In this document: positions 1-64,000 of the stretch, in pieces | Layout: each line of letters starts with the position of its first letter | Position numbering within the stretch: position 1 is the stretch's first letter | Assembly (NCBI GenBank): GCA_015657535.1 | Contig: JADHZB010000394.1 | Coordinates: 62,001-126,000, forward strand | Origin: Nephromyces sp. MM_2019 | Lineage: Eukaryota > Apicomplexa > Aconoidasida > Nephromycida | Length of the DNA stretch: 64,000 nt | Reading direction: 5' to 3' | Position numbers and translations under genes: made by a program | Notes under the pieces: model-generated | Databases searched by the model: none | Told to the model about the DNA's origin: nothing | What the model saw: only the letters and a program-made list of their open reading frames with translations

Positions 1-170
1 TGACAGCAGTTAAATGCAAAATGGCAATAGGCATCGTATGTTATGGTATAATTCTGATCATCCTGACGAAAAGTAATGAGTGTTTAAAATCCTATGACAC
101 TAATAACACAAATAAAGAGATCAAATGGTAGTTAGTTATTAAACACTAATAAAAGCTGATATTGCGTTAC

Positions 171-356
171 ATGGCTAACTTGAGTTTTAAACTTTTTGGA
201 AATTACTTCGATAGAGCCGTTCATTATATTCAAATTGGCAAAGAAAAACGTTCAGGTAAAAGTCCTTATAGAAGCTAAAACTAAAACGTTTTTTCTTTAA
301 TCATTGGCTATGAGTAGAAACTGTTTTGACCCTTTGCAGACGTAATTGAGTTTTAA
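171..356 (+). CDS. Candidate two-exon small protein, 33 residues
   Basis: Unrecognised. Exon 1 (171-255) opens with ATG (MANLSFKLFGNYF...) and runs 28 codons plus one base into a good donor, GTAAAA. A pyrimidine-rich acceptor ending TTTGCAG at 339 joins in phase to a short last exon coding DVIEF and a TAA. The product is basic with aromatic residues spread through it, similar in size to accessory subunits of mitochondrial complexes, but no family match can be claimed. It lies 3' of the NIPA-like gene on the opposite strand, so the two would be convergent. Support is only the reading frame, splice consensus and phase agreement. Confidence 0.35.
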
Positions 357-1027
357 CAGTATTATTATGTGATTTCTTTATAAATTTAATAATGTCTAGA
401 TTAATAATTTAGTGTGTAGTTAATGTTGTCATTCAAATTTTTAACCAGTTCGGATGTATCTATTGACTAAGTGATCATTTATGCTAAAAATTTCCTTCTA
501 TTTTTCATATAATCCATCGATGTCTTATATTTACTATCTTTTTATGAGATCTAACTTTATAATGGGATTATTGAAAGTTATTGATTCAGAGTAAGATATT
601 AAAATTTATTTTTGAAAATTCAATATAGTTATGCATATTAGTTGATGATGTTGTTAAGTATTCTGTGTGAAGTTCTTTCTCAGGGAAAAATAAGAAATTA
701 GGTTAAAAATTACTACTAAAATAATTCTTACATTTATAATTACTCTAGATATTCTGTTACAAGGAGATTAAAAATACAAATTGATGTAATTCTCTGTGCT
801 AATTATTTAAAGTGACAAAAAAAAATTACATTTAGTAATATGATGATGTTGAGCTGATTTTCAAACAAGAGAATAAACTTAAAAAAGTAATATATTCCAT
901 TTTTTCATAAATCTACATTTACTAGAATTAGAATAAAAACTTGTGTATTTAAGAGTCACAATAGAGAGAAGGGCAAAAGTAGTTTAAATAATTCGACATT
1001 GTTAAATAAAAATCATGCAAATATACT
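357..1027. other. Intergenic, no gene seen
   Basis: AT-rich sequence between two convergent genes. It should contain the 3' UTR of the NIPA-like gene. No supportable frame, repeat or RNA was seen. Confidence 0.4.
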
Positions 1028-2023
1028 TTAGAGTTGTAAGTTGTTTCGATATGGGAGTTCATAGTCATTAGCTTCATTAACAAGTCTTTGAAGAGGTTGA
1101 TATTCATCGAGATCATGCTCAATAGCTTTATCATCATCCTTGCCAACTGTTAAAAAGATGAGCCCTAAAATAATAACAATGATTCCAAAAACAAATAATG
1201 AATAATTCCGAGGATATTCATGATATACGAGCGTTGAAACTAAGGCTCCGGAAACAATCAACGAAGAATTAATTATAGAAGCTACAAATCCAGCTATTCC
1301 ATTTTTAAGACTCAAATTCCACAAGAAAGCTTGGAATAAGACAGATGCAATTGCGGAAAATGCCATAATAATGAAAAGTACAAGTTCCTCCGTGTTAAAT
1401 GGTTTGTTTGATAATTCATTAAAACCTATAGATAAAGCTTTACAAAACATATTTGTAAAGCCACCCATAAATCCACATGCAATTGGTAAGCTAACTTCGG
1501 ATATCCACCTAAAGTGTTTAATTTTTTTGAACTTTTTATATTGAAATAATAAAGCAGTAAAAACTATAGATGCATTAATTATTATGAAGATATAACTCCT
1601 TGATTCAAAGAAAAGTGCTTTGACAACTGATAGATCGGTAAAATCTTTAGCTGTTGAAGCTTGAACCAGAGTTATTATACCCAATATTTCAAGTAGAGAG
1701 CCAAAAGACTCTGTTAGAGTTATTTCTTCTTTTAGCCAAACTTTTGATATTAAGACAACAAATACAATATGTACCCCTGCAAATGATGAAACCAAACTAA
1801 GAGGAATGTATCTTAGTGCTAAAAATGTAAGCGCAGAATTAAAAGCAGTTGTGCATATTATACCAGCCCACCAAGTTGGGTTTTTGAGGAAGTGAATTCT
1901 TTTGTCAGGTTGACTCTCAGAAAGATGAGCCTTGCGAACAAGGCTGTCACCCAGAGCGCCAAAGAGGGCTGCTGCTGTGTTAATTGCAATACCAATCCAA
2001 AAGGTTAAGGTATATTCCCCCAT
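1028..2023 (-). CDS. NIPA-like magnesium transporter (DUF803 family)
   Basis: An intact single-exon protein of 331 residues, unusual here because nearly every other gene is split. It is a multi-pass membrane protein with about nine hydrophobic segments. Family features are the start GIAINTAAALFGALGDSLVRK, the pair FGSLLEILGIITLVQAS, and a late segment with FGIIVIILGLIFLTVGK followed by an acidic cytosolic tail. NIPA and NIPA-like proteins belong to the drug/metabolite transporter superfamily and move Mg2+ in endosomal and plasma membranes. Length is usual for the family. The ATG at 2023 is the only sensible start: it directly precedes the first membrane segment. A close alternative is another DMT-type carrier, so the ion is inferred from family resemblance. 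Confidence 0.82.
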   Translation of the reverse strand: MGEYTLTFWIGIAINTAAALFGALGDSLVRKAHLSESQPDKRIHFLKNPTWWAGIICTTAFNSALTFLALRYIPLSLVSSFAGVHIVFVVLISKVWLKEEITLTESFGSLLEILGIITLVQASTAKDFTDLSVVKALFFESRSYIFIIINASIVFTALLFQYKKFKKIKHFRWISEVSLPIACGFMGGFTNMFCKALSIGFNELSNKPFNTEELVLFIIMAFSAIASVLFQAFLWNLSLKNGIAGFVASIINSSLIVSGALVSTLVYHEYPRNYSLFVFGIIVIILGLIFLTVGKDDDKAIEHDLDEYQPLQRLVNEANDYELPYRNNLQL

Positions 2024-2304
2024 ATTCTTAGTTATATATAATTATGCCGTAATTTTACTATTGGTGTGAAGATTATTATGATACTAAAAAAAGAAAAATT
2101 TGAACATGTTATAAAAATGTTCTAAATTTAAATTTGTGTTGGAAAAATCGTTTAAATTCGATAAATTGAATAATATTTGATTCATGTAAGCTTTCCTAGT
2201 GTCGTGCTATAGCATTAAATTTACTTTGTCAGCAAGCGTTTTTATCAGTTGCTTTGGTTGTTATGCTTTTCTTCGATTCATGCTCTTGATGGCTCTTTCT
2301 TTTA

Positions 2305-2701
2305 ATGTTGAATATTTTCTCAGGTTTCAGCATTATAATGGGTTGGGTGCTAATTTCAGTAGTGCATATGGTTAAACAAGGCTATTTATTCACTGCTGCA
2401 GTAACTTGTTTTGCAGTGGCATATCCACACATAGCATTATTTTTAAGTTCGTGGTCTTAAATTTCAAACTTTATTTGATAGATGATCTCAGTGAATAAAG
2501 ATTCACTAGCCATCACACATTCAGTGCAAATCATTAACCCATGTGACCATTTATAGCCAAATGAAAGTTGGCTCTTTTTAGAAAATTGACTGCCTTCAAC
2601 TCGTATTTGAAACTCTTAAGTGGTTTGAAGAATTCAAAGAATACATCACCACTAACGTTTTACTTGAAAATAACTTTACTTATCACCATTTGACGACTTA
2701 A
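2305..2701 (+). CDS. Candidate small membrane protein, three exons
   Basis: Unrecognised. The ATG at 2305 opens a strongly hydrophobic frame (MLNIFSGFSIIMGWVLISVV and then YLFTAAVTCFAVAYPHIALF), giving two likely membrane helices. Unspliced it ends at 2460 (51 residues). A phase-consistent alternative splices near 2450 to an exon starting near 2506 and then to a convincing terminal exon at 2582-2701 after TTTTTAG (KIDCLQLVFETLKWFEEF...). The spliced product would be about 98 residues. It is divergent from the NIPA-like gene, whose start is 280 bp away, so they may share a promoter region. The terminal exon is the best supported part. Confidence 0.35.
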
Positions 2702-3469
2702 CAACTCTCGAAATTTATAACTGATGTTATAAGCTTTCAATTTGTGCTTTGTAACGTTTTTAAGTTAAGCTCATACTTCCCAAAAAAGTGTCCTCGTCAA
2801 GAATTTGTTTAACATTGATAATTATTATATTGAAGATTTGTGTGATCCAAATACTAAAATATTTTAGCCTTTTTTATTTAATTAATCTCATTTTAACATC
2901 ACTTTTTCTGACGACTATTGAGCGATAAAAATTGTCTTAAACAATCATTGATTATTATAAAATGCTTTTAGTAAATTATGATTAATATAAAATAGATATT
3001 GATAACAATTTTTATTTTAGTTTTTTTTTACTATAATTCCTAATGATTAATTATGACACTCAACTGCTACAATGAAGGTTTTTTTAAATTGTATTAGTTT
3101 TGTTACTAGATTAAAATTATTTATATTAATTTTTATCAAATTTTTGGCTTAGCAAAAAATCCCATCATAGAATCAGACTCAGCTTATCTAAGTTATGTTT
3201 TCCATTCTTGAGATATAATAAATATAATAACTTATTCATTAAGATCTTATATAATAGAGTTTCGAGTATAGTATTATGACTTATTAATATTTTATAAAAT
3301 AAATGTTAAGTTGAATCATTTATCTTGGTAGTTCTGAAATTTTGCTCTTCGGAACTTTTTTAATATGTAGAAATCTCCTTATTAGGTTTATCTAGTATAT
3401 ACTCTTGATATTAGTGGAGGTCGCATTTGTTGTTTTATCATTTGGCTGAGACAAGTTTTCTAAATCATT
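2702..3469. other. Intergenic, no gene seen
   Basis: Very AT-rich spacer between two convergent genes. No frame, repeat or structured element could be supported. Confidence 0.4.
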
Positions 3470-5088
3470 TTAAGTTCCTATTCCCCTAACAGTTGATTCG
3501 TTGATTTCCAAAGATGGGGGATTGGGAAAAAGAGACTGTAATAAATGAACTATAATTTTATTAGTTTCATAAGAATAAATTAAACTAGCTTACATCTGGT
3601 TGATTGTTAATCTTATTTACTGATAAGTCATGAATGCCATCAACAGAACCTATGAATATAAAAGAAGCTTGCGTTATATAAAAGCTATAAGTTATTAAGA
3701 TATTTTACTAAGTTATAGTATTATAATGGATTTGGAATTTCAAGCAAGTGAGGTTAGTGGCTAAACTTACTTTCCTTGCAATCCTGTTGTAGATTTGAAA
3801 TGACTTGACTTAGTTCGGACGGGATCTCGTTAAAATCTATAGTTTCTGTGCTTGTCTCAATTGGTAATACAGCTTCAATTGGTGTAACAAACTCAGAGCT
3901 TGGTTCAGTTGGTGTGATATACTCTGAAGAGGATAAAGCTATATTGTTATCACTTTTGTTTCTGTTGGATACGTATCTGGATATTATAACGCCTGAAAAA
4001 TCTTTTGCTTCGAAGGACTTTATTTTTCCCTGAAATAAAATAGTAACTCAAATTTCAAATCAAAGGTTTGCAATTAAGTTTTACTTCAATTGAATTGATA
4101 GTTTCCTGTTTAAGTGATTCAGTTAGATTGTTCATTTTGGAGGGGTACCAAAATATCATAGGTTGGCATTTCGTTCCTATAAAGTTCTTCATGTTGTGAT
4201 AATGATTAACAAGATTTATTCGAGTTAGTTCATTTTCTTTTTCTATCAACTTGGATTGAATTAAGTCAGCTTGTAATAAATCTTCAGCTCGTTTTTCTTC
4301 GAAATCCCGTTTTTTTAATTCTAAAAGGTTACGCTTGCCAAACTCGAGTTTCTCTTCAACCTTTTGGACCTGGTATCGTTGTAATTGAGTTTTTTTTGAG
4401 TTTTCTTCTTTTTGTAGTTGGTCCCTTGCGCTGAAAAGATGGCTTAAAATTCCGACACTCATCATTCTTCGATTTCGATCTTGGGTTTTATTATCTTGTG
4501 TTATTTTCGGCTAAGAGTTAAAAAGAAATTTGAATTGAATTATTTCAATGCAAGGCATAATGGCTATTTTCTTTACCCTCTTTTCCACTTCGAAATCTGG
4601 GCCAAAGAAATTACTGTTTCCAGAGTTATCCTAAAGTTTTGAGTAATTGGGAATTTCGAAGTTATCATAAATGTCATTACTTGGCAAAGAATAGCTTACA
4701 AAAGTTCTTTTATTTGAAGTTTTAAGTTGGGGCTCATTCTGAGTTTCCTTGAGTTCATCGTTTGTATCTAAATCCAAGTCATTAATAGTGTTAACATAGT
4801 TTGGTGTGTTGATTAAAGTTAGTATATAAAAATGAATTGCTTCAAGATCTGTCTTAAAGATGTCTATCTATAAATTGAAGCTATAGGCAGATAAGTGTGT
4901 ATAATTCTGATTTGGTTACCATTAATATTACATGTACCTGTCAGTTGTTGATCATTTCTCCATTGTTTCTGTTGTGGGCCTTTCGAGTATTTAGGTCTAT
5001 AAGATCTCAGTCTATCATTGAGGCTGTCTCTTTGTGCTACTAGCTTTCGTATTTCTTGTTGAATCTCAATTTTTTCAGATGCAGTCAT
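3470..5088 (-). CDS. Pinin-like splicing/exon-junction factor (Pinin/SDK/memA domain)
   Basis: Seven exons were traced: 5088-4938, about 4860-4702, 4630-4581, 4509-4087, 4031-3771, 3646-3592 and about 3524-3470. Exon 4 carries the Pinin/SDK/memA signature: RNRRMM near its start, where human pinin has RNRRIF, then a long charged coiled coil, KKRDFEEKRAEDLLQADLIQ matching the ELFEERRAKQ block, and NFIGTKCQPMIFWYPSKM matching KYIRTKTKPHLFYIP. Exon 1 is a basic helix like the N-terminal pinin region. An apparent in-frame TAG near 4630 is removed by an intron with a GTAAGC donor and CTTTAG acceptor. Pinin acts in nuclear speckles and in the ASAP/PSAP complex around the exon junction. The C-terminal tail is acidic and unlike other family members, as expected for a divergent lineage. 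Confidence 0.8.
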
Positions 5089-5361
5089 TTTGAGAGGCTT
5101 GTTTGATTCAAAGTTTGGGTTTTCTTAGAATGATTCAGCTTAATCTAAACAAGAAAATTATTATGTTAAGTATTGTCAAAATAAAATTTATGAGTTTACC
5201 TTAGGGGTATTTAAAATTTAAAGGGCAATAATAGAATTTCATTATCAAAATGGAGTAGTCTTTTATACGATTTAAACATTGAGATGAAATGCAGTAATTA
5301 AAGATGCTACGTATCTTCTTTTGGTGATATCTTCCTTCCTAATTTTGAAGAGTTTTATAGT

Positions 5362-6180
5362 ATGGATCAATTCACGCTTGAATTATTTAATGTTTTTTTG
5401 AAAAAATCGTACTAGGAAAGTGTATGGTGGCTATTCTAAAATTGATGAAAATGACAAAGATTTACAAAGTTACCAAAGAGTTATTTTATCAATGCCTTTT
5501 AATAAAATAATATGGAGAAATAGAATTTTGATAAAAGTTTTAAATACCGCGTTTTTTAAAGGGACAAACACACATTAGTGTCATAAAATGCATTATTTAT
5601 GATTCTGGTATTATGGCAGAGTAATTGATGGGTTAATAATGTTGATTTAAACATGATTATCACATGCTTGCCAGGATATTTTCAAACTTACTAGCATTAA
5701 CAAAGTAGGAATATAAGTTTCAAACTTAGCGAACTTTAATTAATATTTCATTTTGAGAAGATGTAATTACAGTTTATAAATAAAGCAAATTTTTAAACAC
5801 GACTCAATCTTTAGTGAAGAATTATTATATGTTTTGTGATTTTTATTTGATAAATTTGTGATCTAAAGATTCCTTTCGCTTTTTAATGGTATCGTCCTTA
5901 TATTTTTTGTGTTTTTTTAGTTCTTAATCTCGAATTCTTAAGCTCCTTATATAGTACTATAATTTCATGCTAATATAAAAAGGCATAAAGTTTAGATTTC
6001 CTATAAAAAATCTGTACTAGTATTTAAGTTAGCTTTTTTATGAATGATGCATCGATTCATGCTTTTTATTTCAGATTTATTGTGTGACAGAATTTTGGAA
6101 TGATAGCAAAATAGCATTAGGTAAACATGCTTTAGACCCAAGAGGATTTGAAAAGTTGAGAAGCAAATATGTCTTAGCGT
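5362..6180 (+). CDS. Candidate gene, at least two exons, unrecognised
   Basis: Two coding-looking blocks on + upstream of, and divergent from, the pinin gene. Block 1 (about 5416-5539) reads KVYGGYSKIDENDKDLQSYQ and continues to a possible GTTTTA donor. Block 2 begins after TTTATTTCAG near 6074 and ends with a stop at 6180 (YCVTEFWNDSKIALGKHALD...). They join in phase 0. The start is unresolved: an ATG at 5362 opens a short frame that does not splice in phase with block 1, and an in-frame ATG exists at 5493. The first block is faintly like cytochrome bc1 subunit 7 around its END motif, but the second block does not support that, so no function is assigned. Confidence 0.33.
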
Positions 6181-6400
6181 AGTGCTCTTTTAGCAATTCA
6201 AATATTGAGGTTAACATTTCAATAGTAAACTTAATTCTTTAATATTTATTGAATGGAAATGTTAAAATTTGTGATGTGTTTTGTAGTTATAATCAAAGTC
6301 ATATGACATTGTTTCAATATTTAAAAATTAAGTACTTGTTAAATTAAATAGGATTCATAAAAATGTTTGTTTATTGTTATTTTTACAAGTCTTAAATAAA

Positions 6401-8484
6401 TTATTCTACCTTGCCAGTTGAAAGGAGAGTTGTGACATTTTCAGTCCATTTGTTTAACTTTTTAGCTAAATCAGACCATTGGTCGGTTGAAAATTCACGT
6501 TGCATCGCTGATCTGTTTTATGAAATTTGGGTGATTTCTCAGAAAAATAGTTTTTTTTTATTATATTAATACCTGACGTGGATTACTTTATTTATTTGGT
6601 CAATTTTAGCATCGATGAGACCTTGACCAATAGCTTTTACAGCAAGTTCTTGAGCTTCATCTCTGTCGATTTCCAAATTTTCACAAACGGTTGAGAGGGG
6701 TAATTCATTTTTTGTCACAGCAAGAGATGTTAGGGAGAGTAGACGAATTTTGTCAAGGCATGCTTCATAATTAATACCTATAATTCGGAAATTAGTTGAT
6801 CTAATAAAAGAATTAATAATTATCAATCTGTATCAAACCTAGATCTTCAAAAAACGAAGGGTGGCTTGCTTTAAATTTTTCAAGGTCTCTTGGGAATTTA
6901 TTAGATAAAATACTGTGGAGTTCCAATAAGCTAGATGAATAATTCTCTCCATCTTCCTTGGCTAACTAAAAATGGTATATAATAAACTTCTTTAGTGCTA
7001 TACCAATGTCAAATTAAGCACTTACAATTTCGAGAGCGTCAAGTTCTAAAATACTATCGAAATAGAAGACGTCAGGAAGTTTGATGGAGTCCATGGAAAA
7101 TTGTCTTGCTGATCTTAAAAGTTCCCAATATCTATTTCAGTTAATTGGGTAGTTTTATGAATGAAGTAACTTTGATCTGTATTTGACTTACCCTTCAGAG
7201 TTAACAGGCATGTTTTCGTATTGGGGTGCCAATTGTATATATCTTTTTAGGAAAGGATAAGCTTCATCCCTAAAAGGTTTGTAATTTCTTCAGATAAAAG
7301 GATAAATGGTGATATATTCATTGATCTTACGCTCTTCCAAGTTGCTTAAGTTGGTTTGCAACGATAATATAAATTTGCCTCTTTCTGCTAATAGAAACAT
7401 TCCAGTCTTTCATCCATTCTGGAAGCTGAGGTATGATAAGTAATGTCATTAAAGATAGTTACAAATGTCGAATGAGATATAAAAATGTTATTTTTAGTGG
7501 TTTACATTCTTAATATAAGGTAAAAGTGAACTAAATTGATTAGTGTACGCAGCATATTCGATAATATATGAGAAGATATTAAATCGGCATTCTTGATCAT
7601 CATTGAAAATGTTGTAAAGAGTTTTCAGCCTATTGGGAAATAAATTAAAGAAGGTTATAGATCTAAGGCCTTGAAATTAAGTAAACAATTATCGTGTTTA
7701 TTTTATTAATTAATCATATCACATAGTTAAAATTTATGTTTACAATTTGAGTCGAGATTCGGCGTGGTTTGGTGAGGCCTCAAGAACTTTAAGCATTTTC
7801 ACAACTGCTTCGTATACAGCCTCGAAATCATTTTTTGGAAACCTAGTAGAAACTATATACATCAAGACCACGAAGAATTGTTCGACCTCCTTTAGTATTT
7901 CAGGATAGGTTTTATGGACCTATAAGAAATAAAGGCATTTAAATAGGTCAAATGATCAAATATATCAGATTGCTTGAAAAGGTAATTTATTACTTGATTA
8001 CTTACTTGTTTTTCAATACTTTTTTGGCCTTCAATATCTACTACATGGACAAGTGCGCTTCCATTTTCAAACGCGTCATCTAAAAAGCTGTATACTGTGT
8101 TAGCTTCCTGCATAAAGAGTTCAAAGAGTTCAACATAGTTTTTGTTTCGAGAATCGTTAGCCCCTGCGCTATCTTGGAGTACTAAGTAAAGCCTTTTGTA
8201 GTACTCTTTACTGTGTTTACTGGATTTCTTGACATTAAGGACTACAAATAAACATTAAAATAAAAGATAATATTCTGTTTAAATTTTAATTAAGAAGAAA
8301 TTAGGTCTATAAACATTCGTTTGAAGCCCTTTTGTATGATAGATGAAGAGTGTTTACAAGGGTTTTGGTAACATTTGGTACATATTATAAAAAATCTGAT
8401 CATACCTTGGATAAGCCAATCACCAATATTGATGGCCGAGACATGCTCGGAGATATCAATGGCTTGTGGTACGAATTCTGTCAT
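6401..8484 (-). CDS. EIF3M: Translation initiation factor eIF3 subunit M (PCI domain)
   Basis: Ten exons, with every junction in phase. The start MTEFVPQAIDISEHVSA matches the N terminus of eIF3m (human AFIDISEEDQAAEL). The middle is helical repeat. A run of exons spells LPDVFYFDSILELDALEI, FFEDLGL and the PCI winged-helix core INYEACLDKIRLLSLTSLAV, which aligns with the human LHEQNMAKMRLLTFMGMAV. After that comes KIDQINKVIHVR (human KIDQTQRKVVVS), and the last exon has QWSDLAKKLNKWTENVTTL (human QQWQQLYDTLNAWKQNL). eIF3m is part of the PCI/MPN core of eIF3 on the 40S subunit. The frame stays open upstream of the chosen ATG to about 8683, but the family alignment starts at this ATG. No disruption is seen. 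Confidence 0.9.
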
Positions 8485-9736
8485 TATTAGTATTGAGAAA
8501 AGAATAGGAGAAAAATAATTTTCAATATAAGCAAGTCCCAAGGGAATGTTATGTAGGTTAAAGTGAGATAATCTGCTGCAAGGACTTCTTTTGAACTGAG
8601 GTTTAATAGCTAGTTGTAGAGGTTGATGAAAGTTTCTTCTTTGGGAGATATTGTTATTCCTTATGTTCGTAATTGTTGTTTAAATTGGTATTCAATCACG
8701 AATAACCTCAAATAGGCTAATCAAAAGATTTTTATAAATAATCAATGTGGTTCTAATATGTTTTATAGCTCATATTGTTGTTAAGTAAAATTTTAACTAC
8801 TATTTGTTTGATCAGTTACTGTATGCTTATTGCATTTCGAAAGTTCTCTAGAAATGATACTATCCGATAAAGTCAACATTTGAAATAAATTCTGCAAACT
8901 AATTTTGCTCGAGTGGTTAGGTGTGACTATAGGGCAGAATGAGTGAATTATTTCTAGATTACACCTATATTTATATTTGTCAGGCATTTTTAGCTTAATC
9001 TATATCTAATATCTTTTAATTTTGGTAAATATCATCCAACACAATTCATTCTGATATTGATTCAAAACTTTAGGTAATAGGATTGACTGCTATTTAATGC
9101 CAATTTAAAAAGTAGCAAATAAGGTGAGTCAACTCATTAAAAATACCCTTTCCCTGTTTTTGTATCTCGTATTTTTTTGAGTTGTTATAAAGGCAAAAAA
9201 TCTCATTGTTATTAAGTTAATTAAACAAAAGACTGTAAATTGAATTAAAAAATTTATTTGATGCACTTAAACTTCTTTTTAGTAGATAATTACATAATTT
9301 ATTCATATCAGACAGTTGTTACTTATTCTTGTGGAAGAGAATTTTTGATATTTGGAAAAAAGGATTAAGGTATGTCAATCATATCTATAAATATCAATAT
9401 TTATAATATATTTATTTTTCATATTAAAAGTTGAACTGAAAAGGAATGCATTTTTGATTATTGAATCTATCAAATAATTTAACTTAATTAGCTATGGTAT
9501 TACAAAGAATATTATCAAAAGTTTTTTGAGATTATAATCTATTACAATAATTAATCTATTAATTATGTAACTTTGCATGCTAACATAAATAAGTAATAAA
9601 AATCAAAATTGCAAAAACGATATATTTAAAAGGTCATTTTGAATTGCTTTATGAAAATTCTGTAAAGAGGGAGAAAATTTTTTGAAAGTTTCACTAATAT
9701 GTATATTATAACGACATGTATCCAAAAAGTCATCAT
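8485..9736. other. Intergenic; one weak 64-residue frame
   Basis: Contains the eIF3m 5' region and the KRR1 3' side. On the minus strand an ATG frame at 8987-8793 (MPDKYKYRCNLEIIHSF...) is intact but matches nothing known and has no clear splice partners. The rest, especially 9000-9700, is extremely AT-rich with nothing recognisable. Confidence 0.3.
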
Positions 9737-11292
<1,556 letters not shown>

Positions 11293-11559
11293 TTTTGTAT
11301 TATTAGTTTTTAAAAAGTATCTAAGGTAAATTTTATATTAAGAGGTGTCATAGTTAGATGTAATTATTATATACTGAAATCACTGAAGTGAGTAAAAAAG
11401 ATTACTAGATATTAGTAATAAGCATTGTTTGGTTCTAAGCACAGTGTTGACAAAGCAAAAGTTTCATTCAAGTATAAAATTATAAAATAATAAAAAGTAT
11501 TATTTTTTTGCAAAGAAGGAAGGGTGGTGAAGATGAATAAAAATTAAAGCTAATTTATA
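11293..11559. other. KRR1 upstream region
   Basis: AT-rich 5' flank of KRR1. No gene or clear motif was recognised. Confidence 0.35.
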
Positions 11560-12126
11560 AGTCTCGATGAGGCTGAGTTAAAGCAATCTGAATTTGTAAC
11601 TTGAATGCTGGTTAAATGAAATAAGTTTAGGTAATTTCAGTAATAGGAGCTTATGGGTTAGAAACAACTCACAAGCGAGTAGTAATGAATATATAAGGTA
11701 ATTAAAATAAAAATCATGTGATTGTTTTTAAGTTATGACCTTCTATCATTATTTGATTCTCAAGAGGTTAGGCAGACGATTGTACTACTTTTAGTCATAT
11801 GTTTTAAAATTAATTCGGCAAGCCTCTAAGCAAAGCCTGGTGGCATTTGTCAGATATAGTGAATCAATGCAAGAGCATTGGCTTTATTTAAGTACATTTG
11901 ATTAAAAATCTACAGTGCGGTAGCACTTGCTAGTAGACTTTCAGTGAATCTTAAGGTAGGCTGAGTAAAATGGGCTATAAGTTAGAGTCGCATAATAGCA
12001 TCCTAGATGATTGTCTGATGATGGAAAGTGGGATGGCCAAGCTAAGCAACAGAAACAGGTACGTATTGCAAGCGAAGCGGAGTTCATAAAACCCTTTTGA
12101 TTTTTTACAACTCGACTGTTTTAGTC
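11560..12126 (+). ncRNA. GC-raised block: candidate structured RNA or tiny coding exons
   Basis: Base composition here is clearly less AT-rich than the flanks, and two perfect stem-loops sit close together. One pairs AATGC (11866-11870) with GCATT (11875-11879) inside an outer AAAGCC (11832-11837)/GGCTTT (11880-11885) pair. The other pairs AGTGC (11914-11918) with GCACT (11923-11927) inside TCTAC (11909-11913)/GTAGA (11933-11937). A T run (CCCTTTTGATTTTTT) at about 12110-12126 could end a Pol III transcript on +. Against this, short frames also occur, including an intact 39-residue frame at 11970-12089 starting MGYKLESHNSILDDCL. Neither reading is proven, and no named RNA family (U3, RNase P, SRP, telomerase RNA) could be matched. 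Confidence 0.3.
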
Positions 12127-12875
12127 AGGCAAAATTTAAAATTCAACTCATTTCGAGGATTATAATGAATCACAATACCTTTGCTATTTTTAAAATAATA
12201 TTTAGGAGCTCCTAGATCTAAGATTACTTAAATTTCTAGAAACCTAGACCTAGAGTGTAAAATCACAATAATTTATTTCATAATAACAATCCTATTAATA
12301 AGACCAACACAAAATGATAAAACAAATCTTAAGAAATTTGAGTGGATAAATAATATTTATTTATTTTTAAAAATAATTGCATCAATTTACTCTCTTATGG
12401 ATAATTAATTTCAGACAGCAATAATCTATTTCTTAAATTATAGAAAGTTTTAATTTAATCTCCCATAGGTATATAGTTTTCAATAATTGGAAAAAATTGC
12501 TTTGTGTTTTTCACTTACCTTTATCGTAAATACGTCTGAGTCAGTATTATATCAAATTTTAATACATATTCAATTTCTTAAATTCGGTTCTGGGTCTACT
12601 ATTTTATTTAGTTATTTAGTTTTGAAGTATTACTTATTTTGAGCAATTTATCTTTACATGCTAATTAATTCTCAATATTGAACAACACAAAGAATTTGTT
12701 TCATACCTTAACAAAAGTAGATAATATGTTTACAGTATCTAAGGTTAGATCTTCATAATTTATTTTCAGGAAAATTTTAGTGCTCAATTTGTTAAGTGTT
12801 TCTTAAAACAACAAGTAGCTGGTAAAAATATCAGACCCTACTGTGGAGGCCATGTATTATGAAACATAACTAAAT
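12127..12875. other. Intergenic, no gene seen
   Basis: Very AT-rich, presumably the promoter side of the + strand gene at 12876. No motif was recognised. Confidence 0.35.
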
Positions 12876-13367
12876 ATGGCTAAGAAGAAGTCTTCTGAAC
12901 AAGTTGACGTTGGATTGCGAAAAATTGGAAAACTTCCCCATTTCATTCAAGCGTTATTCTTTTTTCAGCACAAACATAAATTTGTTACGCTTTTGCGGAA
13001 ATTGGGTAGAATGGCAGGGGGAATAACCTTGCATGCTTCAATTCTTAAAATGCGAAATCATGATAAAATTTTTCCAGCAAGAGTGATTTTGCAAGGCCGT
13101 GGTCGAAAAAATCAAAATCCGAAAAAGTTGAGAATTAGACATCATCAATATAATCACACAGCTGATAACATTAAATCAGATACCATTCGTTCTCTCAAGA
13201 ACCTGAAAAATTACAAAAATTTACAAAGTAAAAAGGCAGATCATAACTCATTCTCAAAAATTCGACCAAAAGTGAGAAAAGTTAAATATCAGATTGGGAA
13301 GGATAGAATAGTTACACGTTTATTTAATCGAGAAAAATTAAATTCTTACAGTCTAAGACACAAATGA
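12876..13367 (+). CDS. Hypothetical highly basic protein, 163 residues
   Basis: One uninterrupted frame with an ATG in an A-rich context (CTAAATATGGC). The product is very rich in Lys, Arg and His, with a short hydrophobic patch (FIQALFFFQHKHKF) and the segments FPARVILQGRGRKNQNPKK and IRPKVRKVKYQIGKDR. Such composition suggests an RNA- or ribosome-associated or nucleolar protein, but no domain was recognised and this is inference from composition only. It has no signal peptide or membrane segment. It is the only + strand frame above 100 codons in this part of the window, and no intron is needed. An upstream non-coding exon cannot be excluded. Confidence 0.5.
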   Translation: MAKKKSSEQVDVGLRKIGKLPHFIQALFFFQHKHKFVTLLRKLGRMAGGITLHASILKMRNHDKIFPARVILQGRGRKNQNPKKLRIRHHQYNHTADNIKSDTIRSLKNLKNYKNLQSKKADHNSFSKIRPKVRKVKYQIGKDRIVTRLFNREKLNSYSLRHK

Positions 13368-14062
13368 ATTAATCAACTTCAAAAAAATGAGCTAGTAAAG
13401 GTAAAACTTATAGCTTTTCTATAATTTTACTCAAAAAACAAAGAAAAACTTAATTCCTGGTAAGGAATTCACCTAGATAACTTGACTATTTTCTTTATTA
13501 GTTTACAAACTCTTATTTAGTATATCTCAAAAGTTTTAAAATTCACAATTGAACTTTTACATGATCTATCTTATAATTTAAATAAAAGTTCCTCCTGGCA
13601 ACATTTACTTTATTTATACTAGTAAACCATTTTATTTACTATTAAGGTATCATTATTTCTATTTCTTATGTGTGTAAACCAATTACTACAATCTTAATAT
13701 TTCAATTAGCTGTCTAAAAATTATAAAATTATAACTAATAAAACCACTTTTTTTAACCCCGGATTATAAATTTACAAATTAATTGTTTTTAATCTTAAAT
13801 GCTTCAGTTTCGATCAACTATTGTAAAATTTTCTCGTTGAGATTTAGCTTAATATTTTAAATAATAAATTCAGCATAAAGTGAATAGTAAATCACAAATT
13901 AATAAATAACTATTTAACAATTTTAATTTTTAGCAAAAATAAAAGGCCTAATCGAAAAATAACTAATTATTTTAGCCTACTAAATTTTTCGGTTGACTTA
14001 TGTAATCCAAAAACATTCAAGGTGTGACTCTGTTTTTATAATTTTCAAATTATTTCCCGAAA
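13368..14062. other. Intergenic, no gene seen
   Basis: Extremely AT-rich spacer. Nothing could be supported. Confidence 0.35.
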
Positions 14063-14255
14063 ATGTTGAATATTGTAGTATTTAATCAATTTGTTGCATC
14101 TAATAATTGGGTGTTAACATTATTCAATGGCCTTCAGAAGTTACCCTTGTTTTGGGGTCAAATATAATTTCATTCAAATTTTTGTTTTAGTTTTGATACT
14201 CTTTAGAACATGCGCACCTAGTAGTTTTAGGTGGGATTTCTCATACTTAATTTAG
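14063..14255 (+). CDS. Candidate two-exon small hydrophobic protein
   Basis: Unrecognised. Exon 1 (14063-14156) starts with ATG and codes MLNIVVFNQFVASNNWVLTL followed by FNGLQKLPLFW. An intron of about 34 nt (GTCAAA to GTTTTAG) joins in phase to exon 2 (14191-14255), which codes LILFRTCAPSSFRWDFSYLI and ends in TAG. Total about 52 residues. It is convergent with the lysine-rich gene that ends at 14456. The short intron and the small size keep confidence low. Confidence 0.3.
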
Positions 14256-14455
14256 ATAAGGGTTAATCTCAAGGCATTTTGTTACTCAAGTTATGAAATT
14301 AATAAGTTCAATTAAAAAAGTATTTTTTTGGTCCAAGTTTAATGCAGAAATTCAAATTAGGGGTTGATATTTAAGAGTAATTTTGAAATCTTGAAGTTAG
14401 GTAATCAGGGATTCTTTCTGGAAAGAAGTCCATAATGTTAACTTGGGTATTCAAA

Positions 14456-15071
14456 TTAGACGAAATCCATTTTCTCATCTTCATCTTGTAGTGTTTCTAA
14501 AAAATTAACAAGATTTATAAGAGTTTATAGCTTGAATTTTATTTTTTTAATGTGTTTTACTTTTACGATATTTTCGGATCATTTTCTGCCGTTTTTTAAT
14601 CTTTTTATTCAGAATTACTTGTGGGATCTTAGTAGGGCTATTCTATAAAAGATATTTATTGAATTTCTTTATTGAGATTATTAAAGGTGTGCATGATCAA
14701 ATATATTCTTTACCATGTCTTGATCTTTGTTTAAATATTTTAACCTGATAGAATTTAAACCTTCCATTTCATTTATCTAAAAATGGATATAAAAAAAAGG
14801 TAATGATTGTTTCTTAAATATATTAAATATTCATCTTATATATGGTCGAGATAGTTAAAGATGGATGATTGATTTAGTTAAATGATTTTTGAGTTGACTC
14901 AGTTATTGTGGATTTAAATTTTTATAGTGGTAAACTAACTGCTTTAGAGAGTTCATTTATTTGGTTTTTTTTTTTTAATCGGAGTGTTCTTTTTGATTCC
15001 ATTAATATTTCCTGCTTGACAAAGTTATCATGCCTCCTTTTTTGAGCCTCTCGTTTCTTTTTCCTACCCAT
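14456..15071 (-). CDS. Small lysine-rich protein, LLPH/UPF0642-like size and composition
   Basis: Four exons in phase: 15071-14940, 14776-14714, 14642-about 14562 and about 14504-14456, giving about 106 residues. The N terminus MGRKKKREAQKRRHDNF is a polybasic nuclear or nucleolar signal. The middle has LRLKKKNQINEL, a third exon codes KIKKRQKMIRKYRK, and the protein ends in an acidic DEDEKMDFV. Length and charge pattern recall the LLPH/UPF0642 proteins, small nucleolar proteins involved in 60S biogenesis, but that is a resemblance, not an alignment. The ATG at 15071 is preferred to the upstream non-ATG frame because it begins the basic signal. Good splice consensus supports the exon set. Confidence 0.5.
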
Positions 15072-15309
15072 TGTTAAACTATGAAGATTAATGAGATAAT
15101 ATAAGTATTTTGCTATGTATGTGTGCTGAATATATTGTAAAGGTTTATATGTATTAGTTATTAAAAATATCTCCAATGAAAAAGAGAGTTATATAAGTGT
15201 TAGGCCTACATGATTTAAAATTGAATTTTATTCTTTGATAGACTTATTATAAAATGTACTATTATGTTATATGTATACAAATTTGCATGTATTTGTGTCA
15301 CTTGTGTTG

Positions 15310-15468
15310 ATGACCCTGTATATATTGGCAAGCTTTTGTGCTTTTAGGCATTAGTACGTGGTGTTTTGGGTTAGCATGTACGTTTGAAGTTCTGGCTTGT
15401 CTGCTAAGCTTAAGTTATACCATGCTGACAGCAGTGGCAAATATAAAACAGTTTTAGAGAATGCTTGA
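15310..15468 (+). CDS. Candidate two-exon tiny protein, about 40 residues
   Basis: Unrecognised. The ATG at 15310 begins MTLYILASFCAFRH. A putative 36-nt intron with donor GTACGT joins in phase 2 to an exon coding SGLSAKLKLYHADSSGKYK and ending TGA at 15468. The N terminus could be a signal or mitochondrial leader. The block is richer in G+C than its flanks. An alternative is that it is one exon of a longer gene or an RNA element. Confidence 0.27.
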
Positions 15469-15998
15469 TTGATATTTAATCCTAAAAGTTGATAAGTTTG
15501 AAGCTCATTGATTGCTTATCAGTTTATCTGAATTAATCATTTAAAGTCGATTTAAAACCAAAATTCCTGAACTCTTGACTTTACTTTAAGCCAAGTTTTA
15601 TCTAACAGTTAAAATAATTAAAGAAGCTCTTTTCTAATACTTTTTTAGTTAGGAATTTAAGCGTATATTTTAAAAAAATTGAATTACAAAAATAGTGATT
15701 ATCATTTATTGCTTAATAAATTGTGAAGTTTAGACTTTTTTTTGGCTGGATTTTGTCTATATTTTATAGAATCTTATGCTGAAGAGGATTATACAAAAGT
15801 CAACACTAGTCAATTACCTACTTTTTAATAAAATACATTTTATCACTATAGATAACCAAACATTGTGAAGCGTGTACACTAATAATGTGCACCAACCAAT
15901 ACTTTGTTAGCTTACACTTTCTAATTATAAGACCTGATTAGTGAAATAATCTTGCCAATAAGAATATAAACATTTCATTTTTGTAAGGAATAAAGCTT
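15469..15998. other. Intergenic, no gene seen
   Basis: AT-rich spacer between two tiny + strand candidates. Nothing further could be supported. Confidence 0.35.
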
Positions 15999-16193
15999 AT
16001 GTACAAGAAAACAAAAACTCGAATAACTCAAGTAATTGAAGTATACTTTTGAGTTGAACTTAAGGATTTGTATATGTGCCCAAATTCAATTTTACCTGAA
16101 TTGAAGTCGCTCAGAATCTTGAATAAAATGAAACTATACCAAAATTTTCAATGTCTAATTGTGTTTGATGCCAATTATTTAATCAAAAGATAA
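15999..16193 (+). CDS. Candidate two-exon small basic protein, 53 residues
   Basis: Unrecognised. Exon 1 (15999-16031) codes MYKKTKTRITQ. A 33-nt putative intron (GTAATT to TTAAG) joins in phase 0 to exon 2 (16065-16193), which codes DLYMCPNSILPELKSLRI and NFQCLIVFDANYLIKR before TAA. The frame is continuous and of normal codon content for the window. It would be convergent with the large adaptor gene that ends at 16656. Confidence 0.36.
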
Positions 16194-16655
16194 TAATAGA
16201 TTTCGCTAATAATACTTAAATTCAACATTCAAGAGCAATTGTGCCAAAGTAATAATGTAAACTCTAAATAGAATTCAGACTCAGGTGAACAGTTGCTTAT
16301 GCTTACAATTTGCAAATTAACATATAACACAAGTTTTAAAATCCTTACTCATTCAACCAATAAATATCAAATTTTATAAGTTGTGATTCTATCGAGGTTT
16401 TATTAGGATTTCATAAATTAGTTTTCAAATTGAAATAGAATTGATATTTCTATCTAGTGATAATAGTCTTAAAATATAAAGGGTTTTTATTATGTATTGT
16501 CATCTAGGAAATAACTTCAGTAGATTGCCAAAAGGGATGGGAGACAATATAATCATTGCTTAGAAAATTATACATAGTATGTGTAAATATAATTTTGAGA
16601 TCATTTTTAATTTTTTGACTAGAAAAGATACTTAAATATAAAATGTTATTTCCTT

Positions 16656-19600
16656 TCATGTTCCTTCATCTCCCATTAGTATATTGAAAATATTAATAAT
16701 CGCAACAGCCATAACCTCACTGTTAGAACGGATCACAATTTGTAATTTTCCTTGATTTTGGCCATCCCCAAGTTCAATCCTGATGATATTAACAAAAGAA
16801 GTAATATATTATCTCAGAGAGCAGCCATAAACTAGTCAGTTTAAGAAAATTTAGTTAAATGTTTTATCACCTGACAAGTACATTGTATAGTAAGCTTCCT
16901 TTTTGGCTATGCTGGCATGTAAATATGCCAAATAGGACAATGGACTTGGGCGAATCATCAAAAGCATCACATAGATATAGTGCTCCACCCTGTGTTATAA
17001 TATCGATGAGATTACTCAATACACATGAAATATAGATATTAATAAACTTATCATAGTTACCAATTGTGATAACAATGCTATTTCTGAGACAGAGACCTTA
17101 TCCTTAGGGCTAAGTTTTATAACTGAAACATCTGTCAAATAATATTAAAAACATTAAAACCAGTACATTGCTAAATATAAATACGTACGGGTTTTCATAG
17201 TATACAATGGGTCGTTCCAATAATCAAAAAATAATATTTTATCTATAGGAATGGCAGCAACAAACTTATTTATACTGATGGGTAAGTAAAGCTCTTTTTT
17301 AAAAGAAGATCCATCGGCTAACCTAAAAGATTAATTAACAAAACATCAATAGTAATATCAATTAGAGCTTAAACTATATGTAAAGAAGCTTGTAAATCTT
17401 TTTGTAAATTTTTTACACAAATTCTAGTCTGAAAATTGGATATTCCTCAAATGGTGTCTCACAATTTATCTGAATTTTCTGGAAAAAAAAAATATATAAG
17501 CCAGGATATCTAAATGAAATAAATGGGATGTGACCTGATAGACTTGTTCATGAGCATTTAACTGTTGTGGTATACAGGAGGCACTGATTTTAAGACAATT
17601 TTCGTCTGGAAGGAAAAAGGTTGTCTCAACATTTTGAAGAATTGTGGATTGCTTGTTGCCGATGAATAAAAACATCTTTCCCTTACAGCCGCTGAAATTA
17701 GCTTTTATTCCAATCTAATATGCATTACAAATTTTCGTTTTAAAGATCTAACTTTGTTAATAGTCAAATTAAATTACCTGAATGCTTTCATCCTCATACA
17801 ATACAGAGTCATTCCTAATTAACATTTTCTTGAAAAATTTAAGACACTTTTTATCCTTTAAAATGTTATTTCCTGTCATTTCAGTGTATTTTGAGTTGGA
17901 TTCTCTCCATGAAAACTCATCGAAATAAAGCTTTTTGAGTGTTTGGGTGTAAGGTGCTGTTAAACCATTGGATGTATTATCATTTGTATTTCTTTGTTTC
18001 GAGTCAAGTTCGATAGGAGTAAATTTCTCGCAGTTATCCACAGAGCTTAGAATTTGCTGACAAGACAAGTTTCAAAAATTTTAACAAGTTTTGGGGTGTC
18101 TCAATCTAGCAGGTATGTCATTATTCTACTTAAGGTTGTGAAAATGTTATTTATAAGATATTGTTATATTCGATATAGTAAAATTCTTAATGTTTTTCTT
18201 CCTGTTTTCCAGCAAAGTTGCATATAGATTATTTTGTTAAAAGTAGGTTTTGGTAATAATTAGACTTGTATTTTTTGTGTTCCTTAGAAAATCAGAATGT
18301 TAAGTTGTCTTGCGATAGATATATCTAACATGTATAGCTTAACTACCATATAAAATTTGAGTAGTGATTAAAAAAAAACTTTTCTTATTTTTGTTAACCT
18401 CAGTTAAAGCATTTTCCAAATCGATATTTCCAATGATATCCTTTTTTGGATGACTAGGTAGCTTGTTTTTATTTGACTTGATGGTTTCGGCTGGGTTTTT
18501 TTGTAGTGGGCTTGAGCCTTCAAGTTTTGTGCTATTATCCATATGGAGAGACGAGCCTTTTGAAGGTGTAGAAGGACTGAGTAAGTTTATAATAATATAT
18601 TTATGAGAATTAGCTACAGAAATATTATACATAATTAGCTTATACATCAGTTATAAAATACATTAAATGTATATATTATAGAAATTGTGTATAATAGATG
18701 AATAGAATACAATTTAATATGTAGATAAACTTGAAAATTAAACTTTATCTTAAAAGAATAGTTATTTTGCTATCAGTTCGCACTAACTTAGTGAATTTAA
18801 TAGGTGCTATCTTATTTTTCCTTGGGGGTACAGTGAGAGCCATTGCCTTAAATTCAGGTAGTTGCGTTACATTGCTGGTCCTAGGCTGGAAGAAAATAAT
18901 GAATAACTAAATAAAAATCGCTGGGATTGTTATAATTTATGATATTAGAGTTATTGTTAGGTTTCTTATTTTGAAAATTTGGTAAGGAGCTTGTGTCAAA
19001 AAATGGAATCTATATTTTGTTAATTACACATAAAACAAGAATATTGTAAAGACAACTAAAATGGTCAAAAAATATACTAGGGATAAAGCACTGAGTGTGT
19101 CATATAAGGTTTGTTTGTTTGAAAAGGAATCTGTGGCTTAACCTCATATGATTTCTTTGAGGATATGGATATATTCTCATCCTTTTGATTTTCGATCTTG
19201 TTCTCTAGCGCTTTGATGTGTGATTCCAATTGGAGGAATTTAGTTTCGTATACTTTAAGTAAAATTGAATAGACAGATGTAAATTTATGTAACAAGAACT
19301 GAGGGTTTAGTATGATTACTCTTGATTCTCTCTTCAGAAATGCGCATTTGTTTGTCTTTAGATTCTATTTGCCTTTTCCATTCACTATGGTCTCTTTGCG
19401 ATTGGTTTTCTAATTGACTTATCATATTGGTTAAATTCTGTAGAAAATTCTTTAATTCATAATTCATCGGGTTTGTATATGTTGTATATTTATTAAAACT
19501 TGGGTAGGAATGAATTTATACAAAATTAGATAAAATTTGATTATGAACGAAAAAAGTTATTTTTATTGATGCATATTCAAAGTATTGGAAATGTAGCTAC

Positions 19601-22571
19601 GTCTGAATCCTCCTGAGGATGTTTTACTCAAATGTACTTAATGCTAACTGTGAGTTTGTTTTCCAATGATTTCATTTGTTCATGTTCTCTGATTTTGTAC
19701 GTTGGAAATGGCTCTTTATCTGCCTTTACCTATTGCAAATCAGCATATTTAAATACGGATACAAAACATTATTGACTTAGCTTAAGTTTTAATATGATTA
19801 ATTAAACTTTTATTCATTAGAAAAGTTATTAGGATTTAAGACAAGTAAAATTTTAATCAGTTACGATTAAATTATGTTTTTATTTGGAAATACATACATA
19901 TTCAAATACTGAAGGACTTTGGGTATTTGTATCTTCAACCAGTGCTCTTTCTGAAGTGGGTTCTAGACTTTCACATGGGGGGTAGGAGTTAGCTGATTTT
20001 ACAATTTCTTCAGGATTGGGGTACCCATTTGAAAAATTTTCAGAAGCTTTTCTTGGTTTTATTTTCTTTGTATTAGCTCCTTTTGTATGTTTTTTCGTGG
20101 GAGCTTGAATTTCTTGAGTTGTAGAAGGTGGGATAGTAGTATCTGTATTAGCCGGAGATAATTGTGCAGGAACATCTGTATTCAAAAGTGTTGGACCTAA
20201 TTAGTTAATAATAATAGTTATAAAGAATTTATTCCTTGTTAAGAACAAAAGTCATGAAGATCAATGGAATTTTCATCAGTTGGAGTAGTTTAAAAAAAAT
20301 TCTTTCCAATATAAAGACATGGCGCTTTCAAGTTAGTTTGTAAATAGAAAAAAGGCTTTTAACTTAAAATATGGCTACCTTTTTAAGTTAAGTTTTGATA
20401 TACTTATAATAATCTAGATGTAGAAATTATAAGACAAACCAGTGGCACTTTCATTAGAAATAGAGTTCATGTTTACAAGGATTAATTCTTCGGTTAATTC
20501 TTGGGATGAGTTTTCCAATGAATTTTCTAAAGGTTAATTAATAAGGTAATAGTTATGAGCATGTTAAGGTGATCCTTCAAACCTACCTTTAACTTTCTTT
20601 TCAGCTATTCTTTGTGCCAATTCCCATTCACCAAATTCAAAGAGTGCACCTTTTACTATATCTATAACCTATTATGTATATGTGTTAGATTTTATTATAG
20701 TTTGAATAGGATCAATAAATTTTAAGTCTATAAATATATTCTTGTAGTTTTTTAGTTTTCTAAATAAGTAAGTGTGTTTTAATTAGATCTAATTTGTTTT
20801 AATTTGCTTCAAGACATACCTTAGTAACTTGTTGAGAGTTCTGGTAGTTTGAGTTGTTTATGATTGAAGCAGCAAGATTTTGTAAAGTATTTAAAAGACT
20901 GATTAAAATTAACAGGCCTAGCAATATATACATCATATTTAGGCACGGATAATCTTACTTTCTGCACTGTTGTGCACACTCTTCAATGATTTCCTTCCTG
21001 TCAAAATCTCCAACCTCGTTGATCATCTCTTTCAATAGCTCGGCAGCATTTGTAGCCTCTATTTAAAAAGGAAGATCAACGTGTAGAAAATTCTCGAAAC
21101 TAAATGAGAATAAATAATATTTAACCAATTAATTTATTTTCCAGAGATATATTTTCCTCCAAGGAATCTTCTGGGTTAAGAAAGGAACCCTTATTAAGGT
21201 CGCCACTAGGTTGTCTTATGGGTTGAGAGATTTTTTCAAATTGAGGCTTGATATTTTGAGTTATATCGTTGGCAATTATATTAGAATTATTAGAATCTCG
21301 GATAGAGGATGAATTGAGAGAAGTGGGAAGCTGTTGTGAAGGAATAGCCTAAAATTAAGTTCAGTAAGTGGAGAATTCATGAGCATTTATGATCTAATTT
21401 GTTGTTATGATAATTGTGTGTAAAATAATCGAAGATAAATCTAGTAAAGTGAATCGGTAATCAATTTGTTTAGAAAAATTGAACGACATAAAACTAATCC
21501 TACAATATATTAATTTTAGCTAAAATGATGTTATATTTCTATTAGCTGATCTAGTTAACAAATTGGGTTTCGAATTTATTCGACCCTATATTTATTTTAT
21601 AAAATAGTTATTATAGATTTCCCTTACCAGTGTTGGAAGTTGCCCTGAGAGTATTATCCCAGTTTTAGCTAAATTTTGGAATGCTTTTCTAAATTTTTTA
21701 TATTCTTTGAAGGTTTCGTCCATAGTCGACTTGAGTAATAAAAGTGATTTGTTTGTAAAAGTGAAATGCAAATAAATCTGCCTAATTGTATAGTGCTTAC
21801 CCAGCTTTGTAGCATTTGGCAAGCGGCTTCTATGCATTGGGTAACGTCTAAGTTGCTTACATCCTGATTAAAATAAGTCGCTTTTCTCTTTCTCAAGTTA
21901 TTTTCCTATACGTAGTTTATACATTTTGTGATTCATCCTACAGATGTTATGCAATTAGAAAAAAATTATCATGAAAGTCTTGTTCAGATATATTATAATC
22001 GAGGTCTCATTAGGGATTGGATACATGTTTTTACCTTCTTTCTTTTCGCTAATTCCTCAATCTTTTTTAATAAACTTGATTCAGCTACATATCTTGCAGC
22101 AAATGGATCCATTATGGTTAATTGTTCAATAATCTGTTAAATTGAAAAAGAATAGGAATAATGTAGAGTTTCGCAGTAGAACAAGTATATAAATATATTT
22201 CGTGTCTGATTGTTGATAATACAAACTGATGATTAAATCTAAAAGTTTAGTAATTTTTTATTATTCTCAGCACTTTATTATTGAATAATTATTGATTAAT
22301 TATTTTAAAAATCTAGGTTTAAGTAGTTTGCTACATAGCTAAACTAGCTATTGAGGAGTTGCATATTGAAGATTACCTTCAAGCTCAACTTTTTTACATT
22401 TACTGGCTGATCCAAGCTCTTAAAAATGTTCCATGAAAGACCAATAACGTGATCTGAATGATTAACCCCTCGATTAATTACAGCTGAGGCAAGATGGTGC
22501 CAATTCGCCTGGAAGGAGGCTTCACTAGTTACACACTTGGTAACTAGGGTGTTTACTTCATTTATAGTCAT
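16656..22571 (-). CDS. VHS-GAT-hinge-alpha-adaptin-ear protein (GGA/KIC4-like clathrin adaptor)
   Basis: About 22 exons and about 990 residues, with no in-frame stop. Exons 1-4 (22571-21629) form a VHS/ENTH-type helical domain: MTINEVNTLVTKCVTSEASF, then QIIEQLTIMDPFAARYVAES, then CQMLQSWG. Exons 6-7 match a GAT domain (ELLKEMINEVGDFDRKEIIE, ECAQQCRKLLNTLQNLA). A polar hinge follows, rich in Pro, Thr and Ser, with a short coiled coil (about 19440-19144). The C terminus (18058-16656) is a complete two-lobed appendage. The sandwich lobe begins LYEDESIQIGIKANFSGCKG; compare human alpha-adaptin [20 protein letters not shown]. The platform lobe includes LPISINKFVAAIPIDKILFF (human [20 protein letters not shown]) and ends MGDEGT. 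GGAs have VHS-GAT-ear but only the sandwich lobe; AP-2 alpha has both lobes but no VHS. The nearest description I recall is Plasmodium KIC4 of the Kelch13 endocytic compartment. A role in clathrin-type sorting or micropore endocytosis is inferred. Confidence 0.85.
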
Positions 22572-23022
22572 CTTGTACTATGCTATTCATAGGTTAGTAA
22601 GGATCTAGGTAGATGTATAAAGCTAATTTCCATAAATGTATAAGGTTAGCATAATGATTTCAAGCTGTGCTATATTTTATAAGTTCATTCATTGATCTAA
22701 ACTCTCTGATGCTTTATTGGGTAATAAAATTAGAGTGCTGTTCATAATTGTAATTATAATATAGAATGGATGGATGAAAGAAGCTCTTAGAATTAAGCTT
22801 AAAGTGTAAGGATGGTGATTTGTAAATATATTTATATATTACAATAGTTTGAGGATGTATAAATTTGCTTTGCTATTATTAAATTGTGTTCTCAAAAAAT
22901 TGGAGTACATGCAATTGTGGAATAAGTTAAAAGATAATTGTGGTAAATTTGCAAGTGTGAATAGTAACTGCTTTATAGATCGTATTCAATGAATTTTAAA
23001 TGATGTTTTCAAGGTGGAAAGA
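22572..23022. other. Upstream region of the adaptor gene
   Basis: AT-rich flank between the adaptor ATG and the stop of a small minus-strand frame. No motif was recognised. Confidence 0.35.
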
Positions 23023-23241
23023 TCATGTGTTCTTATATAATAATATTGCCTCAGCTAAGAACTGAATCAAGTTCAGGGCATTTAAATGATTCATAACTTC
23101 ATTTACACTTAGCTCTACTAATGTAATATTAGCAGATGAAGCAGTAGGTGTGAATTGTTTATTAGTGGAAATTAATTTGCATGTTATTTTATCATTATCC
23201 TGTTTTTTCCTTCTAGCTTTTTCTACAAAATTCAAACCCAT
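23023..23241 (-). CDS. Hypothetical protein, 72 residues, possible N-myristoylation start
   Basis: Intact ATG frame beginning MGLNFVEKARRKKQDNDK, then a Ser/Thr-rich stretch and an amphipathic end (NEVMNHLNALNLIQFLAEAI). Gly2 and the basic region after it would suit N-myristoylation, which is inference. It reads toward the adaptor gene, whose ATG lies 450 bp downstream, so it could also be an upstream exon of a larger transcript, though no phase-consistent splice was found. No family was recognised. Confidence 0.38.
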   Translation of the reverse strand: MGLNFVEKARRKKQDNDKITCKLISTNKQFTPTASSANITLVELSVNEVMNHLNALNLIQFLAEAILLYKNT

Positions 23242-24213
23242 TTTAACAAACTAGAATTGCACTACATTACACTTAATTAAACTACTTGTTAAGATTCTCA
23301 ATCACCTATCTGAGAACTTTGAGTTTAGCAAATTATTCATTTCGCTCAAACAAATTCCCTAAAAACAATTCTTTTCAATTTTTCATCTTTTACAATTTTG
23401 ATTACTCATACATATTTATAGTAATTTTGTTTATTGTTACTATTTTAACTTTCAAAAATTTATTATCTGTGCTCTTATATACAGTAGCAGCACTAATAAT
23501 ATCGAAGTTATTAAAAATAGAAAATTTTTGAAAATAAGGTAATTTAAGTTTAGAAAATATCATTAGGGATTATGATTAATGATGAAATGGTTTCTTAAAT
23601 AAACATTTGGAGCACTGTTCCAATAAGAAATGAGTAGAGGATTAGTAATTTATTAATTTTCAACTAAGGGATTTGGACTGACTTGAAATTATCCTGACTC
23701 GACCTAATATCACGCTCATCCAGTGAATAGTTTCGAGTTTTTGATCAAAACTGATGATGTCCAGGTTTTAACTGTGTTAAATATCATTGCTTTTCATCAT
23801 TTCTATAAAAAGAAAATCTACTTATATTTACCACGCAACAAAATATCTATGCAAATCTTTCAAAACCTGACATGCTTTGTTATTAGAACAATTTCCAATC
23901 TCGTATAAGCTTCAACATTAAAAAACTAGGCCAAGTAGTATAAATACAAAAAATTGCTTTATTTTGTAAAAGCTGGCATAAAATTTTTAAAATAGCCCTT
24001 GGGAAATTCAAATTATTATACACATGACTTTCAAAACTTATAAAAAATGCTAGCAAAATTCATACTAAAACAATTATATTTTATTCTAAGAGTACACACG
24101 TAACTCTGATCTGATTAAAATTATAATCCAAGAAGGGGTTTTTAATTTTAGGGCCCCGAAATAACGAATTGTTATTGTGTAACTATTGAAATTTTATAAC
24201 AGAGTTATAAGAC
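23242..24213. other. Region with two unresolved + strand frames
   Basis: Two frames without ATG starts, 23286-23531 (ending in a strongly hydrophobic stretch, VILFIVTILTF) and 23723-23908 (preceded by an acceptor-like CATCCAG), may be exons of an unresolved + strand gene. No start or phase-consistent joining could be found, so no gene is called. Confidence 0.2.
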
Positions 24214-24492
24214 ATGAAGCCCAAACAACTTTCCATAGCTTTTAATGATTTATTCAACCCATTTGTAATATATATCGAAATTTAAAAAATTCAATTAATC
24301 TCAAATCTGAACTAAATTTCAGATCGACTAATGATAAACAAATTCAATGACTCTGGTTGCCCAAATTATTTATCAGTTTCCTAAGAAGCCAGAATTAGTA
24401 CCTTAAGCCTACTAAAAAATTACACTTTGCAGTCTATGGCAACCATAAATGCTTGGCAAAAGAGAATAAAGCTCTTATATGCTAACAACTGA
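24214..24492 (+). CDS. Candidate three-exon tiny protein, 43 residues
   Basis: Unrecognised. Exon 1 codes MKPKQLSIAFNDLFNPF and ends at a GTAATA donor. A 21-nt exon (24377-24397) codes FPKKPEL between good AG and GTACCT sites. The last exon (24433-24492) follows CACTTTGCAG and codes SMATINAWQKRIKLLYANN. All junctions are phase 0. The microexon is optional, since skipping it also keeps phase. The strong acceptor of exon 3 is the best evidence. Confidence 0.3.
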
Positions 24493-25401
24493 GAAATTTT
24501 AGATCAAAGCATAACTTAAATTTTAAGAGCCTTATTCTCTTCTTGTTTGGGTCATAGTTCTCATGTTTTCTTGCTAGCAATATTTAAGGATTTATATATT
24601 GAACCTTTGAAGTAATTTGTGAAAACCCCAAAATTTGTGCTTTTTGTTTCGTACAAAAATTTAGAAATAATTAACAAGTAAAATGCTGTTTTAAAACATA
24701 TTTTTGTAAAATTTACCTTGTTTTAATCGCTACAATAAAAACTTTGTTACCTCTTTAGACAGTTGTTTAACTGGGTAAAAAATTTCATTCCAAATCTTGT
24801 ATATTATTAAATGTTTGATAGCTTTTTGTTTTATTTGATTAAAAACAGTAATAAAGCATAAAGTTCCGCTCCTGAATTGGAGTTGATCTAATTACTAATG
24901 ACTTATTGTTAGCTTTATAATTATCTCACAATAAAACACAACATGAGTTTCATTAGTATGAAATAAAATATAAAAGAATCAGGTTGAAATTGTGAAATTA
25001 TGTTAATTCTACATCTCCTCTTATAAAAATTATAAAATAAAATTTTAGTATATTTTGGAAAATTATATCATAAAATTTAAAGTACATAATAATGTGTTTT
25101 TTTCTAAGAAAAAAGTGTATAGTTCCATCATTTTGATGATAAATTCAGTGAGTTATAGAAAATTACTCTTAGGTGTGCATAAAGATAAAATTAAAAAATT
25201 TCCCACTGATTAGGTTGGTTTTAATATATATATCTATATATGTGTATGTATATATATATTTATGTTTATTTACAAATGACTTTATGTGCATGAATCAAGA
25301 ATTCTTATCATATAGCATTTTAGTATCAGTAATATAAAAATATTTGAAATATTTTATTCACTAGATAGATTATTTTTTCAAATTAATATGAAGCCTTTGA
25401 G
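24493..25401. other. Intergenic, no gene seen
   Basis: Very AT-rich, including a TA/TG-rich low-complexity patch near 25225-25260. Nothing else could be supported. Confidence 0.35.
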
Positions 25402-27229
25402 CTACGAAAGTCGGTACGTATTCTCCAAAGAGTAAAGTAGCTAAAACATAAATGTTAATGTCAGTCTATAAGTATTATTAAATGGATGAGAATTAAGGAT
25501 TGGATTGGACAAGGATTGTGCGAAGTTCCTGTATATAAAATTATGCAAGCCGAGAATGAGATTTTCCTAAATAGTATCTTTTCGAAGCTATAACTTACAT
25601 CCATTGGGTCAGTGTTTTCATCATTAGCATCAGTGTAAAATACAATTTTGCTCTTATTCTTTCGGCTTAATTCTTTTAATGTATCGAGATATTGCGATAA
25701 TAGGATTAGCGACATAATACTATGCTTCTCAATTGCTATTTGAGTATTCATGTTTGAAACTGATTCTTTTAGACCCTCAATCAATACTTTTCTCTGTCTT
25801 GCTAGACCTTCACCCTTCAAGAATTTTATGTATAGGTCAGAAAAAGAGTGCTTATATGAGGGCTTCAAGATGAAAATTTAAAGAATTAGTATGGGAATTT
25901 AAGGGTATGAAATAAACCATTAATTACAATTTGTCTATTGTTGTTTTCATTTATTCGGGAAGATAACTACGTGGTATAAACCGCTTTCTATAAACTTATA
26001 ACACCTGTAATTGTTTTTCCATCATTGATGCCTCTGCAGCTTTTACAGTTTTGATACGATTCATCTGAAAATTTACATTCAAACTTTGAATTAATCAATA
26101 TTATTATATTTTTTTAAAACATACCTCAGCAACCTCAATTTGGGCCATACGTAAACGCCTGACACGATTTATATTGTTCATTGAGTTAACAACTTTCATA
26201 TGTGGCTTAATGTCTATCAATAAGAGGTCAATAATTTTATATCCATATTCTCTCATAAGTTGTGATAGAGTCTGCTCCACTTCTTCCGCAATTTCACGTT
26301 GAGTTACTAAATTTAAAGCAAAAGATTTTGATTTAAAATAATTAATATTAGAATGTTGAGAGGCTATTTAGTGAAACTTCTTAAAAACTATATAAAATAT
26401 AACATTCCTACCGAAAAGTTCATCGAGCTCTATTTTTGAAACAATTCCAATTATAGAATCATTAACGTATGCCTTAATTTGAGCAGGAACATCCTCCAAG
26501 GTGTAAAATGCCTAAGATAGGATTCGATAAAAAAGTTATCATGTATTTGGCTATCAAGCATAATTTTCTTACCGTATATACTTGATCAGGATCAACCATG
26601 TACTGAAAATTTTAAAACATATTGTTAAGCAAGCTTATAAAAAGGTTTAAGTATCTGAAAATACCTGGACTACTAATTCTAAGTATACAAACACATTGTT
26701 CTTAGTTTTAGCAAAAGCCTTCAAGTATATTTCTTTCTGTCTGGTGTTGACAGTCCCAGCAAGCATATGATATGGCCAGCATCCAACTATTCTACAGCCA
26801 GGGTTGAGAAACTGAAATCAAATAGGTAAGTAGTCAAAAAATCACCATAAATTAAAAGCATAAATAAATCATCAGATATAAATAATTGTATTTCGATGAA
26901 GGTAACGAAAATAAATTCCTATGTAAAACAAAATTTTAGAGGAATTGCAAATTTCATCTAGGATAAAAGGACTTAAATGTTGTGTTTTAGTGTTCTATTA
27001 ATGAGTCATATCTTTGAAAATCATGAATTACTCGTATAGATACTAGTGATAATTCTATAGTAAAATCAAAGCTTGAATAAGTTATGTTTCTTTTCAATGT
27101 ATTCACTTTGGATTTTTAAAAATAAACTAAAATTATCCAAGTGTTAGAGGTTATGCACACCTTATCAAAGCTTCCTCCTTTTTCTAATACAGCAATTTGA
27201 TCCTGTTTTATAGATGCAACGCATCCCAT
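25402..27229 (-). CDS. SPFH/Band 7 protein of the HIR type
   Basis: Eight exons in phase. The protein starts MGCVASIKQDQIAVLEKGG, a dual-acylation type N terminus like plant hypersensitive-induced reaction (HIR) proteins (MGQALGCIQVDQSNVAI). Then come NPGCRIVGCWPYHMLAGTV, KTKNNVFVYLELVVQYMVDP (HIR TKDNVFVTVVASIQYR), PAQIKAYVNDSIIGIVSKIE (HIR REQIQSYVFDVIRATVPKLE), EIAEEVEQTLSQLMREYGYK, LLLIDIKPHMKVVNSMNNIN and RLRMAQIEVAE. The heptad region continues to GLARQRKVLIEGLKESV (HIR GIARQRQAIVDGLRDSV). The family scaffolds membrane microdomains as oligomers. The start at 27229 is fixed by the acylation motif. The coil before GLARQR is a little shorter than in plants, and the last exon is tiny (ends at 25402) and uncertain. 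Confidence 0.87.
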
Positions 27230-27591
27230 TTTCAATATAAATTGATTTAGATGATAAAGGATTTTGGAAATAAAAAATTGGGAGCTTAAGATGTAAAAAA
27301 TCAAGCTGGAATCTGTTGAGTCAATTAAAATTTAATAAAAATTTTCTAGGACATAAGAAATTAAAATACGAGATCTGCTAATCTAAAGATAAAGTTAACT
27401 TTAGTGTGGAATTCTCAGCGCTTTTATTAATTCTTTTAAGAAAAAAAAAATTGTTAATTACTAAAAATAGGAATTGATGCTTGTTAGCCTTTGAAATACA
27501 TTTAGGTAAGTAAGCATGGTAGAGGTTTTTTGTTCATGGTTTTGTAATTATTTATGATTGGAGGGGAGAAAAAGGAGTGATGTTCAACTTA
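27230..27591. other. Upstream flank of the SPFH gene
   Basis: AT-rich. Contains a poly-A run near 27440 and no recognisable site. Confidence 0.3.
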
Positions 27592-28416
27592 TTATTGTTG
27601 ATCCTTTTTTTCGGTGTAGCTATGAGTGTCATGAGTTGCATCCGCTTCTGATAGTAGATAGGAAATCTGTGCTATGTCATTACCACACTGAAAATAACAA
27701 GCATAGTGGAGATTACCTGATATTAAACTTAAAAGTGACCTATCTAGCTATAGATTTCAATTTAAACAAAAAGTTTTTAGATTGAAATGTTTTGCAAGTT
27801 TTGACACATCAAAGCTCGATTACTTACTTGGTTAAGCTTGTGAGCCTTGGTCTCTAAGTTGTAGGTCTAAAAGTAAAGTAAATAATTTCGCGTTTCATCC
27901 TAGGTTTCAAGCTCCCATGATCTATACATACTAGTCTTAACAACCCAGCATATTTACATGTAAAAATACAACCTTGAACAAATAAAAAGAATTTGATTTA
28001 CATATAAAATAAATTTTTTCTAAATGTAGAACAATTATCTTATATTTAGGTAAAATTCATATGATTTCTCATTATTTTTACAGTTTTTCTAATCCTTTGA
28101 ATTAAAATTTACCTAAGCAACAGACTTTTCGATTGAGACGTAAAATATAAAAAATGTGGAGGTTAACTTTTAAAGAAAAAGGGTTTAATGTAAAGAAAAC
28201 ATACATAAGTTTTACGTGTTTAAATTTATAAGAATTTAAATTTGAACTGGAATCTATAAACAAAACGCTGTGTCTCAAGATGAGGATTTTTCTTTCCGTC
28301 ATATTCATTGAGATACTGAGTCTATGAAGATACTTTATTTAAAGTTTAATAGTATATTAGACTGTATATATAACAAAGCCGGTCAAAGATATACACACCA
28401 GATCCTCAGGATTCAT
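27592..28416 (-). CDS. Candidate multi-exon small protein, partly resolved
   Basis: Unrecognised. Supported pieces on the minus strand are a start exon ending at 28399 (MNPEDL before a GTGTGT donor), a second exon of about 60 nt near 28320 (TQYLNEYDGKKNPHLETQRF), an exon at about 27870-27833 with ideal borders (TTTTAG acceptor, GTAAGT donor; TYNLETKAHKLNQ), and a terminal exon 27690-27592 after TTTTCAG (CGNDIAQISYLLSEADATHD..., stop TAA). The last two join in phase 0. The link between the second and third pieces could not be resolved, so an exon may be missing. The predicted protein is polar and helical, with a coiled-coil-like end. Confidence 0.35.
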
Positions 28417-28521
28417 GAATCAACCATAACATGAAACATTAGTAATTTTTACAAGATTTCAATATGTGAAATTCAGATGAACGAGTTACGAATAGTTTCA
28501 ATCTAAATTGAATTTTTGAAA

Positions 28522-29023
28522 TTAACTAGAAGTTTGTAGCCATTGAGATGAGTCTTCAGATTTGATAGCCCTTGTATTCCTTTTAATATTTATGTTAGAA
28601 CTGATTCAAATTTTTTTTTCGTGGACAATTCAGCTTATTATGGTACCTATATATTATAATTTGTTATGGACTTTAAAAAGTTTAATAGTCGAAAACAATC
28701 AATAAAAATGAGTAAGTTGAGCAGAATTTCTCAGCGACTTTTATATCAAAACAAGGATAAATTATATAAAGATATTTTTGTGAAAATTGTGTTTTTATGG
28801 CTGTAAGAAAAATGAATTATCAGTTTCTTACCAACCAAGTTTTGATAAATTTTTCGAAGCCACTAAGTGTAGCAAATATGTGTAAATTAAATGTCTAATG
28901 TGGTAGTCTTAAGAGTGTCATTTCACATTATATTAGTCTTCAGCATTATTGACTTATCGACAAATAAAACAAGAGTGGTCCAATTAAATATTTTATGAAC
29001 TGAATTAGCCTTGAATTTTCCAT
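28522..29023 (-). CDS. Candidate three-exon small membrane protein
   Basis: Unrecognised. Exon 1 starts MENSRLIQFIKYLIGPLLFY and ends at a GTCGAT donor. Exon 2 (about 28900-28834) codes HLIYTYLLHLVASKNLSKLG and ends at a GTAAGA donor. Exon 3 (about 28609-28522) codes SNINIKRNTRAIKSEDSSQW and ends TAA. All three joins are phase 2. One or two hydrophobic segments near the N terminus are followed by a basic tail. About 66 residues. Agreement of phase across two introns is the main support. Confidence 0.33.
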
Positions 29024-30000
29024 TTATAATAAGAATTGCTTAGTGCAAATTATAGTTGCTTTTATAGTGTTGTTGCATTTTTTAAAGTTTTTAAATACAA
29101 GTCATTTGCTACTAAGCTAATAAATTTCCGTGCTTCCTTTAGTTTTGAAACTATTCTTTTAGCAAATAAAAGTTTTTATTTACTAAAATTTTATACACGA
29201 CTCGAGATAGGTGTTGGAGCGTATATGAATTGAGATTACAAGCATAAATATAATGCTAACAAATTATTACCAGTTTTTAAAAGTATAAATACATTGAGTT
29301 TTTTCGAATTAACATAGAAATTAAAATATTAATCTTGAAAGCAAATTTTACTTTAGAATTACATTCTTTTTCAAAGGGAGTAGTAGCTTACTTGACACAA
29401 GTCATATAGAGTAAAAGTCCAAATTTTTTATTAGATGTCAAACTAAAGGACCTAGTCAAATAGGGAATCCATAGGTTTACTACGCACTCAGGGTTTATGA
29501 TCAATTATTTGACACTTTACCCTTTTTAACTTTAACATAGCTATGCGAAACTTATACTATACAAATATATTTATATGTAATGCATTCAAAACTTGTTTTT
29601 TTGTGCCATCACTAGTCGTATGTATGCATGTTTGTGTGTGTGTGTGTTATGCCACTACTCTTTTATGGCAATGTAAGCTAGTCATACCATAGATGCTTGC
29701 TTTCGTCCTAAACAAAAAGCGTTTACTGTTTTATGTACGAGCTATAAGCAGGGGGCTATATAATCTAGCAATGATTATTAAATTGAAAACAGGATATTAT
29801 AAACATTATTTATTTGTCTGTTGGTCACAGCACACTCGGTTTTCGCACTTATCCTTTTTTTAAGTCTCCAAATCCATCATTTACATAAATCATTATAATA
29901 ATTGAGATAACATATTTAAGTAAGCTAGTAAGTAGCCTTAGGCTTAGTTATTTAACAGGAACTAACCTGCAATAAGCCCAAAGGCTTTTAATTAACATTC
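29024..30000. other. Intergenic with a TG microsatellite
   Basis: Contains a (TG) run at about 29632-29647 and otherwise AT-rich sequence. A short frame around it (MYACLCVCVLCHYS) is mostly microsatellite and is not called. No gene could be supported. Confidence 0.35.
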
Positions 30001-30123
30001 ATGATTACTTTATCAAACAAGAATTCGACAAGCTCTTTTGAATTTTGTAAGTTGTTACATGTCTTGGGAATAAATCCAACGCTATATGAAAGATTTAGCA
30101 CCGCAAAGACACACTCCCTATAA
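30001..30123 (+). CDS. Small ORF, 40 residues
   Basis: ATG-initiated intact frame (MITLSNKNSTSSFEFCKLLH...). It lies 100 bp upstream of the GST kappa gene on the same strand, so it may be an upstream ORF or 5' exon of that transcript. A canonical donor (GTAAGT) sits inside it after SFEF, but no matching acceptor was resolved. The opposite strand is also open here and was rejected because it has no start. Confidence 0.27.
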   Translation: MITLSNKNSTSSFEFCKLLHVLGINPTLYERFSTAKTHSL

Positions 30124-30226
30124 TTAATCAAACAATATATTTACAACTTTCAAAACAAACCTTATTCTATTATACTAGTTTATCCCAACTGTTAAAGCAC
30201 TATTTACAAAATTATCTTAATAAAGA

Positions 30227-31667
30227 ATGACTAACAAAAAAATTCTAATCAAGGCTTTTTATGATATTGGATCCCCTTATTCATATGTAGCATTAACTAT
30301 CCTCAAAAGATATGTTTCTTCTGTCTGGGCTGAGACAGTCGAAGTAAGTAATGAATCCTCAGCTATTTATATTATTTTCGTTCTAATTATGCTAAAACAC
30401 TCATAAAAAATTACAATGGCACAAATCTAAATAATTATCCATTAATATAACTCTTTTAACAGTAGTTCAAACAAGTATAAAACAAAGTTATTTTAAGTTT
30501 GAGTATGAAAGTTTTATACAAAAATAAAATGATCTAATCTACAATTAGTTTACAATAGCTGTTAGTGACTATTGGCTATATATATAAACATACCTATAGA
30601 AATACATTAAATTACACTATTTAAGTAAATAGTAAACTAGTAAAGTTCAATATCCTTATAGAAAGCACACCTTTTTTAGGTTTCGCTACAACCAGTACTA
30701 ATTGGTGGAATTTTCAAAGCAACTGGTAATAAACCTCCTATTTCACTTCCAGCAAGGTCCATATATATGAAGAATGTAAATTAAATGTCAGAATATTATA
30801 GTGGCAGCGATACACTTTATCTACTTTGGTTTTACAGGACTTTGTACGAATGGCCAAATGGGCTGGATTGAACCTTAAAGTGCCATCAGCATTTCCTATT
30901 ATCTCTTTGAATGTACAATGATTTGCAATCTCATATATATACCAGATCATATATTTTTGTTTTGTTTACAAGGCTATGCGATTACTTACGCTAGTGAAAA
31001 ATACTAAGCCAGAATTTTTATGGTCCGCTTCAATGGCACTATTCAAAAGTTATTGGGTAAGAATAAATTAGATAACATAAATCATTTGCATAGGCTTTAT
31101 TTGTTATTAGCACCCTTCATGCTTATATGAAATTTATCAACTCAATTTAATTTTTGAATTTGCTCTCAATTTGTCACTTTAAGCAAGATTCAGCTAATAT
31201 AGCTGATAACCAAGTCCTGGCAAACTCCCTCCAAGATTACGCAGGCTTTACAGCAACTCAAGCCAATGAATTAGTAGAATTATCACAAAGTCAGTGATTA
31301 GAATATTATTACACTATAATCTTTTATTCCATATTGTTTTAGATTCTCAGAATAAACAAAACCTTATGAAGGATACTGATGAAGCTATCAATATTGGCCT
31401 TTTTGGGTGCCCTACTTTTTTAGTTAAACGATCAGATGTACCAAAACAAATGGTATAATAAGATTTTGGAAAATTTACAATTTTAAATAACGAAACCAAT
31501 TTTATTGAAATTTCCAGTATGAGAGCTTATCTGATCCATCCTACGCCAAGGATTACGAGATATTTTTTGGAGCAGACAGAATCCCGGTAATGGCATTTTT
31601 TCTTGAACTTCCTTATTTTGGATCTTTAGCTGAAAAGGAATTGAATCCCAATTTGGCGAAAATATAA
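30227..31667 (+). CDS. Glutathione S-transferase kappa / DsbA-like thioredoxin-fold protein
   Basis: Seven exons with exact phase agreement: 30227-30343, 30680-30775, 30838-30912, 30973-31056, 31184-31289, 31343-31452 and 31518-31667. Family features occur in order: IKAFYDIGSPYSYVAL (human FYDVLSPYSWLGF, with the conserved Ser of the active site), LIGGIFKATGNKPPISLPAR (human LITGIMKDSGNKPPGLLPRK), WAGLNLKVPSAFP, AMRLLTLVKNTKPEFL (human AMRFLTAVNLEHPEML), GLFGCPTFLVK (human GAFGLPITVAH) and FFGADRIPVMAFFL (human FGSDRMELLAHLL). Kappa-class GSTs work in mitochondria or peroxisomes on glutathione conjugation or reduction; bacterial relatives are 2-hydroxychromene-2-carboxylate isomerases. About 245 residues, near the family's usual length. 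No clear organelle leader is seen. Confidence 0.92.
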
Positions 31668-32138
31668 TTTTTAAACTCATTTTATATAGACATTACCATT
31701 TCATTATATATATTTTTTAATAAAACAATAATTTATAGCATTAATACTAATTCAATCGAAGCCATTCGATAATTTTAAAATTGTATTTTAGTAATATATA
31801 ATAACTTTATAACTATTCCTATAATTCATAATAACTTTATAGAATAAGAAAATAAATCTTCAAAATTGATTATTACATAACGAATGTTACTACAAATGAA
31901 AAATGTATTTGCGTGAGACTATTAAATAGCGCAAGCAAAAAGTATACTAATATGTTTCAATTTTTAGGATGAACTTAAGATTAATGAATTAATTAAATGT
32001 CTAGTTCTTTACTTCATTAAGCGGACCTGAAAAAGAGAACCTCATCACAACCTGCACCAATTTGAATACCAAAAAGAAGATTTAGTTCAATAATTTTAAT
32101 ATGCCAGATAAATTAAGAAAAAAACTTAATCAGCATAT
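31668..32138. other. Intergenic, no gene seen
   Basis: AT-rich convergent spacer. A short terminal-exon-like piece on minus near 31990-32015 (PLNEVKN before TAG) might belong to the next gene but is not resolved. Confidence 0.3.
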
Positions 32139-33595
32139 TTAAATATCCATAATTTTCATTTGTAATTGATCATCTAGGCACACCAATGAACAACATAAAT
32201 AAACATATTTGTCTTCACTAGTAGATGAAAACAACGAGTATCTACGTGCTGATTCTTTGCTGGGGCTGTTGAACAAGTCTGGTATTCCTAAGTTTATCTT
32301 AGAACTTAAACTCTTTTTCAGTGACTCAAATAACCCTATCTCACAATCTGAATTACTAACGTTAGACAAGCTATTGGAAGATAAATGAGACAAGGTATCA
32401 CTTTTTTTTAGAACTTGCTGATTTGAATATGGGCTATATGGTACAACTCCATAGCTTTTTTTACCACATTTCTTTCGTAAGTCTTTACGAGAACACATAC
32501 CACTGAAGCTAGAATTTCCAAGGAATAGAGCACCAAAACTTTCAGTCGAAATGAATTCTTCACTTGGACTTGTTTTTTCACATACTTGCACACAACTTTC
32601 AGCTCTGTAAAAAGTATTATTACCTTTAAGGCCAATTCTTTCTTCCAAGAGTAATTGTTTATCAAAAGAAAAATGACTATTTTTAAGACCATCCATTATG
32701 ATGTTTCGCCTAATTTTGGAGTTTGCTACTTTTTGAGTAAGATTGGACTTTATTTTAATATGATTTTATTAGACCACCAGAATCACCAATTTCCAATTGA
32801 AATTATTTTATATCTCATAAATGGATAAAACTTTGGGTTTAAAGGATTTAAGACTCTTGAATAATCAAGGAATTATTTGTAGATTAAAATTTTAAGTAAA
32901 ATTCTAGCTATACAATCAAACAGTATTTGAAAAATTTATTCTCAAGAGGGTTTCAGCTACTTGAATTTGTCTGAATACAAATTTCAATATAATTCGCCTA
33001 AGAATTCAAAAAAATAATGAAACACACGATTAATGCATTGAAAACACAAATCTGTAATAAGGGATTGAACTGGACAGTTAAAAAAAGCGGTCGTTAATGT
33101 ATAGTAAGATCTGAGTTACCTATGGTGTAGAGTGATAAAAATTCATAAACTGTAATCCTATCACCAAGTTTGAAACTATTGATAAGCCTTTCCTCAATCA
33201 TTTAGTTTCCTTGATCATTGACTACAGAATCATAGTATCTATACAGATATAGAATCTATTCTACTAGAAATATACTGTCAAAATTTTATCCGAGATATAG
33301 ATAAAATTTAAATGCGAGAATGTTGGTTTCTCAAAATTTAGTTTACATAACAGGCCGGTTTAAAAAGAGAAACTAAATCCTTATTTATCGAAGTTATTTG
33401 AGTAAGTTTAGAGTACATTTCGATCTTGTTAAACTGGATGATCCACTTATCACTACCAACAAGGATGAAAATTATTGCAAACGTGTTTCCTGAATTTATC
33501 ATCAAATCTAGATTACTACATAGATATAAAGCTGCCAAAAATTTAAACAAGAGCTCTGTAGTGGAACTTTTTTTTGCTTTATAATGTAATTTCAA
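32139..33595 (-). CDS. Unrecognised multi-exon protein
   Basis: Four coding blocks on minus. Block 1 (33595-about 33344): MKLHYKAKKSSTTELLFKFL, then SDKWIIQFNKIEMYSKLTQI, ending at a GTAAAC donor. Block 2 (about 33190-33120): RLINSFKLGDRITVYEFLSL with a GTAACT donor. Block 3, after TTATTACAG near 33057: DLCFQCINRVFHYFFEFLG. Block 4 (about 32746-32139): the long frame with NSKIRRNIIMDGLKNSHF, a Ser-rich region (SDTLSHLSSNSLSNVSNSDC) and RRYSLFSSTSEDKYVY. Blocks 2 to 3 join in phase; the others are plausible but not proven, and block 4 alone has an ATG at 32696 and could be a gene of 185 residues. A low-complexity Ser-rich C terminus suggests a regulatory or disordered tail. No domain was recognised. 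Confidence 0.4.
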
Positions 33596-33979
33596 TAAGA
33601 AGCAAAAAATTCATAGCATTTTTAGCAAATTTTATCTTCAAATATGAATAAAAATTTCAAGCTCCCAATACTAAGTGATATTTCCTATTTAACTTTTGCT
33701 CAAGTGTTCCGATTTTCAGGTTGGTGTAAAATTTAGAAAATTTAATACTGTTAGTTTACAATAGATATATTTTAAAGTAATAGTTGCGGTGAATAAAAGC
33801 AAATCATTATAAGTTCACCTTTGGGTAATCATTGCTACATGAAACTAGTCAAATGTTAAATTAATAGGTGATGTTAGAATTTCAAAGCTTAATGAAGAGT
33901 ACTTTTTACTGGTGATTCACCTTTAATTCTAATTAGCCTTTAACACATCCCTTTTTTTTAATATATTAATAACCTCAAT

Positions 33980-34548
33980 ATGAACAACAAAAAAATAAAT
34001 AATTCGGGAGTTTTAGAGGGAACTCCCGAGTACAAGGATGTTAACTCGGTAGCAATTCATGAAATAGAAACCATGAGCAAGAAGAAGACAGTTTATTTAA
34101 GACATGGGCAATTATTCATTAAATCTAATCGGGAAGAAGCTCTTGTCGAGTTAGGAAAAAATGCTCAGCCTAAGAAGCTTAATTCCTGATTAAATCAGTA
34201 TTCGTTTTTTTACAAAATAGGTCAATTTTCAACAAATTATCCATGATCATTAACACAAAGAGGATAATAGCTTTTATATTTCGGATCAGAAAAGTTGTTT
34301 TATACCACACCTAATTATCTATCTTGTATATAAACCTAAGATAATATACAAGTTCAATATTGCTTTCAGGTGAAATACTAATTGAATTTTTACCGAATTA
34401 TTTTTACTGTTTCTATCAAAAACTAAACTCTAAATTACTAAATGAAACATGGACAATCATATTGTTTAGTGAGAAGGACCAACACAGAAAATATAATCAA
34501 TTTTTTATCAGATATAATATCTGCCATATAGAAACAGAAAACTCTTAA
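33980..34548 (+). CDS. Hypothetical small protein, one or two exons
   Basis: The ATG at 33980 opens an intact 69-residue frame: a polar start, then VAIHEIETMSKKKTVYLRHG and a basic end. A second block at 34371-34548 follows an excellent acceptor (ATTGCTTTCAG) and codes GEILIEFLPNYFYCFYQKLN... to a stop; it could be the terminal exon of the same gene if splicing occurs inside the first frame, but the donor was not found. Treated here as one locus with the first frame the better supported. No family was recognised. Confidence 0.35.
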
Positions 34549-35501
34549 TTCTAAATTCCTATTCCACTAGTTCTAGAAATGTTTATAGATCAAAAATATA
34601 ACAGTCATTAAAGTCCTCGTTATTTATAATTTTGATTTATGTAATAATATTTGCCAAGTATAGGCGATATACACCTCATTGCCAAACTTAAAACATTTTT
34701 GCCAATCTTAGATTAATTGAATATATTAAGCTTGAATGGCTCTTTAAATTATTTAAAATAGGGAGAACAAATTCCTAGACCAAGCATAAGACACTTTTTA
34801 AAAAAATTTATTATAAAATAAAATAACAATCGAGATTACCACTAACAGCTTTATGTGTAAGCAAGCTTTACAAAATGGGAGCATTAAAATTAGATACACC
34901 ATGTTAACCTGAACAAAGAAAAATTAGTCTCAAGTTTTCGGTTGCTCAGTTAAAATTTTGTAGCAGGTGGGTTAGTGCATATGATTAATATTTTACTCAT
35001 TTCCCTAAGCTTGCAAATGTTAGATAAAAATTAGTAATAACACTTTATCAAAAAATGAACGTCTTTACCGTTTTCATACTATAATAAAAGATAAAATATT
35101 TTATAAATAACATTTTTCAAAAAGAGAGATAAAATTATCATTTACGCCAACAAAATCTCTCATTTATTTTAGATTGTATTTTCTATATAAATGTGTTTGG
35201 GAAAGCAAATATATAGCAAATTATGTGTCCTAAACCAGTAAATTTTGTACCTTAAAATACAAACTATTAGATTATGTTATGTGATCAAGTGATTATATAA
35301 CTACTCATTGTGGTTTCTGCGCCTAAGTCTTTGCTAATCTCGACTCCTTTACTTATATTATATTTAATGTTTTTACAAGTTTAAACTTTATACTAGACTG
35401 ACCAATGAATTTTTGTTATTAATTTTTTTAATTAGTTTTTTCAAAACTATGAATCATTTTAGATCAATGTGAACTTACAATCACTTTTTAATACGAGCGA
35501 A
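34549..35501. other. Upstream region of pantothenate kinase
   Basis: Very AT-rich. An acceptor-like CATTTTAG just before 35462 leaves open an upstream 5' exon of the kinase. Nothing else was seen. Confidence 0.35.
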
Positions 35502-38256
35502 ATGTTCAATCCTACAAAATATTATTCAGTCACTGACACATCACAAACAAAGAGCGAGTTAATTAGCTGTGAAAATGATTTTGAGCAATCAACGGCTTTA
35601 ACGGACTCTACATTCACCTCCTCCGAGATCTCATCCATGACTTATGCCTCTCAAGTAGCCCTAGAAAATGCTTTATCTAAACACCGTTGTGCTTTGGATA
35701 TTGGTGGTACCCTGGCTAAATTGGTCTACCTCTCCAACCTTGAAAACAACGAACTAAAGGAAATAGATCACAAGGCCCATGATCTACCCTATAAACTTGA
35801 CGAAGAACTTTTAGGAGGTATTATATCTGAGTCTAAGAATTTGACTTGAAACAACTCGAAACTTGATACATTTTCTCCTCCAAAAGGCTAACAATAGGAT
35901 TCATGAAACTAAACAAATTAAAATGCTTCAAACCCTCGATCTTTATATATAATCATAATATGTGGATTGGTGCCTAGAATAAAACCCACAAAAACACCAT
36001 TTTCATATTAAAAGACTACAAACTTATATTTAATACAACAGAACCGACTGAAGATGAATACCACTTATACCTTGAATATAACCAGCGAAACACTGAGGAC
36101 CTACAAAAGAGGCAAAATAGTTTAAAGAGACTGCGTATACCAAGTTAGCTTTACATAATATAGAAGCTGAATTCTAAGAGTAAAATCTTTCTGTGAATTC
36201 TCAAAGTTTCGGAGAAGCATCAACTATGCTTCAATTACTTCCACTCTCAAGATATTGAATTAATGGTAGATTTTATGATAAGTAAGTTGACAAATTAATA
36301 AATCCGTTACTATATTTTTTAAACTTTTACAAACTTGCTCATGGATTATATAAATTTGAAAATGTTTCACAATATTCCCAAATGGAGAATAAATACAAAA
36401 TTTTTTTCAGAAAACAATCTGGTTTCTGAAGGGGATAATTTGAATGTAACTGGAGGTGGTGCCTATAAATATTCCGATATTTTAACCAAAAATATGAGGA
36501 TTAATTTGAAAAAGAAGGATGAAATGAATTCAATTATGAAGGGGTTGAGCTTCTCATTAACCCTGTGCAACAGCGTTTTCAGATATGATATTAAACATAA
36601 AATTAGGGTGCCAATAACATTGGTAAAAAACCAAAATATCTTTTAACTATTATATAGGCTTTTAAGCACATTCGAGTTTTGAAAGTAGGCTCTCTAGTTT
36701 AAAATCAGTATTATAAAAATTTTTATAGGCTGACCCTATCTACCCCTTTCTTGTCGTGAATATTGGATCTGGAGTATCTATTCTCAAGGTGAGAATTGAT
36801 CTTTTTAAGCCTTAATAAAATAATTATAACTTGGAAGAATTTTACCACCTATCAGGCAAATAGTCATGATGACTTTATACGAATAACTGGGACTTGTGTT
36901 GGTGGTGGTTAGATGAATCTCATTTGCTATTTTCAATTTTAAAATAATTTAAATAATGATTCAAATTGCATTTATAATTCAAGTATTTTAGTGGTTAATA
37001 CTCTAACTTTTAGGAACAGTTTTAGGACTCGCTAAACTTATTTTTGGAGCTCAATCTTTCAACGAGGTAGCAACACTTTCAGAATCTGGTAACTTTTTTA
37101 TGAATAATTATAAGGAACCCAAGTATATTAGATTTGTTTATCCTAAAACGCTTATATTTAATTCCTTTAATAGGGTCTGATGAGCTTGACTTGACTGTTG
37201 GGGATTTATTTGGAGATAACCTACAGTCTACGCAATCTCTTTCATTACAAACATTTGCTAGCAGGTAACCCTTTATAAATTATTTAGGCATAGCGATAAC
37301 ATTTGATAATGTATAGCTTCGGAAAGGTCTTTTTTATGGAAAAGCAGACTGATGAAGAAGTTTATAAAAGACTTACAAGGTCATATATAGCAACTCTTAA
37401 TTTTTCGGATAGCAAATTAACTTACTCTTCGATTATTATTAAAACAGTAAGGCGAATATAGCACGCAGCCTCATACGAATGGTTTCCTACAATTTGGGTT
37501 ACTTAGCCTATCTCGTTGGGACTATACACAATGTCCACCGGTAATCTTTTCACAAGACCTAGTTGATTTAATAATTGTGGCTACAAAATTCCAACTTTTT
37601 TAAAATGAAATTACAATTCTGAACAGAATATTCTTTGCTGGGAAATACATTGACAACCATGCCTTTACAATGGAATGTCTTACATACGGTGTCAATTTCT
37701 ATCAATCTCAGTATCCTATATTTGATCAGACTACTACAAACTTGCAGGGTAGGAATAGCCATAAGCACTTTATATCTCTCATATAAGTTTACCTTTTGAT
37801 AAAAGTCTCTTGGTATCACACCATCAGAGAATTTTTTGCTTGTTCAAGTTAACACTTATCTATCACTTTTTAGAACCTTCAATATCTAATTGTAACTTGT
37901 TCAACAACTCAGGCGATCATTCTTATCATTTAGAACATCCACACTCTTTTATTATTTCCAACAACAGTACCCTTGTAAGTTAAATTTACAATTAAAATAA
38001 CTATATCAAGACCCAATTATCCATTTTTTCATCCGTGCAACTTAGGAATGTCTCCAAAACACCTCAAGGACCTCATGTTGTAATAATTTAATGGAGCCAC
38101 TTAAAGACTTTGAGGTAATCTCCTGAATTTCAAATTATATATGTAATTTACAATCCCTAATTAGATAATACTTGAATTATTCCCTAATTTAATTTATAGG
38201 TATTTTTTCTGAAACATGACGGCTACTTAGGTGCCCTAGGATCCTTTCTATCCTGA
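35502..38256 (+). CDS. PANK: Eukaryotic type II pantothenate kinase
   Basis: Fifteen exons, all in phase after removing two introns that otherwise leave stops (35818-35897 and 35970-36041). It catalyses ATP-dependent phosphorylation of pantothenate, the first step of CoA synthesis. Visible motifs: the phosphate loop ALDIGGTLAKLVYL, LCFNYFHSQDIELMVDF (human LHFIRFPTQDLPAFI), VTGGGAYKYSDILTK (human CATGGGAYKFEKD), PFLVVNIGSGVSILK (human PLLVVNIGSGVSILA), RITGTCVGGGTVLGLAKLIF (human RVTGTSLGGGTFLGL), VGDLFGDNLQ, SFGKV, SYNLGYLAYLVGTIHNVHR, IFFAGKYIDNHAFTMECLTY and the C-terminal VFFLKHDGYLGALGSFLS (human LFLEHEGYFGAVGALLG). A Cys/Ser-rich insert before the last motif (37874-38114) is not in the human enzyme. 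Apicomplexans typically carry two PanK paralogues; only one is in this window. The ATG at 35502 is the first in frame; a spliced 5' exon is possible. Confidence 0.94.
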
Positions 38257-39330
38257 TTTACTAAGACACACCTACTTTCTAACATTTTTTATAAACTTTG
38301 GTTTGGTACCGAAATTTATTTTAAGTTTTATTTTTCTTTCGATATTTTACCCTATTGAGGTGGTCTTGTTAATGTACGATAACTAAAAGTTTTCAATTTC
38401 TTGAGCTTCATCACTTTGGGTTTCAAAACTGCTGAATTCTTTTTGAGAAAAAACTCAATAAGCTATTAAAAAACCAATTACAATTACACCAAAATCCATG
38501 ACCTAAAACAATTTTTATGTATTCATAAACATCAAGGTTAGTTTTTCTAGACACAATCATACACAAATAAAAGCCTGGACACATACAAACCTTCTTCAAA
38601 GGTTCTTTAGATATTTTTATATAATTTTTTGCGTATACTGAAATTTTCTTGAAATTATTTTTTTTTTATGCTTTAAATACATAAGATGCTACAATAGAAG
38701 ATTAAATTAACTTTTGAAAAGCATATACAAAACATCCTCATAATTTTTAAATTGCTTTATAATTCCTGCAAATATATTTATGAGTTTGATGGGTGGCATT
38801 TAATTATAATGTTTTTTTTTCCAAGAATATTACTTGCATTGTCATTAAGCAATATTTAACTTCTATTGAGAAGGAAATTACCTAAAATCATTTTAGGTAA
38901 TTAATCATCAATTATAATAAGTCCTATCAAACTTTAAAGTATCTTAGGATGTTTATATATTTTTTTTATAGAAATTTTAGAGAATTCAAGTTTTATTATA
39001 TCATTTTTTTCATATTCACTCAAAAATGGGCCCAAATGAAGGCGACTAAATGATGTTTAATCAAAATTCAAAGTTACCAATTATCCAAGTTTAATTAAAT
39101 TAATAAAAAAACTTAATAGGTGTTTAATGATTTATAATACAAAAATCCTTTTATAAAATAAATATAATAGGTTTTTCAGAAATCATCAATTTATTAGAAA
39201 TACCGATACTTCTGCTTAAGCTCTTGGAAATAAGATTCCAAAAATTAAAATTTTTTTGTGTAGCTAAATAGACTGGCAGCCTAAAAATTGTTAAGCAACA
39301 AAATATAACAACCATTGCTTCTCAATTAAA
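38257..39330. other. Convergent spacer containing a perfect palindrome
   Basis: AT-rich region between the end of the kinase and the genes near 39.3-39.6 kb. Apart from the palindrome listed separately, no frame or motif was supported. Confidence 0.4.
38876..38902. repeat. Perfect 12-bp inverted repeat with 3-nt loop
   Basis: Arms AATTACCTAAAA (38876-38887) and TTTTAGGTAATT (38891-38902) flank the loop TCA. It lies between convergent transcription units. It could form a cruciform or RNA hairpin, or be a two-sided binding site; function unknown. Confidence 0.7.
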
Positions 39331-39682
39331 ATGAGTTTAGTTATTGAAATATTCGATATTTAATCAGGGGAACACTCATTGTTATTTTATTTATATTTTT
39401 AATATTCAAAGCTTTGGAAATATAAATAATTCTTGGATATTTCACAAAAATTTGAATGATTTTGGAGATATATTCTTTGAATCTATACTAATTACAAGCA
39501 AAAAAATCGATCTAAAAAGTGTTTGGATTGAAAAGATCAAGCAAAATTTCAATCAAAGTTTTTTAGCCTTACGCGTATTATTTACCTTCCAAGATTGTGA
39601 AATTAATTTAGAAAATATCAGTCATCTTCGGCAATCATATTATGCTCTTTTAAGACATTCGCTAAGTCTTGGTAAGTAAAAC
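39331..39682 (+). CDS. Hypothetical protein, about 100 residues, antisense-overlaps TXNDC9
   Basis: Unrecognised. The long frame has no Met of its own, but the ATG at 39331 (ATG AGT TTA) followed by a putative 28-nt intron (GTTATT to AATCAG) joins it in phase at about 39368. Content then reads NTHCYFIYIFNIQSFGNI, FHKNLNDFGDIFFESIL, SVWIEKIKQNFNQSFLALRV and NISHLRQSYYALLRHSLSLG, and it ends TAA at about 39682. Its last 60 bases overlap, on the opposite strand, the terminal exon of TXNDC9, which is certain from homology. Either the two genes overlap tail to tail or the end of this frame is chance. No family match. Confidence 0.33.
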
Positions 39683-40487
39683 CATCGCCTGAATTAATTA
39701 TCATATATATACATTTGTTGTTTCTAGCAAAATGGAAGTTTTATTTTAAGGTAATTACCTCCTAATTCATCGAAGCCTATTATAGAGTGTGAAGTCGATC
39801 CATTTTTGATAAGCATTATCTAAAGTAAAAAATGGAAAATTCATATATTAGTTCCATAGTTTATACATTTACCCACCGTGGGTATACACCAAATCTTGAG
39901 GCCTGAGTCAGAAAAGTTAAAAATTTATTTATTAGGTTTGATATTTTTTTGAGGAGTAGCGGACGTACGATCTGCAAAGAATGGGGATTTCTCGGCATTA
40001 AATTTAACACATTTAATTGAGATTTGTCTTTCAGATAGCATTTGCAGATATTTGTCAACAATTTCACATCTCCATGTCGAAGGTCTATAAAAGTGTACTA
40101 CCTATGAATGGCAGGTTTTTTAAGCTTTAAAATCCATTTCAAATGTAAAGCATGTAATAATTAGATACTTCACGCAAACCTTTAATACAATCTCACCATT
40201 TTTTTCGACTTTTTGGCAGCATCAAAAAACTCGCGCTCGTTATAAATTTCTGTGTATAGTCCATGTTGAAGCTGCTTATAATTTTTCATAGCTTCTCGCT
40301 TGGATTCCAGCTCCTTTATACGTCTATGCCGTATCATTTCAAGAGTTTCTGGGTCGATATTGTTAAGATCCTCAATAGCCTGGTCAATTTTTTTCTCCTC
40401 ATTTTCAAGTTGTTCCAGGACCTTGTTTTCAACCTGAGAAGTTAATTTTTCAGAAAAATCTTTAGAAATGGTTTGGCTCTTCTGCAT
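39622..40487 (-). CDS. TXNDC9: TXNDC9 / phosducin-like thioredoxin-fold protein
   Basis: Five exons in phase: 40487-about 40196, 40103-about 39982, about 39903-39874, about 39820-39761 and about 39690-39622. The N-terminal helix includes EMIRHRRIKELESKREAMKN (human ERLKEKRLQALRKAQQQK) and GLYTEIYNEREFFDAAKKSK (human GEYREIPSERDFFQEVKESE). The thioredoxin fold follows: VVHFYRPSTWRCEIVDKYLQ (human VCHFYRDSTFRCKILDRHLA), FNAEKSPFFADRLKIWCIPT (human LNVEKAPFLCERLRIKVIPT) and IIGFDELG (human VVGFTDLG). Like its relatives it has no CXXC redox pair, so it is a non-redox thioredoxin fold. TXNDC9 binds the CCT chaperonin and modulates actin and tubulin folding. The C terminus is short and acidic (IAEDD). 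Confidence 0.91.
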
Positions 40488-41751
40488 TTTTTTAAAATAA
40501 AAGATGAAAATTTACAAAAGTATTAATTTTATTTGTTTTGTTTCCTTGATTTTTGGTTTTATCGGGATAACAGTTTTAAATTGTTCGTTAACATACAGAA
40601 AGTTAGAGGACATTATGATTTGTGACATTTACTGTCCATTACAATATATAGTATCTTAATAAAGGCTTGTTGTTTTACGACAGTTGAGCTAGTTTGAGAG
40701 TAGATAATCTCAATAGATAAATTTTATACTGAGTGTTCATGTTATTAAAAACTTGATCTAGGGAATAGAATTCAAAATGTGGACCTTGTGAAATTTTCAA
40801 AATTTTAGTTAATGTCTTGAGTTATATAAATTAATTTTTAATTTTAACTCCAGTGTTTTAATTTATTCCAGGTTGATTAAAAGATGTAATTATTTTTACA
40901 AGCACAAAGTTGTAAGGAGTAGCACAACAAGGAGTAAGCTATTATAAACCACTTAGCATGCAGAATGGTCTCAGTAATGTTACACTCCCAGATCACTAAA
41001 TAATTATTTACATTTTAGCTGTTTTTACTTTGAGCATAACATACTAAAAATACTTGATTCAAAATTGTTCCTCAAATTCCATCAAAACGTGATAATCCAA
41101 AGTGCTATTGATTAATCAAAAATTATTTCCTAAAAAATTATAACACCTTTATTATAGAACTAATTTGTGAGTGTTTTAGTTAATAACACTCTTGGTTTGA
41201 ATACTCTAATTTTTAGCAGTTCAAATCTTTAGAATAATTCATAGGAAAATTGGCTTGGAAAATAAGCTTCTAATTTCTCGAAGAAATATATGAATTCATC
41301 TGTAGTGTTAAGAATTAAATTTTGAGCCAAAAGGTTGTAACTTATCTTAATATCCTAAGCTTATTATTATCAATGTTAGAAATTAATTATATATATTAGG
41401 TTTCAAAAATTGAAATGATATAAATATATAAGAACTGATAATTAAGATCTTATAAGATTCTAAATAGATGTAAATTATCAATAGATCAAAATCCAAAATT
41501 GAAATGTTAGATATTTATGACCATTGAATAAAAATTTTATTCGTGGATAATTAAATTCTTAGAATATTATTTGCTACTTGAATTTTTATAATTAAAACTA
41601 TTTTGATATTTATACTATAAATTGCTATTGAAAGCATTGGAATGAATTTATTGTAGTAGCAATGGCGAATTGTTCTAATACCAGCTTTAATTAGCATAAA
41701 TGTTCCCCCAAATTTGAAATTTGGGCGAAAAAGCCTAGGTAGTTGATTTTT
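40488..41751. other. Divergent intergenic region
   Basis: Lies between the divergent starts of TXNDC9 and the kinesin pseudogene, so it should hold both promoters. AT-rich, with no specific motif recognised and no coding frame supported. Confidence 0.4.
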
Positions 41752-44700
41752 ATGTCACATGTTCGTGGAATTAAAGCAGAGATGTTAACAGTAAAAGTAG
41801 CAGCTAGACTTAGGCCATTTACAGAGAAAGAAATTAAATGTGGTGATCAGCTTTGCATTTTTATGGAAGGTAATATACGATAAGGAGCCACGTTGATGAG
41901 TCTATGTCTCGAACCTTCAAACTTGATTACACATATTGGTCCTTTGATAGTTTTACTATAAAACCTTCAGAATGTAGAGCTTCAAATGATATTGTATATG
42001 CTGATCAACTAAAAACATTTGAAGACATAGGAGTAGATATGAATAATAATGCCTGGGGAGTATATAAAGTTTATACTTTTGCCTATGACCAAACAGGCTC
42101 AGGCAAAAGTTATACGATTTTTGGATACGATAGTAATATAGGTTTAGTGGGTAGAGTAGCGCAGGGGCTGTTCAATAAAATAATAAAAATTTGAGAGAAG
42201 ACCTTAGGTACGATGTGTCGATTAGCATGTTAGAAATCCATAACGAAAAGGCGCACGATCTACTAGTCTCATCTCATCATCTAAATGAAAGTGGCTTGGA
42301 TATAAGGCAAACGCCCCAAAGTGGAACTTTCGTCCAAGGATTAAGCAGTATAAGGGTTGAAAACTGGAATGAGATTATGCAATGTATAGACAAGGGTAAT
42401 AATAACCGTGCTATTGCGGTAACTCAAATGAACTTGAAATCTTCAAGAGCACATACTATTTTCAAGATATTGTTAAAGCAAATAGAATTCGATGCAAAAT
42501 CGATTGGAGAGTTATGTCAAAAAGTTCCTGATATTTACTTTATCGATTTGGCTGGGTCAGACAAGGAAGAAATCATTGAATCCAATCTTAAAAGAAGAAA
42601 AGAGATTGCAGCTATAAATCCGTCTCTATAGAACTTGCGGAGAATTAAATCAATGCTAGCCGATAAAAATAATAAGAAAAGTACAGCTAACAATGTTAGT
42701 AAGTATGCTCATTACCTCGTAAATTCGTATAATGCTTTGTTTTCAATTATAGACAGGTAATCCCTTATAAAGATTCAGTCATTATAATGATTTTGCAGGA
42801 TGCCCTTGGTGGAAATTTTAAGGCAACAATGATAGCATCGATATCATCATCATTTCAATCATTTTCAGATACTCTATCAACTTTGACGTATGGTGCTAGA
42901 GTTCAACAAATTGACACACATGCTAAAGTAAGTGAAAACCAACTCCACCGTATGGTTTTTGAGCTTCAAGAGAAAAATGAACAGTTAAGGAAATTACTTC
43001 AAGAGGAATGTGAAAGTGAACTAATTTCTGATATAACTGAAAAAGTCTTGAGTAATAAATCTCAGCTAACAGAGAGTGATGCTGCTATTGAAGAAATATC
43101 CAAAATTTGGCTTGAACCATCTTTGAAGCAAGAGAAAAAGCCTTTTTATTACAAACGCCTTATGAGGATAATTATGAAAATCCTTGTTTGAAGAGCGTTA
43201 ACGTGGATCCATTTTTATCAGGTAGAATTTCGAAGCTTATCTGTGTAGTTCTCTTGCTTGAGCAGTATTGATAAATAGCAAACAATGCAAGCTAGTTGAT
43301 ATTTTATTTATAGAATTTTAAACTCATCAGGTTATCTTATTGAATGATTATGAGATATGCAAATTTGAGCGAAAGTTTAACTTAATATGAACCTTTAAGG
43401 GAAGCTAACTTTTTACCTAAAATAGGAGACTAACTATATTGGACGAGAAGATTATTCGAATTTACCACATGTTGTCATAGGAGGTGCAGGAACCGAGAAA
43501 TATCATGCAATTATTTGTGTCGAGAGACAAGATCTAAAATCAGGTATAATTGAATCAAAACTTGTTTGTACATTAAAAAATAAATGGAGTGCAAGGGTTA
43601 ATGATGTTCAACTTGAACGTGAACAAGTTAAACAACTTTGTAATAATGACAGAATAGTTTTTGGTAGTCACAATCTCTTTGTGTTCTCTGATACTGGAGA
43701 AAAAAGGAATATACTTCCTGATTGGTACGAAGCAATGCAAGAAGCGAATCATCATTATTTTAGACAATTTACTGATAGAGTAGCAAATGTAGAAATTGCT
43801 TTTAGAAACATTGAAAGTAGGTCAAGTGAAAAAGTGAGCGAAGCTAACAAATGTCAACATCCTAAGATTTCAAAGGACGTAATAACAACGATGGTAGCAT
43901 TGGTTGATGAAATTAATCTGATTGCTGAAGAGATGCATCAAGCTTATGCTTTCAAAGTTAGATTAGTCACAAGTACAAGGATATTCGATAAAGATAGGAA
44001 AACTGATTTAATGAGAAATGCAATTTTAAAAACTGAAATCCTTTTATGTAATTATCGTATTGATACAAGAACTTTACAGTTTTGATCACAAGACTTATTC
44101 GAGGAGCAAGTTTATGAAATAAAAGATTTGTTTAATATGTGGTTGTCCTCACAGTCTTCCAAAAGTAAAATTGAAAACTTAATGATCAAGAATAATCCAT
44201 TCGAGTCAGTACCAGGCTCGTATTATTTTATTGGTAATAGCTTATATTTCTAAATCATACAAAAAAATTAATTCAATTTCAAAGTGAAAGATTTCCACTT
44301 TTAGATTATAAGGGTAATAGGCTGGGAGATTTGATAGTTAATATTGATATTATACTCTTACCAATTGAATCTGCTTATAGAGAATATTTAAATGAACAAT
44401 TTCATGGGATGAGCTAGAATTTAAATATAAAGATTGCATTAGTGATTATTACAGTATTGAAGAGGTTTTAGGTAGGATTATACGAATACACTTTTCAATT
44501 GAAGATATTATTTTATTGGAGCAGAATTATATTAGTAACATCCAAACTGTGTATAAATGGATTGATGAAAACTTTCAGTGTAAAGTAATTTTTGAAAATC
44601 ATGAAAAAAATAAAAGGTTTGATACATGAAAACAATTTCATCGTCCCAATTAATCCTGAAACCATTGACTGGTTCAATGGAGTAATGGTATTTGAAGTTT

Positions 44701-44866
44701 CAGGAATTGCTCTTAAATCACCAACAAGAAAGATGAGACAAAGTGATAAAATCGAAAAAAGACTTTGAGGGTTGAAGAAACAATTAGGTGGAAAGGATAT
44801 GATGCTCAAAAATTTCGAAGCTTACCTTATGTAAAAGTAGGTGTAAAAGGCTTTGAGGTTTCATAA
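41752..44866 (+). pseudogene. Kinesin-3 (KIF1/Unc-104-like, motor plus FHA) pseudogene
   Basis: The whole gene is recognisable from ATG to stop, but the frame is broken. Motor motifs occur in order: LTVKVAARLRPFTEKE, KLDYTYWSFDS, the P-loop DQTGSGKSYTIF, SMLEIHNEKAHDLL, KSSRAHTIFKI (switch I), FIDLAGSDKE (switch II), VIPYKDSVITMILQDALGG and TLTYGARVQQI. Then a neck coil, DPFLSG, an FHA domain (YIGREDYSNLPHVVIGGAG ... NDRIVFGSHNLFVF), and the KIF1-type region (PFESVPGSYYFIGNSLYF, LLDYKGNRLGDLIVNID). Introns at 42695-42756 and about 43245-43425 have intact sites. Breaks: single-base losses near 41876, 42190, 43150, 44252, 44400, 44628 and 44765, a TAG at 42628 and a TGA at 44083. Every shift would be mended by one extra base, several in A or T runs. 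Neighbouring genes are clean, which argues against general sequencing error. Kinesin-3 moves vesicles to microtubule plus ends. Confidence 0.85.
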
Positions 44867-45411
44867 CTGTTTTGTAACTTGAAAATTAGTCTTGAATAGA
44901 CAATTCGTATTTATTAAACTATAAAAAATTGAATATTTAACGATGATATTGTAGATGACTTATGAAAATAATGAGTGTCCATAAATCATTGACAGTCTCC
45001 TTTTAGGTTAATCGAAAAGATCAGCCGAAGCGTTACAGTAAATGTTGCTAAACAAAATTTTGTATATATACTGGGATACCTTTCGAGTATTGAAATGGTG
45101 ACTGAATCTTTTTGTTTTGTAATGAGATTAAATTCAACTTATTATGTGGATCTTTGAAATTTTAATTTAAATTTAAAAGATAATAATCATATTCTAAAAT
45201 TTGTGAAATCTTTTAAGGTTCTTAAAATTTGCTGTTGATTTCAAGGGTTGGTTATTTTAGTGAAACGGGGCTTTGTATTAAGATTTTAAATATTTAAATA
45301 AAACTAACTTGAAGGTTCATATAAAATTTGTATGATAATGGTACTAAAGTGGAATTTCATCTTATTCTAAATGAATGTGTATAAATTTTAAGATATCTAG
45401 AGGTATATGAT
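44867..45411. other. Convergent spacer, no gene seen
   Basis: AT-rich sequence between the pseudogene end and the cyclin stop. Nothing could be supported. Confidence 0.4.
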
Positions 45412-46679
45412 TCAACGGTATGGTACTCCATTTCTCCCTAAGTGATCACGATGTCTTTCATCAGTATGGTCAACAATTAGAGAAGGGTCTTGAACTGATT
45501 GTATATATGTGTCACATGGATATGTTCCAGGGAAATATGTAGGGTGGGGCCGACTCATTCTTATGCAATCTGAGCTTCTTCCAAAGTATGCATTAGGAAT
45601 AGTCTGAGGGTAAAAGTCATGAAAGTTAAAGCTAAATTTTAGTCAATAAATATTATCAAAGGTTTGAAAAATTAAGAGTAAAATTAAGTATTAAATAGTT
45701 CAATTCCTGAAATTAACATTTGATTCATAAAAAACATTTAAGTTCTCCTCATTACACATACCTCGTCTTCATGCTTCATACGGTAAGCCTGGTGATCTAT
45801 CATATTTTTTGCAACTAAAGGGTTCTTATTAAGATGAGGTGGTGGTATAGTGTAATTCTCAGTTATTCGATTGGTTCCATTTCTCTTATGCGGATTACTT
45901 TTGGGGCTATTTGTGTGCCTTATTGGAGGTTGGTGCTTCCTATGTGGTATAACACCTCGAACCGCATATTGTTGATTATTTTTATTAATATCATTTTGCT
46001 CAGAGTTAATATGGAGCCCAAGCGGGGTAAGAGTGTTAAGTGTGTGGCTAGTTACAGGTCTTACTGCATCCTCGACATTTTGGCGATATTGATCATATTC
46101 CTCAGGAGATACAAAAAGCTTATAGTTAATCAAACTTAAGAATTGTGCCTCCATAAGATTAATTTCGTTTGTTTCTACTCCACCAACTCGAGCATAAAAA
46201 GAGTTTGAGAAATAAACATCATCAAAAAATTTTGCAGCTAGCATGATGGAGGTAATAAGGAGTCGATGAATGTTTAAAATAGAAACAGCAAAGCCGTCAT
46301 GTAATTTTACAATACGATCTATATAGACCAAGCTAAGAACAAAACATTCATTACTACATCTGAAATATTTAGCAATTCGTTCTAGATATTCAACTACACC
46401 AATTGTAGGAGGTGTAACACCATGGAATCTAGTAATTGTGTTTTTTCCTGAAGAGGGTAAAATTTTGTTATCGTTTTTTCACTTTGAATTAATTCATAAC
46501 AAAATAAATTTGGGATAATACTCAGAAAAGAATACAAGGTTGTTGCACTTACTATCATGTTTTGGAGGATTTAAGCTGATTAAATTAGAGAGAACTTCGG
46601 CAAGCCATCGTATAAATCTATCATCGGTTGGTTTAGCGATGAAGGGTTGAGGGGAGTTACTCAATTGGTGTGATTGCAT
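45412..46679 (-). CDS. Pho80/U-type (P-type) cyclin
   Basis: Three exons in phase: 46679-46550, 46449-45766 and 45606-45412; about 335 residues. The cyclin box is in exon 2: ITRFHGVTPPTIGVVEYLER, IAKYFRCSNECFVLSLVYID, RIVKLHDGFAVSILNIHRLL, then ITSIMLAAKFFDDVYFSNS and NLMEAQFLSLINYKLFVSPE. The RLLITSIMLAAKFFDD and YFSNSFYARVGGV motifs are diagnostic of the Pho80/PCL and plant CycU group, which pair with Pho85-like or other CDKs. The C-terminal part is long, Pro/His/Asn-rich and ends near HTDERHRDHLG; it is probably disordered. Apicomplexan genomes contain several P-type cyclins with roles in nuclear cycles. The partner CDK cannot be told from sequence. Confidence 0.87.
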
Positions 46680-47627
46680 TGTAGTTATTGATCAAGTATA
46701 TGGATAGTGATTAAATAATAAAAATTTCCAAACCAGATTGAATTATGAGAAATGTACAAAAATTGGAATTGATATTTAACTACATGATTATTTATATATT
46801 TAATGCTAAAAGAAAACTCGGGGGCTTTGAGGTAGTAGAAAATAGATCATTAATGTAAAATAATATATGTATGTATATTTATGATTTTATTTGTTCCCTA
46901 TATAATTAATTATCCAAAATTTGATGAAGAGAATGGTAGAGGTAATCCGCTTCTATTGTGTTTAATGAGTATAAGCTCAGGAGAGAGTTAATTATGCTTG
47001 GATAATCAAATGAATGTTCATGTATGAAATTTGGTTGGTAATCTGCTGCTTAATTTGGCAAATATAATGGATCAAATAAGGTACATAATTTTCATATTTT
47101 TGAGATAAAAAAGTTAACTACCCAATTGTTGTATTGAAAGTTAAGCTTGTGAATCTCCAAGCAAAATTAAAAAGAATGTTGCTTAGGTTTGTCAGGGGTG
47201 GATGTATCGAAGGTTAGATTAATCGGGAAGTTGACGAAGATTTTTAAAAAATAATAGTGTTATAGGTTGGAGGGCATAAACTAGAGAGATAGGCAAGATT
47301 ATGAGAAGTCCATCCTTTCAAAGGATCAAGAGAGTTATATATACAGCGCATTTTATATGGAGTTTTTGAAAATTTCTCCTAAATTAAGTTGTAAATAATG
47401 AAATCACTTTTGTGATATAAATCCTTGATATATTGGTGTAGTTCATAGTTTTATGAAAAAATCAAAAGAAACGAATCAAAATGAAATATAAGGAGTGTAT
47501 ATACGCTATTTTTGGGTATCATATAAAATCAAATGAAGAAGTTAATTAGCAAAGAATATCCTTTATTTATATCTGAGTGTTAAGTTAATTCAAGATATGA
47601 ATGAGAGATATATATGAATTAGTGGGG
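46680..47627. other. Intergenic with one exon-like block
   Basis: Mostly AT-rich. A block at about 47112-47215 on + lies between an AG and a GTTAGA site and codes NYPIVVLKVKLVNLQAKL and LLRFVRGGCIE; no start or in-phase partner was found, so it is only noted. The rest holds nothing recognisable. Confidence 0.25.
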
Positions 47628-47747
47628 ATGAAGGTACTATGGGTAGTAGAAAATTATTCAACAAAAATAAGATTGAGGATGAGGCAAAAGTTACTTGACT
47701 GTATATATGTTGAGGTTGGTTATATGTTTATAGGTTATGCCAAATAG
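47628..47747 (+). CDS. Small ORF, 39 residues, ambiguous frame
   Basis: An ATG frame at 47628 runs to TAG at 47747 (MKVLWVVENYSTKIRLRMRQ...). A second ATG at 47639 in another frame (MGSRKLFNKNKIEDEAK) would share the same 3' end through a putative 25-nt intron. At most one is real. No family match. Confidence 0.2.
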   Translation: MKVLWVVENYSTKIRLRMRQKLLDCIYVEVGYMFIGYAK

Positions 47748-49298
47748 ATAAAGTTTATATTAAATAAAATATTTGCCCAGAGTATTGGATATTAAATCTT
47801 TTATATGTAATTCAGAAGATATTATATAAATTTATATGGGATTGGATTATATCTACTACATTCAAGTGTAGGTTTTTCAAGTAAGGATATTTTTGATCTT
47901 TTCATCCCCTCATGTTAATAAAAGATTAAATTAAGATAAAAAGGAATAATAAAATAGTTAAATAATCCTCAGCCTCTTGCTTGGCAAAACATATATTGTT
48001 AAAATTTTAAGCTTTCGTGCCTACAACAAGCAAAAAAAAAAAAGTAGTAGTGAGCATACCATTCTCAACAAACAAAAAATTGCATTCAAAACGGCAATTG
48101 GAATTTAATTATTAGTTTGCTACAGCATCAATAGAGTAATTAATACTAATAGAAGTTTAGCTCTAGTGTTTAATTAATTTTATTGAAGTTTTAAATTTTA
48201 AAAAGATACACAATTTTGATGTATGTTTGCTAGAGAGCTGGCTATTATAATATAATAGCAAAATTGTGCCTCATAGGTTGTAGTAAAACAAGGGCAAATT
48301 TTGTATGATACTTATAACTTGTAAATATACAAAAAATTTTACACATTTCATATAGCTAAAATTTTTATTTAGATAATAGATGTTTTGAAAAAATTTATTA
48401 AATTACTCAAATCTTTTAGTTTAATTGCAGTACTAAATTTTTATCGTACCCCAAACTAGTTATTGAAATACTTTAAACTTGTAAATAAATTTATAAACAT
48501 TATGTTTTGAGATTTCTTACCAAGTATGCAATTTATATGGATTAAAGGGTGTAATTAGTTAAGGGTTAATACAAGATTATAAAAATTCAATACTTGCACC
48601 ACCAATAAAATAAAAAATTCTCATTAATTTAAAAAACTACAAAACAAAATACATATAGAATAATATTTAGCACTGAGTTTTAATAAATTGCCCAAAAGGA
48701 AAGCATAAGTGATAAAAAATAATATATCTAGACACTCCTTATCTACATACTGAACAAAATACATTATAAGATACATTTTCAAGTAAAGTGATGACTTTAA
48801 AAGCTTATTCTCTTTTTCGAAAGCTTTAAGCCCACAGAATATTAATTTTTACAATATTTATAATCCTTAACTCTGCTTTTAACAATTCTTAAAAGTTCGT
48901 AATAGGATACATTTAGGTTTAAGCTGCCTTTTATTTTAGACATCTTAAAAGGGAAGTAAAAATCTAAATTAGGCACAAAGAATAATTGAGTTCAAGTGGA
49001 TCCAATGTTTTAAACATAAGCTTCACATTTAGTATATCGAAAATATCAGGTGTATTATTGTTAGCTTAAATTAAGAGTTTTAAGTTTAAATCAGCTAGTT
49101 ATAGATAAAGCATTTAAAAGTCACCACACTTTTTTTTAAATTAGCTAAGCTATAGTTAGTTATTGTTAAACAAGTTTACAGAGCAATAGCAGAAGGTGTG
49201 ACCTAGGAAATTTAAGTCTTTCTCACATTCTCAGCCGTAAGGTTTACTAACTAAAAAAATCTTCACTCTGATTAAATTTTCTACTTGTTTTTAAGAGC
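47748..49298. other. Intergenic, no gene seen
   Basis: Long, extremely AT-rich stretch with only homopolymer runs (for example A-rich near 48030). Nothing could be supported. Confidence 0.4.
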
Positions 49299-49610
49299 AT
49301 GTACTATGCCTTATTGGAATTTCCTTGTTGATCATCAAGTGTTTATTTCCTTAAAGAATTTAGATACTCATATTATATATCATTTAGAGATACCTACTTT
49401 GTGGAAATGAGAAGAAAAAATAGGTGAGCTTATTTGTCTCTCTGGTTTTAAAAAAATTTCCGAAGAATTTGATAACTTATTAAGTATTGGGTGAATTGTT
49501 TCTTGTGACTCAAAAGCATCTTTAAAACCTTGCCTAAGTATAACAAGATAGATCAACAAGGTTTGTTTAACTTTGAACTATTAAGAAAATTCAATCAACT
49601 AAAATTTTAG
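49299..49610 (+). CDS. Candidate three-exon small protein, 62 residues
   Basis: Unrecognised. Exon 1 (49299-49326) codes MYYALLEFP. A 97-nt intron leads to exon 2 (49424-49490), coding ELICLSGFKKISEEFDNLLS. A putative 26-nt intron (GTGAATTG to CAAAAG) joins in phase 2 to exon 3 (49517-49610), coding IFKTLPKYNKIDQQGLFNFE and FNQLKF before TAG. Reading without the introns gives in-frame TGA codons, all removed by the splicing. It ends 3 bp before the stop of the minus-strand membrane gene. Confidence 0.38.
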
Positions 49611-49613
49611 GCT

Positions 49614-51418
49614 TCACCTCGAAACACTTCTCTCAAGGCTGACAAATGACCTTGATATATAGCGACCATTTATTCCCATATTAGGAAATACCGGCAAGAA
49701 ACCTATTATAAGCCCACTGAGAACACCAACAGTGAACCCACCTGTATATAAACCATTTCAGCAGCAGGTTTTAATATTATTAAGCATTTAAAAAAATATT
49801 TTGCACCTATTATACTAATTTTCTCCAAACTAATAATCGCTCCCAATGTAGCTCCAAAAACTGCTCCCCCACAACCACCCAATATAGCTCCTCTTATTCC
49901 GAGTAGTATAAAGGAGCACAATATAGCACTCGTGGAAGAAGAAAGTATTAAAGGAACTAAGTAGCAATTGCTCACTAATACACCAACAGTTGAGCCAACA
50001 ACCAGTCCTAAATAATTATAAATAATTCTAGAGATTCTGAAAGATATTTGAATATATAAACTTACCAAAAATCCATAACCCAACCAAAAGATAACCACCT
50101 TCATTCCAGAATTTTTTATTTCTCAATCCCTGTGTCAATAAAAGAGAGTTGTAATATCTATAGATTTTTAGAAATTTTTAAACTTATTCTCACGTTAGAA
50201 TACTGTTTTGTGACTAAGTAAAAAAGAACAAAAAATGCTCCCAAAGTGAGGATAAATGAAAATATTCCTAATCCCAGAGCTGGAATACAATTGCATTCGT
50301 CCCAACATAATTGAGATTTCTAATTAAATAATAACAAAGGAGACCTTAATTTAATTTAGGGTTAACGCATTAACTCCTTCAGCTCAAACCTGTTCTGATA
50401 TTTCAGTTAAAATAACTTTATTTAATGTTTTTGATTTTCTTCTCTGATTCATTGAATTTTTCTTAACGTTTTCATGAACTAGTAGTTTGTTGTCCATTTT
50501 ACTTATTAATAATTGAGCTCTATTATCAGATTTCATTTGGTTTGATGCTTTATTATGGTTTGAGCTTGATATATAATCTTTATGAAATTGAAAATTTTTA
50601 CTCAATTCCTAGAATATAAGAAGTTTGAATTACAAAATTAAAACTATATGCAAACCTTGATTAGGCTGAAGATCTTTCTAATCGCAACTGGTAATAATTG
50701 ATTAAAATCTTACTTTATTCTCCAGCTGTGCTCCATCTAACTCAGTTTTGTAATTCAAAGGTTGTTCAGTAAAGTATTCAACCAACTGTATAGGAAAAAT
50801 AGCTGTGCTACTGCTTTCGGAACTAATATGTTCTTGGTCCATGTCAGAAAGCATTGTGTAGAAATTAGATTCTGATTGCACCTTTTCAAAACTTCTATCT
50901 GAAAGGAGATTTGGCAAATATGTAAATCCACTTTCTTCTATCAAATTTAGCTCATTTTCCAAGATAAACCCTAAACCACAATAGCAAACAGTTTTAAATT
51001 ATGACCTTTATAAACTTTTTTTTTTATTTAGAGTTTTTAAAAAATGCCAAACTTTCTAATTTACTTGTTTGATTTAGGACCCAATCATTTTTATTGAGTC
51101 TTGAATATAAAAGTCGTTCCAAATCATTAGTTGACTGAAACAAAACCAATAAACTATCATAATTTAGTACAAAGTTCTTTTCAATGTAAATGATTTTTTA
51201 CTTGAAATAATTTGATGCTCAATTTGAAGTTAAATTTAAGAAGTCAAAGTTGAACTTGCTATTCTCATGAAAGCATATTTTTAATTTTATTAGATTAACA
51301 TATTCAATTTTACCTTTTGTGGAGTTTGGCATTGTTCAATATTAGCTATTATAGATTTACTCCAGTATCCTATTGCTAAGTAAGTAATAGCTATGCTGAA
51401 GTTCGTGTGGCACTTCAT
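49614..51418 (-). CDS. Secretory-pathway membrane protein with glycine-rich helices, unrecognised
   Basis: Eight exons in phase, about 390 residues. Exon 1 (51418-about 51313) has a hydrophobic N terminus that may be a signal peptide or anchor (SIAITYLAIGYWSKSIIANI). Exons 2-4 code a polar, acidic then basic region (DMDQEHISSESSSTAIFPIQ; MNQRRKSKTLNKVILTEISE). Exon 5 begins with a Cys cluster (LCWDECNCIP) followed at once by a long membrane helix (FSFILTLGAFFVLFYLVTKQ). Exons 6-8 code glycine-zipper-like helices: GLVVGSTVGVLVSNCYLVPL, GAILGGCGGAVFGATLGAII and GGFTVGVLSGLIIGFLPVF. The C terminus is basic. Glycine zippers pack tightly in membranes and occur in pores and channels, but no family was recognised, so function is open. 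The last codon lies 3 bp from the convergent gene. Confidence 0.55.
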
Positions 51419-52066
51419 CTTATTGAGATTTACATTGATACATTTTTTTATGCCTTTTGAATATTTTGCATTGGCTAAAGCAAAGGAATAGAATTAAGCC
51501 AAAAGTCCACTTAAGTTGAAGCTTAACCCATTTATTGGTTCGAGAAGTGTTTAGCTAAGAAAAGTCAAGAATTTTCATTTAACCTTTACAATAAATAATA
51601 TTTGGCTATAAAATTCATAATATTTGTAGCCCTTTTTTGTGGTTTCATAAAATGAAGCAAATCCAAAATAAAATTTTAAAACAAGCTCTAGCTAGAAATT
51701 GAGTTGAGAATATATTACTTAAAAATTGAGAATTTCTGAATACAAATGCCAATAACTAGGTTATAGTTGGGTAATTTGCTTTAGTTTATATGTTTAGGTT
51801 TTCTCAACATGTCAAAATATTAATACAGATTTTAAGATTCCTAGTATTTTCCTTAAAAAAAATTGGTTGGTTTTAAGATATGCTTTCTTAATTGTAATTT
51901 TTGTGGAAATTAATAAACCGATTTTAACTATAAATAATTGGCTTAAAAATTATTAGATCACAAGATACTCAAATTTAGTGACCTATGAGCTAGTTGATTG
52001 TGAGGTATTTAAAAAATTAAAAATTTCTATTAAAAGTTGGTAAACAAACCAAAACATAGAAATGTT
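51419..52066. other. Intergenic, no gene seen
   Basis: AT-rich spacer between two genes on the same strand. Probably the promoter of the membrane-protein gene. No motif recognised. Confidence 0.35.
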
Positions 52067-55000
52067 CATTCAATGTAGTGTGAAGGTTTGAAAACAAAGT
52101 AAAATTTCGATAGATTTTCCCAAAATATAAGTGTGGGTAGGCAATTATCACGTAATTTATGCTGTGTTAAGTTTATACGATTTACTTTCGAGAGACCAGG
52201 ACCTAACAATCTGGAAAAATAAATTGGGATTCAAAATTGTCACCTGGGAACATTTTTAATTAAAATTTTACCCGATTTTAACAAGGTTGCTAGGAAATAA
52301 GCAGTGTTTATCATGATCAAATTGTTCTTGTAGAAAGTTAATCGCACTTGAGAATAAGGGACACATGTATAATTCTAAGCTATGTAAAGAGTTATTACTA
52401 ATTAAAATACTGATTGAACTTCCAGGATCTGAATTGCCTTCATCTGATATAGAAATAATATAATTTTCAAGTAAATGATTTTTCTCAAAACTTTTATATA
52501 CTAAGTAGCACCTATCGTTCGAACTTCAAGGATTTCGTTTTCTATATTCAAAGAGAAATCTATTTGAGACCAATTACGGTTTAGAGATTGACTAAAATAC
52601 CTGAAATCATGATTATAAAGTTGAAACAAAAAGTATTTCATGAAATTCAAGTGAGCTGTTAAAATAACCACTTTATCCCAAGTGAAATGGTTTGGAGAGA
52701 GCTCTGAGATTCAATTGTATTATTAAGGCTTATATTGTATTCTTTAAAGGGCTTATTTTGTGAAGATAAAAGTTCTTTTAGTTTAAAGTGGCTAGGGATG
52801 GAATTTTTTGAATCGCTTTCACTAGCACCAATGGAATGGGTAGATTTACCAAATGCCATGCCGATGGCCTCATCTACATCGAGTTTAAGGGGGAAATGAG
52901 GCTGAAAGAAAATTAAAAAAAGTAGTGATGAATAAAAAGTATATTTACTGTGTTTATTAGCTTTTGGTTTCCAATTATTAGGTTACGATGAGGATGATAT
53001 AAAGTTATAAAAAGATATTGCTAGGTGGAATTTATAAACCTTACGGGTTGTATAAGTGAGTGATCCCGAATAAATGCTTTTTCTATCACAATGTCTTGAA
53101 AATCTGAGATGATATAAAAGATATTGAAGATATATAAACTCTTGAAATTAGTTAATTGAAATATTTACCTGTGTTGTTTTTAAGCTCTAGAAAAGCTATA
53201 TGATCGTGCCAGCTACAATCTATAGTAAAAGGATTTATGATTTCCACAGGCCAATCAAAAGAGGCAAGGTCCTGGTGATCAAACATCTGAGCGGAAGCCG
53301 TAAGTTCTTCAAGCCTCTTCAAAACAAATTCAATAGATTTTTATAAAGCAAAATACGAATTGTTTAATAAGAAATTTGAAAGAAAAAAGAATATTAAGAT
53401 ATAAATTCAAATATTAATGCTGCGATCTTATAATCTTTAGATTGATTCTCAGGTAAAATTTTCTTAAGAAGTGTAATAGATTATTTTAGTAACTAGGTAA
53501 GCAATAAAGAATTAATTCTAAATGGTTAAAAATAATAGGTTTCAAAATTAGTACATTTTGCCTGTCATAAGTTGCAAGGTTGGTCTCTACAAAGTTTATA
53601 ATTGAGTTGTTGCGATCGATCATTATGCCAATATCATTTTTAATGAACTTTCGTGGTAACAAATTGGAAGCTATGCTTCCACTGGGTTGATTGCCACTTT
53701 GTAAATGTAATTCGTTCATTTGTTGATTGACTTCTATGACTGGTAAATCTGTATTATAATGGTGTTGAAGCGATGATTTATAAATCGTAGATGCAAAAGA
53801 GAATGTTGGAGCATCCAATTTGTTTCGCAGAAACTTTAAGCGCGGGATATTTTGAGCTGTAAAATGGCAAAAATAAGTAGAAAAATTGTTTGGTAAATTA
53901 TAGGTAAAGCTCAAATTTAATTAGTTTAATAAAAATACTTTTTAATAATTTATAAATTCGAGAATTAAACTTGAAATGTGCTAAGAATAACAAAAAGAAA
54001 TCACCAGAGAGTTTCATGATCGATTGTATTCCATTATAAAAGGAAACGTGTAAGAAGCTAGCGCTGTTGAAAATTATGAGAAAATTTGATATTTAATAAA
54101 AACCTCGTCTGATGCAATAAGGAAGTTTGAATAAAATACCTTTTAGTCTGTGGACTATTGAGTTCTGTTAAAAGATATAGAAGTTGTATTTCTTAGGTTA
54201 ATAGGAAATGGATAAACGAAAATTTTCCCTTATAAGATACAAGATTAATGTGATTTTACAACAAAATCCCAACAGCCTTAAATTAAATAAAGTAAGTCAT
54301 ACCTAAGGGTAGCCGGAATATAAACAGTATGCAATCCGATGTGTCATTCTCTGGGGTAGGTGACATTGTACTTCCTTTTTTAAATATATATCTGGCAGAT
54401 TGCAATTTTGCGTTGGTTTTGACGAATTCTGGTAGTGCTTTCAACGACTATCCAAGATCAGGTTCATTAGAATAGGTAGAACAAGCTTTTCATTATAGAT
54501 TATAATTATCTTTATGAAATAAAAGGGACGGTTACCTTGGGCTTCGCTCTAGAAATATCTTTGTTTATAGATGCGTAAACTTTGCTATTAGAATAGCATT
54601 CAAACCAATGAGTTCTGATTTCATCATTATCTGATGGTGGGAAAAGTGCTAAGCCAAAAGAGAGCTGTTCACCTATAGTTGTAAAAGCAGCATAGGGAAA
54701 ATATCTAGTAAGATCTCGAGTGAAATCAAGTGTTTTGAAAGAGACTTAATTCTCACACTGATGGGACCTCAAATAAAGTTTGTTTCTAAATGAAGTTGCT
54801 ATAAGAACTTTTTAGTAAAATATTAATTCAGTATCTCAAAATCTACTTAAGTTTAATCTTTAAAATGTTGAAATTCATACAACTTGATTCCAAAAAATTA
54901 TATTTTATTATTTTTTAAACCAAATTGATGGAAAGGAATAACCTTGAAGTAGTAATTTCCTGTACTGGGAATCTTCTCCAGGATGCCATTTCTTGGATTT

Positions 55001-55141
55001 GAGTTCTATTGTACAATATTCTTTTAAGCAATCCAAGCTCAGTTCCATGTGAGAAGTTGGAGGAATAATGAGTCGCTTCTTATTAAGGTATAAAGAAAAT
55101 GAATTTGGCAGGGTCCATGATGGTTCTATAATTTCTGACAT
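52067..55141 (-). CDS. Large unrecognised protein, ten exons, beta-rich
   Basis: Ten exons in phase: 55141-about 54935, 54749-54542, 54448-54301, about 53858-53553, 53319-53170, about 53104-53046, about 52900-52671, 52601-52513, about 52446-52275 and 52212-52067; about 560 residues. No transmembrane segment. Typical stretches are IEPSWTLPNSFSLYLNKKRL, FPYAAFTTIGEQLSFGLAL, FDWPVEIINPFTIDCSWHDH with IAFLELKNNT, SSISILISNNSLHSLELYMC, and the end NCLPTLIFWENLSKFYFVF. The alternation of beta strands, with hints of paired Ig-like modules and an ELKNNT-type turn, is reminiscent of TRAPP-II/TRAPPC13-like trafficking subunits. This is a structural impression only, not an alignment. The ATG at 55141 is the first in frame. 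Confidence 0.5.
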
Positions 55142-55529
55142 ACTGCAATGAGAGGTTTAGTTGTTATATTGAGCGTAGGTTATTAAATATAGCTATCTGA
55201 GTATAAACAAGTTGCTTAGACGCACATCAAAAAAGATTGAGCTTTATAGCTTTATTTGAATATATCTCAAAAAATTCCCTGAGATTCTAATATAATTTGA
55301 TGATTAGCATAAGTACGCCATTTTTGAAGTGAATGCAAAATGAACTAGTGTTTTCGCTTCAGATAATCATTTGTATAATTTATTGAAGTGCTGTTTTGAA
55401 TAAATCCAATCTGGAATGAAAATTTAGGTATTATCATTTTAGTACTTTGTTCACGAGTTACATTAAGTCTGTCAAACACGTTTTGTGTATTTGATTGTTG
55501 TTCCCATCAAATCATGAGTAAAATAAAGT
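55142..55529. other. Intergenic flank
   Basis: AT-rich 5' flank of the gene starting at 55141. No motif recognised. Confidence 0.35.
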
Positions 55530-55603
55530 AGAGCACTACATACTGCTACATATATCATAGATTTAAGGTTAAAAATCAATTTTTATTTTGCTCGTAGTGC
55601 TCT
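55530..55603. repeat. Inverted repeat 1: 10-bp perfect arms, 54-nt spacer
   Basis: AGAGCACTAC (55530-55539) and GTAGTGCTCT (55594-55603) are perfectly complementary and more G+C-rich than the surroundings. Could be an RNA hairpin or a pair of inverted protein-binding sites. See the second inverted repeat 140 bp away. Confidence 0.65.
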
Positions 55604-55745
55604 TTCATATTATAGCTGTAGAATAAAATTATCTTCATCTAGTTAACAAAAAAGTTACTTAGCTTGATGTTTTAATCAATAAATTCGAATTCGATATACT
55701 TATAGGGTTGTTCAAAGTCCAGTTATATAAATACACCATTGGATA

Positions 55746-55829
55746 AAACCCACTCTATTTCAGAGATTTGGTTAGGGAACTTCACAGTGATAGTATAGGA
55801 ATTTAATAGTAACAGTAGAGAGTGGGTTT
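55746..55829. repeat. Inverted repeat 2: 11-bp perfect arms, 62-nt spacer
   Basis: AAACCCACTCT (55746-55756) and AGAGTGGGTTT (55819-55829) are perfectly complementary. A T run (CAGTTTTTTCC, about 55850-55860) follows on +, as at a Pol III terminator, so a small structured RNA of about 110 nt on + is possible. No known RNA family was matched. Confidence 0.65.
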
Positions 55830-56326
55830 GAATTTAATTAAGTTGAAACAGTTTTTTCCTTTGTTAAAAAGAATAGAATAGCACAAACGGCAATGAGTTG
55901 ATAAATATAAAATATTTTAAGGTCTTCTAGTATTTTTCTTAATAAAATGTTTTCTATGTTTACTTAAATTAGACTGCTAAAACAATTTCTTTGTTGTAAA
56001 TTTTTGTAATCTATGTAAAATTTTATTCATTAGTAACTGCTACTGCTTACTTCTTAGTACTGCACAATCTTGAATAGAATTTTGATCAAAAATGATGCAA
56101 AACCGTGGTTAAGTTATCAATGCATTTTGTAGCATTAATTAGCGAGTAATTTTAGTACTATTATCAAATCAAGGTAATTGCTTTATATATAAAACCCAGT
56201 ATAGGTTTCTAATTTAATTACATATAAGTGTTTATTCAATCTTAGAATATTTAGATTATCAAACTGTTCACAGCTTCATAAGCAGAATAATAGCATTAGT
56301 GATTTTGTAATTAATAGCTGTCAATA

Positions 56327-56576
56327 TGGGTGTAACATGCTCTAAGTGTTGAGGTTACTTTTGCTCTAAGCTGGAATCTGATGACAAAAACCGTATTGTT
56401 TCATTGACACGACTGATATTAAAAATATAACCTCTTGCAGTGTGTGGATTATGTATAGATATACTTAAACATATATTAAATGATCTTTAAAATGAATATA
56501 ACTGATTTTATAGCTTGATGTTAGCCTAAAAATTTCAGAAACTTTCGTTTTTATGTTTTTCCTTAGCGTATATTAG
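56327..56576 (+). CDS. Candidate small acylated protein with an in-frame TGA
   Basis: The ATG at 56327 reads MGVTCSKC, then TGA (56351-56353), then GYFCSKLESDDKNRI to a donor at 56399. Exon 2 (56441-56452, after CTCTTGCAG) codes CVDY, and exon 3 (56514-56576, after TTTTATAG) codes LDVSLKISETFVFMFFLSVY before TAG; joins are phase 0. MGxxCxxC is a typical N-myristoylation plus palmitoylation start, as in apicomplexan IMC sub-compartment proteins. The TGA is avoided if a 24-nt intron after ATGG (GTGTAA to TTGAG) is spliced, giving MGYFCSK. Recoding or pseudogene status are alternatives. It is convergent with RPT1. Confidence 0.33.
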
Positions 56577-57173
56577 AAATAAATTTGGTGTCATTTATAC
56601 ATAATTTTGAAAGTGGCAATAATTCGAAATGAAGATTTACGAAATTATAAGTTTTCACCATTTGACTAAATGTCTTGAGTTATATCTTGGAATTCTTATT
56701 AATCTTACAATAAATTCTTCAATATGTTTCAATACAAACATCGAAGGTGGCGTAATTTCTTGTATTAGTGAAAATGATAAAGTCAAGTCAATAAATTGAT
56801 TATTTTTTATTATCATTGCAAATCTTAAATAGTATTATTGTGTAGCGTCAATTAATGAGATATGTAAATGCATAGGAAATATTGACCACTCTATTTATCA
56901 TTCTGAGATCGTCAGTCAAATTCTGGCATATATATAATCGATACAAGTTTTAACATCTATTATCCTACAAAGTAGTCATAGGTAAATTGTTTGAAAATAA
57001 TAAAGTAATGTGGAAAATGATGTAGTTAAGTTGTAGCAGAAAACATCATTAGTAAATCTAATGATGGGCTCTCTCTACAAAATTGTGACTTTGAGAATAT
57101 TTATTTTATTCTACAAAGCACAAAATAAATAATAGATTTTGGTTAGAATAACCAAAGTTAATTATAATTGAAT
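56577..57173. other. Convergent spacer before the RPT1 3' end
   Basis: AT-rich; RPT1 3' UTR expected on minus. Nothing else was seen. Confidence 0.35.
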
Positions 57174-61535
<4,362 letters not shown>

Positions 61536-62967
61536 TTTCTCCAAAAATAGGTGGAGGATGCAGTAAGGGTTAAAATATTGAGTACTCTATAACTTCAGTG
61601 TAACCTTATGCTACCCTTTGATTAGTAATCGAAAATAAATTTGAGGTTTTATAAGTAAATATTGTGTGATACGTTCCCTGCTAATTGAATTTTAAAAAAA
61701 TGAACAGAAAGTTTTTAACCTATACAACCTCGAAACGTAATAAAATAAAGATGGGGTGTAATTGCCTATTGTTTTGAAAATTGATTATTGCGAATAGTTT
61801 TTACTTTTTTATATATATTTTAAAATAGTTTTATTACAAAGCATATAATATCTCTTTAGAGTTAGTTAATATTTGTGTTTAAACCGAGTGGACAAATTAT
61901 AAATAGCAATTATGTAAAAAATTGGCTGCAATGCTTAGACCTATGTGAATACCAACGTGTGTGTATATCTCACACGTGTTACATACAATTGTATGACAGA
62001 CATAACACATTTTTAATTAGCTATGTTTGGAAAGTGCTGTCAATAATTCACAAGTACCACTATGAATGTGTACCTTGAAAGCTTGGTTAGGGTACAGAAT
62101 GCTAATCTGTAAGTATACTAGTGTACATATAATTGATATCGTTAACATATACGTGTAACCTACTCACGATACCTAGAGAAGGATAAACAATTCCGAAAAT
62201 AACTATAAAATGTATACACACACGTGTGCTACACATCGATATATATATAATTTAATATACTCAAATGTGTACTCTACACATGCATATATAAACATATAGA
62301 TCTACATACATAAATATATATTGTGTATACAAAACACACACATGTGTAACCTATGTACATATACACATGTGCGTAGCATTTATGCAAACATAGTAGAGAT
62401 ATCCAACAATACATTTAGTACGTATACACATATAAATATATACCTATTCGTAAGCAGTAACATTGTAACACTATTAAGTACTATTGAAAGTTTAATTAGA
62501 ATATATTTTTTATCTTTAATTTATTTAAACAATCTACAAAAGTTGAATTTAGTTAAAAATACTATAGCCTACAAGTAGTTTCACCATTTATCACATTCTT
62601 TTGTAAACGCCTGGATTACACTATCAACGATGACAAGATCAACTTTATGAAATCAAATCTTTATGTTTCCTAACAGCTATTTTTCATAATTGAGTATTAA
62701 TTTTTAAGTATAATGGCAACAAACTATTAGTTAAAGATAAATTACTCACAAACACTTTTGGATTTAAAATTTCTCGAAATAGTATGAAAAGCGTCATAGA
62801 TTATTATGAAATTTAAAGTTTCAAATCTACATCATAAAATGAAATGTATACAAATGTGATATTTGACTTTCTTTAGTTCTAAGAATTTTATTACATTTCA
62901 ATAATAGTAACTAATCTGATTTGGCATTAAAAAAGAGGCAAGTCAATTGATTTTCATTTCTCATTGA
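61536..62967. other. RPT1 upstream region with CA/TG-rich patch
   Basis: Promoter side of RPT1. At about 61950-62460 alternating CA/TG and TA sequence contains several CACRTGTG-type palindromes (near 61972, 62217, 62337 and 62362). A frame at 61875-62078 without an ATG (NYVKNWLQCLDLCEYQ) may be an exon of an unresolved + gene. No gene is called. Confidence 0.3.
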
Positions 62968-63363
62968 TCAAGCTAAATCCCCTAAAAAATCTTAACTACT
63001 CTAAGTACCTATGCAACTCGTGTTTTTAAAACTTTTTAGTAAAGAATATGAAGTGAATTCATTAAATGAGCTATGGAAAAGGGTTAGATCTTTCAGCTTC
63101 GATTGTTGTTTATTCTTAAGAAACTAGATCAAATTTATTATACTGTCATATTATTGTTATTGTAAAAAAAATTTGGTTTGTGAGTTAATTGAGAAAGATA
63201 TTTACCCATGACACTGTGATTAATTTTGAATAGTTTCGCTTAGAATTTAAGTTAGTAACCTCGATTTTCGTATGGATTGGATATTTTGTTATCAGCTCGT
63301 GACTTAAAAATAAAATTGAAAGGCCTGTGTTGTAAAAATTAGAAACATCAGGTGGGAGAGCAT
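62968..63363 (-). CDS. Candidate multi-exon small basic protein, about 78 residues
   Basis: Unrecognised. Exons on minus: a start MLSHLM at 63363, a putative 22-nt intron, PFNFIFKSRADNKISNPYEN (about 63327-63263, after ACAACACAG), AKLFKINHS (near 63245-63215), and a good terminal part beginning after TTTGATCTAG near 63129 (FLKNKQQSKLKDLTLFHSSF, FNEFTSYSLLKSFKNTSCI), finishing GDLA and TGA at 62968 through a short intron. All joins can be made in phase. Basic and free of membrane segments; a mitochondrial or ribosomal accessory protein would fit the composition, which is guesswork. Confidence 0.36.
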
Positions 63364-63925
63364 GGATAATAGTATTTTATGGATTATAAGATTAAAAGAC
63401 AGAGTGGGTTTTAGTGCGAATGTCTCTTTCAATTTGAATTACTAATAAATGATCTTATGATAAGAATCCCATTGTTGAGATATACACTTAGGTGGTTAAT
63501 TTTATAATTTTTTAAAATGATGTTGTATACAATTTGTATTTGGAAAAGTGTAATGTGAAACTGAATCAAAAGATTTTTTGTCATCTACACTATTAATCCA
63601 AAATGACTTTTTTTCTAGTATTCCAAATGGTGATTTACATTTCAGGAATAAGGGTATAGTCAAAGTATGATCGAAAGAAGTTGTCCTTATAATTTGTGAT
63701 AAAAAATTTATATCGATTATATTAATATCAATTAATTAATGTCTAAAATACTGTGATTTAAATGGGCTATCAGGGAAGAAAATTATCTGTGAAAGAAAGG
63801 TAATTGTAGAAGATGTGTTTGTTTTGTATATTTTAGACTATTGTAGTATCACAGCAAAAATTGCGTGTAGTGATGACTTCGAATAGGTATCATGTCAAAT
63901 TCTGATATTTCTTTTGAAATCGTTT
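63364..63925. other. Intergenic, no gene seen
   Basis: AT-rich spacer between two minus-strand genes. Nothing could be supported. Confidence 0.35.
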
Positions 63926-64000
63926 TCAATCTTCACTGTTGAGTTTAGACATTTCCCAAGTTTCCTCAAGTTGTTCCCATTCATTTTCTAATCTTTTTCT
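63926..64000 (-). CDS. 3' end of a minus-strand gene running off the window
   Basis: The last 75 bases read, on minus, RKRLENEWEQLEETWEMS and then KLNSED before TGA at 63926. The charged, Trp-containing helical sequence is typical of a C-terminal coiled coil. The rest of the gene is outside the window, so it cannot be identified. Confidence 0.4.
   Translation of the reverse strand, partial: RKRLENEWEQLEETWEMSKLNSED

Follow-up and report, generated by a model that had tools for sequence, protein, structure and literature searches.

A Nephromyces gene that most likely encodes the KIC4/KAE adaptor of the apicomplexan endocytic micropore

What kind of adaptor is encoded by a gene that appears to join the VHS and GAT domains of one protein family to the two-lobed ear of another? 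The gene in question lies in a window of 64,000 nucleotides from Nephromyces sp. MM_2019 (contig JADHZB010000394.1, positions 62,001 to 126,000). The ear of the GGAs is of the gamma type, and the TOM1/TOL family has the VHS-GAT front end in common with them and lacks an ear. From the evidence set out below we consider it most likely that the gene encodes the KIC4/KAE adaptor of the apicomplexan endocytic micropore, probably as a single chain consisting of a probable VHS domain, GAT, hinge and two-lobed alpha ear. In the excerpts of PMC10718435 that describe it, KIC4 of Plasmodium comprises VHS, GAT, an adaptin appendage and a platform lobe, a layout with which the preliminary description agrees, and in those of PMC10105704 its Toxoplasma homologue KAE is a protein with an alpha ear that occurs across the myzozoans that have K13.

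The gene is real and lies where the preliminary description had placed it, on the minus strand, where it is modelled with 22 exons (Table 1). The spliced model runs from an ATG at 22571 to a stop that ends at 16656 and yields a protein of 974 aa. GT...AG boundaries and consistent phases, as present in 21 of 21 introns, were conditions imposed when the exon model was built by hand. The codon-usage score exceeds zero in all 22 exons (barely so in exon 7, at 0.01), the model frame scores best in 20 of the 22, and the GC content is 0.354 in exons versus 0.247 in introns. The exon 6/7 junction had been given as CRKLLN, which is incorrect, the spliced model reading ECAQQCRNLLNTLQNLA. In intron 13 a possible extension of exon 13 or an extra exon was noticed; it was left out of the model and the domains are unaffected.

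Table 1. Features of the gene, in positions of the window
Feature	Position	Strand	Extent in protein	Basis
Whole gene	16656..22571	-	22 exons, 974 aa	exon model and codon-usage score
Likely VHS domain	21628..22571	-	exons 1-4, residues 1-167	modest profile support
Linker between likely VHS and GAT	21126..21348	-	exon 5	exon model, coding signal
GAT domain	20587..21058	-	exons 6-8, about residues 242-329	Pfam GAT at residues 245-291, below cut-off
Hinge, heptad-rich in exons 11-13	18399..20526	-	exons 9-15	exon model, heptad count
Ear, sandwich lobe	17291..17831	-	end of exon 16 to exon 19, about residues 728-836	Pfam Alpha_adaptinC2 736-834, PDB AP-2 alpha
Ear, platform lobe, alpha type	16656..17290	-	exons 19-22, residues 837-974	Pfam Alpha_adaptin_C 852-963
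Exons 1-4 (high-low)	22571-22377, 22133-22035, 21905-21801, 21729-21628	-
Exons 5-8 (high-low)	21348-21126, 21058-20959, 20898-20820, 20668-20587	-
Exons 9-12 (high-low)	20526-20440, 20196-19898, 19729-19649, 19437-19320	-
Exons 13-16 (high-low)	19252-19143, 18885-18788, 18576-18399, 18056-17778	-
Exons 17-19 (high-low)	17714-17535, 17478-17417, 17322-17189	-
Exons 20-22 (high-low)	17131-17061, 16989-16871, 16779-16656	-

A hinge without a database match, together with an interval between exons 13 and 14 that allows other readings, would suit two neighbouring genes that were merged in the model, the upstream one encoding a VHS-GAT protein and the downstream one a free-standing alpha ear. We regard such a merger as improbable: all 21 introns measure 56-342 bases with continuous phases, the hinge exons (5 and 9-15) have a coding signal of 0.37 bits per codon as compared to 0.30-0.53 in the other exon groups, and the joined layout has been published for KIC4 (excerpts of PMC10718435). 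Exons 1-22 are presumed to lie on one transcript.

The ear is the best-defined part of the protein. Its two strings in the preliminary description, LYEDESIQIGIKANFSGC and LPISINKFVAAIPIDKILFF, are present in the spliced protein, and the two-lobed AP-2 alpha-type ear that they were said to represent is borne out. In a Pfam search of the whole protein the three best matches were, in order, GAT, Alpha_adaptinC2 and Alpha_adaptin_C, of which only Alpha_adaptinC2 lay above the cut-off. In another Pfam search Alpha_adaptinC2 reached 6.1e-11, again above the cut-off, and Alpha_adaptin_C 8e-4; the platform lobe searched alone gave 1.3e-4, and these two values are below the cut-off. Against the PDB, the ear matched AP-2 alpha appendages at 4.7e-19 over positions 67-276 of 322, i.e. 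reaching both lobes, and the best seven of the ten sequences listed were AP-2 alpha (4.7e-19 to 2.3e-17), with neither beta nor GGA ears among the ten. The platform lobe alone gave two PDB matches, with AP-2 alpha second at a weak 1.7. Using the customary AP-2 alpha residue numbers and pocket roles, we compared chosen positions in an alignment to the letters of 1b9k: seven of the nine covered are identical (725, 740, 742, 782, 836, 837 and 840), 839 and 849 differ, and four further chosen positions fall outside these letters. W840 is confirmed as a pocket position in PMC5694535.

An alpha ear on another body is also what would be seen in a KIC5-like protein or a rearranged AP-2 alpha subunit, and KIC5 indeed has an alpha-type ear without the trunk according to the excerpts of PMC10718435. 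In those same excerpts, however, neither VHS nor GAT is named for KIC5, and the Nephromyces protein has a GAT match and lacks an Adaptin_N match (no Adaptin_N trunk was listed in Pfam for the whole protein at E-values up to 10). It resembles AP-2 alpha in both ear lobes and the conserved pocket residues and differs from it in the missing Adaptin_N match. The reading as KIC5-like or a rearranged AP-2 alpha is given very little weight.

In the case of the GAT domain, the helical bundle that had been proposed agrees with a Pfam match of 7.2e-5 on a 161-aa piece (23.4 bits) and of 0.0011 on the whole protein (19.5 bits), both below the curated cut-off of 31 bits, and with our own profiles: none of 2000 shuffles reached the score with GGA3 and TOM1 pooled or with GGA3 alone, and 11 of 2000 did so with TOM1 alone. 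The score was 13.1 bits with the GGA3 profile versus 7.0 with the TOM1 profile, each built from one sequence.

Residues 1-167 are likely a VHS domain, for which the support is modest and suggestive, and this is the weak part of the architecture. Of the earlier claim of an N-terminal VHS/ENTH domain, what stood is that profile scores beat most shuffles; Pfam, searched with the whole protein as well, gave no VHS match, and the PDB gave none. With profiles built from eight solved VHS domains, the hmmsearch score was reached by four of 2000 shuffles, and the local and global hhalign scores by none of 300; among 139 windows from five other proteins, none reached the local score and six the global one. 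A GGA-only profile was matched by 5 of 2000 shuffles and one of five non-GGA VHS domains by 85 of 2000 (1947 shuffles scored). The matched part consists mostly of the last ~35 residues. A fold prediction for exon 1 (65 aa; mean pLDDT 54.5, three helices) was too poor for a structure search and was left unused. The VHS fold is presumed.

These preferences for GGA profiles, both for GAT and for VHS, and the order VHS-GAT-hinge-ear on one chain, as in GGA1-3, are what a GGA (a monomeric Golgi adaptor) would show. Yet the GGA ear lacks a platform lobe (excerpts of PMC10718435), whereas both lobes match here and are alpha-type, and GGA ears were absent from the PDB sequences listed for the ear; the chance that the gene is a GGA is accordingly slim. 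As for the hinge, the short coiled coil described earlier corresponds to a heptad-rich stretch, best at residues 474-501, that was seen only in a crude home-made heptad count, and a motif scan of the hinge found no NPF, FxDxF, DLL or L-hydrophobic-x-hydrophobic-acidic motif.

By its layout, as likened to the published descriptions, the protein is most likely the KIC4/KAE counterpart. Like P. falciparum KIC4 it has GAT, a hinge in which no fold is detected, a C-terminal two-lobed adaptin ear and, likely, VHS; the KIC4 platform, however, was assigned to the beta type (IPR015151) on the basis of a predicted structure (excerpts of PMC10718435), whereas the platform here matches the alpha-type Pfam model only. 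With Toxoplasma KAE (TGME49_272600) it has in common a conserved AP-2 alpha ear at the C terminus, a remaining body unlike that of AP-2 alpha, coiled-coil motifs and an organism with K13, but KAE is longer (ear at 1406-1672) and is described, in the excerpts of PMC10105704, without other conserved domains, whereas GAT is detectable in the Nephromyces protein. Most KIC4 domains were recognised via predicted structures, and in KAE the ear alone was recognised; here, unlike in KIC4, GAT and ear are detected from sequence alone. The expectation of more readable domains held for GAT and both ear lobes (two of these three below Pfam cut-offs); for VHS the sequence is suggestive.

The same assembly contains K13 (strung exon pieces of C252 versus 4yy8, 2.5e-132), and the proposal that the gene marks the K13 machinery therefore fits, the assembly being seemingly mixed and C252 and the window being assigned to one organism on similar GC alone. 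There were also 22 alveolin and 2 AMA-1 matches, and a second gene resembling K13, judged by eye, on C513. An EH family search of the assembly did not find Eps15; its one match (0.1) falls, by our reading, on EF hands that belong to a calcium-dependent protein kinase. An AP-2 alpha trunk was looked for in the assembly and not found, and neither was a second KAE, all 21 matches of one search and all 4 of another falling in this gene. These searches are insensitive, because a query with the AP-2 alpha sequence P0001 missed known ear exons and PF02883 and PF02296 also failed: PF02883 gave nothing at 0.001 and, when the limit was raised to 10, placed an exon of C174 (0.063) ahead of this gene (0.18), and PF02296 gave nothing, controls included. 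In a large protein database, no match was found among the best 7984 candidates scored for the whole spliced protein or the best 7995 for residues 1-330; a further search with the spliced protein gave one match, P0001.

Eps15 binding has been published for the KIC4/KAE system (excerpts of PMC10718435 and PMC10105704), and, as a point against the reading, no endocytosis defect was seen in blood-stage assays when KIC4 was disrupted or removed by knock-sideways (excerpts of PMC10718435). Toxoplasma KAE suggests by analogy that the ear likely performs the partner binding that in AP-2 falls to the alpha ear: WxxF motifs of an Eps15-like protein would be held by the sandwich lobe, and DPF/FxDxF motifs by the platform lobe. 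Cargo, ubiquitin or an Arf are the likely ligands of the VHS and GAT domains, and on the hinge the ear would extend from the membrane within the K13 ring; the cellular location and all binding partners are presumptive.

More tentatively, and with rather less than even confidence, we suggest that the founding KAE was a VHS-GAT cargo adaptor that captured a whole two-lobed AP-2 alpha ear, by which the Eps15 hub left the AP-2 complex for a monomeric adaptor whose hinge has no clathrin motifs. The beta type reported for the KIC4 platform would then be either a derived state or a wrong label on an alpha platform, and the VHS-GAT-alpha-ear form would be ancestral in apicomplexans and a separate endocytic adaptor class.

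The analysis confirms and sharpens a published idea and does not describe a new system. What appears new, modestly, is that the platform is alpha-type as judged from sequence and that GAT and ear are legible without structure prediction. For KIC4/KAE, which belongs to the K13 endocytic machinery, this would tie the ear to AP-2 alpha and not to AP-2 beta, the legible GAT and ear lobes support an old age of the joined layout, and a relative of this kind may offer an easier entry to binding tests.

The ear of the KAE candidate, the proposed KIC4/KAE counterpart, is two-lobed and of the alpha type, as the preliminary description had it, since both lobes match AP-2 alpha in Pfam (the platform under the cut-off) and among solved structures. 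The three top matches in a Pfam search of the entire 974-residue protein were Alpha_adaptinC2, GAT and Alpha_adaptin_C (see table), with Adaptin_N absent from the matches; searched by itself, the platform lobe matched only Alpha_adaptin_C (1.3e-4, under the cut-off). Among the solved structures recovered with the ear, AP-2 alpha appendages took the top seven places (between 4.7e-19 and 2.3e-17), with alignments that extend into both lobes, and three further proteins ranked behind them at 0.039 or worse. The platform by itself gave two weak structure matches, i.e. poly(A) polymerase (1.6) and AP-2 alpha (1.7). A three-sequence alignment of the ear contains 45 invariant columns (identities 28 and 30%). 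We queried 13 AP-2 alpha positions; nine were covered and seven of these are identical, positions 839 and 849 being different. W840 is described as the centre of the AP-2 alpha platform site in the text consulted from PMC5694535.

The claimed GAT domain was likewise recovered, both by Pfam, under the cut-off, and by profiles scored against shuffled sequences: the pooled GGA3 and TOM1 profile reached 16.7 bits and the GGA3-only profile 13.1 bits (0/2000 shuffles in either case), and the TOM1-only profile 7.0 bits (11/2000). These scores support a GAT identity, without discriminating between GGA and TOM1 descent. An N-terminal VHS domain is likely, judging from sequence profiles, although neither a Pfam nor a PDB search found VHS in the residues of the candidate. 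Profiles were made from eight solved VHS domains, and in hmmsearch (2000 shuffles per profile, unscored shuffles counted as lower) the score was reached by 4 shuffles for the pooled profile, 5 for the GGA-only profile and 85 for that of the other five domains. With hhalign, none of 300 shuffles reached the local or the global score; among 139 control windows from five other proteins, four of which have adaptin-type helical trunks, none reached the local score and six the global one. The local test gave the same counts (0/300 and 0/139) when rerun without re-alignment or merging. The alignment covers chiefly residues 124-160, and a single-sequence fold of exon 1 has three helices at low confidence.

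Features in the window, in the KAE candidate protein (residues) and in locus L053
Feature	Position	Strand	Remark
KAE candidate gene	22571 to 16656	-	22 exons, product 974 residues
GAT (Pfam)	residues 245-291		0.0011, under cut-off
Alpha_adaptinC2 (Pfam)	residues 736-834		3.9e-10, above cut-off
Alpha_adaptin_C (Pfam)	residues 852-963		0.0026, under cut-off
NIPA magnesium transporter match	1028-2041	-	open frame
Pinin match	4055-4510	-	open frame
Fumble pantothenate kinase match	35463-35849	+	open frame, under cut-off
Kinesin motor exons, then open frame	42179-44085	+	weak FHA match in open frame, under cut-off
Cyclin match	45738-46478	-	open frame
Calcium-dependent protein kinase, EF hands	L053 1423-3090	-	single open frame, by eye

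The exon model was assembled manually from the reverse-strand sequence and agrees exactly with the coordinates and exon count first proposed, the exon 6/7 junction of that proposal being one residue off (N for K). GT...AG introns were imposed as a condition, so that all 21 comply; phases are consistent across all junctions and intron sizes range from 56 to 342 bases. The exons have a G+C content of 35.4% versus 24.7% for the introns. A codon-usage score, trained on 2044 codons from other genes with the introns of the candidate gene as background, is positive in 22/22 exons (just 0.01 in exon 7), and the model frame scores highest in all except exons 1 and 3 (20/22); introns, taking the top frame of three, score -0.24 to 0.19. 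Intron 13 (window 18886-19142, minus strand) may contain an extension of exon 13 or an additional exon, and the hinge is uncertain there.

The source assembly (48.28 Mb, 1127 contigs) encodes K13 on contig C252 (loci L020, L022): its exon pieces, strung together, gave Plasmodium K13 as the top match (2.5e-132), ahead of a designed propeller as runner-up (7.8e-77); by eye, a coiled-coil exon precedes BTB and kelch exons are also present. There are 22 alveolin matches, with one control bacterium matching as well, and two AMA-1 matches on a single contig, with none in the controls. AMA-1 is a mark of apicomplexans. Because of the K13, alveolin and AMA-1 matches, the source is most likely an apicomplexan or a close relative. 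A second K13-like gene, judged by eye only, lies on C513 (L013, L019), with a G+C of about 0.38 versus about 0.31 on C252. Gamma-COP (L002/L001; C224, C1046) and a beta-type adaptin, typed by eye (L043/L044-L045; C174, C784), are each present in two copies, with a G+C of about 0.29-0.33 and 0.38-0.43. As several gene families are thus doubled at different G+C, the assembly likely mixes two related organisms; similar G+C is the sole basis on which the C252 K13 and the KAE candidate would be placed in one of them.

The layout of the candidate, with its likely VHS domain, fits the VHS-GAT-appendage order given for KIC4 in the part of PMC10718435 consulted, in line with the KIC4-like arrangement initially suggested. 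By sequence, however, its platform is alpha-type, whereas the same source reports a beta-type platform for KIC4. The candidate also fits the account of Toxoplasma KAE as an ear protein of K13-bearing organisms in the consulted text of PMC10105704, according to which KAE is found throughout the myzozoans having K13, and the ear of Toxoplasma KAE, unlike that of AP-2 alpha, binds Eps15L via WxxF. With its alpha-type platform, the candidate favours an alpha ear, as read in the Toxoplasma paper, over a beta-type one. The text of PMC10105704 also describes apicomplexan endocytosis as clathrin-independent, although PMC12742282, by its title, reports a part for clathrins when the malaria parasite takes up host cytosol. 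The hinge lacks matches to the scanned clathrin-box patterns, the single match falling in the ear. By analogy, we infer that the candidate may do the same job as KIC4/KAE, i.e. it would act as a monomeric adaptor, the ear of which would collect Eps15-like partners while the front end might bind cargo or an Arf.
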